This document shows positions 1 through 64,000 of a DNA stretch of 64,000 nucleotides, piece by piece (within the stretch, counting starts at the first letter, position 1; each line of letters starts with the position of its first letter). Both the position numbers and the translations under genes were made by a program. Under the pieces are notes generated by a model, which ran no database searches, was not told where the DNA came from, and saw nothing but the letters and a program-made list of their open reading frames with translations. The DNA lies in NCBI RefSeq assembly GCF_013408305.1, contig NZ_JACBZS010000001.1, positions 2,542,001-2,606,000 of the forward strand. The letters are read 5' to 3'. The DNA comes from Naumannella cuiyingiana (lineage in GTDB: Bacteria; Actinomycetota; Actinomycetes; Propionibacteriales; Propionibacteriaceae).

Positions 1-288
1 CGCTCCTGTCAGAAGACCTTCCTCGCCCGCGCCGCGCGCTGGAACGACATGAGTCGCGGCGCGGTGCACTGGCACACGGGCCCCGACGAGCTGGCCACCA
101 GTCTCGGCATGCACGACGTCTTGTCCTGCGGTGTCCGCAACGAGGACGAGGGCCTGTTCCCGATCCAGCACACCTACTGGCTGGAACAGGTACGCCGCGG
201 CGCCGCCGCCGAGCGCGAGCGCGCCGCCACCCGGCCCGCACCCGATCGCGGGCCGGTCGAGCTGATCAGCAACGGACGGAGGGTGTGA
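1..288 (+). CDS. benA: Benzoate 1,2-dioxygenase large (alpha) subunit, C-terminal end
   Basis: This is the last 95 codons of a gene that begins before the window. The fragment matches the C-terminus of benzoate/anthranilate-type Rieske oxygenase alpha subunits, with the tract SRGAVHWHTGPDE followed by NEDEGLFPIQHTYW. The Rieske centre and the mononuclear iron site lie in the missing part. The enzyme, with BenB and the BenC reductase, converts benzoate to its cis-1,2-dihydrodiol. The stop codon is 2 nt before the benB ATG, so the genes are co-transcribed. The benzoate assignment rests mainly on the neighbours (small subunit, then BenC and BenD domains); a substituted-benzoate (toluate) substrate is possible. 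Confidence 0.88.
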   Translation, partial: RSCQKTFLARAARWNDMSRGAVHWHTGPDELATSLGMHDVLSCGVRNEDEGLFPIQHTYWLEQVRRGAAAERERAATRPAPDRGPVELISNGRRV

Positions 289-290
289 TC

Positions 291-845
291 ATGACCAGCA
301 CGCTGACGGCGCCCGAGGAAACGGATGCCGCGCCGGAGCGCACGGTGCCGACGCGGGTGATCGACCCGCGCGAGGTGGAGCAGTTCCTCTATCGGGAGGC
401 GCGCTATCTCGACGATCGGCTCTTCGAACAGTGGGTGGAGTGCTACGCCGAGGATGCGGAGTTCTGGATGCCGGCCTGGGCCGACGACGACGAGCTCACC
501 ACCGATCCGGCGAACGAGCTGTCGCTGATCTACTACGCCAACCGGGCGGGCCTGGAGGATCGCGTCTTCCGGATCCGCACCGAGCGCTCCAGCGCGACCA
601 GCCTGCCGGAGCCGCGGACCAGCCACAACATCACCAATGTGGAGATCATCGAGCAGCGTGGCCCGCTCGTGGATGTGCGGTTCAACTGGCACACCATGTA
701 CTTCCGCTACCACACCGTCGATCCCTACTACGGCACGTCTTTCTACACGATCGACTTCTCCGGCGATGCGCCGCTGATCCGACGGAAGACCGTGGTGCTG
801 AAGAACGACTACATCCACCACGTGGTGGACGTCTACCACATCTGA
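291..845 (+). CDS. benB: Benzoate 1,2-dioxygenase small (beta) subunit
   Basis: 184 residues, the usual size for beta subunits of aromatic-ring hydroxylating dioxygenases, which adopt an NTF2-like fold and build the alpha3beta3 oxygenase. Visible family features are the N-terminal EVEQFLYREARYLDDR helix, the WVECYAEDAEFWMPAW tract and the C-terminal RKTVVLKNDYIHHVVDVYHI strand. I chose ATG 291 over an in-frame GTG at 285 because GGAGGG at 277-282 lies 8 nt upstream. It follows benA directly and precedes the reductase gene by 32 nt. The beta subunit is structural and carries no catalytic metal. Confidence 0.92.
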   Translation: MTSTLTAPEETDAAPERTVPTRVIDPREVEQFLYREARYLDDRLFEQWVECYAEDAEFWMPAWADDDELTTDPANELSLIYYANRAGLEDRVFRIRTERSSATSLPEPRTSHNITNVEIIEQRGPLVDVRFNWHTMYFRYHTVDPYYGTSFYTIDFSGDAPLIRRKTVVLKNDYIHHVVDVYHI

Positions 846-877
846 TCGGCAGCGATCGACGACCGGGAGGAGTGATC

Positions 878-3082
878 ATGAGCCATCAGGTGGTGCTCAA
901 CTTCGAGGACGGGGTCAGTCGCGCCATCGACTGCGATCCCGACATGACCATCGCCGATGCGGCGTACCGGGCCCGGATCAACATCCCGTTCGACTGCCGC
1001 GACGGCGCCTGCGGGACCTGCAAGGCCAAATGCGATGCGGGCGAGTTCGACCCGGGATTCTTCATCGACGACGCGCTGAGCCGCGACGAGGCCGCGGCCG
1101 GGTTCTGCCTGCCGTGCCAGATGAAACCGCTGTCCGATCTGGTCCTGCAGATCTCCTCGACCTCGGAGCTGGCGAAGACGGGTACGCAGAGCTGGCGCGG
1201 CGAGGTGGCCGAGGTGATCCGCCACTCGCCGACCACGGTTGGGCTGAAGATCACCATGGCCGACCGGGAGCGGCTGACCTTCCAGCCCGGGCAGTACGTC
1301 AACATCACCGTGCCCGGCACCGACCAGGTGCGCTCCTATTCGTTCAGCAATGCCGCCGACTCCGCCGAGCTGTCCTTTCTGATCAAGATCACCCCGGGCG
1401 GGGCGATGTCGACCTGGGTCAGCGAGCGCGCGCGGCCGGGCGACCGGTTGGAGTTCAGCGGGCCCCTCGGCTCCTTCTACCTGCGGCCCGTCAAGCGGCG
1501 TGCCCTGCTGCTTGCCGGCGGCACCGGTCTGGCGCCGATCCTGGCCATGTTGCACACGCTGGCGGCCAAGCCGCCCGAACACCCCGTGCACCTGGTCTAC
1601 GGCGCCACCACCGACGACGATGTCGTCCACCTGGCCGATCTTGCCGACTTCGCCGAGCGGATCGAGAACCTGACCTTCGACTGGTGCGTCGCCGACGAGC
1701 GGACCACCGCCCCCAACCAGGGCTACGTGATGAGCCTGATCGACGCCGAGCACCTGGCCGGTGGCGATGTCGATGTCTATCTGTGCGGCCCGCCGCCGAT
1801 GGTCGAGGCCGTCCGCGGCTGGCTGGACGAGCAGGGCATCGCCCCCGCCAGCTTCCATTTCGAGAAGTTCACCGTCGGACGGGCCCACGGCGCGGCTCCG
1901 GCCGAGCCGACTCCGGCAGATCCGCCCGCGGCGGAGCCGGCCCCGCACGCGCCCGCGGCCCGCCCGCGCGTGGCCGCCCGCATCGCCACCGTTCCCGATC
2001 CCGATCAGGCGCACCGGCTCGCCGGGCAGCGGATGCTGGCGCCGGACGACCGGAGGCCCATCTGGTCCGGCGCGCCGACCGGCGGCGGGATGGCCGCGGG
2101 GTGCGCCGAGGCGCGTGAGCTGCATCGTTTCCGGTTCGCCGCCCGCGACCTCGGGCCGGCGCCCGGTGCAGCGCGCCCGCTCGACCGACGCGCCGAGGCC
2201 GTCGCCGCGCGGGCGATCGCCGGTCAGGCCGTCTTCGCCGCCGCCGACCGGGCGCCGCTGGTCGCGCCGCGGCGACGGCGTACCCCCAAACCGGTGACCC
2301 CGCACCCGGGTCGCTTCGCCGACCGGGTCGTGCTGCTGACCGGCGCCGCCCAGGGCATCGGCGCGGCGGTCGCCCGCCGGCTCGCGGCCGAGGGTGCCGA
2401 CCTCGTGCTGGCCGACCGCTCCGAGGTGCTGCACGAGCTGGTCGACGAGCTCGCGGGGGCCCAGGCGGCGGCCGATCCGGTGCTCGCCGACCTGGAGACC
2501 TGGCAGGGCGCCACCGCCGCCGTCGATGCCGCCCTGGCCCGGCACGGGCGCATCGATGTCGCGATCCACACGGTCGGCGGCACGATCTGGGCCAAGCCGT
2601 ACCAGCACTACACGCCGGCCGAGATCGTCGCGGAGCTGAACCGTTCGCTGATGCCGACCCTGTGGGGTTGTCGCGCTGTCGCGCCGGCCATGATCGACGC
2701 CGGTGGCGGGGTCATCGTCAACGTCTCCTCCGTCGCCACCCGCGGGGTGCACCGGGTGCCCTATGCGGCGGCCAAGGGCGGGGTGAACGCGATCACCGCG
2801 TCGCTGGCGATGGAGCTCGCACCGCACGGGATTCGGGTCAGTGCGACCGCCCCGGGCGGCACCCAGGCGCCGCCGCGGCGGATCCCGCGGGGCCCGGCGC
2901 CGGCGACCGAGACCGAGCGGGACTGGTACGCCGCGATCGTCGAGCAGACCACCGCGAGTTCGCTGCTGCATCGCTATGGCACGCTCGACGAACAGGCCGC
3001 CGCGATCTGTTTCCTGGCCTCGGACGAGGCCTCCTACATCACCGGCTCGGTGCTACCGGTCGCCGGTGGCGATCTCGGCTGA
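878..3082 (+). CDS. benC-benD: Fused benzoate dioxygenase reductase (BenC) and cis-diol dehydrogenase (BenD)
   Basis: One 734-residue reading frame holds two enzymes normally encoded separately. Residues 1-335 are BenC: a plant-type [2Fe-2S] ferredoxin domain (C40, C45, C48, C80), an FAD-binding barrel with RSYS at 152-155, and an NAD-binding domain with GGTGLAP 214-220 and CGPPPM 303-308. Residues 336-365 are an Ala/Pro linker and 366-470 a region I do not recognise. Residues 478-734 are a short-chain dehydrogenase like BenD: TGAAQGIG at 488-495 and catalytic S617 or S618, Y629 and K633. The fusion would pass electrons to BenAB and then oxidise the cis-diol to catechol, returning NADH. ATG 878 has GGGAGGAG at 865-872. 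No start suited to a separate benD is evident. Most ben operons keep benC and benD separate. Confidence 0.93.
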   Translation: MSHQVVLNFEDGVSRAIDCDPDMTIADAAYRARINIPFDCRDGACGTCKAKCDAGEFDPGFFIDDALSRDEAAAGFCLPCQMKPLSDLVLQISSTSELAKTGTQSWRGEVAEVIRHSPTTVGLKITMADRERLTFQPGQYVNITVPGTDQVRSYSFSNAADSAELSFLIKITPGGAMSTWVSERARPGDRLEFSGPLGSFYLRPVKRRALLLAGGTGLAPILAMLHTLAAKPPEHPVHLVYGATTDDDVVHLADLADFAERIENLTFDWCVADERTTAPNQGYVMSLIDAEHLAGGDVDVYLCGPPPMVEAVRGWLDEQGIAPASFHFEKFTVGRAHGAAPAEPTPADPPAAEPAPHAPAARPRVAARIATVPDPDQAHRLAGQRMLAPDDRRPIWSGAPTGGGMAAGCAEARELHRFRFAARDLGPAPGAARPLDRRAEAVAARAIAGQAVFAAADRAPLVAPRRRRTPKPVTPHPGRFADRVVLLTGAAQGIGAAVARRLAAEGADLVLADRSEVLHELVDELAGAQAAADPVLADLETWQGATAAVDAALARHGRIDVAIHTVGGTIWAKPYQHYTPAEIVAELNRSLMPTLWGCRAVAPAMIDAGGGVIVNVSSVATRGVHRVPYAAAKGGVNAITASLAMELAPHGIRVSATAPGGTQAPPRRIPRGPAPATETERDWYAAIVEQTTASSLLHRYGTLDEQAAAICFLASDEASYITGSVLPVAGGDLG

Positions 3083-3125
3083 GGCGCCGGTGCGTGGAGC
3101 TGCCCCGTCGCCGCGTGGGGACAAC

Positions 3126-3131
3126 TACAGT
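3126..3131 (+). promoter_or_regulatory. -10 element (TACAGT) of a probable leaderless promoter
   Basis: TACAGT ends exactly 6 nt before ATG 3138 of the LuxR-type regulator, so transcription should start at or beside the A of the start codon. No good ribosome-binding site precedes this ATG. The same geometry recurs at many starts in the window. Confidence 0.55.
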
Positions 3132-3137
3132 GCCGAC

Positions 3138-5846
3138 ATGTCAGCACAGCCCGGTGACGCCGCCGGACTGATCGGCCGGGGAGCCGAGCTGGCCGCGCTG
3201 CGAGCCGTCCTGGCCCGGGTCGGCGGCGGCGAGCCCGCGTTGGTCGTGGTGCACGGCCCCGCCGGCGTCGGCACCAGCGCGCTCGTCGACGCGGCGCTGG
3301 CCGAGGAGCCCGCACCCCGGGTGATCCGCCGTGCCGCCGTGCATTGGGAGTCGAGCCTGCTCGCGGGGATCGCCGCCGGGGCGCCTCATCCGGATCCCGC
3401 GACCGATCCCGATGCCGCGGCCGCCTGGCTCGCCGCGCGCTGCGCCGAGCCGGCCGCGGACGGGCCGGTCGCTCACGTCGTCGAGGACGCGCAGCACGCC
3501 GACACCGCCTCGCTGCGGGCGCTGTCCAGTGCGGTACGCCGGCTCGCGGCGCCCGTGCTGGTCGTCCTGGTCGCCTCGGGTGACCCCGAACGTTGGCCGG
3601 TCGGCCTCGCCGAGGTGCGCGCCGCGCATGCCGACACGGCGATCGCCGTGGCCGGGCTGGGCCCGGCCGATGTGGCATCCCTGGCCGCCTCGCGCGGGCG
3701 GGCCATCGGCGGGTACGGCGCGGGTCGGCTGGCCCGGCACACGGCCGGCTGTCCCGGGCCGATCATCGAGTTGCTGGACTCGCGGCACTCGCTGTGGGAC
3801 GACCCCCGGGTGCCACTACCGGCGCCGCGTTCCGTCGTCGCAGCGTTCCGCCGAGCGCTGGCCGGCGAGCCCCCGGAGGTGACCGAACTGGCCGAGGCGG
3901 CCGCGACGCTGTGCGCGGTCGGGCGGAGCACATCGGGCGACGAGCTGGCCATGCTGCTCGCGGCGGCCGGGTCCGGCGCCGCGGCCGCGCTGTTGCCGAC
4001 GATCGACCGGGCGGTGGGCGCGGGGATCCTGTGTCCCCACGTCGACGGACGGATCGAGTTCGCCAGCCCGCTCGGGCTTGCCGCCGTCCGCGACCGCGTA
4101 CCGCTGACCCGGCGCGTGCGGTGGCACCGGCAGGCGGGTGGGGTGCTCGGTGCCGACCGCGGCCTGTTGCACCGCGTCCTGGCGACCGTCGGGCGCGACG
4201 ACGAGCTCGCCGCATCGGTGATCCGGCGCGCGGAGCAGCTCGCGCTGGCCGGCGCCTGGTCCGACGCTGCCGAGATGTTGATCATGGTCAGCCGGATCGC
4301 CGGAGATCCGGCCGAGTGTCTGCTGCGCGCGGTCGATGCGCTGGTCTCGGCCGGGGATCTGCCCGCCGCTGCGGCGCTGTCGCCGGAGATCGAGGGGTTC
4401 ACCCCGGTCGCCCGCCGGGATGCGGTGATCGGCTATCTCACCGCGCTGCAGGGGCGGGCGCGCGAGGCCGAGCTGCTCTATGAGCGTGCCTGGTCCGGCT
4501 CCGCCGGCACCGTCGGGGCGGACGCGGCGACGGCCGCGCTGATCAGCCAGCGTCGAGCGCTGCACGCGCTGTGCGACTGGCGGCCGGAGGAGCTGGTCGC
4601 CTGGTCGGAGCGGGCACTCGAGTTCGGTGGCGCGACCGCCTCGGCGGTGATCGAGACGAAGGTGCTCTACGGCCTCGGCCATCTGGGCGCCGGCCGGCTC
4701 GCCGAGGCCGAGGAGGCCTATGCCCAGGTGATGGCCGAGATCCCCGACGGGGCCCAGGCCCAGCGCGCCCGGATGGGCCGGGGCTGGTTGCGAATGACGC
4801 AGGACGCCCACGAGGAGGCCCGCCAGGACCTGGAGCGGGCGTTGGCCATTCGCACCTGGGGCGGCTCCGCGCGCATCTCGCTGTGGGCCCATGGCTGGCT
4901 GGCCCGGGTCCTGTACGAGCTCGGCGAATGGGACGCCGCCCTGGAAACGGTCGAGCGCCGGGTGCCGCTGCTGCAACGCTCGGGCCTCGACCTGCAGGCC
5001 CCGCTGTTGCACTGGAGCGCGGCCCGGGTGCATGCGCTGCGCGGCGCGACCGAGCGCGCGGAACGCCACCTGCGCGCGGCCGGGTCGGTGCCGCGGGAGT
5101 ACGCCTGCGCGCTGATCCCGGCGGCGCTGGCCCGCGCGCAGGTCGCCGAGGTACGCGGTGATCATCCGGGAGTGCTGCGTGCCCTGGAACCGGTCGCCGA
5201 ACTCGCCGGGCGCCGCGACATCGACGAGCCCGGTTGCTGGCCGTGGCAACACGCCTGGGCCTCCGCGCTCGTCGCGACCGGCGAGCTGGAGCGTGCCGAT
5301 GTGTTCCTGCGCCCGCACGAGGAGCGCGCGGCGGCCCGCGGCCACCGGACGTCGCTGGGCCGGCTGGGGGAGGTCCGCGGCCGTTGGCTGGCGGCGCGGG
5401 GTCGGCTCGACGAGGCGCGGGCCGCGCACGCGGCCGCGCTGGGGCAGTTGGACCAGCTCACGCGACCGGTCCTGCGCGCGTCGATCAGCCTCTCGCTCGG
5501 CCAGATGCTGCGTCGGGCGGGCAAGCGCAAGGAGGCCGTCGGTGCGCTCGGGGAGGCCCGCGAGCTGTACGCCGGCCTGGCCGCGCAGCCGATGCTGCTG
5601 CGTACCGACCGCGAGCTCCGCGCGGCCGGGCTCGGCACCCGCCGGCCGCTGGTGCTGGCCGCGCTGACCCCGCAGGAGCGGACCGTTGCGGGACTGGTCG
5701 CGAGCGGCGCGACCAACCGGGAGGCGAGCGAGGAGTTGTTCGTCTCGGTCAAGACCGTCGAGTATCACCTGACCCGGATCTACACCAAGCTCGGCCTGCG
5801 CGGCCGGGCCGAGCTCGCCGCCCACTATTCCGAGGCGGACGGGTGA
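3138..5846 (+). CDS. LAL-type LuxR family transcriptional regulator (AAA/NB-ARC-like plus TPR-like region)
   Basis: 902 residues with the layout of large ATP-binding LuxR regulators. The N-terminus is an AAA-like ATPase with GPAGVGTS at 40-47 and a Walker B-like VVEDAQHAD near 115. A long helical repeat (TPR-like) region follows, and the C-terminal LuxR helix-turn-helix starts at LTPQERTVAGLVASG and includes VSVKTVEYHL. The P-loop lysine is replaced by threonine (T46), so nucleotide binding may be weakened or lost. It lies 55 nt after the fused benCD gene in the same direction. In Corynebacterium glutamicum, to my recollection, a LuxR-type regulator also follows benABCD, so a role as benzoate activator is a reasonable inference. 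The start is set by the leaderless -10 element at 3126. Confidence 0.85.
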   Translation: MSAQPGDAAGLIGRGAELAALRAVLARVGGGEPALVVVHGPAGVGTSALVDAALAEEPAPRVIRRAAVHWESSLLAGIAAGAPHPDPATDPDAAAAWLAARCAEPAADGPVAHVVEDAQHADTASLRALSSAVRRLAAPVLVVLVASGDPERWPVGLAEVRAAHADTAIAVAGLGPADVASLAASRGRAIGGYGAGRLARHTAGCPGPIIELLDSRHSLWDDPRVPLPAPRSVVAAFRRALAGEPPEVTELAEAAATLCAVGRSTSGDELAMLLAAAGSGAAAALLPTIDRAVGAGILCPHVDGRIEFASPLGLAAVRDRVPLTRRVRWHRQAGGVLGADRGLLHRVLATVGRDDELAASVIRRAEQLALAGAWSDAAEMLIMVSRIAGDPAECLLRAVDALVSAGDLPAAAALSPEIEGFTPVARRDAVIGYLTALQGRAREAELLYERAWSGSAGTVGADAATAALISQRRALHALCDWRPEELVAWSERALEFGGATASAVIETKVLYGLGHLGAGRLAEAEEAYAQVMAEIPDGAQAQRARMGRGWLRMTQDAHEEARQDLERALAIRTWGGSARISLWAHGWLARVLYELGEWDAALETVERRVPLLQRSGLDLQAPLLHWSAARVHALRGATERAERHLRAAGSVPREYACALIPAALARAQVAEVRGDHPGVLRALEPVAELAGRRDIDEPGCWPWQHAWASALVATGELERADVFLRPHEERAAARGHRTSLGRLGEVRGRWLAARGRLDEARAAHAAALGQLDQLTRPVLRASISLSLGQMLRRAGKRKEAVGALGEARELYAGLAAQPMLLRTDRELRAAGLGTRRPLVLAALTPQERTVAGLVASGATNREASEELFVSVKTVEYHLTRIYTKLGLRGRAELAAHYSEADG

Positions 5847-5853
5847 GCGCGGC

Positions 5854-6957
5854 TCACGGGACGATCGCCTCCATGCCCACGACGCCGAACAGCCAGACCG
5901 CGAAGAGGATTACGGCCACCACCACGAAGCTCCAGCGGAAGCGTCGGCGCAGCCGCCGGCCCTGCGGCGCGATGGTCGGGGGCGCCGCGACGGCGGGCGT
6001 CCCGGCCAACGCGGCGGGCGGCCTGGCGACGGGGGGCGCGGCAGCGCGCGGACCGGCCGCGAGGCGGCGGTCGCGGTAGGTCCGCGACCGGTCCCGCAAC
6101 TGCCGGGCGACCGTGTCGCGGATCGCGGCGAGTCGCTGCCAGGTCGCCGGATCGGTGACCGGCAGTTCGAAGCGGGTGTAGAGGAACATCCAGTTGTCGA
6201 CCACCTCGACGTCGAAGGCATGCGTGCGGTCGATCAGGTGCGCCATCAGGTCCGGGGTGAACACGTAGTAGGCGTCGAAGCCGTACTCGGCGGGGCAGTA
6301 CAGGTCGAAGTGCCGGTCGAACTCACCGCCGAGGGAGAGCCGCTGGTCGCCGGTGAAGCTGACCGGCAGGTTGCTGCCGAAGCCGTTGTTCGCCTTCGCG
6401 TCCAACAGCATGTGCGGCAGGGCGGACTCGAGCCTGATCGCGGCGTACTGCCAGCGATGCTCGCGCCGGTTCTTGCCCGAGCCGGTGACGTAGAAGTGGG
6501 TGCCGCAGTCGGCGACGGGTCCGGCCATCGCGTAAACGTGCTGCTCGGCCCGCTGGTCGTGCCCGAGGCCGAAGATCAGTCCCGGGAAGCCCGCGGGATT
6601 CGAGCGCGGCGAGTACTGCATGCCGTTCGCCCGGGCGAAGCGGGACAGCCGCAGGTGGGTGGGCCAGGTGCGGCCGCCCCGGCCGCGCAGGGCCCGGAAT
6701 CCGACGGCCGCGATCACGCCGAGGACGGCGAGGACCGGCAGCCAACCGACCGGACCCATCCGGCCCATCGCCATCGTGCTCCAGGTGAACATCACCTGGG
6801 ACCCGAAGACCACGATCACCGCGATCATGATGACCGACCGGAACGGGTTGGGCGGGCGCCAGCGCGGGTCGCCGGAACGGGTCATCTCGGTCCGGAACCG
6901 CGCCACCTCCGCGGGGTCGACCGGATCCGTCAGCGGTCGGGTGTCGAATGTCGTCAC
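5854..6957 (-). CDS. Conserved hypothetical membrane protein
   Basis: About 367 residues; I do not recognise a named family. Two N-terminal transmembrane helices (about residues 40-58 and 70-88) precede a soluble domain of about 230 residues that includes YSPRSNPAGFPGLIF and FYVTGSGKNRREHRWQYAAI. An Ala/Pro-rich linker, a basic stretch and one C-terminal transmembrane helix follow. The order resembles proteins with a large domain held between membrane anchors. GTG 6957 is preferred because GGAGG (6967-6963) lies 5 nt upstream; the in-frame GTG at 6963 overlaps that site. It converges on the LuxR-type gene with a 7-nt gap and is divergent from mfd. Confidence 0.7.
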   Translation of the reverse strand: MTTFDTRPLTDPVDPAEVARFRTEMTRSGDPRWRPPNPFRSVIMIAVIVVFGSQVMFTWSTMAMGRMGPVGWLPVLAVLGVIAAVGFRALRGRGGRTWPTHLRLSRFARANGMQYSPRSNPAGFPGLIFGLGHDQRAEQHVYAMAGPVADCGTHFYVTGSGKNRREHRWQYAAIRLESALPHMLLDAKANNGFGSNLPVSFTGDQRLSLGGEFDRHFDLYCPAEYGFDAYYVFTPDLMAHLIDRTHAFDVEVVDNWMFLYTRFELPVTDPATWQRLAAIRDTVARQLRDRSRTYRDRRLAAGPRAAAPPVARPPAALAGTPAVAAPPTIAPQGRRLRRRFRWSFVVVAVILFAVWLFGVVGMEAIVP

Positions 6958-6975
6958 GGGCACCTCCGGCGCCCG

Positions 6976-6981
6976 AGGCTA
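6976..6981 (-). promoter_or_regulatory. -10 element (TAGCCT) for the membrane protein gene
   Basis: TAGCCT on the minus strand predicts a start of transcription near 6969, just before the GGAGG site and GTG 6957. It lies back to back with the mfd -10 element (7009-7014), so the two divergent genes share about 60 bp of promoter DNA. Confidence 0.45.
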
Positions 6982-7008
6982 GCGTCCGCGCGGGTCGGTG
7001 GCCCGCGC

Positions 7009-7014
7009 TAGGCT
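7009..7014 (+). promoter_or_regulatory. -10 element (TAGGCT) of the leaderless mfd promoter
   Basis: TAGGCT is followed by 6 nt and then GTG 7021. No ribosome-binding site is present, which fits a leaderless mRNA whose first codon is the start codon. Confidence 0.65.
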
Positions 7015-7020
7015 GACTCG

Positions 7021-10620
<3,600 letters not shown>

Positions 10621-10654
10621 ACCCGGGCCCCAGCTCGCCCAGTCCGAACCACCC

Positions 10655-10688
10655 GCCGCCGGGCCGGACGCGCTGCCGGCCCGGCGGC
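10655..10688. terminator. Bidirectional hairpin terminator between mfd and the M23 peptidase gene
   Basis: A 13-bp perfect GC stem (10655-10667 with 10676-10688) encloses an 8-nt loop. It sits between two converging genes and has no T-run, the usual form of candidate terminators in GC-rich actinobacteria. Confidence 0.6.
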
Positions 10689-10701
10689 TCCGGGATGTTG
10701 A

Positions 10702-11757
10702 TCAGTAGTTGTAGGTGCGGGCGGGCGTGTAGTTCACGTTGCCGTTGGTCACGTCGACCGTCTTGCCGGAGTAGTTGCCGCCGGTGATCTCGTGGTTGTT
10801 GATCCGGTAGCCGTTCCAGTCCACGTACTTCCCGGCCGCGTTCGGGTCGGAGTAGCTGCGGATCGCGAAGTGCAAGTGCGCGCCGCGCGCGATGCCACCG
10901 CAGGTGACGTTGGTGCCCTGGGTGCCGAGCACGACGTCCTGACCGATGCCGCCGTTCAGGTTCTTCTGGTTCCACATGTGGTAGTAGTCAGTCGAGAAGC
11001 CGTTGTTGTGGATCACCCGGGTCATGCCCGAGCACACCACATAGGCCCGCCCGCCGCGCGCGCTGCGGACGGTGCCGTCGCTGCCGGAGAGGTCGATCGA
11101 ACTCTGCGGCTCGGCGCCGCTCCCGCTCCAGCCGTGCGGGCCGCCGGTCAGGTTGAACCAGGTGCCCTTCTTCACCGGGAACTGCATCCCCAGGTCGGTC
11201 GAGGTGGTCCCGGCCGGGACCCGCGCGCCCCGGGCGTACCCACTCAGCGTGTCGCGCGCCTCGTCGTCGAGGGTTGCGCTCTCGGTCGCGAAGTCGGCGA
11301 ACTGCGGGTCGCCCTCGAGCGCGACGGTCCAGCGGCCGTCGACCTGCCGGGCCAGGTAGACCCAGGCCTCCGGCATCGCGTCCACCCCGGCCTGCGCGGT
11401 GACCACGCTGACCCCCTCGGCCCAGTCACCGGTGGCGGCGCTGACCCGGACCTGGACGTCGCTGCCCTGTCCGGCCAGGCGCTCCAGGCGTTCGCCCGGG
11501 GTGCCCGCGCCGCCGGTGCGCTCGAGCACCTGTGCAAGCACCTCCTCGCCGAGGGCCTCGGCGCCGGGGACGGTGACCGCGTCCTCGGTACGCAGCGAGA
11601 CGTTCTCGCGGTCGATCAGGTCCGTGTCGTCGGCCGCGGCGGGACCGGCGACGAGGAGTGGCACGCCCAGCGCGGCGAGAGCGCCGACGACGAGCGCGAG
11701 TCGTGCGCCGCGCGAGTGCGCGGGATCGGGCGCAGACGAGTGTCGGATCGAAGACAT
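10702..11757 (-). CDS. Secreted M23 family (LasA/beta-lytic type) metallopeptidase
   Basis: 351 residues with a basic, hydrophobic signal peptide ending near AGPAAADD. The C-terminal peptidase domain resembles beta-lytic/LasA endopeptidases, which cut peptidoglycan cross-links or glycine bridges. Candidate zinc ligands are the His of GPHGW, the Asp of SSIDLSG 14 residues later, and the HxH motif in GAHLHFAIRS. Conserved VVCSGMTRVIHNNGFSTDYYHMW and the ending TYNY are also typical. About 150 residues between signal peptide and peptidase may be a propeptide. ATG 11757 is chosen because AAAGG lies 7 nt upstream. Likely role: wall remodelling or attack on other bacteria. It converges on mfd. Confidence 0.87.
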   Translation of the reverse strand: MSSIRHSSAPDPAHSRGARLALVVGALAALGVPLLVAGPAAADDTDLIDRENVSLRTEDAVTVPGAEALGEEVLAQVLERTGGAGTPGERLERLAGQGSDVQVRVSAATGDWAEGVSVVTAQAGVDAMPEAWVYLARQVDGRWTVALEGDPQFADFATESATLDDEARDTLSGYARGARVPAGTTSTDLGMQFPVKKGTWFNLTGGPHGWSGSGAEPQSSIDLSGSDGTVRSARGGRAYVVCSGMTRVIHNNGFSTDYYHMWNQKNLNGGIGQDVVLGTQGTNVTCGGIARGAHLHFAIRSYSDPNAAGKYVDWNGYRINNHEITGGNYSGKTVDVTNGNVNYTPARTYNY

Positions 11758-11975
11758 GACGGGACCTTTCATGAGGGCGGTCGCCCTGCCGGCGACCTGC
11801 TGGATCTGATCAAGCGCCGCACGCACGCGCGGTGGCAATCGATTAAGCGCTGGACTGGACCGACGCGCCGATCGGGCGGGCGGACCCGGCGAATGGTGGC
11901 GGCAGTACCGCGATGGTGAGGCGGCTGCGCGGGGTCGCGTACCATGCCGTGCGGATGCGTGAGCGAAGGAGAACG

Positions 11976-12500
11976 ATGACCAAGCGCCTGGCCGCAGTGG
12001 CCGTGATGATCGTGGCGATGCTCGGGGTGGCAGGCTGTGCCGGCTCGCCGGCCACCGTCGCCGATGTCGGCGGTCAGCGGATCACCACGGGCGAGTTGTC
12101 GGAAGCGACCGCCGTCGTCGAGCGTGCGCTGCAGGCCGAGCCCGGGGCGGTCTCGACCCGCGCCGTCGCCGCCACGCTGATCGGCGGCCAGATCGCCGAC
12201 GATGTCGCCGCGGCCACCAACACCACGATCACCCCCGACGATCGGGCCAAGTTCATCGCGACCGCCAACGCGCCGATCCTGTCCCAGCTCGCTGCCGACC
12301 CGGCCGCCCGCGACTTCCTGGACGACCTGATCGACCCCGCGCTGGTGCAGCAGAAGCTCGGCGCGCCGGCCTATCTCGAGCTGAGCCAGCAGGTGCCGTT
12401 GACGATCAACCCGGCCTACGGCTCGTGGAGCTACCAGACCGGCGGCCTGGACGGTGTCAGCACCGGATCGCTGTCGGTGCCCGCGCCCGCCGCGGCCTGA
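11976..12500 (+). CDS. SurA N-terminal-like lipoprotein
   Basis: 174 residues with a lipoprotein signal (LGVAGC, lipidated C21), so anchored outside the membrane. The segment VADVGGQRITTGELSEA resembles the start of SurA/PrsA foldases, but the protein is too short to hold a PPIase domain, so it may be a chaperone-like lipoprotein only. ATG 11976 is preceded by GAAGGAGA at 11965-11972; a TACCAT -10-like element lies at 11940-11945. It sits 3 nt before mazG, the arrangement seen in other actinobacteria, which suggests one operon. The last residues are Ala/Pro-rich and probably disordered. Its function is not established. Confidence 0.78.
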   Translation: MTKRLAAVAVMIVAMLGVAGCAGSPATVADVGGQRITTGELSEATAVVERALQAEPGAVSTRAVAATLIGGQIADDVAAATNTTITPDDRAKFIATANAPILSQLAADPAARDFLDDLIDPALVQQKLGAPAYLELSQQVPLTINPAYGSWSYQTGGLDGVSTGSLSVPAPAAA

Positions 12501-12503
12501 TCC

Positions 12504-13127
12504 GTGACCGAGCCGGCGCCGAGCCAACTGGATCGGCTGGTCGCCGTGATGCACCGGCTGCGCGCCGAGTGTCCGTGGGACGCCGAGCAGACCCATCGAT
12601 CCCTGGTCTCCTACCTGATCGAGGAGAGTCATGAGCTCGTCGAGGCGATCGAGGAGGGCGGCGATGCCGATCTTCGCGAGGAGCTGGGCGACCTGCTGCT
12701 GCAGGTGATCTTCCACGCCGAGATCGCCACCGAGCGCGGAGCCTTCGACATCGAGGCGGTCGCCGGTGGGGTCGCGGACAAGCTGGTCCGGCGCCACCCC
12801 TATGTGTTCGGCGACGGCGCCGTGCCCGAGGATCTGCACGCCACCTGGGAGCAGCGCAAGCGTGCCGAGAAGGGCCGCACCTCGGCGCTGCAGGGCATCC
12901 CGCCGATGCCCGCGCTGGCCAGGGCGCAGAAGGTGATCTCCCGCTCGCGCTCGCACGGCGTACCCGTCGAGTTGCCTGCCGAACCGGTGACGGCCGAGGA
13001 GGTCGGGCAGCAGATCCTCGCCCTGGTCGCGCGGGCGCAGGCCGGCGGCGTCGACGCCGACCAGGCGGTACGCGGGGCGCTGCGCGAGCTCGAGGACCGG
13101 ATCGCCGCCGCCGAATCGGATCGCTAG
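12504..13127 (+). CDS. mazG: Nucleoside triphosphate pyrophosphohydrolase MazG
   Basis: 207 residues of the all-alpha NTP-PPase superfamily, which hydrolyses canonical and damaged NTPs to NMP and pyrophosphate. The metal-binding motifs are EESHELVEAIEE (EExxE type) and DLREELGDLLLQVIFHA with the paired acidic residues. The C-terminal region with WEQRKRAEKG and GIPPMPALARAQK is also characteristic. It is shorter than the E. coli enzyme (263) because the second half is reduced. GTG start, 3 nt after the lipoprotein stop. Its TAG stop codon is part of the -10 element of the downstream eno gene. Confidence 0.94.
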   Translation: MTEPAPSQLDRLVAVMHRLRAECPWDAEQTHRSLVSYLIEESHELVEAIEEGGDADLREELGDLLLQVIFHAEIATERGAFDIEAVAGGVADKLVRRHPYVFGDGAVPEDLHATWEQRKRAEKGRTSALQGIPPMPALARAQKVISRSRSHGVPVELPAEPVTAEEVGQQILALVARAQAGGVDADQAVRGALRELEDRIAAAESDR

Positions 13128-13130
13128 GCT
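13125..13130 (+). promoter_or_regulatory. -10 element (TAGGCT) for eno, overlapping the mazG stop codon
   Basis: TAGGCT begins with the TAG stop of mazG. It predicts a transcript start near 13137 and a leader of about 30 nt containing GGAAAGG before GTG 13169, so eno can be expressed independently of mazG. Confidence 0.5.
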
Positions 13131-13132
13131 GA

Positions 13133-14452
<1,320 letters not shown>

Positions 14453-14513
14453 GGGCCGGTGGCGCCCGGCGCGGGAACCTCGCCGATCACCGGGCGCATG
14501 GTGAACTGGATCA

Positions 14514-15161
14514 GTGGCTCCCACCAGTAGGCGTCGCCCCACGGGGCGGCCGGACAATTCCGGCCCGACGCGTACCCGCACGCGGGCCCGCCGGACGGGG
14601 ACCGATCGTCGGCCCGTGAGCGCGTCGCCGCAGGCGCCGGCGGGGTCGACGGGTTCGGCCTCGCCGGACGGTCGGCGGCGGCCGTGGCTGACGCTGCCGG
14701 GCGGTGTCGGCGTGACCCCGCGGGCGATCGCGCTGCTGGTGGTGCTGGCGGTGCTGATGATCTCCTACGCCAACAGCGTGCGCATCTATCTGGACCAGGA
14801 GGCCGAGATCGCCGCGCTGCAGTTGGAGACCGAGCGGCGCCAGCAGACGATCGATGATCTGAACGCCGACCTGTCGCGGTGGCAGGACGAGGACTATGTC
14901 CGCGCCCAGGCCCGGGAACGGCTGGGCTGGGTGGTGCCCGGCGAGACCGGTTTCCGGGTGATCGGGCCGGACGGCCAGGGCATCGGCGCGAGCATCGACT
15001 CCGACCGGCGCACCCCGGCGAGCGACCTCCCGCCCGTCGTGCCCTGGTGGGGCAAGGCCTGGGGCAGCATCGAGGCCGCCGATCACCCCGCGCCGCCCCC
15101 CGAGCCGACGGAGAATCCCGCCGACCGGCCGCCGATCACCACTGACGACGAGGGCGGATGA
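14514..15161 (+). CDS. Septum formation initiator (DivIC/FtsB family)
   Basis: About 215 residues: a basic disordered N-terminus, one transmembrane helix near residues 72-90 (ALLVVLAVLMISYAN), then a heptad-type coiled coil (EIAALQLETERRQQTIDDL) and the conserved DYVRAQARERLGWVVPGE segment of DivIC/FtsB proteins. A Pro-rich tail follows. DivIC/FtsB links FtsL and FtsQ in the divisome. The location directly after eno and before DUF501 and Ppx/GppA is the standard actinobacterial order. The GTG start at 14514 is uncertain because no clear ribosome-binding site is visible. The stop overlaps the next ATG (ATGA). Confidence 0.9.
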   Translation: MAPTSRRRPTGRPDNSGPTRTRTRARRTGTDRRPVSASPQAPAGSTGSASPDGRRRPWLTLPGGVGVTPRAIALLVVLAVLMISYANSVRIYLDQEAEIAALQLETERRQQTIDDLNADLSRWQDEDYVRAQARERLGWVVPGETGFRVIGPDGQGIGASIDSDRRTPASDLPPVVPWWGKAWGSIEAADHPAPPPEPTENPADRPPITTDDEGG

Positions 15162-15667
15162 GCGCCTCCGACACCTTCACCGAGGCGGACGCCGATGTCG
15201 TGGAGGCGCAGTTGCAGCGGCGCCCCCGCGGCGTCGTGCGGGTGGCGTGGCGCTGCCACGACGGCCGCCCCGGGGTGATCATGACCGAGCCGCGGCTGCC
15301 GGGCGGTACGCCGTTCCCGACCACCTACTACCTGACCTGCCCGAGCCTGATCGCGGGCTGCTCGACGCTGGAGGCCTCGGGCCTGATGGCCGAGATGACC
15401 CGGCGGCTGGGCGAGGATGCGGAGCTGGCCGCGGGCTATCGGGCGGCGCACGAGTCCTATCTCGCCGACCGGGCCGCGCTGGGTGAGGTGCCGGAGATTG
15501 CCGGCGTGTCGGCCGGCGGGATGCCCGACCGGGTGAAGTGCCTGCACGTGTTGGCCGCGCACGCGCTGGCCAAGGGTCCCGGCGTGAATCCGCTCGGTGA
15601 CGAGGTCGTCGAGCGGCTGGCCGACTGGCTCGCCCGCCCGTGCCTGGTCGAGCAGGCCGGGCGATGA
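15158..15667 (+). CDS. DUF501 domain protein
   Basis: 169 residues matching the DUF501 family, whose function is unknown. Recognisable parts are the region around RPRGVVRVAWRCHDGRPGVIMTEP (cited here only as a landmark at residues 25-48), TYYLTCPSLIAGCSTLEASG and the C-terminal GVNPLGDEVVE with GMPDRVKCLHVLAAH before it. The spaced Cys and His residues suggest a metal site, but this is inference. Both ends overlap neighbours by ATGA, so its translation is coupled to the DivIC-like gene and to ppx. The conserved setting suggests a housekeeping role. Confidence 0.9.
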   Translation: MSASDTFTEADADVVEAQLQRRPRGVVRVAWRCHDGRPGVIMTEPRLPGGTPFPTTYYLTCPSLIAGCSTLEASGLMAEMTRRLGEDAELAAGYRAAHESYLADRAALGEVPEIAGVSAGGMPDRVKCLHVLAAHALAKGPGVNPLGDEVVERLADWLARPCLVEQAGR

Positions 15668-16590
15668 GCGCGGAGCGGGTCGCGGCGATCGACTGCGGCA
15701 CCAACTCGATCCGGCTGCTGGTCGCCGAGCCCGGCGAGGACGGCGCGCCGGTCGAGCTGCACCGCCAGCTCGAGCTGGTCCGGCTCGGCCAGGGCGTGGA
15801 CGCGACCGGGGAGTTCGCCCCGGACGCGCTGGCCCGCACGCTGGCCGCCACGGGAGAGTACGCCGAGATCGTGGCCGGCTTCGGCGTACCCGTGCAGCGG
15901 ACGCGGTTCGTCGCCACGTCGGCCGCGCGGGATGCGCGCAACCGCGAGGAGTTCTTCGCCGGGGTGCGGGAGCGCCTGGGCGTCGAGGCGGAGATCATCT
16001 CCGGCGAGGAGGAGGCCCGGTTGTCGTTCGCCGGGGCGATCGCGGGAGCGGCGCAGGTGCGGGACCCGACGCTGGTGGCCGACATCGGCGGCGGCTCGAC
16101 CGAGCTGGTGCTGGGCCGCGCCGGCCGGGTGGAGCAGGCGGTGTCGCTGGACATCGGTTCGGTACGCCTGCGCGAGCGGCTGATGCCCGGGAACCCGCCC
16201 ACCCCCGACGAGATCGCCGCCGCGGAGGCCGAGGTCGACGCGCAGCTCGACGGGGCCGATATTGATCTTGGTGCGGCGCGGACCTGGCTCGGCGTCGCCG
16301 GGACGGCGACCAGCGTGGCCGCGCTCGCGATGGGCCTCGGCAGCTACGACCGGTCGCGGGTGCACGGCGCGCAGATCTCGGTCGAGCGGCTGCACCTGGT
16401 GTGCCGGGAGATCGAGACCAGCACCATCGCCGACCTGATCGACCGGGGACCGATCCCGCCGCGCCGCGCCGAGGTGCTGGCCGGCGGTGCGCTGATCCTG
16501 GACCGGCTGGCGCGCAGGGTCGGCACGGACACCCTGCGGGTCAGCGAGTCCGACATTCTGGACGGGATGGTTGCGGCGCTGCTGCGCTGA
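15664..16590 (+). CDS. Exopolyphosphatase / guanosine pentaphosphatase (Ppx/GppA family)
   Basis: 308 residues, the short actinobacterial form with only the two actin-like ASKHA domains. The nucleotide-binding motifs are AAIDCGTNSIRLLV at the N-terminus and VADIGGGSTELVLG near residue 138. Catalytic glutamate is expected in the region following ATSAARDARN (EIISGEEEARLSF). The enzyme removes terminal phosphate from polyphosphate or pppGpp; which substrate is preferred cannot be told from sequence. ATG 15664 overlaps the DUF501 stop codon. It ends 1 nt before the converging signal peptidase gene, with no room for a terminator. Confidence 0.93.
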   Translation: MSAERVAAIDCGTNSIRLLVAEPGEDGAPVELHRQLELVRLGQGVDATGEFAPDALARTLAATGEYAEIVAGFGVPVQRTRFVATSAARDARNREEFFAGVRERLGVEAEIISGEEEARLSFAGAIAGAAQVRDPTLVADIGGGSTELVLGRAGRVEQAVSLDIGSVRLRERLMPGNPPTPDEIAAAEAEVDAQLDGADIDLGAARTWLGVAGTATSVAALAMGLGSYDRSRVHGAQISVERLHLVCREIETSTIADLIDRGPIPPRRAEVLAGGALILDRLARRVGTDTLRVSESDILDGMVAALLR

Positions 16591-16591
16591 G

Positions 16592-17944
16592 TCAGCCCTC
16601 GCCCAGCGCAGCCTCGTAGTGGCTGGTGACGTGGGCTGCGGGCAGCGCCTTGTCGTAGATCGCGATGTCGTCCAGGCGTCCCGGGAAGGGCAGGTTGCGC
16701 GGCATCGGCTCCTCCGGCCAACCGTCCAGCTGGCCCCAGCCGACGCGCCAGAACCCGTCGTAGTACTGCACCTCGCTGGTCGGCTTGCTGAGCTTCTCGC
16801 CGTCGATGATCAACTGCATCGTGCCGTCACTCGCGCGGGTCGCGGCCAGGTGGTGCCACTTCCCGTCGTCGTATCGCTTGGTGGTCTCGATCCGGTGTGG
16901 ACCGTACGGGCCGACGCCGAAGATGACCGTGCCTTTGGTCGTCATGTAGACGACCCGGTCGTAGTAGGTGTCGTAGTTGGTCGGATAGAGCCCGAAACCG
17001 ATCATCCGGCCGCCGCGACCGGCGACGGGATTGTTGAACCACAGCTCGAGGCTGAACTCTCGCGGTCCCGCGTTGAGGATCCGCGGCTGCAGCGTCATGT
17101 GCGGGCCGTTGTAGTTGGTGTCGCCGGCAACCGTGAACGATTGATCACTGTTCGGGTGCGAGCCCGGCGACGCCGTGGTGATGCCGTGGTAGTCGGTGGT
17201 CTGGCCGTTGCCGCTGGTGTCCAGCGTCGCGTCGCCGGACTCGCCCTCCCAGAACACGAGCGGCTTGTCCGACAGCACCTGCTGGCGATAGGTCATTCCT
17301 GGTGCGCTGACGAAGGAACCCGAAGCCTGGGTGGTGTCGGAGAAGCCCGCGTAGGCCGGGCGGAACGCGGGCACGACGGTCGTCGCGATCAGGACGGTCG
17401 CGGCGGCGCCGGACGCGGCAGCGCCGATGCCGAGGCGGCGGCTCAGGGGTTTTTCCGAGGCGAGCAGCAGCAGCACGCCGAGAGTGACGACGCAGCCGGC
17501 GAGGGCGCCGATGTTCCCGGCGCGCCACCAAAGGCCCGGCAGCCCGAGGAGCGGGATCCGCAACACCCCGACACCCCGTACCGCGTCGGGGGAGACCGGG
17601 GTGGAGTCGGCGGCCGGGTTGGCGTCGCCGCGCAGGACCAGTCGCCCGTCGGCCTCGACTCGCTCGAGGCGGTGCAGGCGCAGCTTGTCCGGGTGGTCGG
17701 GATCTGTGACCAGGGGAACCTGACCGGGAGCCAACTCATCCGCCGCGGCGGGTTTGGTGACCACCACGTCGCCGGTCACGATCGCGGGCTCCATCGACCC
17801 AGATGACACCGTCGTCGGCATCCAGCCGAGGATCATCGGCGCGACGGCCCAGAACGCCAGGCCCACGCAGGTGGCCAGCAGCAACCGGGCGAGCAGCATG
17901 ATCACCAATCGCGGTGACGACGGTGCCGTGCGGTCGGGTGACAT
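16592..17944 (-). CDS. SipW-type signal peptidase I fused to a C-terminal LamG-like domain
   Basis: 450 residues. The N-terminal part is a signal peptidase of the ER/archaeal (SipW) type: a membrane helix near residues 13-40, the Ser nucleophile S50 in SSGSMEP, His91 in KLRLHRL where bacterial LepB has lysine, and Asp107 in RGDANPAAD. Two further membrane helices lie near 143-160 and 170-190. Residues about 225-450 form a LamG/concanavalin-like beta-sandwich (FSLELWFNNP, GKWHHLAATR, GRLDDIAIYDKAL). It lies 63 nt after the TasA-like gene, so it probably processes that protein. The fused lectin-type domain is unusual and could hold substrate or bind glycan at the outer surface. It converges directly on ppx. 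Confidence 0.86.
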   Translation of the reverse strand: MSPDRTAPSSPRLVIMLLARLLLATCVGLAFWAVAPMILGWMPTTVSSGSMEPAIVTGDVVVTKPAAADELAPGQVPLVTDPDHPDKLRLHRLERVEADGRLVLRGDANPAADSTPVSPDAVRGVGVLRIPLLGLPGLWWRAGNIGALAGCVVTLGVLLLLASEKPLSRRLGIGAAASGAAATVLIATTVVPAFRPAYAGFSDTTQASGSFVSAPGMTYRQQVLSDKPLVFWEGESGDATLDTSGNGQTTDYHGITTASPGSHPNSDQSFTVAGDTNYNGPHMTLQPRILNAGPREFSLELWFNNPVAGRGGRMIGFGLYPTNYDTYYDRVVYMTTKGTVIFGVGPYGPHRIETTKRYDDGKWHHLAATRASDGTMQLIIDGEKLSKPTSEVQYYDGFWRVGWGQLDGWPEEPMPRNLPFPGRLDDIAIYDKALPAAHVTSHYEAALGEG

Positions 17945-18007
17945 GATCGCTTGTCCTCTAGGGCTGGTCGGCTGCGAGATGGCCCAGCGGTTCCGGGGGA
18001 TGGGGGA

Positions 18008-18577
18008 TTACTGGTTCTGCGCCTCCCACACGAAGTTGACCTTGGCGGTCCCGCCCTGAGCGGAGTTGGGGGTGTCGTCGCTCAGCGTGTAGGCGACGGT
18101 GTAGGCCTGCTTCTCGCCCTCGCCGCCGGCGGTCGCCCAGGAGCCCGCGCCGGTGGAGAAGTTGGTCTTGGAAGTGTGGAACTCGTTCAGCGTGCCGTCG
18201 AAGATCGTGTCCTTCGTCGCCGCATCGCACGACGCGGCCTGGGTGATCTTCAGCGACAGGTGCTGATCCAGGTTCTTGGTGGCCTCGCCCGCCTCGGCGT
18301 ACAGCCGGACATCGGACGGCAGTGAGCCGTTCGAGGTGACGGTCAGGCACTTGGAGCCGCTGTCACCGGGCTTGAGGTTTGTCACATCGAACATGGCCAC
18401 GCCGTTGTCGTCATCGGTCAGTGCAACGCTCCCGCTGGCCCAGGAATTGCCCGGGTTGTCGGTGCGGGCGCTGAACGCCGAGTACGAGCTCTGCGCCACC
18501 AGCAGTCCGCTGACCGCGAGGGCGGCCGGAATCACAGCGAACTTGGCGGCGCGGGCGAGGCGAGGGGAAACGGGCAT
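18008..18577 (-). CDS. TasA/camelysin-like secreted protein with SipW-type signal peptide
   Basis: 189 residues. The N-terminus has the pattern of SipW-dependent exported proteins: a basic start, the hydrophobic AVIPAALAVSGLLVAQ, then SSYSAFSARTDNPGN and ASGSVAL. The rest is predicted beta-rich with FDVTNLKPGDSGSKCLTV, typical of the TasA/CalY superfamily, which forms fibres or surface coats in Bacillus. Two cysteines could form a disulphide. ATG 18577 has GAAGGAG 6 nt upstream. The signal peptidase-LamG gene follows, giving a two-gene unit like the sipW-tasA pair. Fibre formation is inference from family. Confidence 0.8.
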   Translation of the reverse strand: MPVSPRLARAAKFAVIPAALAVSGLLVAQSSYSAFSARTDNPGNSWASGSVALTDDDNGVAMFDVTNLKPGDSGSKCLTVTSNGSLPSDVRLYAEAGEATKNLDQHLSLKITQAASCDAATKDTIFDGTLNEFHTSKTNFSTGAGSWATAGGEGEKQAYTVAYTLSDDTPNSAQGGTAKVNFVWEAQNQ

Positions 18578-18631
18578 CTACGCTCCTTCGTGGGGGCCGT
18601 GGGTGGCCGGGGATCGTCCCGGATGAAGGAG

Positions 18632-18660
18632 ACTCTACAACCAAACAGTTTGGCTATCAA
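18632..18660 (-). promoter_or_regulatory. Promoter of the TasA-like operon with a palindromic operator in its spacer
   Basis: On the minus strand, -35 TTGATA (18660-18655) and -10 TAGAGT (18637-18632) are separated by 17 bp. The spacer contains the perfect palindrome CCAAACTGTTTGG (18653-18641). A protein bound there would block RNA polymerase. The MarR gene immediately upstream is the obvious candidate repressor; a tandem GTTTG half-site motif also lies in front of the MarR gene (19331-19339). Confidence 0.65.
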
Positions 18661-18729
18661 GTCAGTCGATAGGCGAACAACTCGTCAGTAGTGTGACTCG
18701 ATGGTGATGCGACCTCGCTGCCGGGCGGG

Positions 18730-19230
18730 TCAGGGTTTCCACGCGCGCAGTTGGTCGGCAAAGGCCGCCGTGAACCGCTCGAGCTCGCGGATCTGCTCGG
18801 GCTTGAGACCGTCGAAGGCGGTGCCGGCCGCCGAGGCGTACCGCTCGCGGACGCCGCGAACGATGTCGGTGCCCCGGGGCGTCAGCCGAAGCAGGATGCT
18901 GCGCCGGTCGGCGGGGTGTGGTTCGCGGTTCACATAGCCCGCCCCGACCATCCGGTCGACGAGCGCCGTCGCCGAGCCGGTGGTGATCGACAGCCGGGTC
19001 GCGAGGTCCTTCGGGGTCACCGGACCGTCGTGGTCAAGGTGCAACAAGGTGTTGAACTCGTGCAGGCTGAGGTTGATCTCCTTGGCCAGGGTGGCGCGGA
19101 CCCGCTCATTGGCCAGCGCGAGCCGCCCGACCTGATCCATGAACCCGAGCACCTCCGCAGATGCCGGCGGCCGGCCATTCCTGCTCGGCGTCGATGTCCC
19201 CTGCGAAGAATCGTCTGTGAACCGAGGCAC
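18730..19230 (-). CDS. MarR family transcriptional regulator
   Basis: 166 residues with a winged helix-turn-helix: NLSLHEFNTLLHLDHDGPVTPKDLATRLSI leads (around residues 52-82) into TTGSATALVDRMVGAGYVNR as the recognition helix and DRRSILLRLTPRG as the wing. The first 28 residues are polar and probably disordered. GTG 19230 has GGGGAG 9 nt upstream, with a TAGAGT -10-like element at 19325-19320. The gene lies just upstream of the TasA-like operon in the same direction, and the palindrome between -35 and -10 of that operon is its likely target. Ligand unknown. Confidence 0.9.
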   Translation of the reverse strand: MPRFTDDSSQGTSTPSRNGRPPASAEVLGFMDQVGRLALANERVRATLAKEINLSLHEFNTLLHLDHDGPVTPKDLATRLSITTGSATALVDRMVGAGYVNREPHPADRRSILLRLTPRGTDIVRGVRERYASAAGTAFDGLKPEQIRELERFTAAFADQLRAWKP

Positions 19231-19392
19231 GTGCGATTACTCCCCTGTCGAAAGACTGTCCGAGCCGGCTACCCCGTCCGAGTCGGGCAGCCACCGTTCC
19301 CCGTGACGGTGGTGGATCCACTCTACCCGAGTTTGTTTGACCGGCGAGTTCCTTGAAAGGCGAGTCATCGCCGCGGCGCTGTTGCGCTGAGC

Positions 19393-20808
19393 TCAGGTTT
19401 CGCGGTCGGCCATGAACGCGTCGACCTCGGCGCGGTCGGCGCGCAGCCGCGGGTCGTTGCGCAGATAGTGCGCCGTCTCCCGGGCGACCAGACCGGACAA
19501 GATCAACAAGCCGATCAGGTTCGGGATGGCCATCAGCCCGTTCATCACGTCGGAGAAGTTCCACACCACCGCGAGTGGCACGGTGCAGCCGACGAACACG
19601 ACGAGGGAGAACAGCACCCGATAGGGCAGTACGCCGCGGCGCCCGACCAGTCGCTCGACGCATCGCTCGCCGTAGTAGGCCCAGCCGAGGATCGTGGAGA
19701 AGGCGAACATCACCAGCCCGAGCGTGACGATCCAGTGCCCCCACTCGCCCGGCAGGCCGCGGCTGAACGCCTCGCCGGTCATCGTCGCGGCGGCGTCCTC
19801 GCCGCCGGTCCACACGCCGGTGGTGACGATCACGAGTCCGGTGCAGGTGACGACGATGATCGTGTCGATGAATGTCTGCGTCATCGAGACCAGGCCCTGG
19901 CGTACCGGATGGGTGGTCTGCGCGGACGCCGCCGCGATCGCCGCCGAGCCCATCCCGGACTCGTTGGAGAAGATGCCGCGGGCCACGCCGTACTGGATCG
20001 CGACCATGATCACCGAGCCGACGAAGCCGCCGACCGGAGCCGTTCCGGTGAAGGCATTGCCGAAGATCTGCGCGAGGGCGGCCGGCACCTGGGGGGCGTT
20101 CACGATCAGGATCCACAGCGCGCCGAGGACGTAGAAGACGATCATCACCGGGACGAGCGCCGAGGTGACCCGGCCGATCGAGCGGATGCCGCCGACCAGC
20201 ACGACCAGGGTGAGCACGGTGAGCACCGCGCCGGTCAGCCAGAGCGGTACGCCGAAGGAGGACTCCAGGTTGGCCGAGATCGAATTGCCCTGGGTCATGT
20301 TGCCGATGCCGAAGGAGGCCAGGAAGGCGAGCACGGCGAAGGACAGGGCCAGGAATTTGCCGAAGCCGCCGCCGATGCCGCGCTCGAGGTAGTACTGCGG
20401 TCCGCCGGAGCGCTCGCCCGCGGCGTCGGTGGTGCGGAAGCGTACGCCGAGGAACGCCTCGGAGTATTTCGACGCCATCCCGACCAGGCCGGTCACCCAC
20501 ATCCAGAACAGCGCGCCCGGCCCGCCGATCGCGATCGCCGTCGCCACGCCGACGATGTTGCCCGTGCCGACGGTGGCCGCGAGCGCCGTGGTCAGCGCCT
20601 GGAACTGCGAGATGTCGCCCGAGTCCTCGGCGTCGTCGTCCTTGCGCTGGATCAGCGCGAGCCGCAGCGCCGGGCCGAGTTTGCGCAGTTGGATGCCGCG
20701 CAGCCGGATGGTCAGCACCAGGCCCGTACCGAGCAGCAGTGGGATCAGGATGAACGGCCCCCAGATCACCGAACTGATCGAGCTGAGCACGTCCTCCAGT
20801 GCGTCCAT
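19393..20808 (-). CDS. Alanine/glycine:cation symporter family protein (AGCS)
   Basis: 471 residues with about eleven membrane helices. Family landmarks are TALAATVGTGNIVGVATAIAIGGPGALFWMW (residues 73-103), GGPQYYLERGIG, FGIGNMTQGNSI and GVARGIFSNESGMGSAAIAAA. AGCS proteins import L- or D-alanine or glycine with Na+ or H+. ATG 20808 has GGAG about 9 nt upstream. The ion and amino acid used cannot be deduced here. It is a single gene with 387 bp of non-coding DNA in front of it. Confidence 0.95.
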   Translation of the reverse strand: MDALEDVLSSISSVIWGPFILIPLLLGTGLVLTIRLRGIQLRKLGPALRLALIQRKDDDAEDSGDISQFQALTTALAATVGTGNIVGVATAIAIGGPGALFWMWVTGLVGMASKYSEAFLGVRFRTTDAAGERSGGPQYYLERGIGGGFGKFLALSFAVLAFLASFGIGNMTQGNSISANLESSFGVPLWLTGAVLTVLTLVVLVGGIRSIGRVTSALVPVMIVFYVLGALWILIVNAPQVPAALAQIFGNAFTGTAPVGGFVGSVIMVAIQYGVARGIFSNESGMGSAAIAAASAQTTHPVRQGLVSMTQTFIDTIIVVTCTGLVIVTTGVWTGGEDAAATMTGEAFSRGLPGEWGHWIVTLGLVMFAFSTILGWAYYGERCVERLVGRRGVLPYRVLFSLVVFVGCTVPLAVVWNFSDVMNGLMAIPNLIGLLILSGLVARETAHYLRNDPRLRADRAEVDAFMADRET

Positions 20809-20996
20809 CGGTCACCTGCTCCGGGTCGTCGTCCATGCGTGGGTTCGGTCTCGCACCCTAGTGACCGCCCACCACCGGTGGTCGGGCGGGGCGCGCCGCG
20901 GCTGGGCTGTCGTCGTCGGGTCTGGGGTTCGGCGCCGATTCGGGCCTGCCCGTCTCCCGCGTCCTGGTCTGATCTCCCCCTCGCCTCCGATTGTTT

Positions 20997-21043
20997 CCGC
21001 AGTTATGCCCGCTCTGCGGGCCGCAGAGCGGGCATAACTGCGG
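20997..21043. repeat. 47-bp perfect inverted repeat with a 1-nt centre
   Basis: Arms of 23 bp (20997-21019 and 21021-21043) are exact reverse complements around G21020. As RNA, or as a DNA cruciform, this would be very stable. It lies downstream of the exported-protein gene and may end its transcript, although a terminator hairpin normally has a loop of at least 3-4 nt. Confidence 0.75.
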
Positions 21044-21093
21044 GAGGGATCTGGATGGGTGCGGGCCGGTGCGCCGGCGGCTTCACCTGGCGA

Positions 21094-21148
21094 GCGTGTG
21101 CGTTTTGTGGTCATCTCGGTCGCGGGGATGACGACAGAACGCACATGC
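21094..21148. repeat. REP-like palindromic element, copy 1
   Basis: Arms 21094-21115 and 21127-21148 pair with 3 mismatches in 22 around an 11-nt loop beginning TCGGTCGC. A close copy lies at 22968-23022, and both share TTTGTGGTCA, GGTCGC and GATGACGACA. The element follows the exported-protein gene (ends 21196). Confidence 0.65.
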
Positions 21149-21195
21149 TTGTGCGCGGCGGGCGCTGCTTGGGGGCCGGCTGTGGTTGGGGGTGG

Positions 21196-22098
21196 TCAGC
21201 GTGGGGCGGTGATGAGCGCCTGGAGTTCGCCGATGGGGATCTGGGTGCTGGCCTGGTTGCTCACGGTGATCACGCCGGATTGTCCGCCGGCGGTCCAGGC
21301 GACGTCCCAGGTGTAGATGGCGGTGACGGTGTAGCCGTCGGGTGGGGACATTTTCTGGTAGCGGTGCGAGCAGGGGCCGTCGCTGCCCGGTTCGTCGCGG
21401 TCGTTGAACGGGCGGCCTTTCAGCGCGCAGCGCAGGGTGGTGCCGTCGCCCATCTTGACCGCGATGTTCGGTTTGGCGGCGTCGAGTGAGACGCCGAGGC
21501 CTTCGATGTTTTGGGAGTCGTTGACGGGGGTGAGTGAATCCGGGTCGGCGTGCACCCAGACCGGGAATCCGACGGCCAGCATTTTGTATTTGTTCTTGTT
21601 CCAGTCCGGGCTGAGCCCTGGCGGCTTGGCGGTCAGTCGGATCTTGGCGACCGCGCGACGGGCGGCCTCCTCGGGCGCGATGGTCGGCGCGGGCGGGGCG
21701 CCGTCCCCTCCGCCTGGATAGTTCGGGCACAGCACGGACACGGTCGGGTCATCCAGGCACACCGACAGGTGAACCATCTCGCCGTTGCCGTTCGCGCTCG
21801 GTACGCCACCCGTCTGCTCGGCAACCTCGCGCTCCTCCTTGGAGAAGCCCGCCCAGGGATCAGGGGCCGGGCCGGTACCTCGATGCTCTCTCGGCTGTCG
21901 GTTGGTGTCAGTCTTGCGCACCCCCTCGGACTCGGCGTCGACATAGATGTCCGTCTCGCCATCGCGGGTGCTTGTGCGTTTCGGTTCCTCGGGCGGGGGA
22001 GGAGGGCTTGGCGTCGGGCTGGCATGCGCCGGCAGCGCGGCAGCCAGCATGACTAGCCCACTCGTCCAAACCGCGAGAGCTCGCATGGCACTCAGCAT
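21196..22098 (-). CDS. Secreted protein of unknown function
   Basis: 300 residues, no family recognised. A signal peptide (VWTSGLVMLAAALPAHA) is followed by a Pro-rich, charged, probably disordered region to about residue 110. A likely beta-rich domain with four cysteines follows (LSVCLDDPTVSVLCPNY and LRCALKGRPF...GPCSHRY), ending QASTQIPIGELQALITAPR. ATG 22098 overlaps the stop of the upstream lipoprotein gene and has AAGGG 8 nt upstream, so the two are translated together. The disulphide-capable exported domain and paired lipoprotein suggest a surface complex, which is inference only. Confidence 0.7.
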   Translation of the reverse strand: MLSAMRALAVWTSGLVMLAAALPAHASPTPSPPPPPEEPKRTSTRDGETDIYVDAESEGVRKTDTNRQPREHRGTGPAPDPWAGFSKEEREVAEQTGGVPSANGNGEMVHLSVCLDDPTVSVLCPNYPGGGDGAPPAPTIAPEEAARRAVAKIRLTAKPPGLSPDWNKNKYKMLAVGFPVWVHADPDSLTPVNDSQNIEGLGVSLDAAKPNIAVKMGDGTTLRCALKGRPFNDRDEPGSDGPCSHRYQKMSPPDGYTVTAIYTWDVAWTAGGQSGVITVSNQASTQIPIGELQALITAPR

Positions 22099-22667
22099 TC
22101 GGAAACACCCTTCCCGCGCTGCTCGGACACCTTCCAGCCGGCGGGCGTCTCTTCATCGAAGTAGAGCGTCACCCGGACCTCCTGCAGACGCTGAGGTGGC
22201 TCAGAGGTTCGGCCGCCCTCGATGATGCGTGCACCGCTGTTATCCCGACAGGCAACGATCTTGATCTGGTGGCCTCCGGGCGCGCCGGGCATCGGGACCG
22301 ACGACGTGATGGCGATGTTTCTGATCGTCACCTGACCGGTGCCCTTGGCTTTGTCCTTGGCCAGGTCGATGTTGTCCTGATCAACGAGCTGCCGCTCCTC
22401 GCCCATGGTCGTGGCACGCACCGATGGCGGAGCTTCCTCGGCAGTTTGGTAGCCGCCCGACATCAAGGTCTCTTCCAGCATCTCCTCATACCGCTTGTAC
22501 GCCTCGATGGCGGCGGCATTCTTCTCGGCGAAGGGGGTCTGGGAGGGAGAGGGTGAGGGGGTGGGCGTTGGCGCAGGCTCGGATGCGGCGGGCGTGCAGG
22601 CGGCCAGGACAGCAACAACGGGCGCGATCACGAGCGCGCCGAAGCGCCGGAGGTCGGCAGCGATCAC
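22092..22667 (-). CDS. Lipoprotein of unknown function
   Basis: 191 residues. GTG 22667 is chosen because GAGGAG lies 7 nt upstream and it places a short basic N-terminus before the lipobox (VVAVLAAC). A Pro/Thr/Ser-rich tether follows the lipidated cysteine. The body, from AEKNAAAIEAYKRYEEML onwards, ends in beta strands (VRVTLYFDEETPAGWKV) and has the helix-then-sheet pattern of NTF2-like folds; this is a guess from pattern only. Two cysteines remain in the body. It is translationally coupled to the secreted protein gene downstream. Confidence 0.68.
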   Translation of the reverse strand: MIAADLRRFGALVIAPVVAVLAACTPAASEPAPTPTPSPSPSQTPFAEKNAAAIEAYKRYEEMLEETLMSGGYQTAEEAPPSVRATTMGEERQLVDQDNIDLAKDKAKGTGQVTIRNIAITSSVPMPGAPGGHQIKIVACRDNSGARIIEGGRTSEPPQRLQEVRVTLYFDEETPAGWKVSEQRGKGVSEC

Positions 22668-22822
22668 TGGGGGGCTCCTCTCGCCGATTTCGAGGATCCT
22701 TCCAGCAGCCCCGGCGCCCTGTCGATAGCCCCTCACATTTCTGTGGATATCCCCGTTTGCGCGGTGAAATCCTGTGCACAACTCGAACAACCTGTGGACA
22801 CCGCAATACCCGCACGGCAGAC

Positions 22823-22945
22823 TCCACGCAGGTCGTCCCCCCCCGGGCCGAGGCGATGATGATTCTGTTGATCGGAATCATCCAGTTCGGCATCTATTGG
22901 CATGCGCGCAATTCGGCCGTCGCGGCCGGACCGTCGGGCCGGTAA
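22823..22945 (+). pseudogene. TadE-like pilus protein remnant
   Basis: A 40-codon open stretch ending at TAA 22943-22945 reads MMILLIGIIQFGIYWHARN plus SAVAAG. This is the hydrophobic helix and the following HARN motif typical of actinobacterial TadE-type minor pilins. Real TadE proteins are about 120-150 residues, so the rest has been lost. A run of eight C residues (22837-22844) just upstream is a likely frameshift point. No other tad gene is present in the window. I read it as a decayed gene. Confidence 0.55.
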
Positions 22946-22967
22946 GGCTGTGATCCCCACCCGGCGG

Positions 22968-23022
22968 GCGTGAGCACTTTGTGGTCACATCGGTCGCCGA
23001 GATGACGACAAAACGCTCATGC
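22968..23022. repeat. REP-like palindromic element, copy 2
   Basis: Imperfect inverted repeat: arm 22968-22991 pairs with 23001-23022 with several mismatches and a 2-nt insertion. It is similar along its length to 21094-21148. The copies flank the lipoprotein/secreted-protein pair. Confidence 0.6.
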
Positions 23023-23189
23023 GCGCGTCGAGAGGGTGCGGCTCACGCCGGCGCTGCGGCGATCCCGACCCGACCGCCGCCTCAGGGCGAGGGCGTCGGA
23101 CAGCCAGGACGCGTGCACGATCGAGCCCGAGGGGCCGCTCACGTTCACGACGGTCTACATCGACACCGATCCGAACAACGACGCACCGG

Positions 23190-23263
23190 TGCCCCCGGCG
23201 GGAGTCGAACCCGCACTGTGGCGGGTTTAAGCCGCCTGCCTCTGCCGATTGGGCTACGGGGGC
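23190..23263 (-). tRNA. tRNA with anticodon TAA (Leu by anticodon), class I body
   Basis: 74 nt fold into a full cloverleaf. The acceptor stem is GCCCCCG/CGGGGGC with discriminator A; the D-arm has a GCC/GGC stem. The anticodon stem GGCGG/CCGCC has loop CTTAAAC (anticodon TAA). The variable loop ACAGT is only 5 nt, and the T-arm is GCGGG-TTCGACT-CCCGC. CCA is not encoded. By the code it should read UUA (Leu). However, leucine tRNAs are normally class II with a long variable arm, so the charging identity is uncertain. TTA codons are very rare in such GC-rich genomes. Confidence 0.85.
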
Positions 23264-23285
23264 CCGGACAGAAGTCTAGGGAGGA

Positions 23286-24116
23286 TCAGCGCGGTACGCG
23301 GGCGAGCTGGCGCGCCTGCGCGACCAGCGTCCCGGTGGAATCCCAGATCCGGGCATCCTCCTCGAACTGCCCGCCCGACAGGTGCCGGGTCTCGTGCCGC
23401 AACTGCAGCCAGCCCGGCGCGGGCCGGGCGCGGGCATAGACCGACAGCTGCAGGGTCGGTGCCCAGCCGAGGCGGCCGAGATCGGCCGTCACGGGCGGCA
23501 GCGCGTCGACGGCGAACAGCAGCATCGAGGTGTCGGGCTCGCGCCCGTCGCGCAGCCGGAACCAGCCCTGGATCATTCCCCGGTGGGACGGCTCGCCGAG
23601 CGCCCAGCCGAGCGTCGCCGGGTCCAATCGCATGTCGAACCGGTCCAGCAGCGCCGACTTGTGCAGGCTCGGCGGCCGGTTCTCGGTCGAGGAGATGCAG
23701 TCCTCGACGGCCGGCAGGTCGGTCGGCGGATCGGTCGGGCCGTCGTCGTCGGGCGGCAGGGCGCCCAGGTCGCCGACGCTGCCTTGGACGAGTACACGGG
23801 GCACCGGCGTACCGTCGGCGTCCGGTTGCAGCAGCAGCGCCGACCCGGTGGCGAGGCTGCCGCCGCGGCGCAGCACGTCGGTTCGCACCGTCAGCGGACC
23901 CGCGATCGACGGGTTCAGGTAGGTGCCGGTCACGGCGATCGCATCGGGATAGCGCGGGCCGGCGGCGAGCGAGAGCGCCCGCGCCGCCACGGCCAGCGCC
24001 ACCCCGCCGTTGACCGCCTTGCCGACCAGCCAACCGGTGCCGAAGTCGCCGGCCAGGGTCGCCTCGTCGCCCGCGACGGGGGCCAGGGTGGTCACGGCAT
24101 CGAACTCATAGCTCAC
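23286..24116 (-). CDS. Acyl-CoA thioesterase-like protein (TesB-type double hotdog)
   Basis: 276 residues resembling actinobacterial thioesterase-family proteins with two tandem hotdog folds. The first half includes the WLVGKAVNGGVALAVAARAL helix region and AIAVTGTYLNPSIAGP strand. The second has MIQGWFRLRDGREPD, APTLQLSVYARARPAPGWLQL and GGQFEEDARIWDSTGTLVAQARQLA. Members hydrolyse acyl-CoA esters; the chain length is not predictable. GTG 24116 follows a TAAGCT -10 element by 6 nt, indicating a leaderless transcript. It lies just downstream of nothing on its strand and is divergent from the Bax1-like gene. Confidence 0.85.
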   Translation of the reverse strand: MSYEFDAVTTLAPVAGDEATLAGDFGTGWLVGKAVNGGVALAVAARALSLAAGPRYPDAIAVTGTYLNPSIAGPLTVRTDVLRRGGSLATGSALLLQPDADGTPVPRVLVQGSVGDLGALPPDDDGPTDPPTDLPAVEDCISSTENRPPSLHKSALLDRFDMRLDPATLGWALGEPSHRGMIQGWFRLRDGREPDTSMLLFAVDALPPVTADLGRLGWAPTLQLSVYARARPAPGWLQLRHETRHLSGGQFEEDARIWDSTGTLVAQARQLARVPR

Positions 24117-24122
24117 GGGCGG

Positions 24123-24128
24123 AGCTTA
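24123..24128 (-). promoter_or_regulatory. -10 element (TAAGCT) of leaderless thioesterase promoter
   Basis: TAAGCT on the minus strand ends 6 nt before GTG 24116. No ribosome-binding site is visible, matching the mfd and greA starts. Confidence 0.55.
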
Positions 24129-24191
24129 GGGCAGGGGGAATATCGGGGCCCCGCCCGGGGTTACCAGAGAGTAACGAAACGCACCGCCCGG

Positions 24192-24197
24192 TAGGAT
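24192..24197 (+). promoter_or_regulatory. -10 element (TAGGAT) for the Bax1-like gene
   Basis: TAGGAT predicts a start near 24204 and a leader of about 63 nt with GAAAGGA before ATG 24267. Upstream, GTTAC-N6-GTAAC (24160-24175) forms a perfect 5-bp inverted repeat around the expected -35 position and may be an operator. Confidence 0.45.
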
Positions 24198-24266
24198 GGG
24201 CGCCGTTGTCGAACGAGGTCGGCCGGATCGCCGAGCCGATCAGCCAGACCGAGAAAGGACCACCCC

Positions 24267-25064
24267 ATGATGCGCAGCTCCAACCCGGTGTTGTCGCGCA
24301 GCGACGCCTGGTCGTCGGGCGGCTACGCGCCGGCCGACAGCCAGTACGGCCAGCAGTTCGGCGGTCAGCCGCAGCAGTCGCCGCGCTCGGGCGGGGTGAT
24401 GACCCTGGACGACGTGATCACCAAGACCGGCGTGATGCTCGGCATCGTGATCTTGACCGCGGCCGCGTCCTTCATGCTGCTGCCGGTCTCCCTCGGCCTG
24501 CCGGTCGCGATCGTCGCCGCACTCGGCACCTTCATCATCACGATCGTCGTCGCCGCCCGGCGTACCGTCCCGGTCCCGCTGGCGATCCTCTTCGCCGTCC
24601 TCGAGGGCGCCTTCGTCGGGCTGTTCTCTCGGATCTTCGAGAACATCTACCCCGGCATCGTCGTGCAGGCCGTCTTCGCGACGCTGGTCGCGGCGGTGGT
24701 CACGCTCGCCGCGTACAAGTTCTTCAACATCAAGGTCGGCCAGACCTTCCGCAAGGTCGTGGTGATCGCCACCATCGCGTTCGCCGCGGTGATGTTGATC
24801 AACTTCTTGTTCGTGCTGTTCGGCGGTGGTGTCGGGCTGCGCGGCGGCCTGACCGGCCCGCCCACGCTGCTCGCCGTTGGCATCTCGCTGATCGCGGTCG
24901 TGCTCGCCGTGCTGAACCTGGTGTTGGACTTCGACCACGTCGAGCGCGGCATCGCGATGCGCGCCCCGGCCGACCAGTCGTGGAAGGCCGCGTTCGGGCT
25001 GACCGTGACCCTGGTCTGGCTCTACGTCGAGATGCTGCGCCTGATCAGCTACCTGCGCCGCTGA
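24267..25064 (+). CDS. Bax inhibitor-1 / YccA family membrane protein
   Basis: 265 residues with a polar Gly/Gln-rich N-terminus of about 45 residues and seven predicted membrane helices. These contain the family-type segments LAILFAVLEGAFVGLFSR and FRKVVVIATIAFAAV, and the C-terminal aspartate tract LNLVLDFDHVERG. Bax1-type proteins are pH-sensitive Ca2+-leak channels in the examples studied; the role in actinobacteria is not known. ATG 24267 has GAAAGGA at 24252-24258. A strong hairpin terminator follows at 25084-25115. Confidence 0.92.
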   Translation: MMRSSNPVLSRSDAWSSGGYAPADSQYGQQFGGQPQQSPRSGGVMTLDDVITKTGVMLGIVILTAAASFMLLPVSLGLPVAIVAALGTFIITIVVAARRTVPVPLAILFAVLEGAFVGLFSRIFENIYPGIVVQAVFATLVAAVVTLAAYKFFNIKVGQTFRKVVVIATIAFAAVMLINFLFVLFGGGVGLRGGLTGPPTLLAVGISLIAVVLAVLNLVLDFDHVERGIAMRAPADQSWKAAFGLTVTLVWLYVEMLRLISYLRR

Positions 25065-25083
25065 CCGGTACGCACCGCGCAAC

Positions 25084-25115
25084 CGAAGGCCCCGCCCCAC
25101 CGGGCGGGGCCTTCG
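25084..25115. terminator. Bidirectional hairpin terminator
   Basis: A 14-bp perfect GC-rich stem (25084-25097 with 25102-25115) and a 4-nt loop lie between the Bax1-like gene and the converging Nudix gene. No T-run. Confidence 0.75.
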
Positions 25116-25132
25116 TCGCGTTCGGGCCGGCG

Positions 25133-25795
25133 CTAGCCGAGGTGTCGTTCGAGCAGGGCGCGGGCGCCGGCGGTCCAGCGCCACTCCCGCCACCGGCCGA
25201 GCGGGATCCAGGCGGCGGCCGAGGTCGTGCCCCCAACGTCGTGCACCACCGGGTCGGTCGGCTCGGGGCAGTCGGCGGCATAGATCAGCCGCAGCGCGTG
25301 GAAGTCCTCCAGCACGTTCGAGGGCGAGGTGCCGACCCAGTGGTCGGACTGCACGTCGATCAGCAGCCCCAGATCGACCCGCTGGCCCGCCTCCTCCATC
25401 AGCTCCCGGCGTACCGTCTCCGGAGGTTCCTCGCCCGGATCGACGCCGCCGCCCGGCAGCCCCCACTGACCCGGCACGTGGGTTCGGGCGGAGAACTCGG
25501 TGCCCAGCACGCCGCGGTCGCTCAGCGTGATGGCATAGGCGGCGACGCGCTGCCGGCGTACCGCCCCCGATCCGGGACGCTCCGGCCGCTGGCGCCCGCC
25601 CGGGCGGCCACGCTTGCGACCGTGCGGCGTCGCGTGCACCAGTAGCACCAGTTCGCCGGCCGGGCCGCGTTGTGCGCGCACGGGTCGGGTGAGCGACAGG
25701 CCCCGGTTCCACAAGGCGGTGTGCGGGTCCACGCCGTGATCGATCTCCAGGCTCACCAGCGGCTCACCCGCGGGCCCGAGTCCGATCAGTCGCAT
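25133..25795 (-). CDS. Nudix hydrolase
   Basis: 220 residues. The Nudix box GGVDPGEEPPETVRRELMEE continues AGQ, matching GX5EX7REUXEEXGU with all catalytic glutamates. The N-terminal 90 residues include a basic Arg/Gly-rich insertion (around HGRKRGRPGGRQRPERPG) and are less conserved. The family cleaves nucleoside diphosphates linked to other groups; the substrate here is unknown. The ATG at 25795 follows CATGAT by 6 nt, a variant of the leaderless pattern. It converges on the Bax1-like gene across a terminator. Confidence 0.92.
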   Translation of the reverse strand: MRLIGLGPAGEPLVSLEIDHGVDPHTALWNRGLSLTRPVRAQRGPAGELVLLVHATPHGRKRGRPGGRQRPERPGSGAVRRQRVAAYAITLSDRGVLGTEFSARTHVPGQWGLPGGGVDPGEEPPETVRRELMEEAGQRVDLGLLIDVQSDHWVGTSPSNVLEDFHALRLIYAADCPEPTDPVVHDVGGTTSAAAWIPLGRWREWRWTAGARALLERHLG

Positions 25796-25856
25796 TTCGC
25801 CATCATGGCGCGCCCGCCCGGGGGCCGGCCAGCCACCACGCAGGGGACCCGCCCAC

Positions 25857-25862
25857 TATGCT
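25857..25862 (+). promoter_or_regulatory. -10 element (TATGCT) for the zinc metallopeptidase gene
   Basis: TATGCT predicts a start near 25869 and a leader of about 33 nt with a GCGAGGAGG site before GTG 25902. Confidence 0.4.
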
Positions 25863-25901
25863 CATCGCGCGGCAGGTAGCCGCCGGCGAGGAGGTCATCT
25901 C

Positions 25902-26807
25902 GTGCAGTACAAGGACGACGCGCGGCTCGACACGTCCCAGGTGCGCAGCAGCGGCGGCGGGGGTGGCGGCGGGATCGGCGGCGGCAAGATCGCCGTCGGC
26001 GGCGGCATCGGCACGCTGCTGATCCTGTTCCTGCTCTCCAACATCCTCGGCGTCGACCTGACCGGGCTGGCCGGTGGGCAGGTCGCCTCAGGCCCGGCCC
26101 AGACCCAGTCCGAGGGGACGAGCAACGAGGCCTGCCGCACCGGTGGCGACATCGCGACCGACCGGAGCTGCCGCTTCGTCGCCTACACCAACTCCATCCA
26201 GCAGTACTGGGGGGAGACCGTGCAGGGCTACCGCCCCACCGTGACCCGCACCTTCAGCGGCCAGATCCAGACCGCCTGCGGCACCGCGACCTCGGCGGTC
26301 GGGCCCTTCTACTGCCCCGGGGACGAGACGGTCTACCTCGACACCGGCTTCTTCGACCAACTCAGCTCGCAGTTCGGTGCCCAGGGCGGCGACGCCGCCG
26401 AGGCGTACGTGATCGCCCACGAGTACGGCCACCACATCTCCAACCTGATCGGCGACCTCGGCCGCGGGCAGTCCGACCGCTCGACCGGCCCCGAGTCGAT
26501 GGCGGTACGCCTGGAGCTGGAGGCCGACTGCTTCGCCGGCAACTGGCTCGCCTGGTCGGCGACCGATCCCGACGATGCCATCGAGGTGATCACCGCCGAC
26601 GACCTGAACCGGGCCGTCGACGCGGCCGAGGCGGTCGGCGACGATCGGATCCAGTCCTCGATGCGGGGTCAGGTGAGCCCGGAGACCTGGACGCACGGCT
26701 CGTCGGAGATGCGCAAGGCCTGGCTGATGCGCGGCTACCAGAGCGGCGACCCCAACGTGTGCCGGCAGTTGATGGATCCCAACGTCTCGACCGGCGCGGC
26801 CGCCTGA
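25902..26807 (+). CDS. Neutral zinc metallopeptidase (YpfJ family), membrane-anchored
   Basis: 301 residues. A cytoplasmic start with glycine runs precedes one transmembrane helix (IGTLLILFLLSNILGVDLTG, about residues 42-61), then an extracellular domain. The zinc site is HEYGHH with H173, E174 and H177; the third ligand is likely the glutamate in RLELEADCFAGNW. Conserved FYCPGDETVYLD is also typical. Substrates of this family are unknown. GTG 25902 has a GAGGAGG-type site upstream. It ends 6 nt before the DNA glycosylase gene, suggesting co-transcription. Confidence 0.94.
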   Translation: MQYKDDARLDTSQVRSSGGGGGGGIGGGKIAVGGGIGTLLILFLLSNILGVDLTGLAGGQVASGPAQTQSEGTSNEACRTGGDIATDRSCRFVAYTNSIQQYWGETVQGYRPTVTRTFSGQIQTACGTATSAVGPFYCPGDETVYLDTGFFDQLSSQFGAQGGDAAEAYVIAHEYGHHISNLIGDLGRGQSDRSTGPESMAVRLELEADCFAGNWLAWSATDPDDAIEVITADDLNRAVDAAEAVGDDRIQSSMRGQVSPETWTHGSSEMRKAWLMRGYQSGDPNVCRQLMDPNVSTGAAA

Positions 26808-26813
26808 GCGCCG

Positions 26814-27458
26814 GTGCGCCGGGAGTGGCTGGAACGCCAGCTCGCCGGATCCGCGCCCGAGGTGGCCCCCCGGTTGCTCGGGTCGGTGCTGCGGCACGGC
26901 GAGGTGGCGGTGCGGATCACCGAGGTCGAGGCCTACGCCGGCGCCGACGATCCCGCCTCGCACGCCTGGCGCGGTGAGACGGCGCGCAATGCCACCATGT
27001 TCGGGCCGGCCGGCCACCTCTACGTCTACACGATGCACGGGCACAGTTGCTGCAATGTGGTCTGCGGGGCGGCGGGCACGCCGACCGGGTTGCTGGTCCG
27101 CGCAGGCGAGGTGATCGGCGGCATCGACGCCGCACGGGCCAGGCGGGGGGAGCGGACCGCCGCACCCGTGCCGGATGCCCGGCTGGCCCGTGGCCCCGGG
27201 AATCTGACCCGCTGCCTGGGCATCACCCGCGCCTACGACGGAGCCGATCTCGCGGCGGGCGAGGGGCCTGCCCTGGAACTCGCCGATCCGCTACCGCCCG
27301 AGTTGATCACGGCCGGACCACGGGTCGGCGTGAGCCGGGCGACCGACGTGCCGTGGCGATTCTTCATCGCGGGCGATCCGACCGTCTCGGCGTACCGTCC
27401 GGCTAGGCTGACCGACCGAACGCCCGGCACCGGCCGGGCACCGCGCAGAACGGAATGA
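26814..27458 (+). CDS. DNA-3-methyladenine glycosylase (AAG/MPG type)
   Basis: 214 residues of the AAG family, which excises alkylated purines in base-excision repair. Landmarks are the start of the catalytic core ITEVEAYAGADDPASHAWRG (residues 35-54 region, with the catalytic glutamate in VEAY), RNATMFGPAGHLYVYTMHG, the GPGNLTRCLGI DNA-binding loop, and the C-terminal PWRFFIAG. GTG 26814 follows the metallopeptidase stop by 6 nt. The last 25 residues are basic and probably disordered. Its stop overlaps the ATG of the carbonic anhydrase gene (ATGA). Confidence 0.94.
   Translation: MRREWLERQLAGSAPEVAPRLLGSVLRHGEVAVRITEVEAYAGADDPASHAWRGETARNATMFGPAGHLYVYTMHGHSCCNVVCGAAGTPTGLLVRAGEVIGGIDAARARRGERTAAPVPDARLARGPGNLTRCLGITRAYDGADLAAGEGPALELADPLPPELITAGPRVGVSRATDVPWRFFIAGDPTVSAYRPARLTDRTPGTGRAPRRTE
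27404..27409 (+). promoter_or_regulatory. -10 element (TAGGCT) for the carbonic anhydrase gene
   Basis: TAGGCT lies inside the end of the glycosylase gene and predicts a transcript start near 27416, about 39 nt before ATG 27455. The anhydrase may thus be expressed both from the operon and on its own. Confidence 0.45.
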
Positions 27459-27955
27459 TCATGGGCGAGTTCGATGATCTGCTGGACTCCAATGCCCGCT
27501 ACGCCGAGAGCTTCGACCTGCAGGGCTTCGACGGTGTCGCCCGCGCGGGTGTCGCGATGCTGACCTGCATGGACAGCCGGATCGACCCGCTGCGGATGAT
27601 CGGGCTCCGGGCCGGCGACGCGAAGATCCTGCGCAACCCGGGTGGTCGCGTGAACGACGCAGCCCTGGTCGCCCTCGTGCTCGGCGTCAACCTGTTGAAC
27701 GTGAGCCGCGTACTGATCGTGCAGCACACCCGGTGTGCCGTCGCGTCGTCCAGCGAGGACGAGATCCGGCAGCGGCTCACCGACAGCACCGGAGTCGACG
27801 CGAGCTGGATGAGCATCGGCGTGATCACCGACCCCGAGCGGACGCTCGCCGCCGACGTGCAGAAGGTCCGTTCGCACCCGTTGATCAACGAGTCGGTCGC
27901 GGTCGGCGGCTTCATGTACGACGTCGACACCGGGCGCCTCGACCGGCTGGCCTGA
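27455..27955 (+). CDS. Beta-class carbonic anhydrase
   Basis: 166 residues, a short beta-carbonic anhydrase. The active-site set is complete: C38-x-D40-x-R42 in CMDSRIDP, and H91 with C94 in QHTRCA, giving the two-Cys, one-His zinc site and the Asp-Arg dyad. NPGGRVNDAAL is the family tract. It interconverts CO2 and bicarbonate. ATG 27455 overlaps the glycosylase stop; an in-frame ATG at 27461 is an alternative start. It converges on the RND permease gene with an 18-nt gap. Confidence 0.93.
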   Translation: MIMGEFDDLLDSNARYAESFDLQGFDGVARAGVAMLTCMDSRIDPLRMIGLRAGDAKILRNPGGRVNDAALVALVLGVNLLNVSRVLIVQHTRCAVASSSEDEIRQRLTDSTGVDASWMSIGVITDPERTLAADVQKVRSHPLINESVAVGGFMYDVDTGRLDRLA

Positions 27956-27973
27956 GACGCCCGGCGTCGGCAT

Positions 27974-30900
27974 TCAGCGCGCCGGCGCCGGGCCCGGATC
28001 GTCGCCGAACATCGTGTTCAGCGGGGTCGTCGGCTCGTCGCGCTCGGCGTCGCGACGCGGCCGGTTCCCCTTGTCGGACTTGCGGGAGCGGAACTTCTCC
28101 ACGAAGTGGTAGAGCACCGGCACCAGCACCAAGGTGAGCAGCGTCGAGCTGATCAGTCCGCCGATCACCACCACCGCCAGCGGCTGGGAGATGAACACCC
28201 CGCCGCCGGTCAGGCCGAACGCCATCGGGATCAGGGCACAGATGGTCGCCGCTGCCGTCATGATGATCGGTCGCAACCGCAACCGCGCGCCATGGATCAC
28301 GGCATCGTCGACCGATGCGCCCTGGGCTCGATAGTGGTTGATCAGGTCGATCAGCACGATCGCGTTGGTGACCACGATGCCGATCAGCATCAGCAGGCCG
28401 ATCATGGACGCGATGCCGAGCGGTACGCCAGTGAGCAACAGCAGTCCGATCGCGCCGGTCGCCGCGAACGGCACCGAGACCAGCAGGATCAACGGCTGCA
28501 GCAGCGAGCGGAACGTCGCCACCATGATGATGTAGACGATCGCGATCGCCACCCCCATCGCCGCGAAGAGCTGTCCGAAGGCCTCCTGTTGGTCGGCGGA
28601 CACGCCGCCGATGCTCGCCGTGACCCCGCTCGGCAGGCTGATCGTCGCCAGGCCACTCTGCATCTGCGCCGTGACCGCGCCCAGGTCGTCACCGGTCGGC
28701 TTGCCGGTCACCGAGACCGCCCGCGCGCCGTCGATCCGGTTGATCGTCGACGGCGCCGTGATCTCGTTGACCTTACCGACGTCCTTCAGCTTCACCGGCT
28801 TTCCGGTGATGTCCTTCAGGTTCTCGCTGCGGTCGGCCAGCTCGTCGCTCCGGCGCTGCTGCTCGTCGGAATCGGCGCGCTGCTGGCGGGCCTCCTCGAT
28901 CTGGTCGTCCATCTCGCTCAACTGCTCGCGCAGTTGCGAGACCTGCTCCTCCAGCGCGTCCACCTGGGCCTGCTTGGCGGCCGCGCCGGCGCCGGCTCCC
29001 GCTCCCGCGCCGGCTCCCGCTCCCGCGCCGACCCCTCCGCCGGCGTCCGGGGCCTGGGGCAGCGCTCCGGCGGGCGGGGCGGCCGGCACCGGCGCGTTGC
29101 GGGCGTCGTCGAGCTGGCCGAGCAGCTCGTCGAGCTGGTCGGAGAGCTTGTCGCGCTGCTCGCGCAACTGATCCTGCTGCTTGTCGGCCTGCTCCTCGGC
29201 CTTGCGCTTCTGCTCGTCGGCGAGCTCGTCCTGCTCGTCCTTGATCGAGTCCTGCTCGTCCTGCTGGGCATCGGCGGTCTGCTTCTCGGTGACCGGCAGC
29301 TCGAGATTCTCCAGCTCCTCCTTGGTCTTCACCGGCTCGCGCGAGCGCAGCACCACGTCCTGTTCGCTGTCGTTGATCTGCATCTGGCCGAGCGTCGTGC
29401 CGCGCAGCGCCTCCGTGACGGCCGGGCCGATCGTGCCCTGACTCATCCCGTACTGGGCCGCCTTCGACTCGTCGATGTCGACCTGCAGGATGGTCTGCTG
29501 CTCCGACAGGTCGCTCTTCACCTCCGACATGCCGGGGATGGCCTTGAGCATCTCGACCACCCGGTCGGTGCCCTCGGAGACGGCCTTCTCATCGTTGCCC
29601 TGCACCTGGATCGCGATCTCGTTGCCGCCGCCCGTGCCGCCGGCCACCGCGACCTCGATCTCGCCGGCGTCGGGCAGCGCGGTGAGTTGGCCGCGCAACC
29701 GCTCCATCGTCGCGGTGCCGTCGGCGCGATCCTTCAGGGTGATCGAATAGCTGGCGACGTTCGCGCCACCCCCGGTGCCCATGTAGACGTCCCCGCCGCC
29801 GCCGGTGATGGTCGTCGAGTAGGTGTCGATGTCGGGATCGGCCGACAGCACCTGCTCGACCTTCTTCGCGTCCTCGTCGGTGCGCTCGATCGCCGAGCCC
29901 GCCGGCAGCGTCTGCGTCACCTGCAGCGTCGTCTCGCCCGACGAACCGAGGAAGTCCGTCTTCAGGAACGGCGTCATCGCCATGGTCAGGATGAAGATCA
30001 GGATCGCCGCCGCGCTGGTGATCACCGGGTGCCGCAGGGTCCAGCGCAGGATCGGCAGGTAGCCGCGCTGCAGGGGCGTCTCGGCCGAGGCGTGCGCGTC
30101 GTGATCGGCCGGCAGCGAGCTGCCGGTCGGGTACTTCGCGCGCAGCGCGGCGACCTTCGCGCCGATCTGCTCCGGGCTCTTGCCGCGGGCCTGCAGCTTG
30201 GCGACGAGTCGCTCCTCCTTGGCCTGTACGCGGGCGGCGGTCTTCGCCTGGGCCGCGCTCTCCCGCTCGGCCTCCCGCGCCGCCAGTGCGTCCGCCTTGG
30301 CTTGGCGGCGCGCGGCCTTCTCGGGGTTCACCGGGCGGCGCGACGGCCGCATGAACCAGTACGCGAGCACCGGCACGATGGTCAGCGCGACCACCAGCGA
30401 GGCGCCGAGCGCGATCGCGACCGTCACCGAGAACGGCCGGAACAGCTCGCCGACCTGACCGCCGACCAGGGCGATCGGCAAGAACACCGCGACCGTGGTC
30501 AGCGTGGACGCGGTGATCGCGCCCGCGACCTCCTTGACGGACTTGATGATCAGGTCGGCCCCGAACTCGGCGCCGGTGCCCTGGTGGCGCTTGATGTTCT
30601 CGATCACCACGATCGAGTCGTCCACCACCCGGCCGATCGCGACCGTCAGCGCGGCGAGCGTCAGCATGTTCAGGGTGTAGCCGCCCACGAACAGCCCGAT
30701 CATCGCGATCAGCAGCGACAGGGGGATCGAGATCGCGCTGATGATCGTCGGGCGTACCGACCAGAGGAAGATCAGGATGACCACGATCGCCATGATCAGA
30801 CCGAGCACGCCCTCCGTACCCAGGTCCTTGATCGAGTCCTCGATGTAGGGCGCCTGGTCGAACAGCGTGTTGAACCTGGTGTTGCCGCCGAGCTGGGTCT

Positions 30901-31813
30901 GCAGCTCCGGGAGGGCCTGCTTCACCGCGTTGGCGACCTCGACGACATTGCCGTCGGCGGTCTTGGTCACCGTCAGGCCCAGCGCCGGCTGGCCGTCCAC
31001 CCGGAAGATCGAGGTCGACTCGGCCGGCTTGTCCGCCACGTCGGCGACGTCGCCGAGCTTCACCGGTCCGTCGGTGCCCTGCAGCTCCAGGTTCTTCACG
31101 TCGTCCACCGTGGTCAGCGTCTTGCCCACCTGGACATTGATCTGCTGCCCGTCGGCGGTCAGGCTGCCCGCGGGGATCTGCGACTTGTACGCCTGGAAGA
31201 GTTGCTGGAGCTGGCTCGGCTGCACCTTCTTGGCGTCGAGATCGGACTGGCGCAATGTCACCACGACCTCGTTCACCTGCTGGCCGGATACCTCCGTCGA
31301 GCCCACGCCGGGCAGCCCGTTCAGCCGCGGTACCGCGATGTCGTTCAGCTTGTCGCTGAGCTCCTCGGAGCTGTAGTCCGACGAGACACCCAGCGCCAGC
31401 ACCGGCGCGGCGTCGAGGCTGATCGTGGTGACCTTCGGCTCGACATCGGTGGGCAGATTCGCCTTGATCTGGTCGACGGCGCCCTGCAGCTTGTTCTGCA
31501 TGTCGTCGGTGGGAATGCCGAAGTTCCACTCCACCTGGACCTGGCCGAAGCCGGTCGACGACGCCGACGTCGTCTTGGTGATGTCGGCGACGCCGCGTAC
31601 CGCGTCCTCGATCGGCTTCGTCACGTCACGCTCGACCACCTGTGGCGAGGCGCCGGGGTAGGAGGCGGTGATGTAGGCGAAGGGGTAGTCGGTCTGCGGG
31701 ATCAGCTCCTGCTTCAGCGAACGGGTGGCGAACAGGCCGAGGCCCACGATGGTCAGGCACAACAACACGATCACCGCGCGGTTGCCGAGGCTGAGGCGGG
31801 TCAGATGACTCAC
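27974..31813 (-). CDS. RND family efflux permease with two long helical insertions
   Basis: 1,279 residues, about 230 more than usual RND permeases (about 1,030-1,050). The twelve-helix plan is clear: helix 1 at residues 12-30, helix clusters near 330-480 and 1,080-1,235. The charged helix-4 motif GRVVDDSIVVIENIKRHQG contains the aspartates for proton relay. Insertion one (about 488-584) is Ala/Lys/Arg-rich in the cytosolic loop between helices 6 and 7. Insertion two (about 840-1,005) lies in the second extracytoplasmic domain: two coiled coils separated by a Pro-rich linker and a (GA)n run. GTG 31813 with AGGA upstream. It follows a TetR gene, its probable regulator. Closest known types are SwrC/AcrB-like transporters; substrate unknown. 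Confidence 0.9.
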   Translation of the reverse strand: MSHLTRLSLGNRAVIVLLCLTIVGLGLFATRSLKQELIPQTDYPFAYITASYPGASPQVVERDVTKPIEDAVRGVADITKTTSASSTGFGQVQVEWNFGIPTDDMQNKLQGAVDQIKANLPTDVEPKVTTISLDAAPVLALGVSSDYSSEELSDKLNDIAVPRLNGLPGVGSTEVSGQQVNEVVVTLRQSDLDAKKVQPSQLQQLFQAYKSQIPAGSLTADGQQINVQVGKTLTTVDDVKNLELQGTDGPVKLGDVADVADKPAESTSIFRVDGQPALGLTVTKTADGNVVEVANAVKQALPELQTQLGGNTRFNTLFDQAPYIEDSIKDLGTEGVLGLIMAIVVILIFLWSVRPTIISAISIPLSLLIAMIGLFVGGYTLNMLTLAALTVAIGRVVDDSIVVIENIKRHQGTGAEFGADLIIKSVKEVAGAITASTLTTVAVFLPIALVGGQVGELFRPFSVTVAIALGASLVVALTIVPVLAYWFMRPSRRPVNPEKAARRQAKADALAAREAERESAAQAKTAARVQAKEERLVAKLQARGKSPEQIGAKVAALRAKYPTGSSLPADHDAHASAETPLQRGYLPILRWTLRHPVITSAAAILIFILTMAMTPFLKTDFLGSSGETTLQVTQTLPAGSAIERTDEDAKKVEQVLSADPDIDTYSTTITGGGGDVYMGTGGGANVASYSITLKDRADGTATMERLRGQLTALPDAGEIEVAVAGGTGGGNEIAIQVQGNDEKAVSEGTDRVVEMLKAIPGMSEVKSDLSEQQTILQVDIDESKAAQYGMSQGTIGPAVTEALRGTTLGQMQINDSEQDVVLRSREPVKTKEELENLELPVTEKQTADAQQDEQDSIKDEQDELADEQKRKAEEQADKQQDQLREQRDKLSDQLDELLGQLDDARNAPVPAAPPAGALPQAPDAGGGVGAGAGAGAGAGAGAGAAAKQAQVDALEEQVSQLREQLSEMDDQIEEARQQRADSDEQQRRSDELADRSENLKDITGKPVKLKDVGKVNEITAPSTINRIDGARAVSVTGKPTGDDLGAVTAQMQSGLATISLPSGVTASIGGVSADQQEAFGQLFAAMGVAIAIVYIIMVATFRSLLQPLILLVSVPFAATGAIGLLLLTGVPLGIASMIGLLMLIGIVVTNAIVLIDLINHYRAQGASVDDAVIHGARLRLRPIIMTAAATICALIPMAFGLTGGGVFISQPLAVVVIGGLISSTLLTLVLVPVLYHFVEKFRSRKSDKGNRPRRDAERDEPTTPLNTMFGDDPGPAPAR
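28990..29025 (-). repeat. Tandem 18-bp repeat encoding a Gly-Ala run
   Basis: Two exact 18-bp units (28990-29007, 29008-29025) with partial copies on both sides encode the (GA)n segment of the RND permease. Such repeats slip easily, so the length of this linker may vary between strains. Confidence 0.7.
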
Positions 31814-31860
31814 GAGATTCCTAGTTTCTGGTCGAGGAGTTGTCGATCACGGTGTGCCGA

Positions 31861-32550
31861 TCAGCGCCGGTCGGCCGGGTTCGAGTCTGGTTGCTCGGGG
31901 TCAGAGTCCGCATCCGTCTTTCGACCGATGCCGGGCTCGGGGTTGTCACCCATGGCGGTGATCAGGGCGAGCAGCCGTTCGTCGGTGAACATCCCGCGGA
32001 CGAGAACCTCGACCGACGCGCGGCCGAGCCGATGCTGCAGGGCCGCGTCGCGGGGATCGCGGTAGCCGAGGTAGCTCGCCAGTTGGCCGCCGAGGAGCGG
32101 GGCCGCGAGCGAGTACGCCACCAGCATGGCAGTACGCGCCCGCGAATCGTCGCTCGGGCGGACGGTGCCGGCCCGCTCGCCGGCGGCGAGCATCCCCTCG
32201 GTCAACTCCACCATCCGAGCGAACAGTGCGTCGGCCCCCGCGCCGCCCTCGCCGATCATCCGGACCAGATAGGCCCGCAACGGCTCGGCCTCGGCCTGGA
32301 GATCGCGCAGTGCTGCGGGATCGGGCAGGTCGACGCCCTCGAGGATCGGTGCCTTGGCCCGGATGGCTTCGGCGACCAGCTCGTCGCAGGCCGCGCGCAG
32401 ACGCTCCTTGCCGCCGAAATGGTGGATCACCAGTCCGGGGGAGACGTCCGCCCGCTCCGCGATGGCCCGCACGGTCGTGCCGGCGTACCCGCGCTCACCG
32501 AACAGCTCGACCGCGGCGCGGCGGATGCGTTCGGGGGCGTCGGGCGGCAT
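31861..32550 (-). CDS. TetR family transcriptional regulator
   Basis: 229 residues. The N-terminal helix-turn-helix is standard: RIRRAAVELFGERGYAGTTV, then AIAERADVSPGLVIHHFGGK. The C-terminal ligand domain is all helical and ends in an acidic tail. ATG 32550 is preferred over an upstream in-frame start because the -10 element TAACGT ends 7 nt before it. It lies 47 nt upstream of the RND permease in the same direction and probably controls it as well as itself, through the inverted repeat at its promoter. Confidence 0.92.
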   Translation of the reverse strand: MPPDAPERIRRAAVELFGERGYAGTTVRAIAERADVSPGLVIHHFGGKERLRAACDELVAEAIRAKAPILEGVDLPDPAALRDLQAEAEPLRAYLVRMIGEGGAGADALFARMVELTEGMLAAGERAGTVRPSDDSRARTAMLVAYSLAAPLLGGQLASYLGYRDPRDAALQHRLGRASVEVLVRGMFTDERLLALITAMGDNPEPGIGRKTDADSDPEQPDSNPADRR

Positions 32551-32557
32551 GAGCGCT

Positions 32558-32576
32558 ACGTTAAACGCTTGTTCAA
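32558..32576 (-). promoter_or_regulatory. TetR gene promoter with overlapping inverted-repeat operator
   Basis: -10 TAACGT (32563-32558) lies 7 nt before ATG 32550. The 16-bp imperfect palindrome TTGAACAAGCGTTTAA (32576-32561; one mismatch between 6-bp arms) overlaps the -10, the expected position for autorepression by the TetR protein. Confidence 0.55.
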
Positions 32577-32683
32577 TCGCGGGCAAGGCGGGCACCCGAG
32601 AAGTCGATCACATGCCTGCGGGTGCGACCGGTGCGCGCGGTCACCGGATGCGCGTGACTTCCGTCATGGGGTACGCCGGATGC

Positions 32684-33586
32684 TCACCAGCGCCACCGGA
32701 TGCCCAACGATCCCGGGCCGAAGCCGCGACGTCGGTGATGCAGCGTGGTCAGCCCCGTGATGTCGACCGGCTCGATCCTGGATCCGTCGTCGGCGTCGTG
32801 CCAGTAGACATCGGCGGATGCCGGCAACCGGGCGGGGTCGAACTGGACCCAGATCAGCACCTCCTGCATCCGACGCACGACGTGGTGTTCGTAGCAGTCG
32901 TCGGACACGCCGGGGAACTCCAGCTCGTGCTCGACCACGATCTCCTCGCCCCAGCGAACGGGCCGATCGGCAGCGATCCGCGCCGCCAGCATGTTCGGGG
33001 TGTCGGAGAGGATCTGCTCGACCGTCCCACCGCGGACGAGGCCGATGGTGGGCACGGTCTCGTCGGGATCGCTCGGCACGTAGATCAGCGGCAGCGCGTC
33101 GGCCCGATCGTGCTGGCAGCGCCACAGGGTCCGGGTCGAGACCCGGCGCAGGGCGCGATCGGCATCGATCCGGAGCACAACATGGGTGCTCAGGTCGATC
33201 ATGCCCCAACCGTCGCCGAAGCCCAGGCGCCGCAGCGCATCGCCGATGCTGTCGGCATGCATGGCGGCGATGTCGGGTATCGGGGCGGACGCACCGTCGG
33301 GCCCCACGCGCCGCGATGGACCCAACCGGTTGCGCAGGTGCCCGGGCTCGAGCCGCAGCAGCGATTCGATCTGGTCGAGCGCGTCCAGCGAGGCCAGGCG
33401 TTCGGGCCGGCTGCGCCCGGACCGCCAGTAGCTCAGGGTCGCCAGGCTGACCGGCGTACCGCGATCGGCCAGGCGGCTGCGCAACCACTCCAGGGTCCGG
33501 CCCTGCGAGGTCAGCGCGCGGGCGAATGCGGTCGGGAAATCGTTCTCGGCCGGTCGGCGCAGGCGGTGCGGGTCGGGTGCGTTCAC
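32684..33586 (-). CDS. Helix-turn-helix protein with unknown C-terminal domain
   Basis: 300 residues. The N-terminal 75 residues look like an XRE-type DNA-binding domain (FARALTSQGRTLEWLRSRLA, VSLATLSYWRSGRSRPER). The remaining 200 residues form a domain I cannot name, with LRIDADRALRRVSTRTLWRC, WGEEIVVEHELEFPG, HHVVRRMQEVLIWVQFDP and the ending LGIRWRW. The pattern suggests a beta-rich sensor or enzyme-derived domain. GTG 33586 is a plausible start, though not strongly supported. There is no operon partner, so its targets are unknown. Confidence 0.75.
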   Translation of the reverse strand: MNAPDPHRLRRPAENDFPTAFARALTSQGRTLEWLRSRLADRGTPVSLATLSYWRSGRSRPERLASLDALDQIESLLRLEPGHLRNRLGPSRRVGPDGASAPIPDIAAMHADSIGDALRRLGFGDGWGMIDLSTHVVLRIDADRALRRVSTRTLWRCQHDRADALPLIYVPSDPDETVPTIGLVRGGTVEQILSDTPNMLAARIAADRPVRWGEEIVVEHELEFPGVSDDCYEHHVVRRMQEVLIWVQFDPARLPASADVYWHDADDGSRIEPVDITGLTTLHHRRRGFGPGSLGIRWRW

Positions 33587-33766
33587 ATTGCGGGCCCGCG
33601 GTAAGTGAAGAGCCAGCGATTAGCGTTCTCGGGAGCGGGGTGTCGGGGAGCTGAACGGATGGGCTGCGCTGAACCCGACGTTCGTTCGGGGGGACTCGTC
33701 CGGCACCTCGCTTCCGCCGTGCACCATTGTGCAGCAGGAGTAGGAACTGCTGTCATGTGACGCAGA

Positions 33767-34306
33767 TTACGGGTTGTGCGGTGAGTCGCTGCCCGACCCC
33801 GGCGGCGGTACGCCGAACTCCGGCCGGGTCGCCGACCCGCCCCCCAGCAACTGCTCCCGCAGGATGTCGCCGTGCCCGGCGTGCCGCGCGAGCTCGCGGA
33901 TCATGTGCAACATGATCCAGCACAGCGAGACCGTGCCGATCCGCTCGTGGTGCACCTCGTGGTCGAGGTCGAACTCGGCGGCGATCTCGCGGCTACGGGC
34001 GCAGGCCCGCTCGAACGCCGCGGTCGCCTCGTCGAGCGTCAGGCCCTCGGGTGTGGCGAAGCTGGCGTCGTCGCCGTAGCCGTAGCCGTCCCACTCCGAC
34101 TCCGGCAGCGCCGCCAACCGGCGCTGGAACCAGGATCGCTCCGCGGCCGCGGCGTGGGTGAGCAGCGCGAGCGGGGTGGTCAGCGAGGGCACCAGCCTGC
34201 GGCGCGCGTCGGCATCGGACAGCCCGCGGACGCTCGCCACCAGCTCGGCCCGGTTGTCGTCGAGCATCGCCTCGAGCAGTTCGCGATCGGCCCCCGTCGT
34301 GATCAT
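33767..34306 (-). CDS. DinB-like / DUF664 family protein
   Basis: 179 residues with the four-helix DinB fold signature of actinobacterial DUF664 proteins: LLEAMLDDNRAELVASVRGL, the LLTHAAAAERSWFQRRL helix with its conserved histidine, and SLCWIMLHMIRELARHAGHGDILRE with the His-x3-His-type metal ligands. Relatives include mycothiol-dependent enzymes such as maleylpyruvate isomerase, so a thiol-transferase role is possible but unproven. ATG 34306; CAGACT lies 8 nt upstream. It lies 34 nt downstream of msrA in the same direction and may be co-transcribed with it. Confidence 0.85.
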   Translation of the reverse strand: MITTGADRELLEAMLDDNRAELVASVRGLSDADARRRLVPSLTTPLALLTHAAAAERSWFQRRLAALPESEWDGYGYGDDASFATPEGLTLDEATAAFERACARSREIAAEFDLDHEVHHERIGTVSLCWIMLHMIRELARHAGHGDILREQLLGGGSATRPEFGVPPPGSGSDSPHNP

Positions 34307-34340
34307 GGGCAGGGAGTCTGCCGTATCGGAACGGCCGGGG

Positions 34341-35033
34341 CTACTCCTCTCGCCCGAGCACGGACTCCTGGCTCGGCACCTGGTCCTGCCGCAGCACGCC
34401 GACCGGGCAACTGACGCCGTTGGGGCCGTGGTTGCAGTAGCCGCCTGGGTTCTTGATCAGATACTGCTGGTGATAGTCCTCGGCCCAGTAGAACGGGCTC
34501 GCCTCGACGATCTCGGTGGTGATCGTGCCGAAGCCGGCGTCGGTGAACCGTTGCTGGTAGAGATCGCGCACGCGCTCCGCGGTGGCGAACTGCTCGGGGG
34601 TGGTGGTCAGGATCAGCGAGCGGTACTGCGTACCCACGTCATTTCCCTGCCGCATCCCCTGGGTGGGGTTGTGGTTTTCGAAGAAGACCTTCAGCAGTTC
34701 CTCGAAGCTGACCCGGTTCGGGTCGTAGGCGACCTTGACGACCTCGGCGTCGCCGGTACGCCCGGAGCAGACCTCCTCATAGGTCGGGTTCGGGGTGAAC
34801 CCGCCCTGGTAGCCGACCCCGGTATTGGTCACCCCGTCGGTGAGCCAGTACAGGCGCTCCGCGCCCCAGAAACAGCCCATCCCGAAGTAGGCGACCTCGG
34901 ACCCCTCGGGCACCTCGTCGAGCGGGATCCCGTAGGCGAGGTGCTTCGGGATCGGGGCCAGCACCGGGGTGTCGCGCCCGGGCAGCGCGCGGTCGGCCGT
35001 GACCATCTCGGGGGTGAAGTTGCGGAAGAGCAT
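34341..35033 (-). CDS. msrA: Peptide-methionine (S)-S-oxide reductase
   Basis: 230 residues, repairs oxidised methionine. The catalytic motif is GCFWGAER with C54; [20 protein letters not shown] and [24 protein letters not shown] (landmark region near residues 115-140) are typical. The resolving cysteines are in the C-terminal [15 protein letters not shown] prefer ATG 35033 because CAGACT lies 6 nt upstream, in line with the leaderless pattern; GTG 35048 is the alternative. It is divergent from the sulfatase gene. Confidence 0.95.
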
Positions 35034-35078
35034 GCCTCCAGTCTGCACCCGCCGCCAAGGCTGCGCAGCCGCGGGCGA

Positions 35079-35084
35079 TAGGTT
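35079..35084 (+). promoter_or_regulatory. -10 element (TAGGTT) for the sulfatase gene
   Basis: TAGGTT predicts a start near 35091, just before the GGAGGTGGGA ribosome-binding site and ATG 35102. Confidence 0.4.
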
Positions 35085-35101
35085 TTCGGCGGAGGTGGGA
35101 G

Positions 35102-36634
35102 ATGGCGGAGTCGATTGCGTCGCGGGCCAGTGGTCCCCGCGCGATCCGCCACGACCGGCCCAACATCATGGTCGTCTGCGTCGACCAGATGCGCGGCGAC
35201 GCGCTGTCCTCGGCCGGTCATCCCGTGGTTCGTACGCCACACCTGGACGAGCTGGCCGGCGAGGGAACGCGGTACGCCCGGGCGTACTCCGCGACGCCGA
35301 CCTGCGTTCCGGCCCGGGTGGGGTTGTTCACCGGTCAGTCGCAGGAGCGGCACGGGCGCTACGGCTATCGGGAGGGCGTGCCGTTCGCGGACGCGCACCC
35401 CGTGACGATGCAGGCGGTGCTGCGCGAGCACGGCTACCAGACCCAGGCGATCGGCAAGATGCACGTCTTTCCCGAGCGGTCGCGCTGCGGCTTCGACGAT
35501 GTTCGGCTGCACGACGGATTCCTGCACTTCTCCCGGCGCTACGGCGGGCGCAATCTTGCCGCGCACGACGACTATCTGGCCTGGCTCCGTCGCCAGCCCG
35601 AGGTCGGGCCGGACGCGGACGGCTTCGGTGACGGGGTCGGGCCGAACTCGATGGTCGCGGTGCCGTGGACGCTGCCCGAGCGGCTGCACCCGACGAACTG
35701 GGTCGCCCAGGAGACCGTCGACTGGTTGGCGCGACGCGATCCGACGGTGCCGTTCTTCTGCTACGTGTCGTTCCACCGCCCGCACGCGCCGTTCAATCCG
35801 CCGCGGTGGGCCTTCGACCAGTACCTGCACGGTCCGCGCACCGAACCGCCGCGCGGGGACTGGATCGACGATTTTGCCGAGTTTCGCCGCGATGATCATC
35901 ACCAGACCGTCATGGGTCGGCTCGACCCGCAGACCCGGCACCGCGCGGTTGCCGGTTACCACGGCAACATCAGTCACCTCGACCTGCAGATCAACCGGAT
36001 CCGCGAGGCGCTCGCCGATCATGAGCTGCTCGACGACACCGTGATCATCTTCACCTCCGACCACGGCGAGATGCTCGGTGATCATGACATGTATCGCAAG
36101 AGCGTCGGCTACGAGGGCAGTGCGCGGGTGCCGCTGATCGTCCGGCCGGCGCCGCGGTTCAGCCCGGAGGCACCGCGCGGTCAGGTACGCAGCGAGGTCA
36201 CCGAGCTGCGCGACATCGCACCGACGGTGCTGGAGTTCGCCGGTGTGGCGGCGCCGCCGTCGATGGACGGGGCGAGCCTGGCGCCGGGCGCGGTCGGCGG
36301 CGAGGTGGCCCGGTGGCGTGATCATCTGCACGGCGAGCACGTGCATTTCGATCAGTCCCTGCAGTGGGTGACCGACGGCCGGCGGAAGTTCTTGTGGGCA
36401 TCGGCGAAGGGCATCGAGCAGTTCTTCGACCTCGAGGCCGACCCGCACGAGCTGCACAATCTGATCGACGACCCCGCGCGCTCGGACGAGATCGCGCTCT
36501 GGCGCCGGCGGCTGGTGGACGACCTGACCGGGCGCGAGGAGGGCTTCGTCGCCGACGCGGCGCTGGTCCCCGGCCGCGCGGTGCGTACCGAACGCTCCGA
36601 CATCGCCGCCCTCGCCGACGCCTGGCCGGGCTGA
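35102..36634 (+). CDS. Type I sulfatase
   Basis: 510 residues of the alkaline-phosphatase superfamily. The sulfatase signature CVPAR (C68) matches C-x-P-x-R, so C68 would be converted to formylglycine. N-terminal metal ligands are in [12 protein letters not shown], and C-terminal ligands in [14 protein letters not shown]. No signal peptide is visible, so it is probably cytoplasmic. The closest general types are choline-sulfatase-like or arylsulfatase-like enzymes; the substrate is not determined. A formylglycine-generating enzyme gene is not in the window. ATG 35102 has GGAGGTGGGA next to it. Confidence 0.92.
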
Positions 36635-36670
36635 GCACCGCCGCCCTCGGACCGCCCCGCCGCCGGCGGC

Positions 36671-37642
36671 TCAGATCGTCAGCAGCGTCCGGCCGATTGC
36701 GCGGCGCTCCTCGATCGTGCGGTGGGCCTCGGCGGCGTCGGCGAGCGGGAACGTCTGGCCGATGGTGACCGCGAGCTCGCCGGTGCGGGCGAGCTCCAGC
36801 GCCTCGTCGGCCAGGCCGGGCTCGGCCGCGTTGATCTTGCCGAGGTCGACGACGCGGATCCGCGGATCGTCCACGGCGGCGAACCCGCCCGATGCGGCGC
36901 CGTAGCCGACCAGTGCGCCGCCGTCGGCGAGCAGGCCCGCCGCCGCGCGGCCGACGTCGCCGCCCGCGCCGTCGAAGACGACCTGCGGCCGGGCCGACAC
37001 CGCGTCGCTCCACCGCGGGTCGGTGCTCGCCACGATCTCGCTCGCGCCGAGCGCGCGCAGGCGTTCGCCCTTGGCGGCGCTGCCGACGGCGGCGATCACC
37101 TCGGCGCCGGCGCGCACCGCGAGCTGGGTGAGCAGCGTCCCGAGCCCGCCCGAGGCCGCGGTGATCAACACGGTGTCGCCCGCGGCGACGTCGACCGCGC
37201 GCCAGGCGGCGAGCGCGGTCTTGCCGTCGTGCACCAGGGCGGTGGCCAGGTCGAGGCCGAGCCCCGCGGGTACGCGGGTCAGGTCGTCGGCCTGCGCGAG
37301 GGCGCGCTCGGCGTACCCGCCGACCGGGACGCGGCCGCCGACCCGGGCGGTGACGGTGGCCCCGACCAGGCCGTCGTCGACGCCCGCGCCCACGGCCGCG
37401 ACGGTGCCGCCGACGCCGCCGCCCGGGACATAGGGCGCGGTGATCTTGAAGTAGTCGGCGCCCCAGCCGCTGCGCAGCCGCACGTCGAGGAACATCACGT
37501 CGGCGAAAACGGTGTTGATCACCACCTGACCGGCGCCCGGCTCCGCGGCCGGCACCTCCCGGGGCCGCAATACGTCCGGCGGGCCGAACTCCTCGACGAT
37601 GATCGCTCGGATGGCCGCCGTGGGCGCGGTAGGTGTCGTCAT
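36671..37642 (-). CDS. NADP-dependent quinone-oxidoreductase-like MDR protein
   Basis: 323 residues of the zinc-free medium-chain dehydrogenase/reductase family. The GroES-like N-terminus (FGPPDVLRPREVPAAEPGAGQV) is followed by a Rossmann domain with ITAASGGLGTLLTQLAVRAG near residue 147. No structural or catalytic zinc cysteines are present. Such proteins reduce quinones or alpha,beta-unsaturated carbonyls using NADPH. ATG 37642 follows a TAGCGT -10 by 7 nt. It converges on the sulfatase gene and has no operon partner on its strand. Confidence 0.92.
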   Translation of the reverse strand: MTTPTAPTAAIRAIIVEEFGPPDVLRPREVPAAEPGAGQVVINTVFADVMFLDVRLRSGWGADYFKITAPYVPGGGVGGTVAAVGAGVDDGLVGATVTARVGGRVPVGGYAERALAQADDLTRVPAGLGLDLATALVHDGKTALAAWRAVDVAAGDTVLITAASGGLGTLLTQLAVRAGAEVIAAVGSAAKGERLRALGASEIVASTDPRWSDAVSARPQVVFDGAGGDVGRAAAGLLADGGALVGYGAASGGFAAVDDPRIRVVDLGKINAAEPGLADEALELARTGELAVTIGQTFPLADAAEAHRTIEERRAIGRTLLTI

Positions 37643-37649
37643 GGCAGCG

Positions 37650-37655
37650 ACGCTA
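37650..37655 (-). promoter_or_regulatory. -10 element (TAGCGT) of leaderless MDR oxidoreductase promoter
   Basis: TAGCGT on the minus strand ends 7 nt before ATG 37642; no ribosome-binding site. Confidence 0.5.
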
Positions 37656-37701
37656 GGAGCTCAACCACGCTGGAGGTCAACCCGCGCACTCGCGCCGCGG
37701 A

Positions 37702-38100
37702 TCAGGAGCCCGGGTAGCTGCCGAAGGACCACAGGTTGCCCTCGGCGTCGCGGACCGTGGCCCCGCGGCCGCCGTAGTCCATGTCGGTCGGCGCCTGCAC
37801 CGAGGACGCGCCCGCCGCCAGCGCCGACGCATGCACCGCATCGACCGCGGCGTCGTCGGGGCACACGCAGTAGCAGGCGCCCCGCCCGACGGTCGCGGCA
37901 CGGTCGGCGTCGCCCTCGTCCCCGCGGCGGGCAGCGCCGAACATCACCCCGCCCGTGTCCCGCCAGTCGAACTGCGCGTGCACGACGGTGCCGGCGCCGT
38001 CGCGATACACCCCCGCCTCGGCGAACCCGACCGCGGTGAGGAACGCGATCGCCGCGTCCGGGTCGTCGAAGGCGAATGCTGCAAAGAGTTGTCTGCTCAT
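37702..38100 (-). CDS. VOC family (glyoxalase-like) protein
   Basis: 132 residues with paired beta-alpha-beta-beta-beta modules of the vicinal oxygen chelate fold (ECL: FAFDDPDAAIAFLTAVGF, then AVDAVHASALAAGASSVQAP and GRGATVRDAEGNLWSFGSY). The last stretch is the usual VOC C-terminus with a glutamate ligand. Members include glyoxalases, antibiotic-binding proteins and PhnB-like proteins; this one cannot be assigned. The ATG at 38100 follows CACGCT by 6 nt (variant leaderless pattern). The next gene upstream on the same strand is an AraC-type regulator, which may control it. Confidence 0.88.
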   Translation of the reverse strand: MSRQLFAAFAFDDPDAAIAFLTAVGFAEAGVYRDGAGTVVHAQFDWRDTGGVMFGAARRGDEGDADRAATVGRGACYCVCPDDAAVDAVHASALAAGASSVQAPTDMDYGGRGATVRDAEGNLWSFGSYPGS

Positions 38101-38149
38101 GGCGCCAGCGTGCCCGCGCCGCGGGCCGGCCGGCTTGGACGAATGGGCA

Positions 38150-38946
38150 TCAGGCCAGGTGGTACGCCGAGGCGCGCAACTGTCCCGGGCTGCGCTCGGC
38201 CAGCGCCGCGTACTCCCTGGACAGGTGCGCCTGGTCGAAGAACCCGGCGCTCGCGGCGAGCTCGGCCAGCGGTCTCCCCGCGGCGAGCAGCCGCCGGCTG
38301 CGGTCGAACCGGGTGACCCGAGCGGCCTGCTTCGGCGAGACGCCGTACTCGGCGCGGAACTCGCGGGTCAGCCGGCGCCGCCCCCAACCGATCCGGGTGG
38401 CCAGCTCGTCGATCCGAACGGTGCCGCCGGTGCGCTGCAACAGCGCCCAGGCGCGGGCCAGCTCGGGGCCGATCGCGTGCGCCGGGTCGGTGGTGGACCG
38501 GGCCAGCAGCGCCAGCAGGTGTCGTTCCAGGCGACGCACCCGCTCGCCGCCATCGAGGCTGGCCAGCTCGGCGTGCAGGCCCGCGCCGATGCCGACCGGG
38601 AGGTCCTCGTGGCGTACCAGCTCACCGGCCAGCGCGCCCGCCGGCAGGCCGAGCAGCGCGCGCGAGCCGAGCGGGGTCAGCGCAAGCTGGATGCCGTGCT
38701 GCGCGCCGTGAGTGCGGATCAGCGCGGGGGTGGTGTGCAGGCCGGATGCGCAGGTCCAGAAGTCGCCGCGACCGGCCGGCCGGCCCAGCCAGCCGGCGTC
38801 GAGCGGCTCGTCGAAGGACAGCACGACCGTGATCGTCGGCGACGGCAGGCCGTGATGCACCGCGCGGGGGTCCAGACGCGCGCGGTAGCCGACCAGCGAC
38901 GCAACATGGGCCGCAGCGCCGGGTGCAGGACGTGGTCGCGCTCCAC
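38150..38946 (-). CDS. AraC family transcriptional regulator with an apparent frameshift
   Basis: The intact part (from about 38,890 down to 38,150) encodes the effector domain start GYRARLDPRAVHHGLPSP, TVVLSFDEPL and the C-terminal AraC double helix-turn-helix (IDELATRIGWGRRRLTREF, then AARVTRFDRSRRLL and AASAGFFDQAHLSREY). That frame has no suitable start at its head. A leaderless promoter and GTG 38946 open a different frame, reading VERDHVLHPALRPMLRR, which is exactly the N-terminus expected for this family. The two frames join near 38,891-38,900, implying a one-base loss or two-base gain. It could be a pseudogene, a sequencing error or recoding. A truncated start at GTG 38860 is also possible. 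Confidence 0.75.
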
Positions 38947-38952
38947 GGCGGC

Positions 38953-38958
38953 AGGCTA
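38953..38958 (-). promoter_or_regulatory. -10 element (TAGCCT) of leaderless AraC-type gene promoter
   Basis: TAGCCT on the minus strand ends 6 nt before GTG 38946. Its presence argues that 38946 is the original start and that the downstream frame change is a later event. Confidence 0.5.
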
Positions 38959-38965
38959 ACTCGAC

Positions 38966-39652
38966 TCAGGCCCGCTGCGCGTCGAGCGACCAGTCGATCG
39001 GGTCCGCGCCCTGCCGTTCGAGGAGTTCGTTGACCCGGGAGAACGGCCGGGAGCCGAAGAAGCCCGCGTGCGCCGACAGCGGCGAGGGGTGCGGGCTGGC
39101 CACGTGCGGCACCGACCCGAGCATCGGGATCAGCGACTGGGCGTCGCGGCCCCACAGGATCGCGACCAGCGGTCCGCCGCGCTCCACCAGCGCCTCGATC
39201 GCTCGCTGGGTGATCACCTCCCAGCCCTTCCCGCGATGCGCCGCCGACCGGCCGGGCTGCACGGTGAGTACCCGGTTGAGCAGCAACACGCCCTGGTCGA
39301 ACCACGGGGTCAGGTCGCCCGATTCCGCGGGCGGCACGCCAAGATCATCGTGCAGCTCGCGGTAGATGTTGATCAACGACTTGGGCAACGGCCGCACGTC
39401 GGGGGCCACCGAGAAGCTCAGGCCGACCGGGTGGCCCGGCGTGGGGTAGGGATCCTGGCCGACCACCAGCACGCGTACTCGCTCCAGCGGCAGGGTGAAG
39501 GCCCGCAGCACGGCATCGCCGGCCGGCAGGTAGCCCCGGCCGGCGGCGTTCTCGGCCCGCAGGAAGTCGCCCATCGTGGCGATCCGGTCGGCCACCGGGT
39601 GGAGCGCTGCCGCCCAGTCGGGCGCGATCAGCTCGGACAGTGGTCGTTTCAT
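38966..39652 (-). CDS. ung: Uracil-DNA glycosylase (family 1)
   Basis: 228 residues, removes uracil from DNA. The water-activating loop is [18 protein letters not shown] with D67; the uracil-binding asparagine is N126 in LLLNRVLTV; the Leu intercalation loop [13 protein letters not shown] contains catalytic H188. All family-1 motifs are present. ATG 39652 overlaps the stop of the MFS gene (ATGA), so the two are translated together. Confidence 0.97.
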
Positions 39653-40866
39653 CTCGTCCCTTTCGTCGCGGGCTCAGGTTCGGGTACGCCGGGCGGCATC
39701 CGCGTCGCGAGGGCGGATGACATGATCAACAACACCGCACCCACCGCGAACGCGGCCGGCATCGAGAACGCGTCGGCCAGTGCGCCCGCGACCAGCGGGC
39801 CGATGATCGCCCCGATGTCGGCGCACATCGAGAACACGGCGACCGGCTGGCCGCTGTTCGGCCCGGCCGCGTCCCCGACCGCCGCCGCCGGCGCGGTGCC
39901 GAGCAGCGCCGCGCCCAGGCTGAAGATCACGAACACCCCGGTCAGCACCCACAGATCCGGCGCGAACGCGATTGCGGCCGCGGACAACCCGCAGATCAGG
40001 CCGCCGGCGATCATGGCCGGTCGGCGACCGATCGTGTCGACGAACCGGCCGGCCGGGCCGAGCGCAAGGGTCTGGGCGACGGCGGCGATCGCGAAGGCAA
40101 TGCCCGCGTCGGCGGGCGAGCGGTGCAACGACTCCACCACGAGGACCGGAACCAACGAGCTGCGTACCCCGAAGGCATTCCAGCCCTGAGCGAAATTGGT
40201 CGCGCAGGCCGCCTGGAAGCGGGCGTCGCCGAGCACGGTACGCAGGGGCACCCCGGGCCGAGACGTCGAGGCGCCCGCGTGCACCGGCGGGCGGAGCAGC
40301 GCGAGCCCGACGGTGCCCGCGACCGCCAGCGTCGCCGCGTAGAAGAAGAACGGTGCGGTCAGCGAGATGGTGGCGAGCAGGCTGCCGAGCGCCGGGCCGG
40401 CCATGCCGCCGAGCAGGAACCCGGACTGGAAGAAGCCGGCGGCGCGGCCCCGCATGGTCGCCGGGACCGAGCGCAGCAGCAGGGTCATCGCCGAGACGGT
40501 GAACATCGCCGAGCCGATCCCGCCCAGGCCGCGCATGATCAACAACTGCGGATAGCTCTGGGCGAGGCCGGCCGCGGCGCTCGAGGCCGCGACGACGAAT
40601 ACGCCGGTCGCCAGCACGGCGCGCTCGGAGAAGCGTCGCAGCAGCCGCGCCGCGAGCGGGCTGGTGAGCAGCCGCAGCAGTGCGAATGCGGAGATGACGG
40701 CACCCGCCTCGAGGTTGCCGATCCCGAAGGATTTCGCGAAGACCGGCAGGACCGGCACCAGCACGCCGAAGCCGACGGCAACGCTGAAGGCGATCAGGGC
40801 CAGCACGAAGACATCGCGGGGGAGGGTGGAGCGATCGCGTACCCACCCTCGGACCCGCCCCCTCAC
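39649..40866 (-). CDS. MFS transporter
   Basis: 405 residues with twelve predicted membrane helices. The first loop carries [16 protein letters not shown] in place of the usual GxLaDrxGRr motif, and the matching motif in the second half is [17 protein letters not shown]. The family is drug or metabolite exporters of the DHA1 type; no substrate can be named. GTG 40866 is chosen because the -10 element TAGCCT ends 7 nt upstream, which makes the transcript leaderless; a longer in-frame start at 40923 is unlikely. It is translationally coupled to ung downstream, which looks incidental. Confidence 0.88.
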
Positions 40867-40873
40867 TTCGCCG

Positions 40874-40879
40874 AGGCTA
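40874..40879 (-). promoter_or_regulatory. -10 element (TAGCCT) of leaderless MFS-ung promoter
   Basis: TAGCCT on the minus strand ends 7 nt before GTG 40866. It is 73 bp from the opposing -10 of the divergent gene at 40953. Confidence 0.55.
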
Positions 40880-40952
40880 GCCCAACCCGTGCGGTCCCGG
40901 AGATTGCCCTGAACCGGCACCACAGGCGGACCCGCGGCGGATTTCGGCTCTC

Positions 40953-40958
40953 TAGACT
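40953..40958 (+). promoter_or_regulatory. -10 element (TAGACT) of a leaderless promoter
   Basis: TAGACT is followed by 7 nt and ATG 40966. Confidence 0.55.
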
Positions 40959-40965
40959 CGGGCCC

Positions 40966-42267
40966 ATGAGTTCATCGGAGCTGGACCCGATCCTCGACGA
41001 CCTCGCCGCCGGGCGGATCGATTCCGCCGAGGCGGCGCGCCGGATCGAGCAGGTACGCGGTGCCGCGGACGGCCCGGCAGGCGAGCCGAGGCGGGCCCGG
41101 TCGGCCGCCTGGTCGGGCACCGTGCCGCCCGACGAGGAGGATCTTCGGCCCCGGCCGGAGGCCGAGCCCACGGACGACCGGGCGAGCGACGCCGCCGCTG
41201 GCGACCGGACGAGCGACGCCGAGCCCGCTGGCGACCGGGCGAGCGACGCCGAGCCCGTGGTCGAGCAGCGCAGCGAGGAGGAGCTCGGCCGGGCGCAGCG
41301 CCCGGGCCTCGCCCGCGAGGACTTCAGCCAGCCGTCGCCCGAAGAGCCTGCCGGCGAGACCGAGAACCAGCCCGACGATGATCAACAGTCACCGGAGCAG
41401 CACGCTGCCGGGGAGCAGACCGGCACCGGGCGCGCCGGCGCCGAGCAGTCCTGGTTCGACCTCGCGCGGCAGGGATTCGATCGGCTGCGGCACGAGGCGG
41501 AGGAGGGGCTCGGACGGCTGCGGCACGAGGCCGAGACGCGCTTTTCCGAGCGACCGGCCGGGGCGGGCGCGGACGAGTTCACCCGGCCGGCGCCGCGGGG
41601 ACCGGGCGCTCGCCCGGGAGGGGTGCGGCGGGTCTCGATCCGGGTCGTCGGCCGGCGGGTACGCGTGCTGGGCGACCCGGGTGTGACCACGGCCGAGGTC
41701 GACGGCCAGCACGTGCTGCGGCGCAGCGGCGATGTCGTGGAGATCATCAGCGAGGGCGATGTCGGCCCGTCGATGCAGGGGTTCAGCCTGTTCCGACCGC
41801 CGCGCAGCTTCGACGACGTGAAGTCGATGGGCCTGGGCAAGGAGCTCGTCGTCCGGATCAACCCCGAGCTGGTGCTGGACGCCGAGGTGACGGGTGGCTC
41901 CCTGCGTACCGAATCGATCGATCTGCTCGGCAAGGTCCGGGTGACCGTGGGCGGCGCCCGGCTGATCGGCATCGCCGAGGCCGAGGACGTGCTGATCCAG
42001 GCCGGCCCCGGCACCGTCACGGGCACGATCACCACCGGCCGGTCCCGCGTCCGCTGTGAATCCGGCAGTCTCACCGTCGCCCTCGGGGCCGACTCCAATG
42101 TCACCGTGCACGCGGAGAGCCAGCTCGGCCGGGTCGGCTGGGCCGGCGAGCACACGGGTGCCGCCGATGAGGTGGTCCTCGGCAACGGTGCTGCCCGGCT
42201 CGATGTCGCGATCGTGATGGGTGCCGCCACGATCCGCACCGGGTCGACCGCCGAGGAACACAACTGA
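40966..42267 (+). CDS. Adhesin-like beta-helical protein (DUF4097-like) with acidic disordered linker
   Basis: 433 residues. Residues 1-32 (LDPILDDLAAGRIDSAEAARRIEQ) resemble the short SHOCT-like helical module often found at protein ends. Residues 33-205 are acidic, Pro/Gln-rich and repetitive, with two FDRLRHEAEE/LGRLRHEAET repeats. The C-terminal 220 residues show the repeated short strands of DUF4097/auto-transporter-adhesin-head proteins (LDAEVTGGSLRTESIDLLG, VLIQAGPGTVTGTITTGRSR). No signal peptide, so it is probably cytoplasmic. Function unknown. Transcription is leaderless and ends at the hairpin 42298-42335. Confidence 0.75.
   Translation: MSSSELDPILDDLAAGRIDSAEAARRIEQVRGAADGPAGEPRRARSAAWSGTVPPDEEDLRPRPEAEPTDDRASDAAAGDRTSDAEPAGDRASDAEPVVEQRSEEELGRAQRPGLAREDFSQPSPEEPAGETENQPDDDQQSPEQHAAGEQTGTGRAGAEQSWFDLARQGFDRLRHEAEEGLGRLRHEAETRFSERPAGAGADEFTRPAPRGPGARPGGVRRVSIRVVGRRVRVLGDPGVTTAEVDGQHVLRRSGDVVEIISEGDVGPSMQGFSLFRPPRSFDDVKSMGLGKELVVRINPELVLDAEVTGGSLRTESIDLLGKVRVTVGGARLIGIAEAEDVLIQAGPGTVTGTITTGRSRVRCESGSLTVALGADSNVTVHAESQLGRVGWAGEHTGAADEVVLGNGAARLDVAIVMGAATIRTGSTAEEHN
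41197..41256 (+). repeat. Tandem 30-bp repeat inside the DUF4097-like gene
   Basis: Units 41197-41226 and 41227-41256 differ at one base; a partial unit precedes them. They encode repeated AGDRxSDAEP in the acidic disordered region. Confidence 0.75.
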
Positions 42268-42297
42268 AGCTGCGGTCTCGCCGAGAACGCAGACAAA

Positions 42298-42335
42298 CCG
42301 CGAGGGCCGCACGGTGATCCGTGCGGCCCTCGCGG
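42298..42335. terminator. Bidirectional hairpin terminator
   Basis: A perfect 17-bp GC-rich stem (42298-42314 with 42319-42335) and loop TGAT lie between the DUF4097-like gene and the converging greA. Confidence 0.8.
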
Positions 42336-42356
42336 ATGGCGGAGAGTGCAGGGGCG

Positions 42357-42872
42357 TCAGCCGTCGAACGGCTCCACGGAGACGATGGTCACGTTGATCG
42401 ATGACCCGTTGGGCGCCTCGTAGGAGACGGCGTCACCCTTCTTCTTGTTCAGGATGGCCGCGCCCAGCGGGCTCTGCGGGCTGTAGACGTTGAGCGCGTC
42501 GACGCCGTCGTCCAGCCCGAGCATCTCGCGCGAGCCCAGCAGGAAGGTGTCGGTGTCGGACTCATCGCCGTCGAAGGCGATCGTCACCTTGCTGCCCGGC
42601 ACGACCTCGTCGGGATCGGTCGGCGGCTCGCCCACCTCGGCGCGCCGCAGCATGTCCTTGAGCTGGACGATCCGAGCCTCCTGCTGGCCCTGCTCCTCAC
42701 GCGCGGCGTGGTAGCCGCCGTTCTCGCGCAGGTCGCCCTCGTCGCGGGCCGCCGCGATCCGGGCGGTCACCTCGGCGCGGCCTTCGTTCTGCAGGTGCTC
42801 CAGCTCGGCGGCCAGCTTGTCGTAGGCCTCCTGGGTGAGCCAGATCGTGTTCGGTTGAGTGGTCTCTGCCAT
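42357..42872 (-). CDS. greA: Transcription elongation factor GreA
   Basis: 171 residues. The N-terminal coiled coil carries the family motif LENGGYHAAREEQG-type tract (here DEGDLRENGGYHAAREEQG) with the acidic tip residues that stimulate RNA cleavage by backtracked polymerase. The C-terminal FKBP-like domain includes SPLGAAILNKKKGD. The ATG at 42872 lies 6 nt after TAGCCT. It sits in the actinobacterial neighbourhood greA, DUF4307, mca. Confidence 0.97.
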   Translation of the reverse strand: MAETTQPNTIWLTQEAYDKLAAELEHLQNEGRAEVTARIAAARDEGDLRENGGYHAAREEQGQQEARIVQLKDMLRRAEVGEPPTDPDEVVPGSKVTIAFDGDESDTDTFLLGSREMLGLDDGVDALNVYSPQSPLGAAILNKKKGDAVSYEAPNGSSINVTIVSVEPFDG

Positions 42873-42878
42873 CGGACA

Positions 42879-42884
42879 AGGCTA
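42879..42884 (-). promoter_or_regulatory. -10 element (TAGCCT) of the leaderless greA promoter
   Basis: TAGCCT on the minus strand ends 6 nt before ATG 42872, with no ribosome-binding site. Confidence 0.65.
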
Positions 42885-42932
42885 GCAAAGGGCGCCCTCA
42901 CGGGGCCCCGACGCGGCCCGGGTCCGGGTCGA

Positions 42933-43343
42933 TCAGTCGACGATCGTGCAGTCGCCGACGTCGATCGCGGTCGCCCGGCGGTAGGTCTGGATCGTGACCG
43001 CGATGGTGTCGGAGGTACGCGTCGACGGCGGCACCGGCGCCGAGATCTCCCCGACGCGCTCGAAGTTGACCGCCTGGGCGAAGACCTCGCAGGTCGCCGC
43101 GCGCGAAGGATCGGGGCGCTGCACGGTGATCACCGCGTCCACCCGGTCGTCGGCGATCTCGAAGGTGTGCACGCTCGCCGTGACCGCCCGATTGGCCTGG
43201 CTCGTCGCGATCCACAGCCAGCCGGCCACCAGCACGGGAATCAACAGACCGCCGGCGATCCACCACGCCGCGCGCGGGATCCGCGGCGGCGGGTAACGGC
43301 GCGCGATGCGTTGCTCGGCCTCGGTCAGCGGCTGCTCGGACAC
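42933..43343 (-). CDS. DUF4307 membrane protein
   Basis: 136 residues. A short cytoplasmic N-terminus (EAEQRIARRYPPPR), one membrane helix (WWIAGGLLIPVLVAGWLWIA, about residues 27-46), and an extracellular beta domain with a Cys pair (ATCEVFAQAVNFERVGE, VGDCTIVD). This is the DUF4307 family, found next to mca and greA in actinobacteria; function unknown. GTG 43343 gives the family-typical start and follows CACAAT by 6 nt. It lies 60 nt upstream of greA on the same strand and is divergent from mca. Confidence 0.9.
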   Translation of the reverse strand: MSEQPLTEAEQRIARRYPPPRIPRAAWWIAGGLLIPVLVAGWLWIATSQANRAVTASVHTFEIADDRVDAVITVQRPDPSRAATCEVFAQAVNFERVGEISAPVPPSTRTSDTIAVTIQTYRRATAIDVGDCTIVD

Positions 43344-43483
43344 CCCGCAATTGTGCGGCACCGCGGCGCTCGGCAGGGAATCCGTGCCGTCGGCGCGGTG
43401 TTGTGCAGTAGTGGGGTGGCGCGGCAAGGGGAGAGCGAGACCCCGAGTTGGCCGGGACGGGCGCGGCTGGGAAGGATGGGCAC

Positions 43484-44443
43484 ATGACCGAGCGTGAGCT
43501 GGCCCACGAGGGCACCACCCAGCACGATGTCCCCGTACTGCGCCGCGACCGCGCGGGAGAACCACTGCGGCTGCTGCACGTGCACGCCCACCCCGACGAC
43601 GAGTCGAGCAAGGGAGCGGCGACCACGGCCCGCTACGTCGGCGAGGGGGTGGAGGTGATGGTGGTGACCTGCACCGGCGGCGAACGGGGATCCATTCTCA
43701 ATCCCGCGATGGAGCGCCCCGACATCGAGGCCAACATCGCCGCCGTCCGGAAGGCCGAGATGGACGCGGCGCGGGAGATCCTCGGAGTCGAACAGGTCTG
43801 GCTCGGCTTCGTCGACTCGGGCCTGCCCGAGGGCGATCCGCTGCCGCCGCTGCCCGACGGATGCTTCGCGCTGACCGACATCGACGAGTCGGCCGGCCGG
43901 CTGGTCCAGGTGATCCGGGAGTTCCGGCCGCATGTGATGACGACCTATGACGAACGTGGCGGCTACCCGCACCCGGATCACATCATGACCCATCGGATCA
44001 GCCTGGCGGCGTGGGATGCCGCCGCCGATCCGACCGCCTGGCCCGAACACGGCGAGCCGTGGGCGGTCAGCAAGCTCTACTACCACATGTCGTTTCATCG
44101 GGCCCGGTTCGAGGCGCTGGATGCCGCGATGCGCGAGCGGGGCCTCGAATCGCCGTATGCGGAGCAACTGGCGAACTGGCAGCGCGAGCCCGAGTGGGAG
44201 CAGCGGATCACGACGCGGGTGGATGCCGCGGACTGGTTCGGGGTACGCGATGCGGCGCTTCTTGCCCACGCAACCCAGATCGATCCGGACGGCCGCTGGT
44301 TCGCCGTGCCGCTCGACGTCCAGCAGACGGCCTGGCCCACGGAGGACTTCGAGCTGGCCCGCAGCCGCATCGACGCCGCGACCCCGGAGGACGACCTGTT
44401 CGCGGGCATCGCGGTGTCGGCGGCGCAGGAGGCCCGGGCATGA
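43484..44443 (+). CDS. mca: Mycothiol S-conjugate amidase
   Basis: 319 residues of the PIG-L/MshB deacetylase family. The zinc site is AHPDDE (H36, D39) with the distal histidine in YPHPDHIMTH. The protein has the mca pattern (WLGFVDSGLPEGDPLPPLP, SKLYYHMSFHR) rather than that of MshB. It cleaves mycothiol conjugates of toxins to glucosaminyl-inositol and a mercapturic acid for export, so the host should make mycothiol. ATG 43484 lies 6 nt after AAGGAT, a variant of the leaderless -10. The next ORF's ATG overlaps its stop. Confidence 0.94.
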   Translation: MTERELAHEGTTQHDVPVLRRDRAGEPLRLLHVHAHPDDESSKGAATTARYVGEGVEVMVVTCTGGERGSILNPAMERPDIEANIAAVRKAEMDAAREILGVEQVWLGFVDSGLPEGDPLPPLPDGCFALTDIDESAGRLVQVIREFRPHVMTTYDERGGYPHPDHIMTHRISLAAWDAAADPTAWPEHGEPWAVSKLYYHMSFHRARFEALDAAMRERGLESPYAEQLANWQREPEWEQRITTRVDAADWFGVRDAALLAHATQIDPDGRWFAVPLDVQQTAWPTEDFELARSRIDAATPEDDLFAGIAVSAAQEARA

Positions 44444-44637
44444 GGAACGAGGGCAATCCGCTGGCCGACATCGCCATCGCGGGCTGGGGCATGGCGATCC
44501 TGCTGGTGGTGATGGCCGTCGTCATGGTGCTGCTGTTCCGCAGCATGATGAAGCGGATGCGCGCGGAGCGGGAGCGGCTCGAGGACGAGGCCGAGGAGGG
44601 TGGTCGGCGCGACACGCCCGAGCGTTCGGACGACTGA
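44440..44637 (+). CDS. Small membrane protein downstream of mca
   Basis: 65 residues: a short polar start, one transmembrane helix (MAILLVVMAVVMVLLF), then a charged cytoplasmic tail (MMKRMRAERERLEDEAEEGG). ATG 44440 overlaps the mca stop (ATGA), so it is translated with mca. Small single-helix proteins at this position occur next to mca in actinobacteria; the function is unknown. Confidence 0.75.
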   Translation: MRNEGNPLADIAIAGWGMAILLVVMAVVMVLLFRSMMKRMRAERERLEDEAEEGGRRDTPERSDD

Positions 44638-44724
44638 TCCCCGCTCGCCCGCGCCAGCGCTGGGCGGGGTGGCCCGAGGCGAAAAAGACACGCCGTCGTC
44701 TTCCCAAAATCACACCGGTGTAAT

Positions 44725-44771
44725 ACGCTTATCTAGCGGTCGAGGTGAGCGTCAGCCACTACATCTAGTGT
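44725..44771 (+). promoter_or_regulatory. Pair of NrdR-box-like sites upstream of nrdHIEF
   Basis: Box 2, 44756-44771, contains CACT-acatct-AGTG and is close to the actinobacterial NrdR box. Box 1, 44726-44738, is the weaker CGCT-tatct-AGCG. The centres are about 31 bp apart, three helical turns, the spacing typical of NrdR-regulated promoters. NrdR represses ribonucleotide reductase genes when dATP is high. The nrdR gene is not in the window. Confidence 0.7.
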
Positions 44772-44859
44772 TTGAGCACCCGGCGCACAACACAAGCACA
44801 ACGAGGCCCGGAGGAGCAATCCGGCCCGTCATCCACCCCACTTCCGAGGAGCCCGACTC

Positions 44860-45111
44860 ATGTCCGTGACGGTGTACACCAAGCCCGGTTGCGTGCAGTG
44901 CACGGCGACCTACCGCGCTCTCGACAAGGCCGGCATCGACTACGAGATCATCGATCTCACCACCGACGATGCGGCCCTGGCGCACAGCAAGGATCTGGGC
45001 TACTTCGCGGCGCCGATCGTGATCACCGCCACCGATCACTGGTCGGGTTTCCGGCCCGACAAGATCGCGGCGCTGGCCAAGGCCGATGCCGCGGCCAGCA
45101 ACGTCGCCTGA
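44860..45111 (+). CDS. nrdH: Glutaredoxin-like protein NrdH
   Basis: 83 residues with the thioredoxin-fold redox motif CVQC (C11, C14) and the NrdH C-terminal tract HWSGFRPDKIAAL. NrdH reduces the class Ib ribonucleotide reductase NrdE. GAGGAG lies 9 nt before the ATG. It opens the nrdHIEF operon. Confidence 0.95.
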   Translation: MSVTVYTKPGCVQCTATYRALDKAGIDYEIIDLTTDDAALAHSKDLGYFAAPIVITATDHWSGFRPDKIAALAKADAAASNVA

Positions 45112-45143
45112 GCGGCGCGGGCGAAACCGATCCGGGCGTACCG

Positions 45144-45589
45144 ATGCCGAACGCGATGCTGGCCACCGCAGCGGACGCGGGCAACGCCGACGGATCTGAT
45201 CTGCTCGACACGAACGAGCGGCTGATCTACTTCTCGTCCAGTTCGGGAAACACCCACCGCTTCGTCGAGAAGCTGGGGCTCCCGGCGACGAGGCTGCCCC
45301 TGGCCGGGCAACAGGTCAGGGCCGGGTCGCCGTTCGTGCTGGTGGTCCCGACCTACGGGGCCGACGGGAAGGGGCACGTGCCACCGAAGGTGGTGCGTTT
45401 CCTCAACGATCCGGCCAACCGGGCCAGGCTGACCGGAGTGATCGGGGCCGGCAATACCAACTTCCATGACACCTACGGCGTCGCCGCCGACATCATCGCG
45501 GCGAAGTGCGGGGTGCCCGTGTTGTACAAGTTCGAATTGATGGGGACCCCGGAGGACGTGACCCGGGTCCGGGAGGGACTGGAGGAACT

Positions 45590-45614
<25 letters not shown>
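45144..45614 (+). CDS. nrdI: Flavodoxin-like protein NrdI
   Basis: 156 residues. The FMN-binding loop is [12 protein letters not shown] and the second flavin region [40 protein letters not shown] is the family tract. NrdI supplies oxidant to assemble the Mn(III)2-tyrosyl cofactor of NrdF. ATG 45144 is the likely start, although its ribosome-binding site is weak and an in-frame ATG at 45156 is possible; either gives an N-terminal extension of 15-25 residues over usual NrdI. Its 3' end overlaps nrdE by 25 nt. Confidence 0.92.
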
Positions 45615-48872
<3,258 letters not shown>

Positions 48873-48873
48873 C

Positions 48874-48892
48874 CGCAGCCACGCCGGCTGCG
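48874..48892 (+). terminator. Hairpin after nrdF
   Basis: A 7-bp stem (48874-48880 with 48886-48892) and 5-nt loop immediately follow the nrdF stop. Weak, no T-run. Confidence 0.4.
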
Positions 48893-48924
48893 AGGTTGTG
48901 CGGCGACACTGCGAGGATGGGTCC

Positions 48925-49518
48925 ATGCGACGATCATTCGCCTGGCTCGGGGAGGATGATCCGGAACGCCTCGACACGGCCCTTGCGTCGGTCGACGGTG
49001 CGACGCTGACCGCGCACGGCACCCAGCGCACGAACGTCTGGGCGCTCGCTTGGGCGCTGGAGTGCGGCGAGGGCTGGATCACCCGACGGATGCGCGTGAG
49101 CGCGCTCGGCGATGGCTGGGCACGGACGCTCGACCTGCGCCGCGACGACGACGGCGGCTGGACGAGCGCGGTCACGACTGACGGCGAGCCCGATCTGCCG
49201 CCGCCCGGGCTCGATCACCCGGGTGGGCTGGACGGCGCGCTGGACTGCGATCTCGGGCTGTGTCCGCTGACCAACGTGATGCCGATCCGCCGCCTCGGTC
49301 TGCTGGACGGCACCGTCGAGGAACAGGTGCTGACGATGGCCTGGATCGAGGTCCCGTCGCTGCGCGTCATCTCGTCGGCCCAGCGCTACGCCAGCGCCGG
49401 CCCGGGCCGGGTGCGCTACGAGAGCGAGCTGCGCGACTTTCGTGCGGAGTTGACCGTCGACGCCGACGGGTTCGTGATCAACTACCCGGGACTGGCGCGC
49501 CGCGTCGACCCGCGCTGA
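48925..49518 (+). CDS. Putative glycolipid-binding domain protein
   Basis: 197 residues matching the putative glycolipid-binding family (PF06475): an Ile/Trp-rich beta fold with SALGDGWARTLDLRRDDDGGW and the characteristic LDCDLGLCPLTNVMPIRRLGL and VEVPSLRVISSAQRY tracts. Binding is suggested by family only. ATG 48925 lies 6 nt after GAGGAT (variant leaderless pattern). No operon link to nrdF or the AIM24-type gene is evident. Confidence 0.82.
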   Translation: MRRSFAWLGEDDPERLDTALASVDGATLTAHGTQRTNVWALAWALECGEGWITRRMRVSALGDGWARTLDLRRDDDGGWTSAVTTDGEPDLPPPGLDHPGGLDGALDCDLGLCPLTNVMPIRRLGLLDGTVEEQVLTMAWIEVPSLRVISSAQRYASAGPGRVRYESELRDFRAELTVDADGFVINYPGLARRVDPR

Positions 49519-49575
49519 CCCGCGCATCTGCTGGGATGGGCCTCGCGTACCGGCCAAAATCCCAGGAGGACTTGC

Positions 49576-50262
49576 ATGCGCAGCAATCTGTTCGACGCCT
49601 CGAACGCCGAACGTCAGACCAACGAACGCTGGGCCCTGCAGTCGCAGAAGATGCTGCGCTGCGCCCTCACTCCGCAGGCACCGGAGATCGTCTCCGCGGC
49701 CGGGGCGATGGTTGCCTACCAGGGCCAGCTGGACTTCTCCTACCAGGGCTCGGGCGGCGGGATGAAGCTGCTGAAGAAGATGGCCACCGGCGAGGGGGCC
49801 AACATGATGCGCGCCAGCGGCCACGGCGAGGTCTTCTACGCCCGCCAGGCCCACGACATCTTCCTGGTCCAGCTCGAGGGCGAGGCGCTCACGCTGAACA
49901 CCAAGAACATGCTGGCCTTCGACTCCAGCATCGACTGGGACATCAAGTCGCTCGGCGGGGCGGGCTTCATGGCCGGCGGGCTGTTCAACCTGTTGTTGCA
50001 GGGCCACGGCATGGTCGCGGTGACCTCCGACGGTCCGCCGATGCTGCTCGACTGTTCGCAGCAGCCGACCTATGTCGACCCGCAGGCGGCCGTCTGCTGG
50101 TCGGCGAATCTCGCGCCGCAGATCAAGAACGACTTCAAGATGGGCTCGCTGATCGGCCGCGGCTCGGGCGAGACCTTCCAGCTCGCCTTCCACGGCCCGG
50201 GCTTCGTGGTGGTGCAGCCCTCGGAGGGCGTACCCGTCGTCGGCGGGACCGGCGGCCGCTGA
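49576..50262 (+). CDS. AIM24 family protein
   Basis: 228 residues of the AIM24/TIGR00266 family: beta-helical protein with GAMVAYQGQLDFSYQGSGGG, the QAHDIFLVQLEGEALT strand, and FDSSIDWDIKSLGG. Bacterial members are cytosolic and uncharacterised; the yeast namesake is mitochondrial. ATG 49576 has AGGAGG 8 nt upstream. It ends before a perfect 42-bp palindrome that probably terminates transcription. Confidence 0.9.
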   Translation: MRSNLFDASNAERQTNERWALQSQKMLRCALTPQAPEIVSAAGAMVAYQGQLDFSYQGSGGGMKLLKKMATGEGANMMRASGHGEVFYARQAHDIFLVQLEGEALTLNTKNMLAFDSSIDWDIKSLGGAGFMAGGLFNLLLQGHGMVAVTSDGPPMLLDCSQQPTYVDPQAAVCWSANLAPQIKNDFKMGSLIGRGSGETFQLAFHGPGFVVVQPSEGVPVVGGTGGR

Positions 50263-50268
50263 CGGGTC

Positions 50269-50310
50269 TGTCCCGACGTTTGCGTCAGATCTGACGCAAA
50301 CGTCGGGACA
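50269..50310. terminator. 42-bp perfect palindrome between converging genes
   Basis: 21-bp arms (50269-50289 and 50290-50310) are exact reverse complements with no loop bases. It follows the AIM24 gene and faces the converging DUF2330 gene. As RNA it would fold with a small terminal loop and act from either side. Confidence 0.7.
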
Positions 50311-50349
50311 ACCCGGGCGCCCCGGGGGGTGTGAGCAGGGGGTGAGCAG

Positions 50350-51384
50350 TCAGCCAGCCGCTCGGCGGCGCCGCAGGCCGACCCCGACCGCGACGGCGAT
50401 CGCGGCGATGATCAGGATCGCCGCCCCGCCCGCCAGGGTCCACCCGCTGCGATCGACGGTCCGGTGGATCACCCCACGCAGCGGCTGGTCGCCGACCGCG
50501 CTGTCGGCGAAGGCGACGTCGCTGGTGATCTCCCGCGGATCGAGCACGTCGTCGAAGCGGGTCAGGAAGCCCGCCCCCGGCTGCGCGAACGCCGCCGCCG
50601 CCGGGGCCGCTCCAGCATCGAACGGGCCGGCGAAGCTGACCGGCAGGCTCGCGGCGCCGACGGTCGCGTCGAGGCGATGGGGGGCGAAGGCGTACAGCCG
50701 AAACGGCAGCCGGTCCTCCGAGGTCGCCGAGAGCAGCATCGGATACACCGGCTCGCTGGTCGCGAACTCTGCGACCAGCGGCTGCAGGTTCCGCAGCTCG
50801 TCGGCCCCGCCGCCCGGCAGGCTCGCGCGGACGGCCAGCACGATCCAGCCGCGTTCCAGATAGTCGCCGAGCCCGTCGAGCACGTCGTCTCGGCTGCGGA
50901 ATCCGTTCGCGCCGAGCCAGTCCGCGACGGCGTCCCGCGTGCCGCGCAACTGCGCCGTGGCGTACTCCCCGACTCGCTTCTCCTCCAGCACCTGGACCGA
51001 GCCCCCGCCCGCGCCCGGCGCGCCATCGCCGACGCCCGAGCCGCCGGGCAGCCAGTTCTCGGTCGTGATCACCTCCGGTGCGGTGGCGTCGTAGAGCTGA
51101 TCGAACATCGCCGAATCGGCCAGGGTCAGCGTCGCCTCGGCCGGCAGCGGCAGCAGGACGGCGAGGTCGGTGCTGTCCGTGCGCAGCCCGGTGCTGATCG
51201 CCATCCGCTCCCGGCTGCCGTCGAAGCTGATCGCAGCCTGTTCGCCGCTCAGCGAGAGATCGCGCTGCCGGCTCGGCTCGTAGGCGCCGCACGCGCACGC
51301 GTACGCCGGTGCGGCCACCACGCCGCCCATGATCGCGAGCAGCAGCGTGACGAGCAAAAGGAGCGGGCGGTGACGGCGGGCCAT
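50350..51384 (-). CDS. DUF2330 secreted/membrane protein
   Basis: 344 residues. A signal peptide (LLLLVTLLLAIMGGVVAAPAYA) precedes the DUF2330 Cys motif CACGAY. A beta-rich ectodomain follows, then a C-terminal transmembrane helix (LAGGAAILIIAAIAVAVGVGL) and a basic tail, so it is anchored outside the membrane. Function of DUF2330 is unknown. ATG 51384 lies 25 nt after the upstream DHA2 exporter gene, suggesting co-transcription from its promoter. Confidence 0.88.
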   Translation of the reverse strand: MARRHRPLLLLVTLLLAIMGGVVAAPAYACACGAYEPSRQRDLSLSGEQAAISFDGSRERMAISTGLRTDSTDLAVLLPLPAEATLTLADSAMFDQLYDATAPEVITTENWLPGGSGVGDGAPGAGGGSVQVLEEKRVGEYATAQLRGTRDAVADWLGANGFRSRDDVLDGLGDYLERGWIVLAVRASLPGGGADELRNLQPLVAEFATSEPVYPMLLSATSEDRLPFRLYAFAPHRLDATVGAASLPVSFAGPFDAGAAPAAAAFAQPGAGFLTRFDDVLDPREITSDVAFADSAVGDQPLRGVIHRTVDRSGWTLAGGAAILIIAAIAVAVGVGLRRRRAAG

Positions 51385-51409
51385 GGGAAGATTGCACCCC
51401 GCCTGGGGG

Positions 51410-52939
51410 TCAGCGAGCCTGTCGCAGCCCCCGCCAGGCGATCACCGCGGCGGCCAGCATCAGCGCGGCCCCCAGCGCCGTGGTCACCGTGACTCCGGAC
51501 TCGAAGGCCGCACGCGCCGCATCGGCCAGTGCCGCACCCCTCTCGCCGCCGATCCGCGCCGCCTCGTCCAGCGCGCCGCCGAGGGAACCCTGCGCCGCGT
51601 CCGCGGCGACGCCGTCCACACCGGCCGGCAGGTACAGGTGCGCTCGGTACGCCACGGTCACCACGCTGCCGAGCAGCGCCGTGCCGAGCACCGCGCCCAC
51701 CTCGTATGCGGTCTCCGACACCGCCGACGCGGCGCCGGCCCGGTCGCGCGGGGCCGAGGAGATGATCAGGTCGTTGGACAGGGTCTCGGCCGCGCCGACG
51801 CCCAGCCCGAGCAGGGTGAACGCGGCCGCGAGCACGAGCGCCGACACCCCGGCGCCCGCGATCGCGATGCTCAGGTACGCCGATGCCGACAGCAACAGGG
51901 CGGCCGTGATCGCCACGCGTACCGGGATCCGGCGGACCGCGAAGACCACCCCGAACCCGGCGACGATCGAGGCCAGCGCGCCCGGCGCCAGGACGAGCGC
52001 GGCGTCCAGCGGGGAAAGCTGCAGCACGAGTTGCAGGTGCTGGGAGACCAGGAACAGGAAGCCGACCATCGCGATCATGCTCAACAGGTTCACCAGCACG
52101 GAGTAGCGAAAGGCAGGGATGCCGAACAGCGCGACGTCCAGCATCGGCTGGCGACCGGCGCTTGCCGCGAGCAGCCGTTGGCGGCGGACGAAGATCACAC
52201 CGACGGCCGCGCCGAAGCCGGCGAGCAGCAACGGTTCGAGACCCGGGCCCTGCACCGCGAACTCCTTGATCGCCAGCACGGCCGGGCCCATCGCCAGGAT
52301 GGACAGCGCGACGCTGAGCAGATCGGCACGGCCGGGGGCCGGATTGCGCGACTCCTTGATCAACAGGGGAGCCAGCGCCAGCAGCGGTACCAGGACGGGC
52401 ACGGCGATCCAGAACACCGCGCCCCAGTCGAAGGCCGTGAGCAGCACGCCGCCGACGAGCGGGCCCAGTGCCGCGCCGGCGCCGAAGGTCGCCGTCCAGA
52501 CGGCGATGGCCAACCGGCGCTCGGCGGGGACCGCGAAGGTCGAGCGGAGCAGGGCCAGCGTCGAGGGCATCAGCATCGCCCCGAAGATCGCCATCCCGGC
52601 TCGGCCGGCGATCAGCCACCCAGCACTCGGCGCGAAGGAGGTGAGGAAGGAGATCGCGGCGAACCCGGTGGCGCCGACCAGCAGCAGGCGGCGCCGGCCG
52701 ATCCGGTCGCCGAGATTGCCCATCACCAGCAGCAGCGCCGCGAGCACCAGGGGATAGGCGTCCATCATCCACAGTTGCTGGGTGGCGCTGGGATGGAGGT
52801 CGGCGGCGATGGCCGGCAGGGCCAGGCCGAGCACGGTGTTGTCCACCGCGACGAGCAGCACGGGCAGCATCAGGACGGCGAGCGCGAGCCATTCGCGCAG
52901 GCCGGCGCGTTCGGAGCTGCCGATCAACTGGTTGGTCAT
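51410..52939 (-). CDS. DHA2 family MFS multidrug exporter
   Basis: 509 residues with fourteen predicted membrane helices, EmrB/QacA type. Signature segments are VAVDNTVLGLALPAIAADL (helix 1 with the aspartate) and GNLGDRIGRRRLLLVG, with GAGAALGPLVGGVLL in helix 5 as in drug/H+ antiporters. ATG 52939 has GGAGGAGGG just upstream; GTG 52945 is less likely. Its promoter contains a palindromic operator in the -35/-10 spacer, typical of a TetR-controlled exporter. Substrates unknown. Confidence 0.92.
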   Translation of the reverse strand: MTNQLIGSSERAGLREWLALAVLMLPVLLVAVDNTVLGLALPAIAADLHPSATQQLWMMDAYPLVLAALLLVMGNLGDRIGRRRLLLVGATGFAAISFLTSFAPSAGWLIAGRAGMAIFGAMLMPSTLALLRSTFAVPAERRLAIAVWTATFGAGAALGPLVGGVLLTAFDWGAVFWIAVPVLVPLLALAPLLIKESRNPAPGRADLLSVALSILAMGPAVLAIKEFAVQGPGLEPLLLAGFGAAVGVIFVRRQRLLAASAGRQPMLDVALFGIPAFRYSVLVNLLSMIAMVGFLFLVSQHLQLVLQLSPLDAALVLAPGALASIVAGFGVVFAVRRIPVRVAITAALLLSASAYLSIAIAGAGVSALVLAAAFTLLGLGVGAAETLSNDLIISSAPRDRAGAASAVSETAYEVGAVLGTALLGSVVTVAYRAHLYLPAGVDGVAADAAQGSLGGALDEAARIGGERGAALADAARAAFESGVTVTTALGAALMLAAAVIAWRGLRQAR

Positions 52940-52974
52940 GGTCACCCTCCTCCTGCGGGACGTGGATGACCGTA

Positions 52975-53003
52975 ACTATACCGTCTAGACGGTTAAGTTT
53001 CCA
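52975..53003 (-). promoter_or_regulatory. DHA2 exporter promoter with palindromic operator
   Basis: -10 TATAGT (52980-52975) and -35-like TGGAAA (53003-52998) are 17 bp apart. The perfect 14-bp palindrome ACCGTCTAGACGGT (52980-52993) fills most of the spacer. Palindromes of this kind are typical TetR operators; the regulator here may be the TetR gene at 54899 or an unlinked one. Confidence 0.6.
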
Positions 53004-53012
53004 CGGGTGTGT

Positions 53013-53504
53013 TCACACGAGACCGGGGCCGCGGACCGTGTCGAAGACCAGGCTGGTCTCGACCCGGGCGACGCCCGGACGGTGTGAGAGGTGATCGAGC
53101 ACGAAGTCCCGCAACGCGTCGGGGGACTCGGTCGCGACGTGCACCAGGTAGTCGTAGGCGCCGGACAGGTGATAGCCGGCGATCACGCCGGGGAGCGCGG
53201 AGATCTCGCGCCGCCACTGCGCGAACTGGGTGCGTTGCTGGGCGTGGAAGCGGACGAAGACCATCGCAACCACCCCGAGCCCGAGCTGCTCCGGGGCGAT
53301 CTCGGCGCGGACGCCGGTGATCACCCCGCGGCGGCGCAACGCGCGGATCCGGTTCAGGCAGGTCGACTCGGCCACGCCGGCTGCCCGGGCGAGCGTCTTG
53401 TTGGACCGTGCGGCGTCCTCGGCCAGCAGCCGGACCAGGGTGCGGTCGAGGTCGTCGAGGGGCTGCATCTCCTGCACGAGGTCCTCCCGGCGTACCGCTG
53501 TCAT
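53013..53504 (-). CDS. Lrp/AsnC family transcriptional regulator
   Basis: 163 residues. Helix-turn-helix (LDDLDRTLVRLLAEDAARSN, LARAAGVAESTCLNRIRALR) followed by the RAM effector-binding domain (VAMVFVRFHAQQ, VIAGYHLSGAYDYLVHVATE). Divergent from the PLP enzyme gene with 113 bp between; Lrp proteins often control the neighbouring amino-acid enzyme, as with Lrp-type regulators of methionine gamma-lyase or cysteine catabolism. ATG 53504 is the likely start. Confidence 0.93.
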   Translation of the reverse strand: MTAVRREDLVQEMQPLDDLDRTLVRLLAEDAARSNKTLARAAGVAESTCLNRIRALRRRGVITGVRAEIAPEQLGLGVVAMVFVRFHAQQRTQFAQWRREISALPGVIAGYHLSGAYDYLVHVATESPDALRDFVLDHLSHRPGVARVETSLVFDTVRGPGLV

Positions 53505-53617
53505 CGAGGAATCGAGTGACAGACGGACAATCTGCGAAATCTTGCGTCATCAGTGTCGCACTCTCGCGGGCATCTGTGCAGGATCACGTCAGATCGACGA
53601 GCAAAGGAGCAGCGGAG

Positions 53618-54865
53618 ATGACCGGCATGAGCGCAGATACCCGGGCCGTACACGCGGGACGCCGCGACCTGGGCGGCCCGGCGACGCGCTGGGCCCACGT
53701 GCCGCCGATCGACCGGTCGAGCACCTCGGCGCTCCCGGGCGTGCTGGCGGGCGGCGACGCCTACGAGACGCTCGCCACGGGCGGGCGCCCCGGGCCGGCC
53801 GACTCCTTCGTCTACCAGCGGCTGTGGAACCCGACGGTCGCCCGGTTCGAGGACGCCTTCGCCGAGTTGGAGGGCGCGCCCGAGGCGGTCGCGTTCGGGT
53901 CCGGAATGGCCGCGGTGTCCGCGTTGCTGCTTGCCTGCGTGCAGGCCGGTACGCCGCACGTGGTGGCGGTCCGCCCGCTCTACGGCGGCACGGATCACCT
54001 GCTCGCGACCGGGTTGCTCGGCACCGAGGTGACCTGGGCGCGTCCCGCCGAGGTGGCCGCCGCGATCACGCCCCGCACGGGCATCGTGCTCGCCGAGACG
54101 CCGGCGAACCCGACCCTGGATCTCGTCGACATCGCCGACCTGGTGCGGCAGGCGCGCGGCGTACCCGTGGTGATCGACAACACCTTCGCCACCCCGGTGC
54201 TGCAGAACCCGCTGGCGCACGGTGCAGCGATGGCCCTGCACTCCCTGACCAAGTTCGTCGGCGGACACGGCGACCTGGTCGGCGGCGCGATCGCCGCCGA
54301 TGCCGCGTGGGCCCGGCGCCTGCGCGGGATCCGCGCGATCACCGGTGGCCTGCTGCATCCCGATGCGGCACATCTGGCCCAGCGCGGCCTGCAGACGCTG
54401 CCGCTGCGGGTGCGCGCCCAGTCCGAGCACGCGACCATGATCGCCAACTGGCTCGCCGCCCAGCCCGCCGTGGCTCGCGTGCACCATCCCGGCATCGACG
54501 ATCCGCAGCGGATCTGCGAGCGGCAGATGAGCGCACCCGGTGCGGTGCTCGCGTTCAGCCTGCGGGGCGGGTACGCCGCGGCGGCCGCCGTCGCCGAGCG
54601 CTGCCGGCTGATCACCCATGCCGTCTCCCTGGGCGGGGTGGACAGTCTGATCCAGCACCCGGCGGCGCTGACCCACCGCCCGGTCGCCGCCGAGGCGCGC
54701 CCGCATGCCGGGCTGCTGCGGCTGTCGGTCGGCCTGGAGGAACCGGCGGACGTGATCGCCGATCTCGAGCAGGCCCTGGCCGGGGCCGCGTCGGCGGGGC
54801 AGGCCCCGGAGCGGCCGGCCGCGCGCGAGAGCCGCTCAGCACCGGGCGCGGGCGTGCCGCGCTGA
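53618..54865 (+). CDS. Cys/Met metabolism PLP-dependent enzyme (cystathionine gamma-lyase/synthase or methionine gamma-lyase type)
   Basis: 415 residues. Fold-type I PLP enzyme of the transsulfuration family. The Schiff-base lysine is K212 in HSLTKFVGGHGDLVGG; FGSGMAAVSALLLA is the PLP phosphate-binding loop region, and the substrate-binding arginine is expected in the C-terminal LLRLSVGLEEP. The family cannot be split into lyase or synthase without alignment. ATG 53618 has AAAGGAG 8 nt upstream. Divergent from the Lrp-type gene, which probably regulates it. The last 25 residues are low complexity. Confidence 0.9.
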   Translation: MTGMSADTRAVHAGRRDLGGPATRWAHVPPIDRSSTSALPGVLAGGDAYETLATGGRPGPADSFVYQRLWNPTVARFEDAFAELEGAPEAVAFGSGMAAVSALLLACVQAGTPHVVAVRPLYGGTDHLLATGLLGTEVTWARPAEVAAAITPRTGIVLAETPANPTLDLVDIADLVRQARGVPVVIDNTFATPVLQNPLAHGAAMALHSLTKFVGGHGDLVGGAIAADAAWARRLRGIRAITGGLLHPDAAHLAQRGLQTLPLRVRAQSEHATMIANWLAAQPAVARVHHPGIDDPQRICERQMSAPGAVLAFSLRGGYAAAAAVAERCRLITHAVSLGGVDSLIQHPAALTHRPVAAEARPHAGLLRLSVGLEEPADVIADLEQALAGAASAGQAPERPAARESRSAPGAGVPR

Positions 54866-54885
54866 GCGCCCGCCGGCTTGCTGGG

Positions 54886-54891
54886 TACGCT
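54886..54891 (+). promoter_or_regulatory. -10 element (TACGCT) of a leaderless promoter
   Basis: TACGCT is followed by 7 nt and ATG 54899 of the TetR gene. Confidence 0.5.
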
Positions 54892-54898
54892 GCAGCGC

Positions 54899-55453
54899 AT
54901 GCCGCGACCGCCCGCCGCCCGTGACAAGGTGCTCGACGCCTTCGCCGCGATCGTCGCCGAGGCGGGCGAACAGGCGGCGACCATGGACGCCGTGGCGGCT
55001 CGGGCCGGCGTCTCCAAGGGCGGCCTGCTCTATCACTTCGGGTCGCGCGAGGCGCTCGTCGACGGCCTGCTCGACCGACTCGCCGAGCTCGGTGGCGAGG
55101 ACGTCGCGCTGATGCGGGAGGCACCCGAAGGGCCGGTGGACTACTACCTGCGCACCTCGGCGGAGTCCCCGAGCGATCTGAACGAGCTCTACATCGCCGC
55201 CAGCCGGCTGACCCAGACCGGCGCCGACCGTGCGCGGACGGTGCTGAACGGCCTCGAGGACGGCTGGTACGCCGCACTGCTGGACGTCGTCGGCGACCCG
55301 GCGATGGCCCGCATCCTGTTGCTGATCGGCGATGGCCTGTACCTGAGGGCGATGCGCGGGCAGCAGGCCGAGGCGGTCGGCTCCTGGCGCGAGATCGAGC
55401 CCGAGGTGCGCCGCTGGCTCGAGCCCGATCAGCCCAGCAGCGCCCGCAACTGA
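54899..55453 (+). CDS. TetR family transcriptional regulator
   Basis: 184 residues. N-terminal helix-turn-helix (VLDAFAAIVAEAGEQAATMD, AVAARAGVSKGGLLYHFGSRE); helical C-terminal ligand domain. The -10 element sets ATG 54899 over a longer in-frame start. Its 3' end overlaps the converging GntR-type gene by 25 nt. It could repress the DHA2 exporter 2 kb away, whose promoter contains a TetR-type palindrome, but no such palindrome is seen at its own promoter. Confidence 0.92.
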   Translation: MPRPPAARDKVLDAFAAIVAEAGEQAATMDAVAARAGVSKGGLLYHFGSREALVDGLLDRLAELGGEDVALMREAPEGPVDYYLRTSAESPSDLNELYIAASRLTQTGADRARTVLNGLEDGWYAALLDVVGDPAMARILLLIGDGLYLRAMRGQQAEAVGSWREIEPEVRRWLEPDQPSSARN

Positions 55454-56175
55454 TCGCGGGCCGACGCCGCGACATGGGGTGCGTAGTAGTCGTAGAGGTC
55501 GCGCCGGGCAATCGCCGCGCCGCCCTCGCCGTCGCCGGCCCGGACGGCGGCGAGCACGCCGCGGTGACGCTCGACCGACTCCCGCATCCGCGCGGTCGCG
55601 TCGCTCGCCCGGGCCAGCTCGTCGGCGATCAATCCGAGCACCGCACTGCGTACCGATTGCAGGCACAACAGCACCAGCGTGTTCCCGGCGGCGCGGGTCA
55701 GCGCCTCGTGGAAGGCGAGGTCCGCCTCGCTGAACGGTCCGAAGCCCCGCTCGGCGGCGGCCTCCATCTCGGTGACCAGCGCATCCAGCGTCGCCAGATC
55801 GTCGTCGGTACGCCGCTGCGCCGCGAGCGTCACGGCCGCGCCGTCCATGATCATCCGGAATCCCACCAGATCGGCGAGATCGAGTTCGGCGGAGCCGGCG
55901 AGCCGCTGGAGCTGGCGGCTCAGTGCCGCGGTGGAGAAGCCCAGCACCTCCGGCCCGCCCGGGTCGCCGGGTCGCGAGCGGACGACGCCGTTCGATTCCA
56001 GCACGCGCAGGGCCTCGCGCACCGTCGCCCGGGATGCGCCGAACTCGGCAACCAGTTGCCGCTCGCTCGGCAGTCGCTGCCCGGGGCGCAGCTCGCCGGC
56101 CCGGACCGCCTGCTCGATCTGCTCGACGATCCGTTCGTAGAGGCGGACGGGCTGGACCGGCGAGAAGGGCGCCAT
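55429..56175 (-). CDS. GntR family regulator, FadR subfamily (FCD domain)
   Basis: 248 residues. N-terminal winged helix (YERIVEQIEQAVRAGELRPG, LPSERQLVAEFGASRATVRE) and an all-helical FCD domain with the metal-ligand pattern FRMIMDGAAV, DLAFHEALTRAAGN and VERHRGVLAAV. Ligands in this subfamily are often organic acids. ATG 56175 overlaps the amidase stop (TGATG), so it is made with the amidase. The intergenic operator at 57663 fits the subfamily consensus, so it probably represses both arms of the locus. Confidence 0.94.
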   Translation of the reverse strand: MAPFSPVQPVRLYERIVEQIEQAVRAGELRPGQRLPSERQLVAEFGASRATVREALRVLESNGVVRSRPGDPGGPEVLGFSTAALSRQLQRLAGSAELDLADLVGFRMIMDGAAVTLAAQRRTDDDLATLDALVTEMEAAAERGFGPFSEADLAFHEALTRAAGNTLVLLCLQSVRSAVLGLIADELARASDATARMRESVERHRGVLAAVRAGDGEGGAAIARRDLYDYYAPHVAASARDQLRALLG

Positions 56176-57566
56176 CACGACCCCCCGATCGGCCAGTGCG
56201 GTTCGGCGGTCGCCGGCCGGTGGTTCTCGAACCAGGTCAGCGCCGCCAGCACCGCCCGGTCGGCGAAGCGCTGCCCGGCGACCTGCAGCCCGATCGGCCG
56301 GCCGTCGGAGGTGAATCCGCAATTGATCGTCCCGGCGGGCTGACCGGACATGTTGTACGGCGCGGTGAAGCCGATATGGGCCATCCCGAGATCCTGATCA
56401 CCGAACGGCATCGGCCACTCGGCGGGGAAGGCCGCGACCGGCGCCACCGGCGAGATGATCAGATCGAGCCCGTCGGTGGCGGCGATGGTGCGGGACTGGA
56501 GCTCGATGATCGCGTTGTAGCAGGCCATCAGCTCGAGACCGTCCACGCCCGCGCCGCCGGCCACCCAGCGCTGGATGAACGGCAGCGTCCGCTCCGCCCG
56601 CTCGGCCGGCAGCGCGCGTTGATCATGCAGCGAGCGAACCCGCCAGAACAGGTCGAGGCGGCGCAACAGCTCGGGGGTGAAGAACCCGGCCAGGTCGACC
56701 AACTCCGCGCCTCCCGCGGCGAAGATCGCGGCCGCCGCATCGGTCGCCGCCGCGACCTCGGCGTCGACGTCCATCCCGGCGCCGGCCGCCCGCTGGACCC
56801 CGACTCGCAGACCCGCCACGGACGGTGCGGGTGTCGGCTCCGTCACCGTCGGCAGCGCGGTCCAGTCGCGTCGGTCGGGCCCGGCGAGCACGCCGAGCAG
56901 CAGACCAAGATCATCGGCGGAGCGCCCCATCGGTCCCGCGGCCCGACCGAGATAGGGCGCATCCAGCGGGATCAGTCCGCCGGTCGGCTTCAGCGTGGCC
57001 AGGCCGAGCCAGGTGCCGGGCAGCCGGATCGAGCCGCCGATGTCGGTGCCGACATGCAGCGGGCCGAATCCCGCCGCCGCGGCGGCGCCCGCCCCGGAAC
57101 TGGACCCGCCCGTGGTCCAGTCGGGGTTCCACGGGCTGCGGGTGATCCCGTGCAGGCTGGACACGCCCGAGGACAACATGCCCCAGTCCGGCATCACGGT
57201 CGAGCCGAGGATGATCGCCCCGGTGGCCGCCAGCCGCGCGGCGACGGGCGAGTCGCGCTCCGGCAGCACCGGCGCCACGGCGGCATTGCCCGCCGGCATG
57301 GGTACGCCGGCCCGGGCCAGGTTCTCCTTGATCGTGACCGGTACGCCGTCCAGCGGCCCGGCCGGTTCGCCCCGGGCCCAGCGCTTCGTGCTCTGCTCCG
57401 CCGCGGCCGCCGAGGCGGAGGCATCGCGTACCCAGAAGGCGTTCAGTACGGGTTCGCGGCGTTCGATCTCGGCCTGCACCGCGTCGTGGGCCTGCGTCGG
57501 GGTGAGGGCGCCCGTGGCGTAGCGGCGGAGCAACTCGGCCGCGCTCAGTCGTGCCGGGTTCGTCAT
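56175..57566 (-). CDS. Amidase signature family hydrolase
   Basis: 463 residues. The Ser-cisSer-Lys triad is complete and correctly spaced: K80 in VTIKEN, S155 in GGSSSG, and nucleophile S179 in GTDIGGSIRLP (K to S 75 residues, S to S 24, as in fatty-acid amide hydrolase). It hydrolyses an amide to acid and amine or ammonia. This is not GatA, because no gatB or gatC lies nearby. ATG 57566 has GGAG 7 nt upstream. With the divergent transporter and aldehyde dehydrogenase it forms a likely amide-catabolism locus; substrate unknown. Confidence 0.93.
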   Translation of the reverse strand: MTNPARLSAAELLRRYATGALTPTQAHDAVQAEIERREPVLNAFWVRDASASAAAAEQSTKRWARGEPAGPLDGVPVTIKENLARAGVPMPAGNAAVAPVLPERDSPVAARLAATGAIILGSTVMPDWGMLSSGVSSLHGITRSPWNPDWTTGGSSSGAGAAAAAGFGPLHVGTDIGGSIRLPGTWLGLATLKPTGGLIPLDAPYLGRAAGPMGRSADDLGLLLGVLAGPDRRDWTALPTVTEPTPAPSVAGLRVGVQRAAGAGMDVDAEVAAATDAAAAIFAAGGAELVDLAGFFTPELLRRLDLFWRVRSLHDQRALPAERAERTLPFIQRWVAGGAGVDGLELMACYNAIIELQSRTIAATDGLDLIISPVAPVAAFPAEWPMPFGDQDLGMAHIGFTAPYNMSGQPAGTINCGFTSDGRPIGLQVAGQRFADRAVLAALTWFENHRPATAEPHWPIGGS

Positions 57567-57609
57567 CGACGTCTCCGCTCTGCCCGTCGGCGGGCATCTC
57601 GCCGGGCCC

Positions 57610-57673
57610 TTGACACCGCCCGATCCGAACAGCAGGGTAGCCCCACGGTCGGGCGAGTCAACTGGTCAGACCA
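57610..57673 (+). promoter_or_regulatory. Promoter region of the ABC transporter operon with FadR-family operator
   Basis: -35 TTGACA (57610-57615), 17-bp spacer, -10-like CAGGGT (57633-57638; weaker). TGGTCAGACCA at 57663-57673 is a perfect palindrome and matches the GntR/FadR-subfamily consensus TNGTNNNACNA at every fixed position. It lies just after the predicted transcript start, where binding would repress. Confidence 0.6.
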
Positions 57674-57756
57674 CTGAGACGGCGCCGGCGGGCGGCGGCT
57701 CGGACCGTACGCTGAGCGCGGGCGACGAGGCCCACGAATGCGAGGGAGGGCGGGCG

Positions 57757-59295
57757 ATGGCTGGCCGGACTGACGGATGGGCGCGGGCTGCCGCGGGTGC
57801 GCTGGCGGTGCTGGCGCTGGTGATCATGAGCGCGTGCTCGGCCGGTGCCACCGGTGACGGCGGCGCACCGGGCGGGACCGACGGGCCGAACACCGATGCG
57901 CTCGCGGTCGGCCTGATCGCCGAGCCCGCCAACCTCGACTTCACCAGCACCGACGGGGCGGCCATCCCGCAGGTGTTGCTCTACAACGTCTACGAGACCT
58001 TGGTGAAGGTGGACAACGAGGGCCAGATCGTCCCGGCCCTGGCGAAGTCCTGGACGCTCAGCGAGGACCGGCGTACCTACACCTTCGAGCTGGTCGAGGG
58101 CGCGACCTTCAGCAACGGCAAGCCCTTCACCGCCGACGATGCCGCCTTCTCCATCGAGCGAGTCAAGTCGAACTGGTCGGTGTCGCTGAAGTCTGCGATG
58201 GATCGCGTGGCGAGCGCCGAGGCCGTCTCGCCGACCCAGTTGCGGGTCACCCTGCGCGAGCCGTCCAACGACTGGCTCTACCGGATGACCACCCGGATCG
58301 GCGCGATGATGACCCCCGACGGCGTCGGCGATCTTGCCAACGCCCCGGTCGGCACCGGCCCCTACACCTTCGGCGAGTGGCGCCGCGGCGATTCGATCAC
58401 GCTGACCCGCAACGACGACTACTGGGGCAACCCGCCGGCCTTCGGCGAGGTCACCTTCCGCTACTTCAAGGACCCGAATGCGCTGAACAACGCGCTGTTG
58501 TCGAACACGATCAACGTGATCGGCACCGTGCAGGCGCCCGAGGCGCTGCGCCAGTTCGAGGGCGATCAGCGGTTCCAGATCATCGAGGGCACCACGAACG
58601 GCGAGGTGGTCTTGTCGTTCAACAACTCGACCGAGCCGATGAGCGATCAGCGGGTACGCCGGGCCGTCCGCTCGGCCATCGATCATCGGGCCCTGCTGGA
58701 CACCTGTTGGGCGGGCCGCGGCACGCTGATCGGCTCGATGGTCCCGCCGACCGACCCCTGGTATGAGGACCTGACCGCGGTCGACCCCTACGACCCCGCC
58801 CGGGCGCGGCAATTGCTGGCCGAGTCCGGCAAGGCCGACGAGACGATCCGGCTACGGGTCCCGAACCTGCCCTACGCGGTCTCCTGCGGCCAGGTGGTGC
58901 AGAGCCAGCTACAGCAGGCCGGCTTCACCGTCGAACTCGATCAGCTCGAGTTCCCGGCGCAGTGGCTGCAGACGGTGTTCAAGGACTCAGACTACGACAT
59001 GTCGATCGTCGCGCACGTCGAGCCGCGCGACATCGGCACCGTCTTCGGCGACCCGGACTACTACACCCACTACGGCAAGCCCGAGTTCGTCGCGGCGCTG
59101 AAGGCCGCCGACACCGGCACCGAGGCCGAGCAGACCGAGAACATGAAGCGCGCGGCCCGGATGATCGCCGAGGATGCCGCCGCGGACTTCTTGTTCCTCT
59201 TCCCGAACCTGATGGTCGCCGATGCCGACATCACCGGGCTGCCGAAGAATGCGGTGTCCGAGTCCTTCGACCTGTCCGGCCTGGGCCGTAGCTGA
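57757..59295 (+). CDS. Peptide/dipeptide-type ABC transporter substrate-binding lipoprotein (SBP family 5)
   Basis: 512 residues. Signal peptide and lipobox (LALVIMSACSAG) tether it outside the membrane. SBP_bac_5 signatures are present: YNVYETLVKVDNEGQIVPAL, FELVEGATFSNGKPFTADDA and GPYTFGEWRRGDSITLTRND. Family members bind peptides but also opines, nickel or other amides, so the ligand is open. ATG 57757 has GAGGGAGGG 6 nt upstream. It opens an operon of five genes after it. Confidence 0.94.
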   Translation: MAGRTDGWARAAAGALAVLALVIMSACSAGATGDGGAPGGTDGPNTDALAVGLIAEPANLDFTSTDGAAIPQVLLYNVYETLVKVDNEGQIVPALAKSWTLSEDRRTYTFELVEGATFSNGKPFTADDAAFSIERVKSNWSVSLKSAMDRVASAEAVSPTQLRVTLREPSNDWLYRMTTRIGAMMTPDGVGDLANAPVGTGPYTFGEWRRGDSITLTRNDDYWGNPPAFGEVTFRYFKDPNALNNALLSNTINVIGTVQAPEALRQFEGDQRFQIIEGTTNGEVVLSFNNSTEPMSDQRVRRAVRSAIDHRALLDTCWAGRGTLIGSMVPPTDPWYEDLTAVDPYDPARARQLLAESGKADETIRLRVPNLPYAVSCGQVVQSQLQQAGFTVELDQLEFPAQWLQTVFKDSDYDMSIVAHVEPRDIGTVFGDPDYYTHYGKPEFVAALKAADTGTEAEQTENMKRAARMIAEDAAADFLFLFPNLMVADADITGLPKNAVSESFDLSGLGRS

Positions 59296-59298
59296 ACC

Positions 59299-60242
59299 AT
59301 GGCGCTGCGGCTGCTGGCCCGGCTCGGGCTGCTGATCATCAGCCTGTTCGCGGCCTCCGTGCTGGTCTTCCTCTTCATGGCGGTGCTGCCGGGCGATCCG
59401 GCGCGGGTCGCACTGGGGGTGAACAGCTCGGAGGAGGCGGTGGCCCGGCTGCGCACGGAGTTCGGGCTCGACCGTCCGCTGGTGGTGCAGTACGTCGACT
59501 GGGTCCGCGGGCTGCTCACCCTCGACCTCGGCGACTCCTGGATCGGCCGCACGCCGATCGCGCCGCTGATCGGTGACCGGCTGCAGGTCAGCGGTTGGCT
59601 GGTCGCCTGCGCGATGATCGTCGCGGTGCTGATCGCCGTGCCCTTCGGCTGCCTGATGGCGCTGCGCAACGGCCGGGTCTCGGGTCTGGTCCTGTCGGCG
59701 CTGTCCCAGGTCGGCATGGCGGTGCCCGCCTTCGCCGCGGGCATCGTCTTGGTGACGATCTTCGCGGTACGCCTGCGCTGGCTGCCGGCCGGCGGGTGGA
59801 CGGTGCCGAGCGAGGACCCGGCGATGTTCGTCAAGCAGTTGATCATGCCGGTGCTCGCGCTTGCCCTGGTCCAGGCGGCCGTGCTGGCCCGCTATGTCCG
59901 CAGCGCGGTACTGGACGTGCTCGGCGAGGACTATCTGCGCACGGCCCGGGCCAAGGGATTGCGGCCGGTGCCGGCGCTGTTGCGGCACGGGCTGCGCAAT
60001 GCCGCGATCCCGGTGGTCACCGTGCTCGGTCTGCAGTTGACCACGCTGCTGATCGGGGCCGTGGTGGTCGAGCGGGTCTTCGTGGTGCCGGGCATCGGCT
60101 CCCTGCTGCTGGACGCCGTCGCCAACCGCGACCTGATCGTCGTCCAGGACGTCGTGATGGTCCTGGTCGTCGCCGTGCTGGTGGTCAACTTCGTGGTCGA
60201 CGCCCTGTACCTGGTGATCGACCCGCGGCTGCGGGCGGCGCG

Positions 60243-60246
<4 letters not shown>
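59299..60246 (+). CDS. ABC transporter permease, DppB type
   Basis: 315 residues, six membrane helices. The DppB N-terminal region FLFMAVLPGDPARVALG and the EAA loop EDYLRTARAKGLRPVPALLRHGLRNA (positions about 212-237) that contacts the ATPase are clear. It starts 3 nt after the substrate-binding protein stop and overlaps the next gene. Confidence 0.95.
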
Positions 60247-61060
<814 letters not shown>

Positions 61061-61064
<4 letters not shown>

Positions 61065-61858
61065 GCGTGCTCGAGGTTGAGGGCCTGACCGTCACCGCCG
61101 GCGCGAGGCGGCTGGTCGACGACGTCTCGTTCACCGTCGGCCGCGGCGAGCGCGTGGGGCTGATCGGCGAGTCGGGCTCGGGCAAGTCGCTGACCGCCCT
61201 CGCCGCGCTGGGCCTGCTCGCCGACGGGTTGCGGGCAGGTGGGCGGGTCGGGCTGGCGGGGTTCGAGGGCAATCTGGTCGAGGCCGGCGAACGCGCCCGC
61301 GCCCGGATCCGCGGGCGGCTGGCCAGCATGGTCTTCCAGGAGCCGATGACCGCGCTGAACCCGACGATGCGGATCGGGGACCAGGTGGCAGAGGTGATGA
61401 TCATCCACCGCACCCGCCCGGACCGGGCGGCCGCCCGGCGCCGGGCCGTCGAGCTGCTCGCCGATGTCGGGCTGCCCGATCCCGCCCAGGCGGCGCTGGC
61501 GTACCCCCACCAACTGTCGGGCGGCCAGCGACAGCGAGTGGTGATCGCCATCGCCCTCGCCAATGACCCGGAGCTGCTGATCGCCGACGAGCCCACCACC
61601 GCGCTCGACGTCACCGTGCAGGCCCGGGTGCTCGACCTGATTCGGCGCGGCGTGGCCGAGCACGATGCGGCGCTGCTGTTGATCACCCATGACCTGGGGG
61701 TGGTGGCGACCGTCTGCGAGCGGGTACTGGTGATGACCGAGGGCCGGATCGTGGAGGCCGGGGCGGTCGGCGAGGTGCTCGCCCGGCCCCAGCACACCTA
61801 CACGCGCAAACTGCTCGCCGCATCCCGGCTGACCCCGCGGGCGGAGGTGGGCAGATGA
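61061..61858 (+). CDS. ABC transporter ATPase, DppD type
   Basis: 265 residues. Walker A GESGSGKS, signature LSGGQRQR, Walker B with DEPTTALD and the H-loop ITHDLGV. Oligopeptide-type C-terminal tract RPQHTYTRKLLAA is present, although the iron-sulfur-binding cysteines of some DppD/OppD proteins are absent. ATG 61061 overlaps the permease stop. Confidence 0.95.
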
Positions 61859-62691
61859 GCCTCGTCGTCGCCCAGGGCGTGTCCCGGCGCTACCGACGCG
61901 CCCGCCGGTCGCTGTTCGGGCCGGCGCCGGTGGTCGACGCCCTGCGCGGGGTGGACTTCGAGGTCGCGGCGGGGGAGCGCTTCGGGATCGTCGGCGAGTC
62001 GGGATCGGGCAAGTCGACCCTGCTGCGACTGCTGGCCGCGCTGGACCGACCGAGCGCCGGCCGGGTGATCATCGACGGTACGCCCGTCTCCGGCCTGCCC
62101 GAGCGCCGGCTCGGGTTCCTGCGCCGGCGGCTGCAACTCGTCTTCCAGGATCCGGCGGGCTCGCTGGACCCGCGGATGCGGATCGCCGACATCGTGGCCG
62201 AGCCGCTGATCGGCGCGACCCCCGCGCAACGACGCGCCCGCGTCGGCGAGCTGCTGGAACAGGTCGGCCTGCCGGCCGAGGCCGCCCGCCGCTTCCCACA
62301 CCAGTTCTCCGGCGGGCAGCGGCAGCGGATCTCGATCGCCCGCGCGCTCGCCCCGCGACCGGACATCCTGCTGGCCGACGAGCCGGTCAGCGCGCTCGAC
62401 GTCTCGGTGCGCGGGCAGGTGCTCGACCTGATCTCCGGGCTCGTCGACGACCTGGGGCTGACGCTCGTGCTGGTCTCGCACGATCTGTCGGTGGTCCGGC
62501 ACGTCTGCGACCGGATGGCGGTGATGCGCGCGGGCGAGATCGTCGAGATCGGCCCGGTGGAACGCATCTGGGCCGATCCCGCGGCCGCCTACACCCGCCA
62601 GTTGATCACCGCGGTGCCCGATCTCGATCGCGCACTGGCGGGTGCCGGCACCGCCGACCTGCTTGCCGGCACGGACGGAGAGGAACCATGA
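61855..62691 (+). CDS. ABC transporter ATPase, DppF type
   Basis: 278 residues. Walker A GESGSGKST, signature FSGGQRQR, DEPVSALD and VSHDLSVV H-loop. The RRYRRARRSLFGP start is typical of DppF. It overlaps the preceding gene and its stop overlaps the aldehyde dehydrogenase ATG, so the last gene is part of the operon. Confidence 0.95.
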   Translation: MSLVVAQGVSRRYRRARRSLFGPAPVVDALRGVDFEVAAGERFGIVGESGSGKSTLLRLLAALDRPSAGRVIIDGTPVSGLPERRLGFLRRRLQLVFQDPAGSLDPRMRIADIVAEPLIGATPAQRRARVGELLEQVGLPAEAARRFPHQFSGGQRQRISIARALAPRPDILLADEPVSALDVSVRGQVLDLISGLVDDLGLTLVLVSHDLSVVRHVCDRMAVMRAGEIVEIGPVERIWADPAAAYTRQLITAVPDLDRALAGAGTADLLAGTDGEEP

Positions 62692-64000
62692 TCGAACAGC
62701 GCTGGCCCGACGGGCTTCCGATCGGCGAGGACTGGCAGCGCGTACCGGGTTCTGAAGAGGTGATCTTCCCGCACGACGGATCGGTGATCGGCACTGCGCC
62801 GGTGGGCGACCAGGCGGTCGCCGCGCGGGCCGTCGACCATGCCGCAGCCCTGGCCGACGTGGTCGGAGCCCTGCCGTCGCGGATCCGCCGCGGCGCGCTG
62901 CAGCGCGCGCTGGCCGAGCTGCGCGGGCAGCGCGCCGAGCTGGAGCAACTGCTGGTCGCCGAGACCGGCAAGCCGCTGATCGACTGCCGGGTGGAGGTCG
63001 ACCGAGCCCTGCTCACCCTGGAGCTGTCCGCCGAGGAGGTGGCCCGGCTGCACGGCGAGACCGTGCCGCTGGATCTGCTGCCGAGCGGCGACGGTCTGAT
63101 CGGCTTCTGGCAGCGCCGCCCGATCGGCGTCGTGGTGGGCATCGCCGGCTTCAACTATCCCTTCCTGCTGGCGATGCACAAGATCGCGCCGGCGCTCGCC
63201 GCGGGCTGTCCGGTGATCGTCAAGCCCGCGCCGCAGACGCCGCTCGCCACGCTGTGGCTGGTCGACGTGCTGCGCCGGGCGCTGGTCGCCGAGGGCGCGC
63301 CGGCCGGCGCCGTGCAGTTGGTCACCGGCGATGCGGCGGTGGGTCGCGCGCTGACGACGGACCCGCGGGTGGGCGCGGTCTCGTTCACCGGCTCGGCCGC
63401 GGTGGGGCACGCGATCGCCCGCGACGCCGCGCCGACCAAGGTGTTGTTGGAGCTGGGATCCAATGCGGCGCTGGTGGTCGCCGCCGATGCCGACCTGGCC
63501 GCGGCGGCCGATGCGGTGATCCGCGGCGGCTACTACGCCTCGGGTCAGGCGTGTATCAGCGTGCAGCGGGTGATCGTGGTCGAGGAGGTACGCGAGGCCT
63601 TCCTCGCCGAACTGGCCCCGCGGCTGGCGGAGGTGGTCGTCGGCGATCCGCGGGACCCGAAGACCCGGGTCGCCGCGCTGATCGACGAGCGGTCCACCCG
63701 GCGGGTGCGGGACTGGCTGGCCGCGGCGCAGGCCGCGGGCGGCGAGATCATCGCCGGCGGCCGACTGGTCGGTGGCGCCATCGAGCCGACGGTGCTGGTG
63801 GACCCGCCGGTGGTCACCGAGGCCTGGGCCGAGGAGATCTTCGGGCCGGTCGTCGCCGTCCGCTCGGTGCCCGACCTGGCCGCCGCGATCGACCTGGTCA
63901 ACGACTCGCGCTACGGGCTGCACGTCGCGATCTTCACCGCCAGCCTGGCCGCCGCCTTCGCCGCTGTGGAACGGATCGAGGCGGGCGGCGTGGTCGTCAA
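62688..64000 (+). CDS. NAD(P)-dependent aldehyde dehydrogenase, 3' end beyond the window
   Basis: The first 437 codons of an ALDH-superfamily gene. Catalytic residues are all in place: N156 in GFNYPF, E255 in LLELGSN, and nucleophile C289 in SGQACISV; FTGSAAVG is the cofactor-binding tract. It oxidises an aldehyde to its acid. ATG 62688 overlaps the DppF-type stop with GGAGAGGAA upstream. As the last member of a transport operon it probably processes the imported compound. Substrate class (betaine-, succinate-semialdehyde- or amino-aldehyde-like) cannot be fixed. Confidence 0.93.
   Translation, partial: MIEQRWPDGLPIGEDWQRVPGSEEVIFPHDGSVIGTAPVGDQAVAARAVDHAAALADVVGALPSRIRRGALQRALAELRGQRAELEQLLVAETGKPLIDCRVEVDRALLTLELSAEEVARLHGETVPLDLLPSGDGLIGFWQRRPIGVVVGIAGFNYPFLLAMHKIAPALAAGCPVIVKPAPQTPLATLWLVDVLRRALVAEGAPAGAVQLVTGDAAVGRALTTDPRVGAVSFTGSAAVGHAIARDAAPTKVLLELGSNAALVVAADADLAAAADAVIRGGYYASGQACISVQRVIVVEEVREAFLAELAPRLAEVVVGDPRDPKTRVAALIDERSTRRVRDWLAAAQAAGGEIIAGGRLVGGAIEPTVLVDPPVVTEAWAEEIFGPVVAVRSVPDLAAAIDLVNDSRYGLHVAIFTASLAAAFAAVERIEAGGVVV

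Follow-up and report, generated by a model that had tools for sequence, protein, structure and literature searches.

The locus analyzed here raises the question of why, in an actinobacterium, a signal peptidase should continue into a LamG-like domain beside a gene for a TasA/camelysin-like protein. The window, i.e., the whole stretch of DNA that was analyzed, comprises 64,000 nucleotides of Naumannella cuiyingiana. An initial annotation of its sequence had proposed that the LamG part could serve the peptidase as an accessory domain, linking processing with assembly. The other possibility considered below is that the LamG part is a substrate of the enzyme to which it is attached.

The fused gene and its TasA-like neighbor

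The peptidase and the LamG domain are encoded by a single uninterrupted frame, in which the ER-type signal peptidase makes up the first 165 residues and the LamG domain the last 220. The main features are as follows:

16592..17944 (-), fused gene: ER-type signal peptidase, internal SipW-type signal and LamG cargo, 450 aa (open frame; Pfam and NCBIfam; SEC11 profile match)
17852..17908 (-), peptidase TM1, aa 13-31 (hydropathy; helix in the AF2 model)
17795..17797 (-), catalytic Ser50 (invariant in 28 relatives; SGSMEPA aligned to SEC11)
17672..17674 (-), catalytic His91 (invariant in 28 relatives)
17456..17512 (-), TM2, aa 145-163 (hydropathy; AF2 helix 134-162)
16607..17275 (-), domain of the LamG (concanavalin A-like) type, spanning about aa 224-446 (PF13385; profile against the PDB)

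The fusion recurs in dozens of genomes among the loci of relatives and is thus not a sequencing accident. Ser50, His91, D107 and D113 were all invariant in an alignment of 28 relatives, and a PDB profile search with these peptidases returned only the ER-type subunits SEC11A/C (E down to 1.6e-17). With its Ser-His pair, SGSMEP-type motif and TM anchor, the N-terminal part is an ER-type (SipW/SEC11 kind) signal peptidase of predicted activity, as the initial annotation had stated. It would work like SipW, yet it is not filed as a Bacillus SipW equivalog by the NCBI cut-off, as it scored 40.1 bits with NF046067 against the 190 required. With TIGR02228, the fusion reached 47.1 bits, just below the cut-off of 51.85, which many of its relatives exceed. 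Matches to TafC, sod_Ni_protease and similar weak profiles were below cut-off and were disregarded.

The LamG assignment was confirmed by Laminin_G_3 (PF13385), which matched residues 281-439 with E=1.1e-15 and 58.5 bits (Pfam cut-off 27.6), and by a profile of the cargo family, which matched the S-layer-associated LamG structure 4qvs, neurexins and pentraxins in the PDB. A search of the fused protein against the genome contigs gave a remote archaeal LamG as its sole match.

The gene upstream of the fusion lies head to tail with it on the minus strand, and the following features were assigned:

18008..18577 (-), exported protein of 189 aa, TasA/camelysin-like, separated from the downstream fusion by 63 bases (PF12389; best fold matches to 5of1 and 5of2)
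18473..18487 (-), site SYS33^A34-F35 in the TasA-like protein, of the SipW type (sequence; in 24 relatives, A34 is invariant and F35 almost invariant)
18730..19230 (-), regulator of the MarR family, upstream and co-directional, linked to the module by position only (PF12802 and PF01047)

The TasA-like protein scored 36 bits with camelysin PF12389 (Pfam cut-off 22.5), and its site reads SYS-AFSARTDNPGNSW. The model predicted from its single sequence, with a low confidence (pLDDT 56), had the TasA structures 5of1 and 5of2 as the top two of 350,542 PDB chains (E about 5e-4, probability 1.00), which points to a TasA-type fold. The sequence profile alone gave no significant match in the PDB (E=0.23), and the score with the TasA equivalog NF046066 was 18.1 bits against an NCBI cut-off of 450.

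The pairing of fusion and TasA-like gene is found in most relatives. In clade I, one of the two clades of fused peptidases described below, the TasA-like gene is directly upstream of the fusion in nearly all loci examined; it lies 680 bases away in L065 and on the other side in L142, and it was not found at the L144 locus. Elsewhere in the set, L096 (485-2819, plus strand) carries three tandem TasA-like genes upstream of a single standalone SipW-like gene. The families, the TasA fold match and the gene order support a TasA-type surface or fiber module with a dedicated SipW-like peptidase, in agreement with what had first been proposed.

In the same-genus genome G001, the divIC-DUF501-ppx block is kept and both the fusion and agcS are absent, which indicates that the module is accessory. 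The region 16592-20808 of the window is thus a variable spot beside core genes. Since the module, with a GC content of 0.67-0.71, falls only a little below its flanks, no claim of horizontal transfer is made from composition.

The internal signal and its predicted cleavage site

The continuity of peptidase and LamG part had been read correctly; what had been overlooked is that a third TM with a SipW-type cleavage site lies at the join:

17372..17428 (-), TM3 (aa 173-191), forming the hydrophobic core of the internal signal of SipW type (hydropathy; AF2 helix 166-202; conserved in relatives)
17342..17356 (-), predicted cleavage site AYA199^G200-F201 (residue counts in curated fused proteins and pattern-test controls, below)
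17285..17347 (-), predicted start of the released cargo, aa 200-220, with a TasA-like donor-strand pattern F201...F211 (residue counts, below)

This hydrophobic segment is preceded by a short positive loop, SEKPLSRR, and its end reads FRP-AYA-GFSDTTQASGSF. The site, AYA^GFSDTT, has Ala at P1 and Phe at P2' and is of the SipW type, with the TM, small-x-Ala and aromatic P2' of SipW-type substrates. Judged from its residues, the layout after TM2 looks like that of a SipW-type signal peptide, and the fusion would have the order enzyme, internal signal, cargo. The AF2 single-sequence model of the fusion (pLDDT 44) was too poor for reading the reach of TM3 to the active site or the sandwich fold, and for a fold search. 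In B. subtilis TasA, a Phe at P2' goes with poor cleavage by LepB and with processing by SipW (PMC10269814).

Conservation of the site was followed in 80 regions around SipW-like genes taken from relatives in the order, class and phylum. In two peptidase clades of the tree, the C-terminal extension opens with a third TM and a SipW-type site, and 49 fused relatives from these clades were curated by eye; as they are mutually related, the following counts are not independent. Ala was found at P1 in all 49 and an aromatic residue (F/Y/W) at P2' in 46, the other three having none, with mostly T or S at P3'. A second [FWYL] follows at +10/+11 from P2' in 45/49, a spacing that matches that of the donor-strand residues F29 and F39 of TasA, which contact neighboring subunits in TasA fibers (PMC9674648).

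In a pattern test, 44/49 fused proteins were positive versus 16/69 other signal-peptide-like N-termini and 21/91 SipW TM1 segments, the positive control being 82/101 TasA-like proteins; the rows are related, and the p-values are therefore optimistic. Four of the five misses (L119-L122) arose because the script mistook TM2 for TM3; three of these have an aromatic P2', and L121 has Met. A profile of the N-terminus of standalone TasA-like proteins matched 30/63 C-extended peptidases at at least 10 bits, with 0 matches among reversed, shuffled, N-terminal-part and unfused controls. The window fusion, which is not among the listed matches of at least 10 bits, is a weaker case with a canonical site. 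Fifteen other C-extended SipW-like proteins, set apart after inspection, have other layouts and no such site.

The internal strand also resembled the TasA-like strand of the same operon (permutation p=0.001), a weak result given that relatedness was ignored and several sites were mispicked. An automatic caller of the first AxA site was rejected, as it placed an aromatic residue at P2' in only 41/101 TasA-like positive controls, and the pattern test was used in its place. Likewise, the ranks of a PSSM built from standalone substrates were not used because its control set contained unlabeled real substrates. TIGR04088 matched none of the internal sites tested; the adjacent TasA-like protein escapes it as well, so that the model is blind to this TasA-like lineage, and such proteins are under-annotated.

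Cargo exchange, split genes and rival readings

The cargo behind the internal signal differs between relatives. Most members of clade I carry LamG, and four carry tandem bacterial Ig domains; these four form one branch (support 100/96) inside the LamG-bearing group, which indicates that the cargo changed while the signal stayed. Clade II, which includes the second locus of the window's own genome, has TLA-AFSD followed by a small cargo that matches no known family. On plasmids, the cargo consists of Ig repeats in two Arthrobacter fusions and of a GH26 glycosidase behind SEA-AFTGST in a Pseudarthrobacter fusion, and the upstream gene product of all three has a SipW-type start. In the three plasmid records, the fusion gene is named after its cargo alone (glycosyl hydrolase, Ig-like protein), which makes this class easy to miss. 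The public annotation of the Pseudarthrobacter fusion (L161, 4073-5536, plus strand) begins at the Met of SGSMEP and omits the first TM and the catalytic Ser.

The second SipW locus of the window's own genome (G000:C1, about 2472.2-2475.6 kb; L004 6195-9592, minus strand) encodes a standalone SipW-like peptidase, two SipW-type substrates that match TIGR04089 and TIGR04088, and a second peptidase-cargo fusion, whose site is TLA^AF and whose cargo belongs to no known family.

A split form was found in L146, L147 and L148, where the peptidase chain terminates behind TM2 and its stop codon overlaps the beginning of an independent cargo gene. The product of the latter opens with a SipW-type signal (TYA-AFFATTSNPGNSF and like), and two of the three cargos have weak Ig-like matches. 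As read from these gene layouts, the split form shows that the fused form would correspond to a peptidase and a secreted SipW-type substrate joined by stop loss. It should be noted that the split peptidases share one half of the tree with clade II and do not lie beside the window's clade, so that the comparison is one of architecture and not of immediate ancestry.

Other C-terminal partners were seen in the locus set. In L136 (2306-3700, minus strand), a SipW-like peptidase is fused to a cytoplasmic-side EAL domain (PF00563, E=9e-26), which would tie signal peptidase activity to cyclic-di-GMP. A SipW-like peptidase in L099 (3560-4453, plus strand) carries at its C-terminus an Hpt-like domain that scores just below cut-off, and on the Arthrobacter plasmids L163 (6729-7106, plus strand) and L162 (6645-7049, plus strand) the fusion is immediately followed by Hpt-like or response-regulator genes; these three cases form a recurring link to a predicted phosphorelay. 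SipW-like or S24-like peptidases fused to DUF5305, with no internal SipW-type site, are encoded by L153 (82-1740, plus strand) and L156 (2292-4280, minus strand). The architecture is similar in L155, L157 and L158, the DUF5305 assignment coming from L153 and L156 only.

Cargo exchange and the split form bear on the reading closest to the initial annotation, namely that TM3 is a permanent, uncut anchor and that the LamG domain stays on the peptidase, where it would dock glycan or fiber subunits and couple processing to assembly. A third TM does tether the LamG domain, and among the other C-extended SipW-like proteins there are some that have a further TM at their end and look membrane-retained. 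However, an uncut anchor would have no need for A-x-A^x-F and the conserved strand pattern, whereas 45-49 of the 49 curated relatives have retained them. The LamG domain, moreover, sits substrate-like behind its own internal SipW-type signal, at a position occupied elsewhere by Ig repeats or a glycosidase and, in three genomes, by the product of a separate secreted passenger gene. Given the internal signal, the cargo exchange and the split genes, LamG as an accessory domain is not the best reading, and we consider a permanent anchor unlikely.

The site could also be a relic of gene fusion, or be cut by the housekeeping signal peptidase, the fusion itself having no special function. The existence of both split and fused forms suggests that the loss of a stop codon readily yields a fusion. 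Cleavage by the housekeeping enzyme is disfavored by the P2' aromatics, with which E. coli LepB cleaves poorly (PMC10269814). A relic, for its part, would hardly be expected to persist across families, classes and cargo types, with cargo identity to the window down to 27-43%, and we regard this reading as quite improbable. Enzymes with a cleavable site in their own chain often regulate themselves, and the internal site is conserved, but a pseudo-substrate or one-time activation switch that occupies the active site until cut, and whose point is control of the peptidase, leaves the conserved folded cargo, the cargo swaps and the split genes with the signal off the enzyme unexplained and is the least probable of the three. 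The joint conservation of P1, P2' and +10/+11 through changes of cargo argues against all of these readings.

Proposed mechanism and known systems

The reading that we favor, and consider likely from the sequence comparisons, is that of a self-processing ER-type (SipW-like) peptidase that carries its own substrate C-terminally and releases a LamG surface cargo as a TapA-like partner of a TasA-type fiber. TM1 and TM2 would place the Ser-His active site outside the membrane, and TM3, as an internal SipW-type signal, would put the LamG domain on the same side. The peptidase, in cis or on a neighboring copy, would then cut AYA199^G200-F201. The enzyme thus probably cuts off and releases its own passenger, a LamG protein of 251 aa beginning with the short TasA-like strand F201...F211.

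By analogy with Bacillus, the released cargo is probably a TapA-like partner of the TasA-type fiber. TapA of Bacillus, the other SipW substrate there, differs from TasA in fold but has an N-terminus similar to that of TasA and starts TasA fibers by donating it; it is scarce, like SipW, and the tapA and sipW genes overlap (PMC10151520). The fused cargo would likewise be tied in number to its peptidase and has a donor-strand-like start. Its F201...F211 strand could slot into TasA-like subunits from the upstream gene, as that of TapA does, so that each peptidase molecule would yield a single LamG tip, cap or adhesin, with a presumed surface role for the LamG domain.

A broader proposal, which we put forward tentatively and with some doubt, is a modular secretion device of the Actinomycetota in which a self-releasing fusion supplies exactly one cargo per peptidase, be it LamG, Ig repeats or a glycosidase, and this cargo caps or starts a TasA-type fiber by a TasA-like donor strand, so that the number of peptidases would set the number of fibers and the function would be exchangeable. 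If the proposed mechanism is true, enzyme and product are tied 1:1, the locus offers a natural system for cis-cleavage by an ER-type signal peptidase, and TasA-type fibers with swappable functional parts extend to actinobacteria. In the published literature, as covered by open-license papers, we found no account of a type I signal peptidase with a cleavable substrate of its own attached.

The window fusion shares with the SEC11/ER-type family (TIGR02228) the Ser-His active site, the SGSMEP motif and the SEC11A/C profile match, and differs from it by the additional TM3 and a cleavable-looking cargo. Proteins with a SipW-dependent-type signal (TIGR04088) and RER_14450-type exported proteins (TIGR04089), such as the substrates encoded at the second SipW locus of the same genome, have the same layout of a hydrophobic stretch, small-x-Ala^x-aromatic and a strand. 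In these proteins, however, the signal is N-terminal, whereas it is internal and attached to the peptidase in the window fusion, and neither the window TasA-like protein nor the internal sites tested match the two models.

The closest known systems are tapA-sipW-tasA of B. subtilis and sipW-calY of B. cereus, in which an ER-type SipW-like peptidase likewise adjoins a TasA/camelysin-like protein. As in tapA-sipW-tasA, there is another exported substrate of SipW type that differs in fold, and the window cargo resembles TasA with its F29/F39 in having F at P2' and another large residue about 10 positions later. By the NCBI cut-offs (40 versus 190 bits for the peptidase, 18 versus 450 bits for the TasA-like protein), the module would work like a SipW/TasA module and is not a Bacillus SipW or TasA equivalog. 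Unlike in tapA-sipW-tasA, the peptidase has the second substrate as part of its own chain, and this substrate is LamG, Ig or GH26 instead of TapA.
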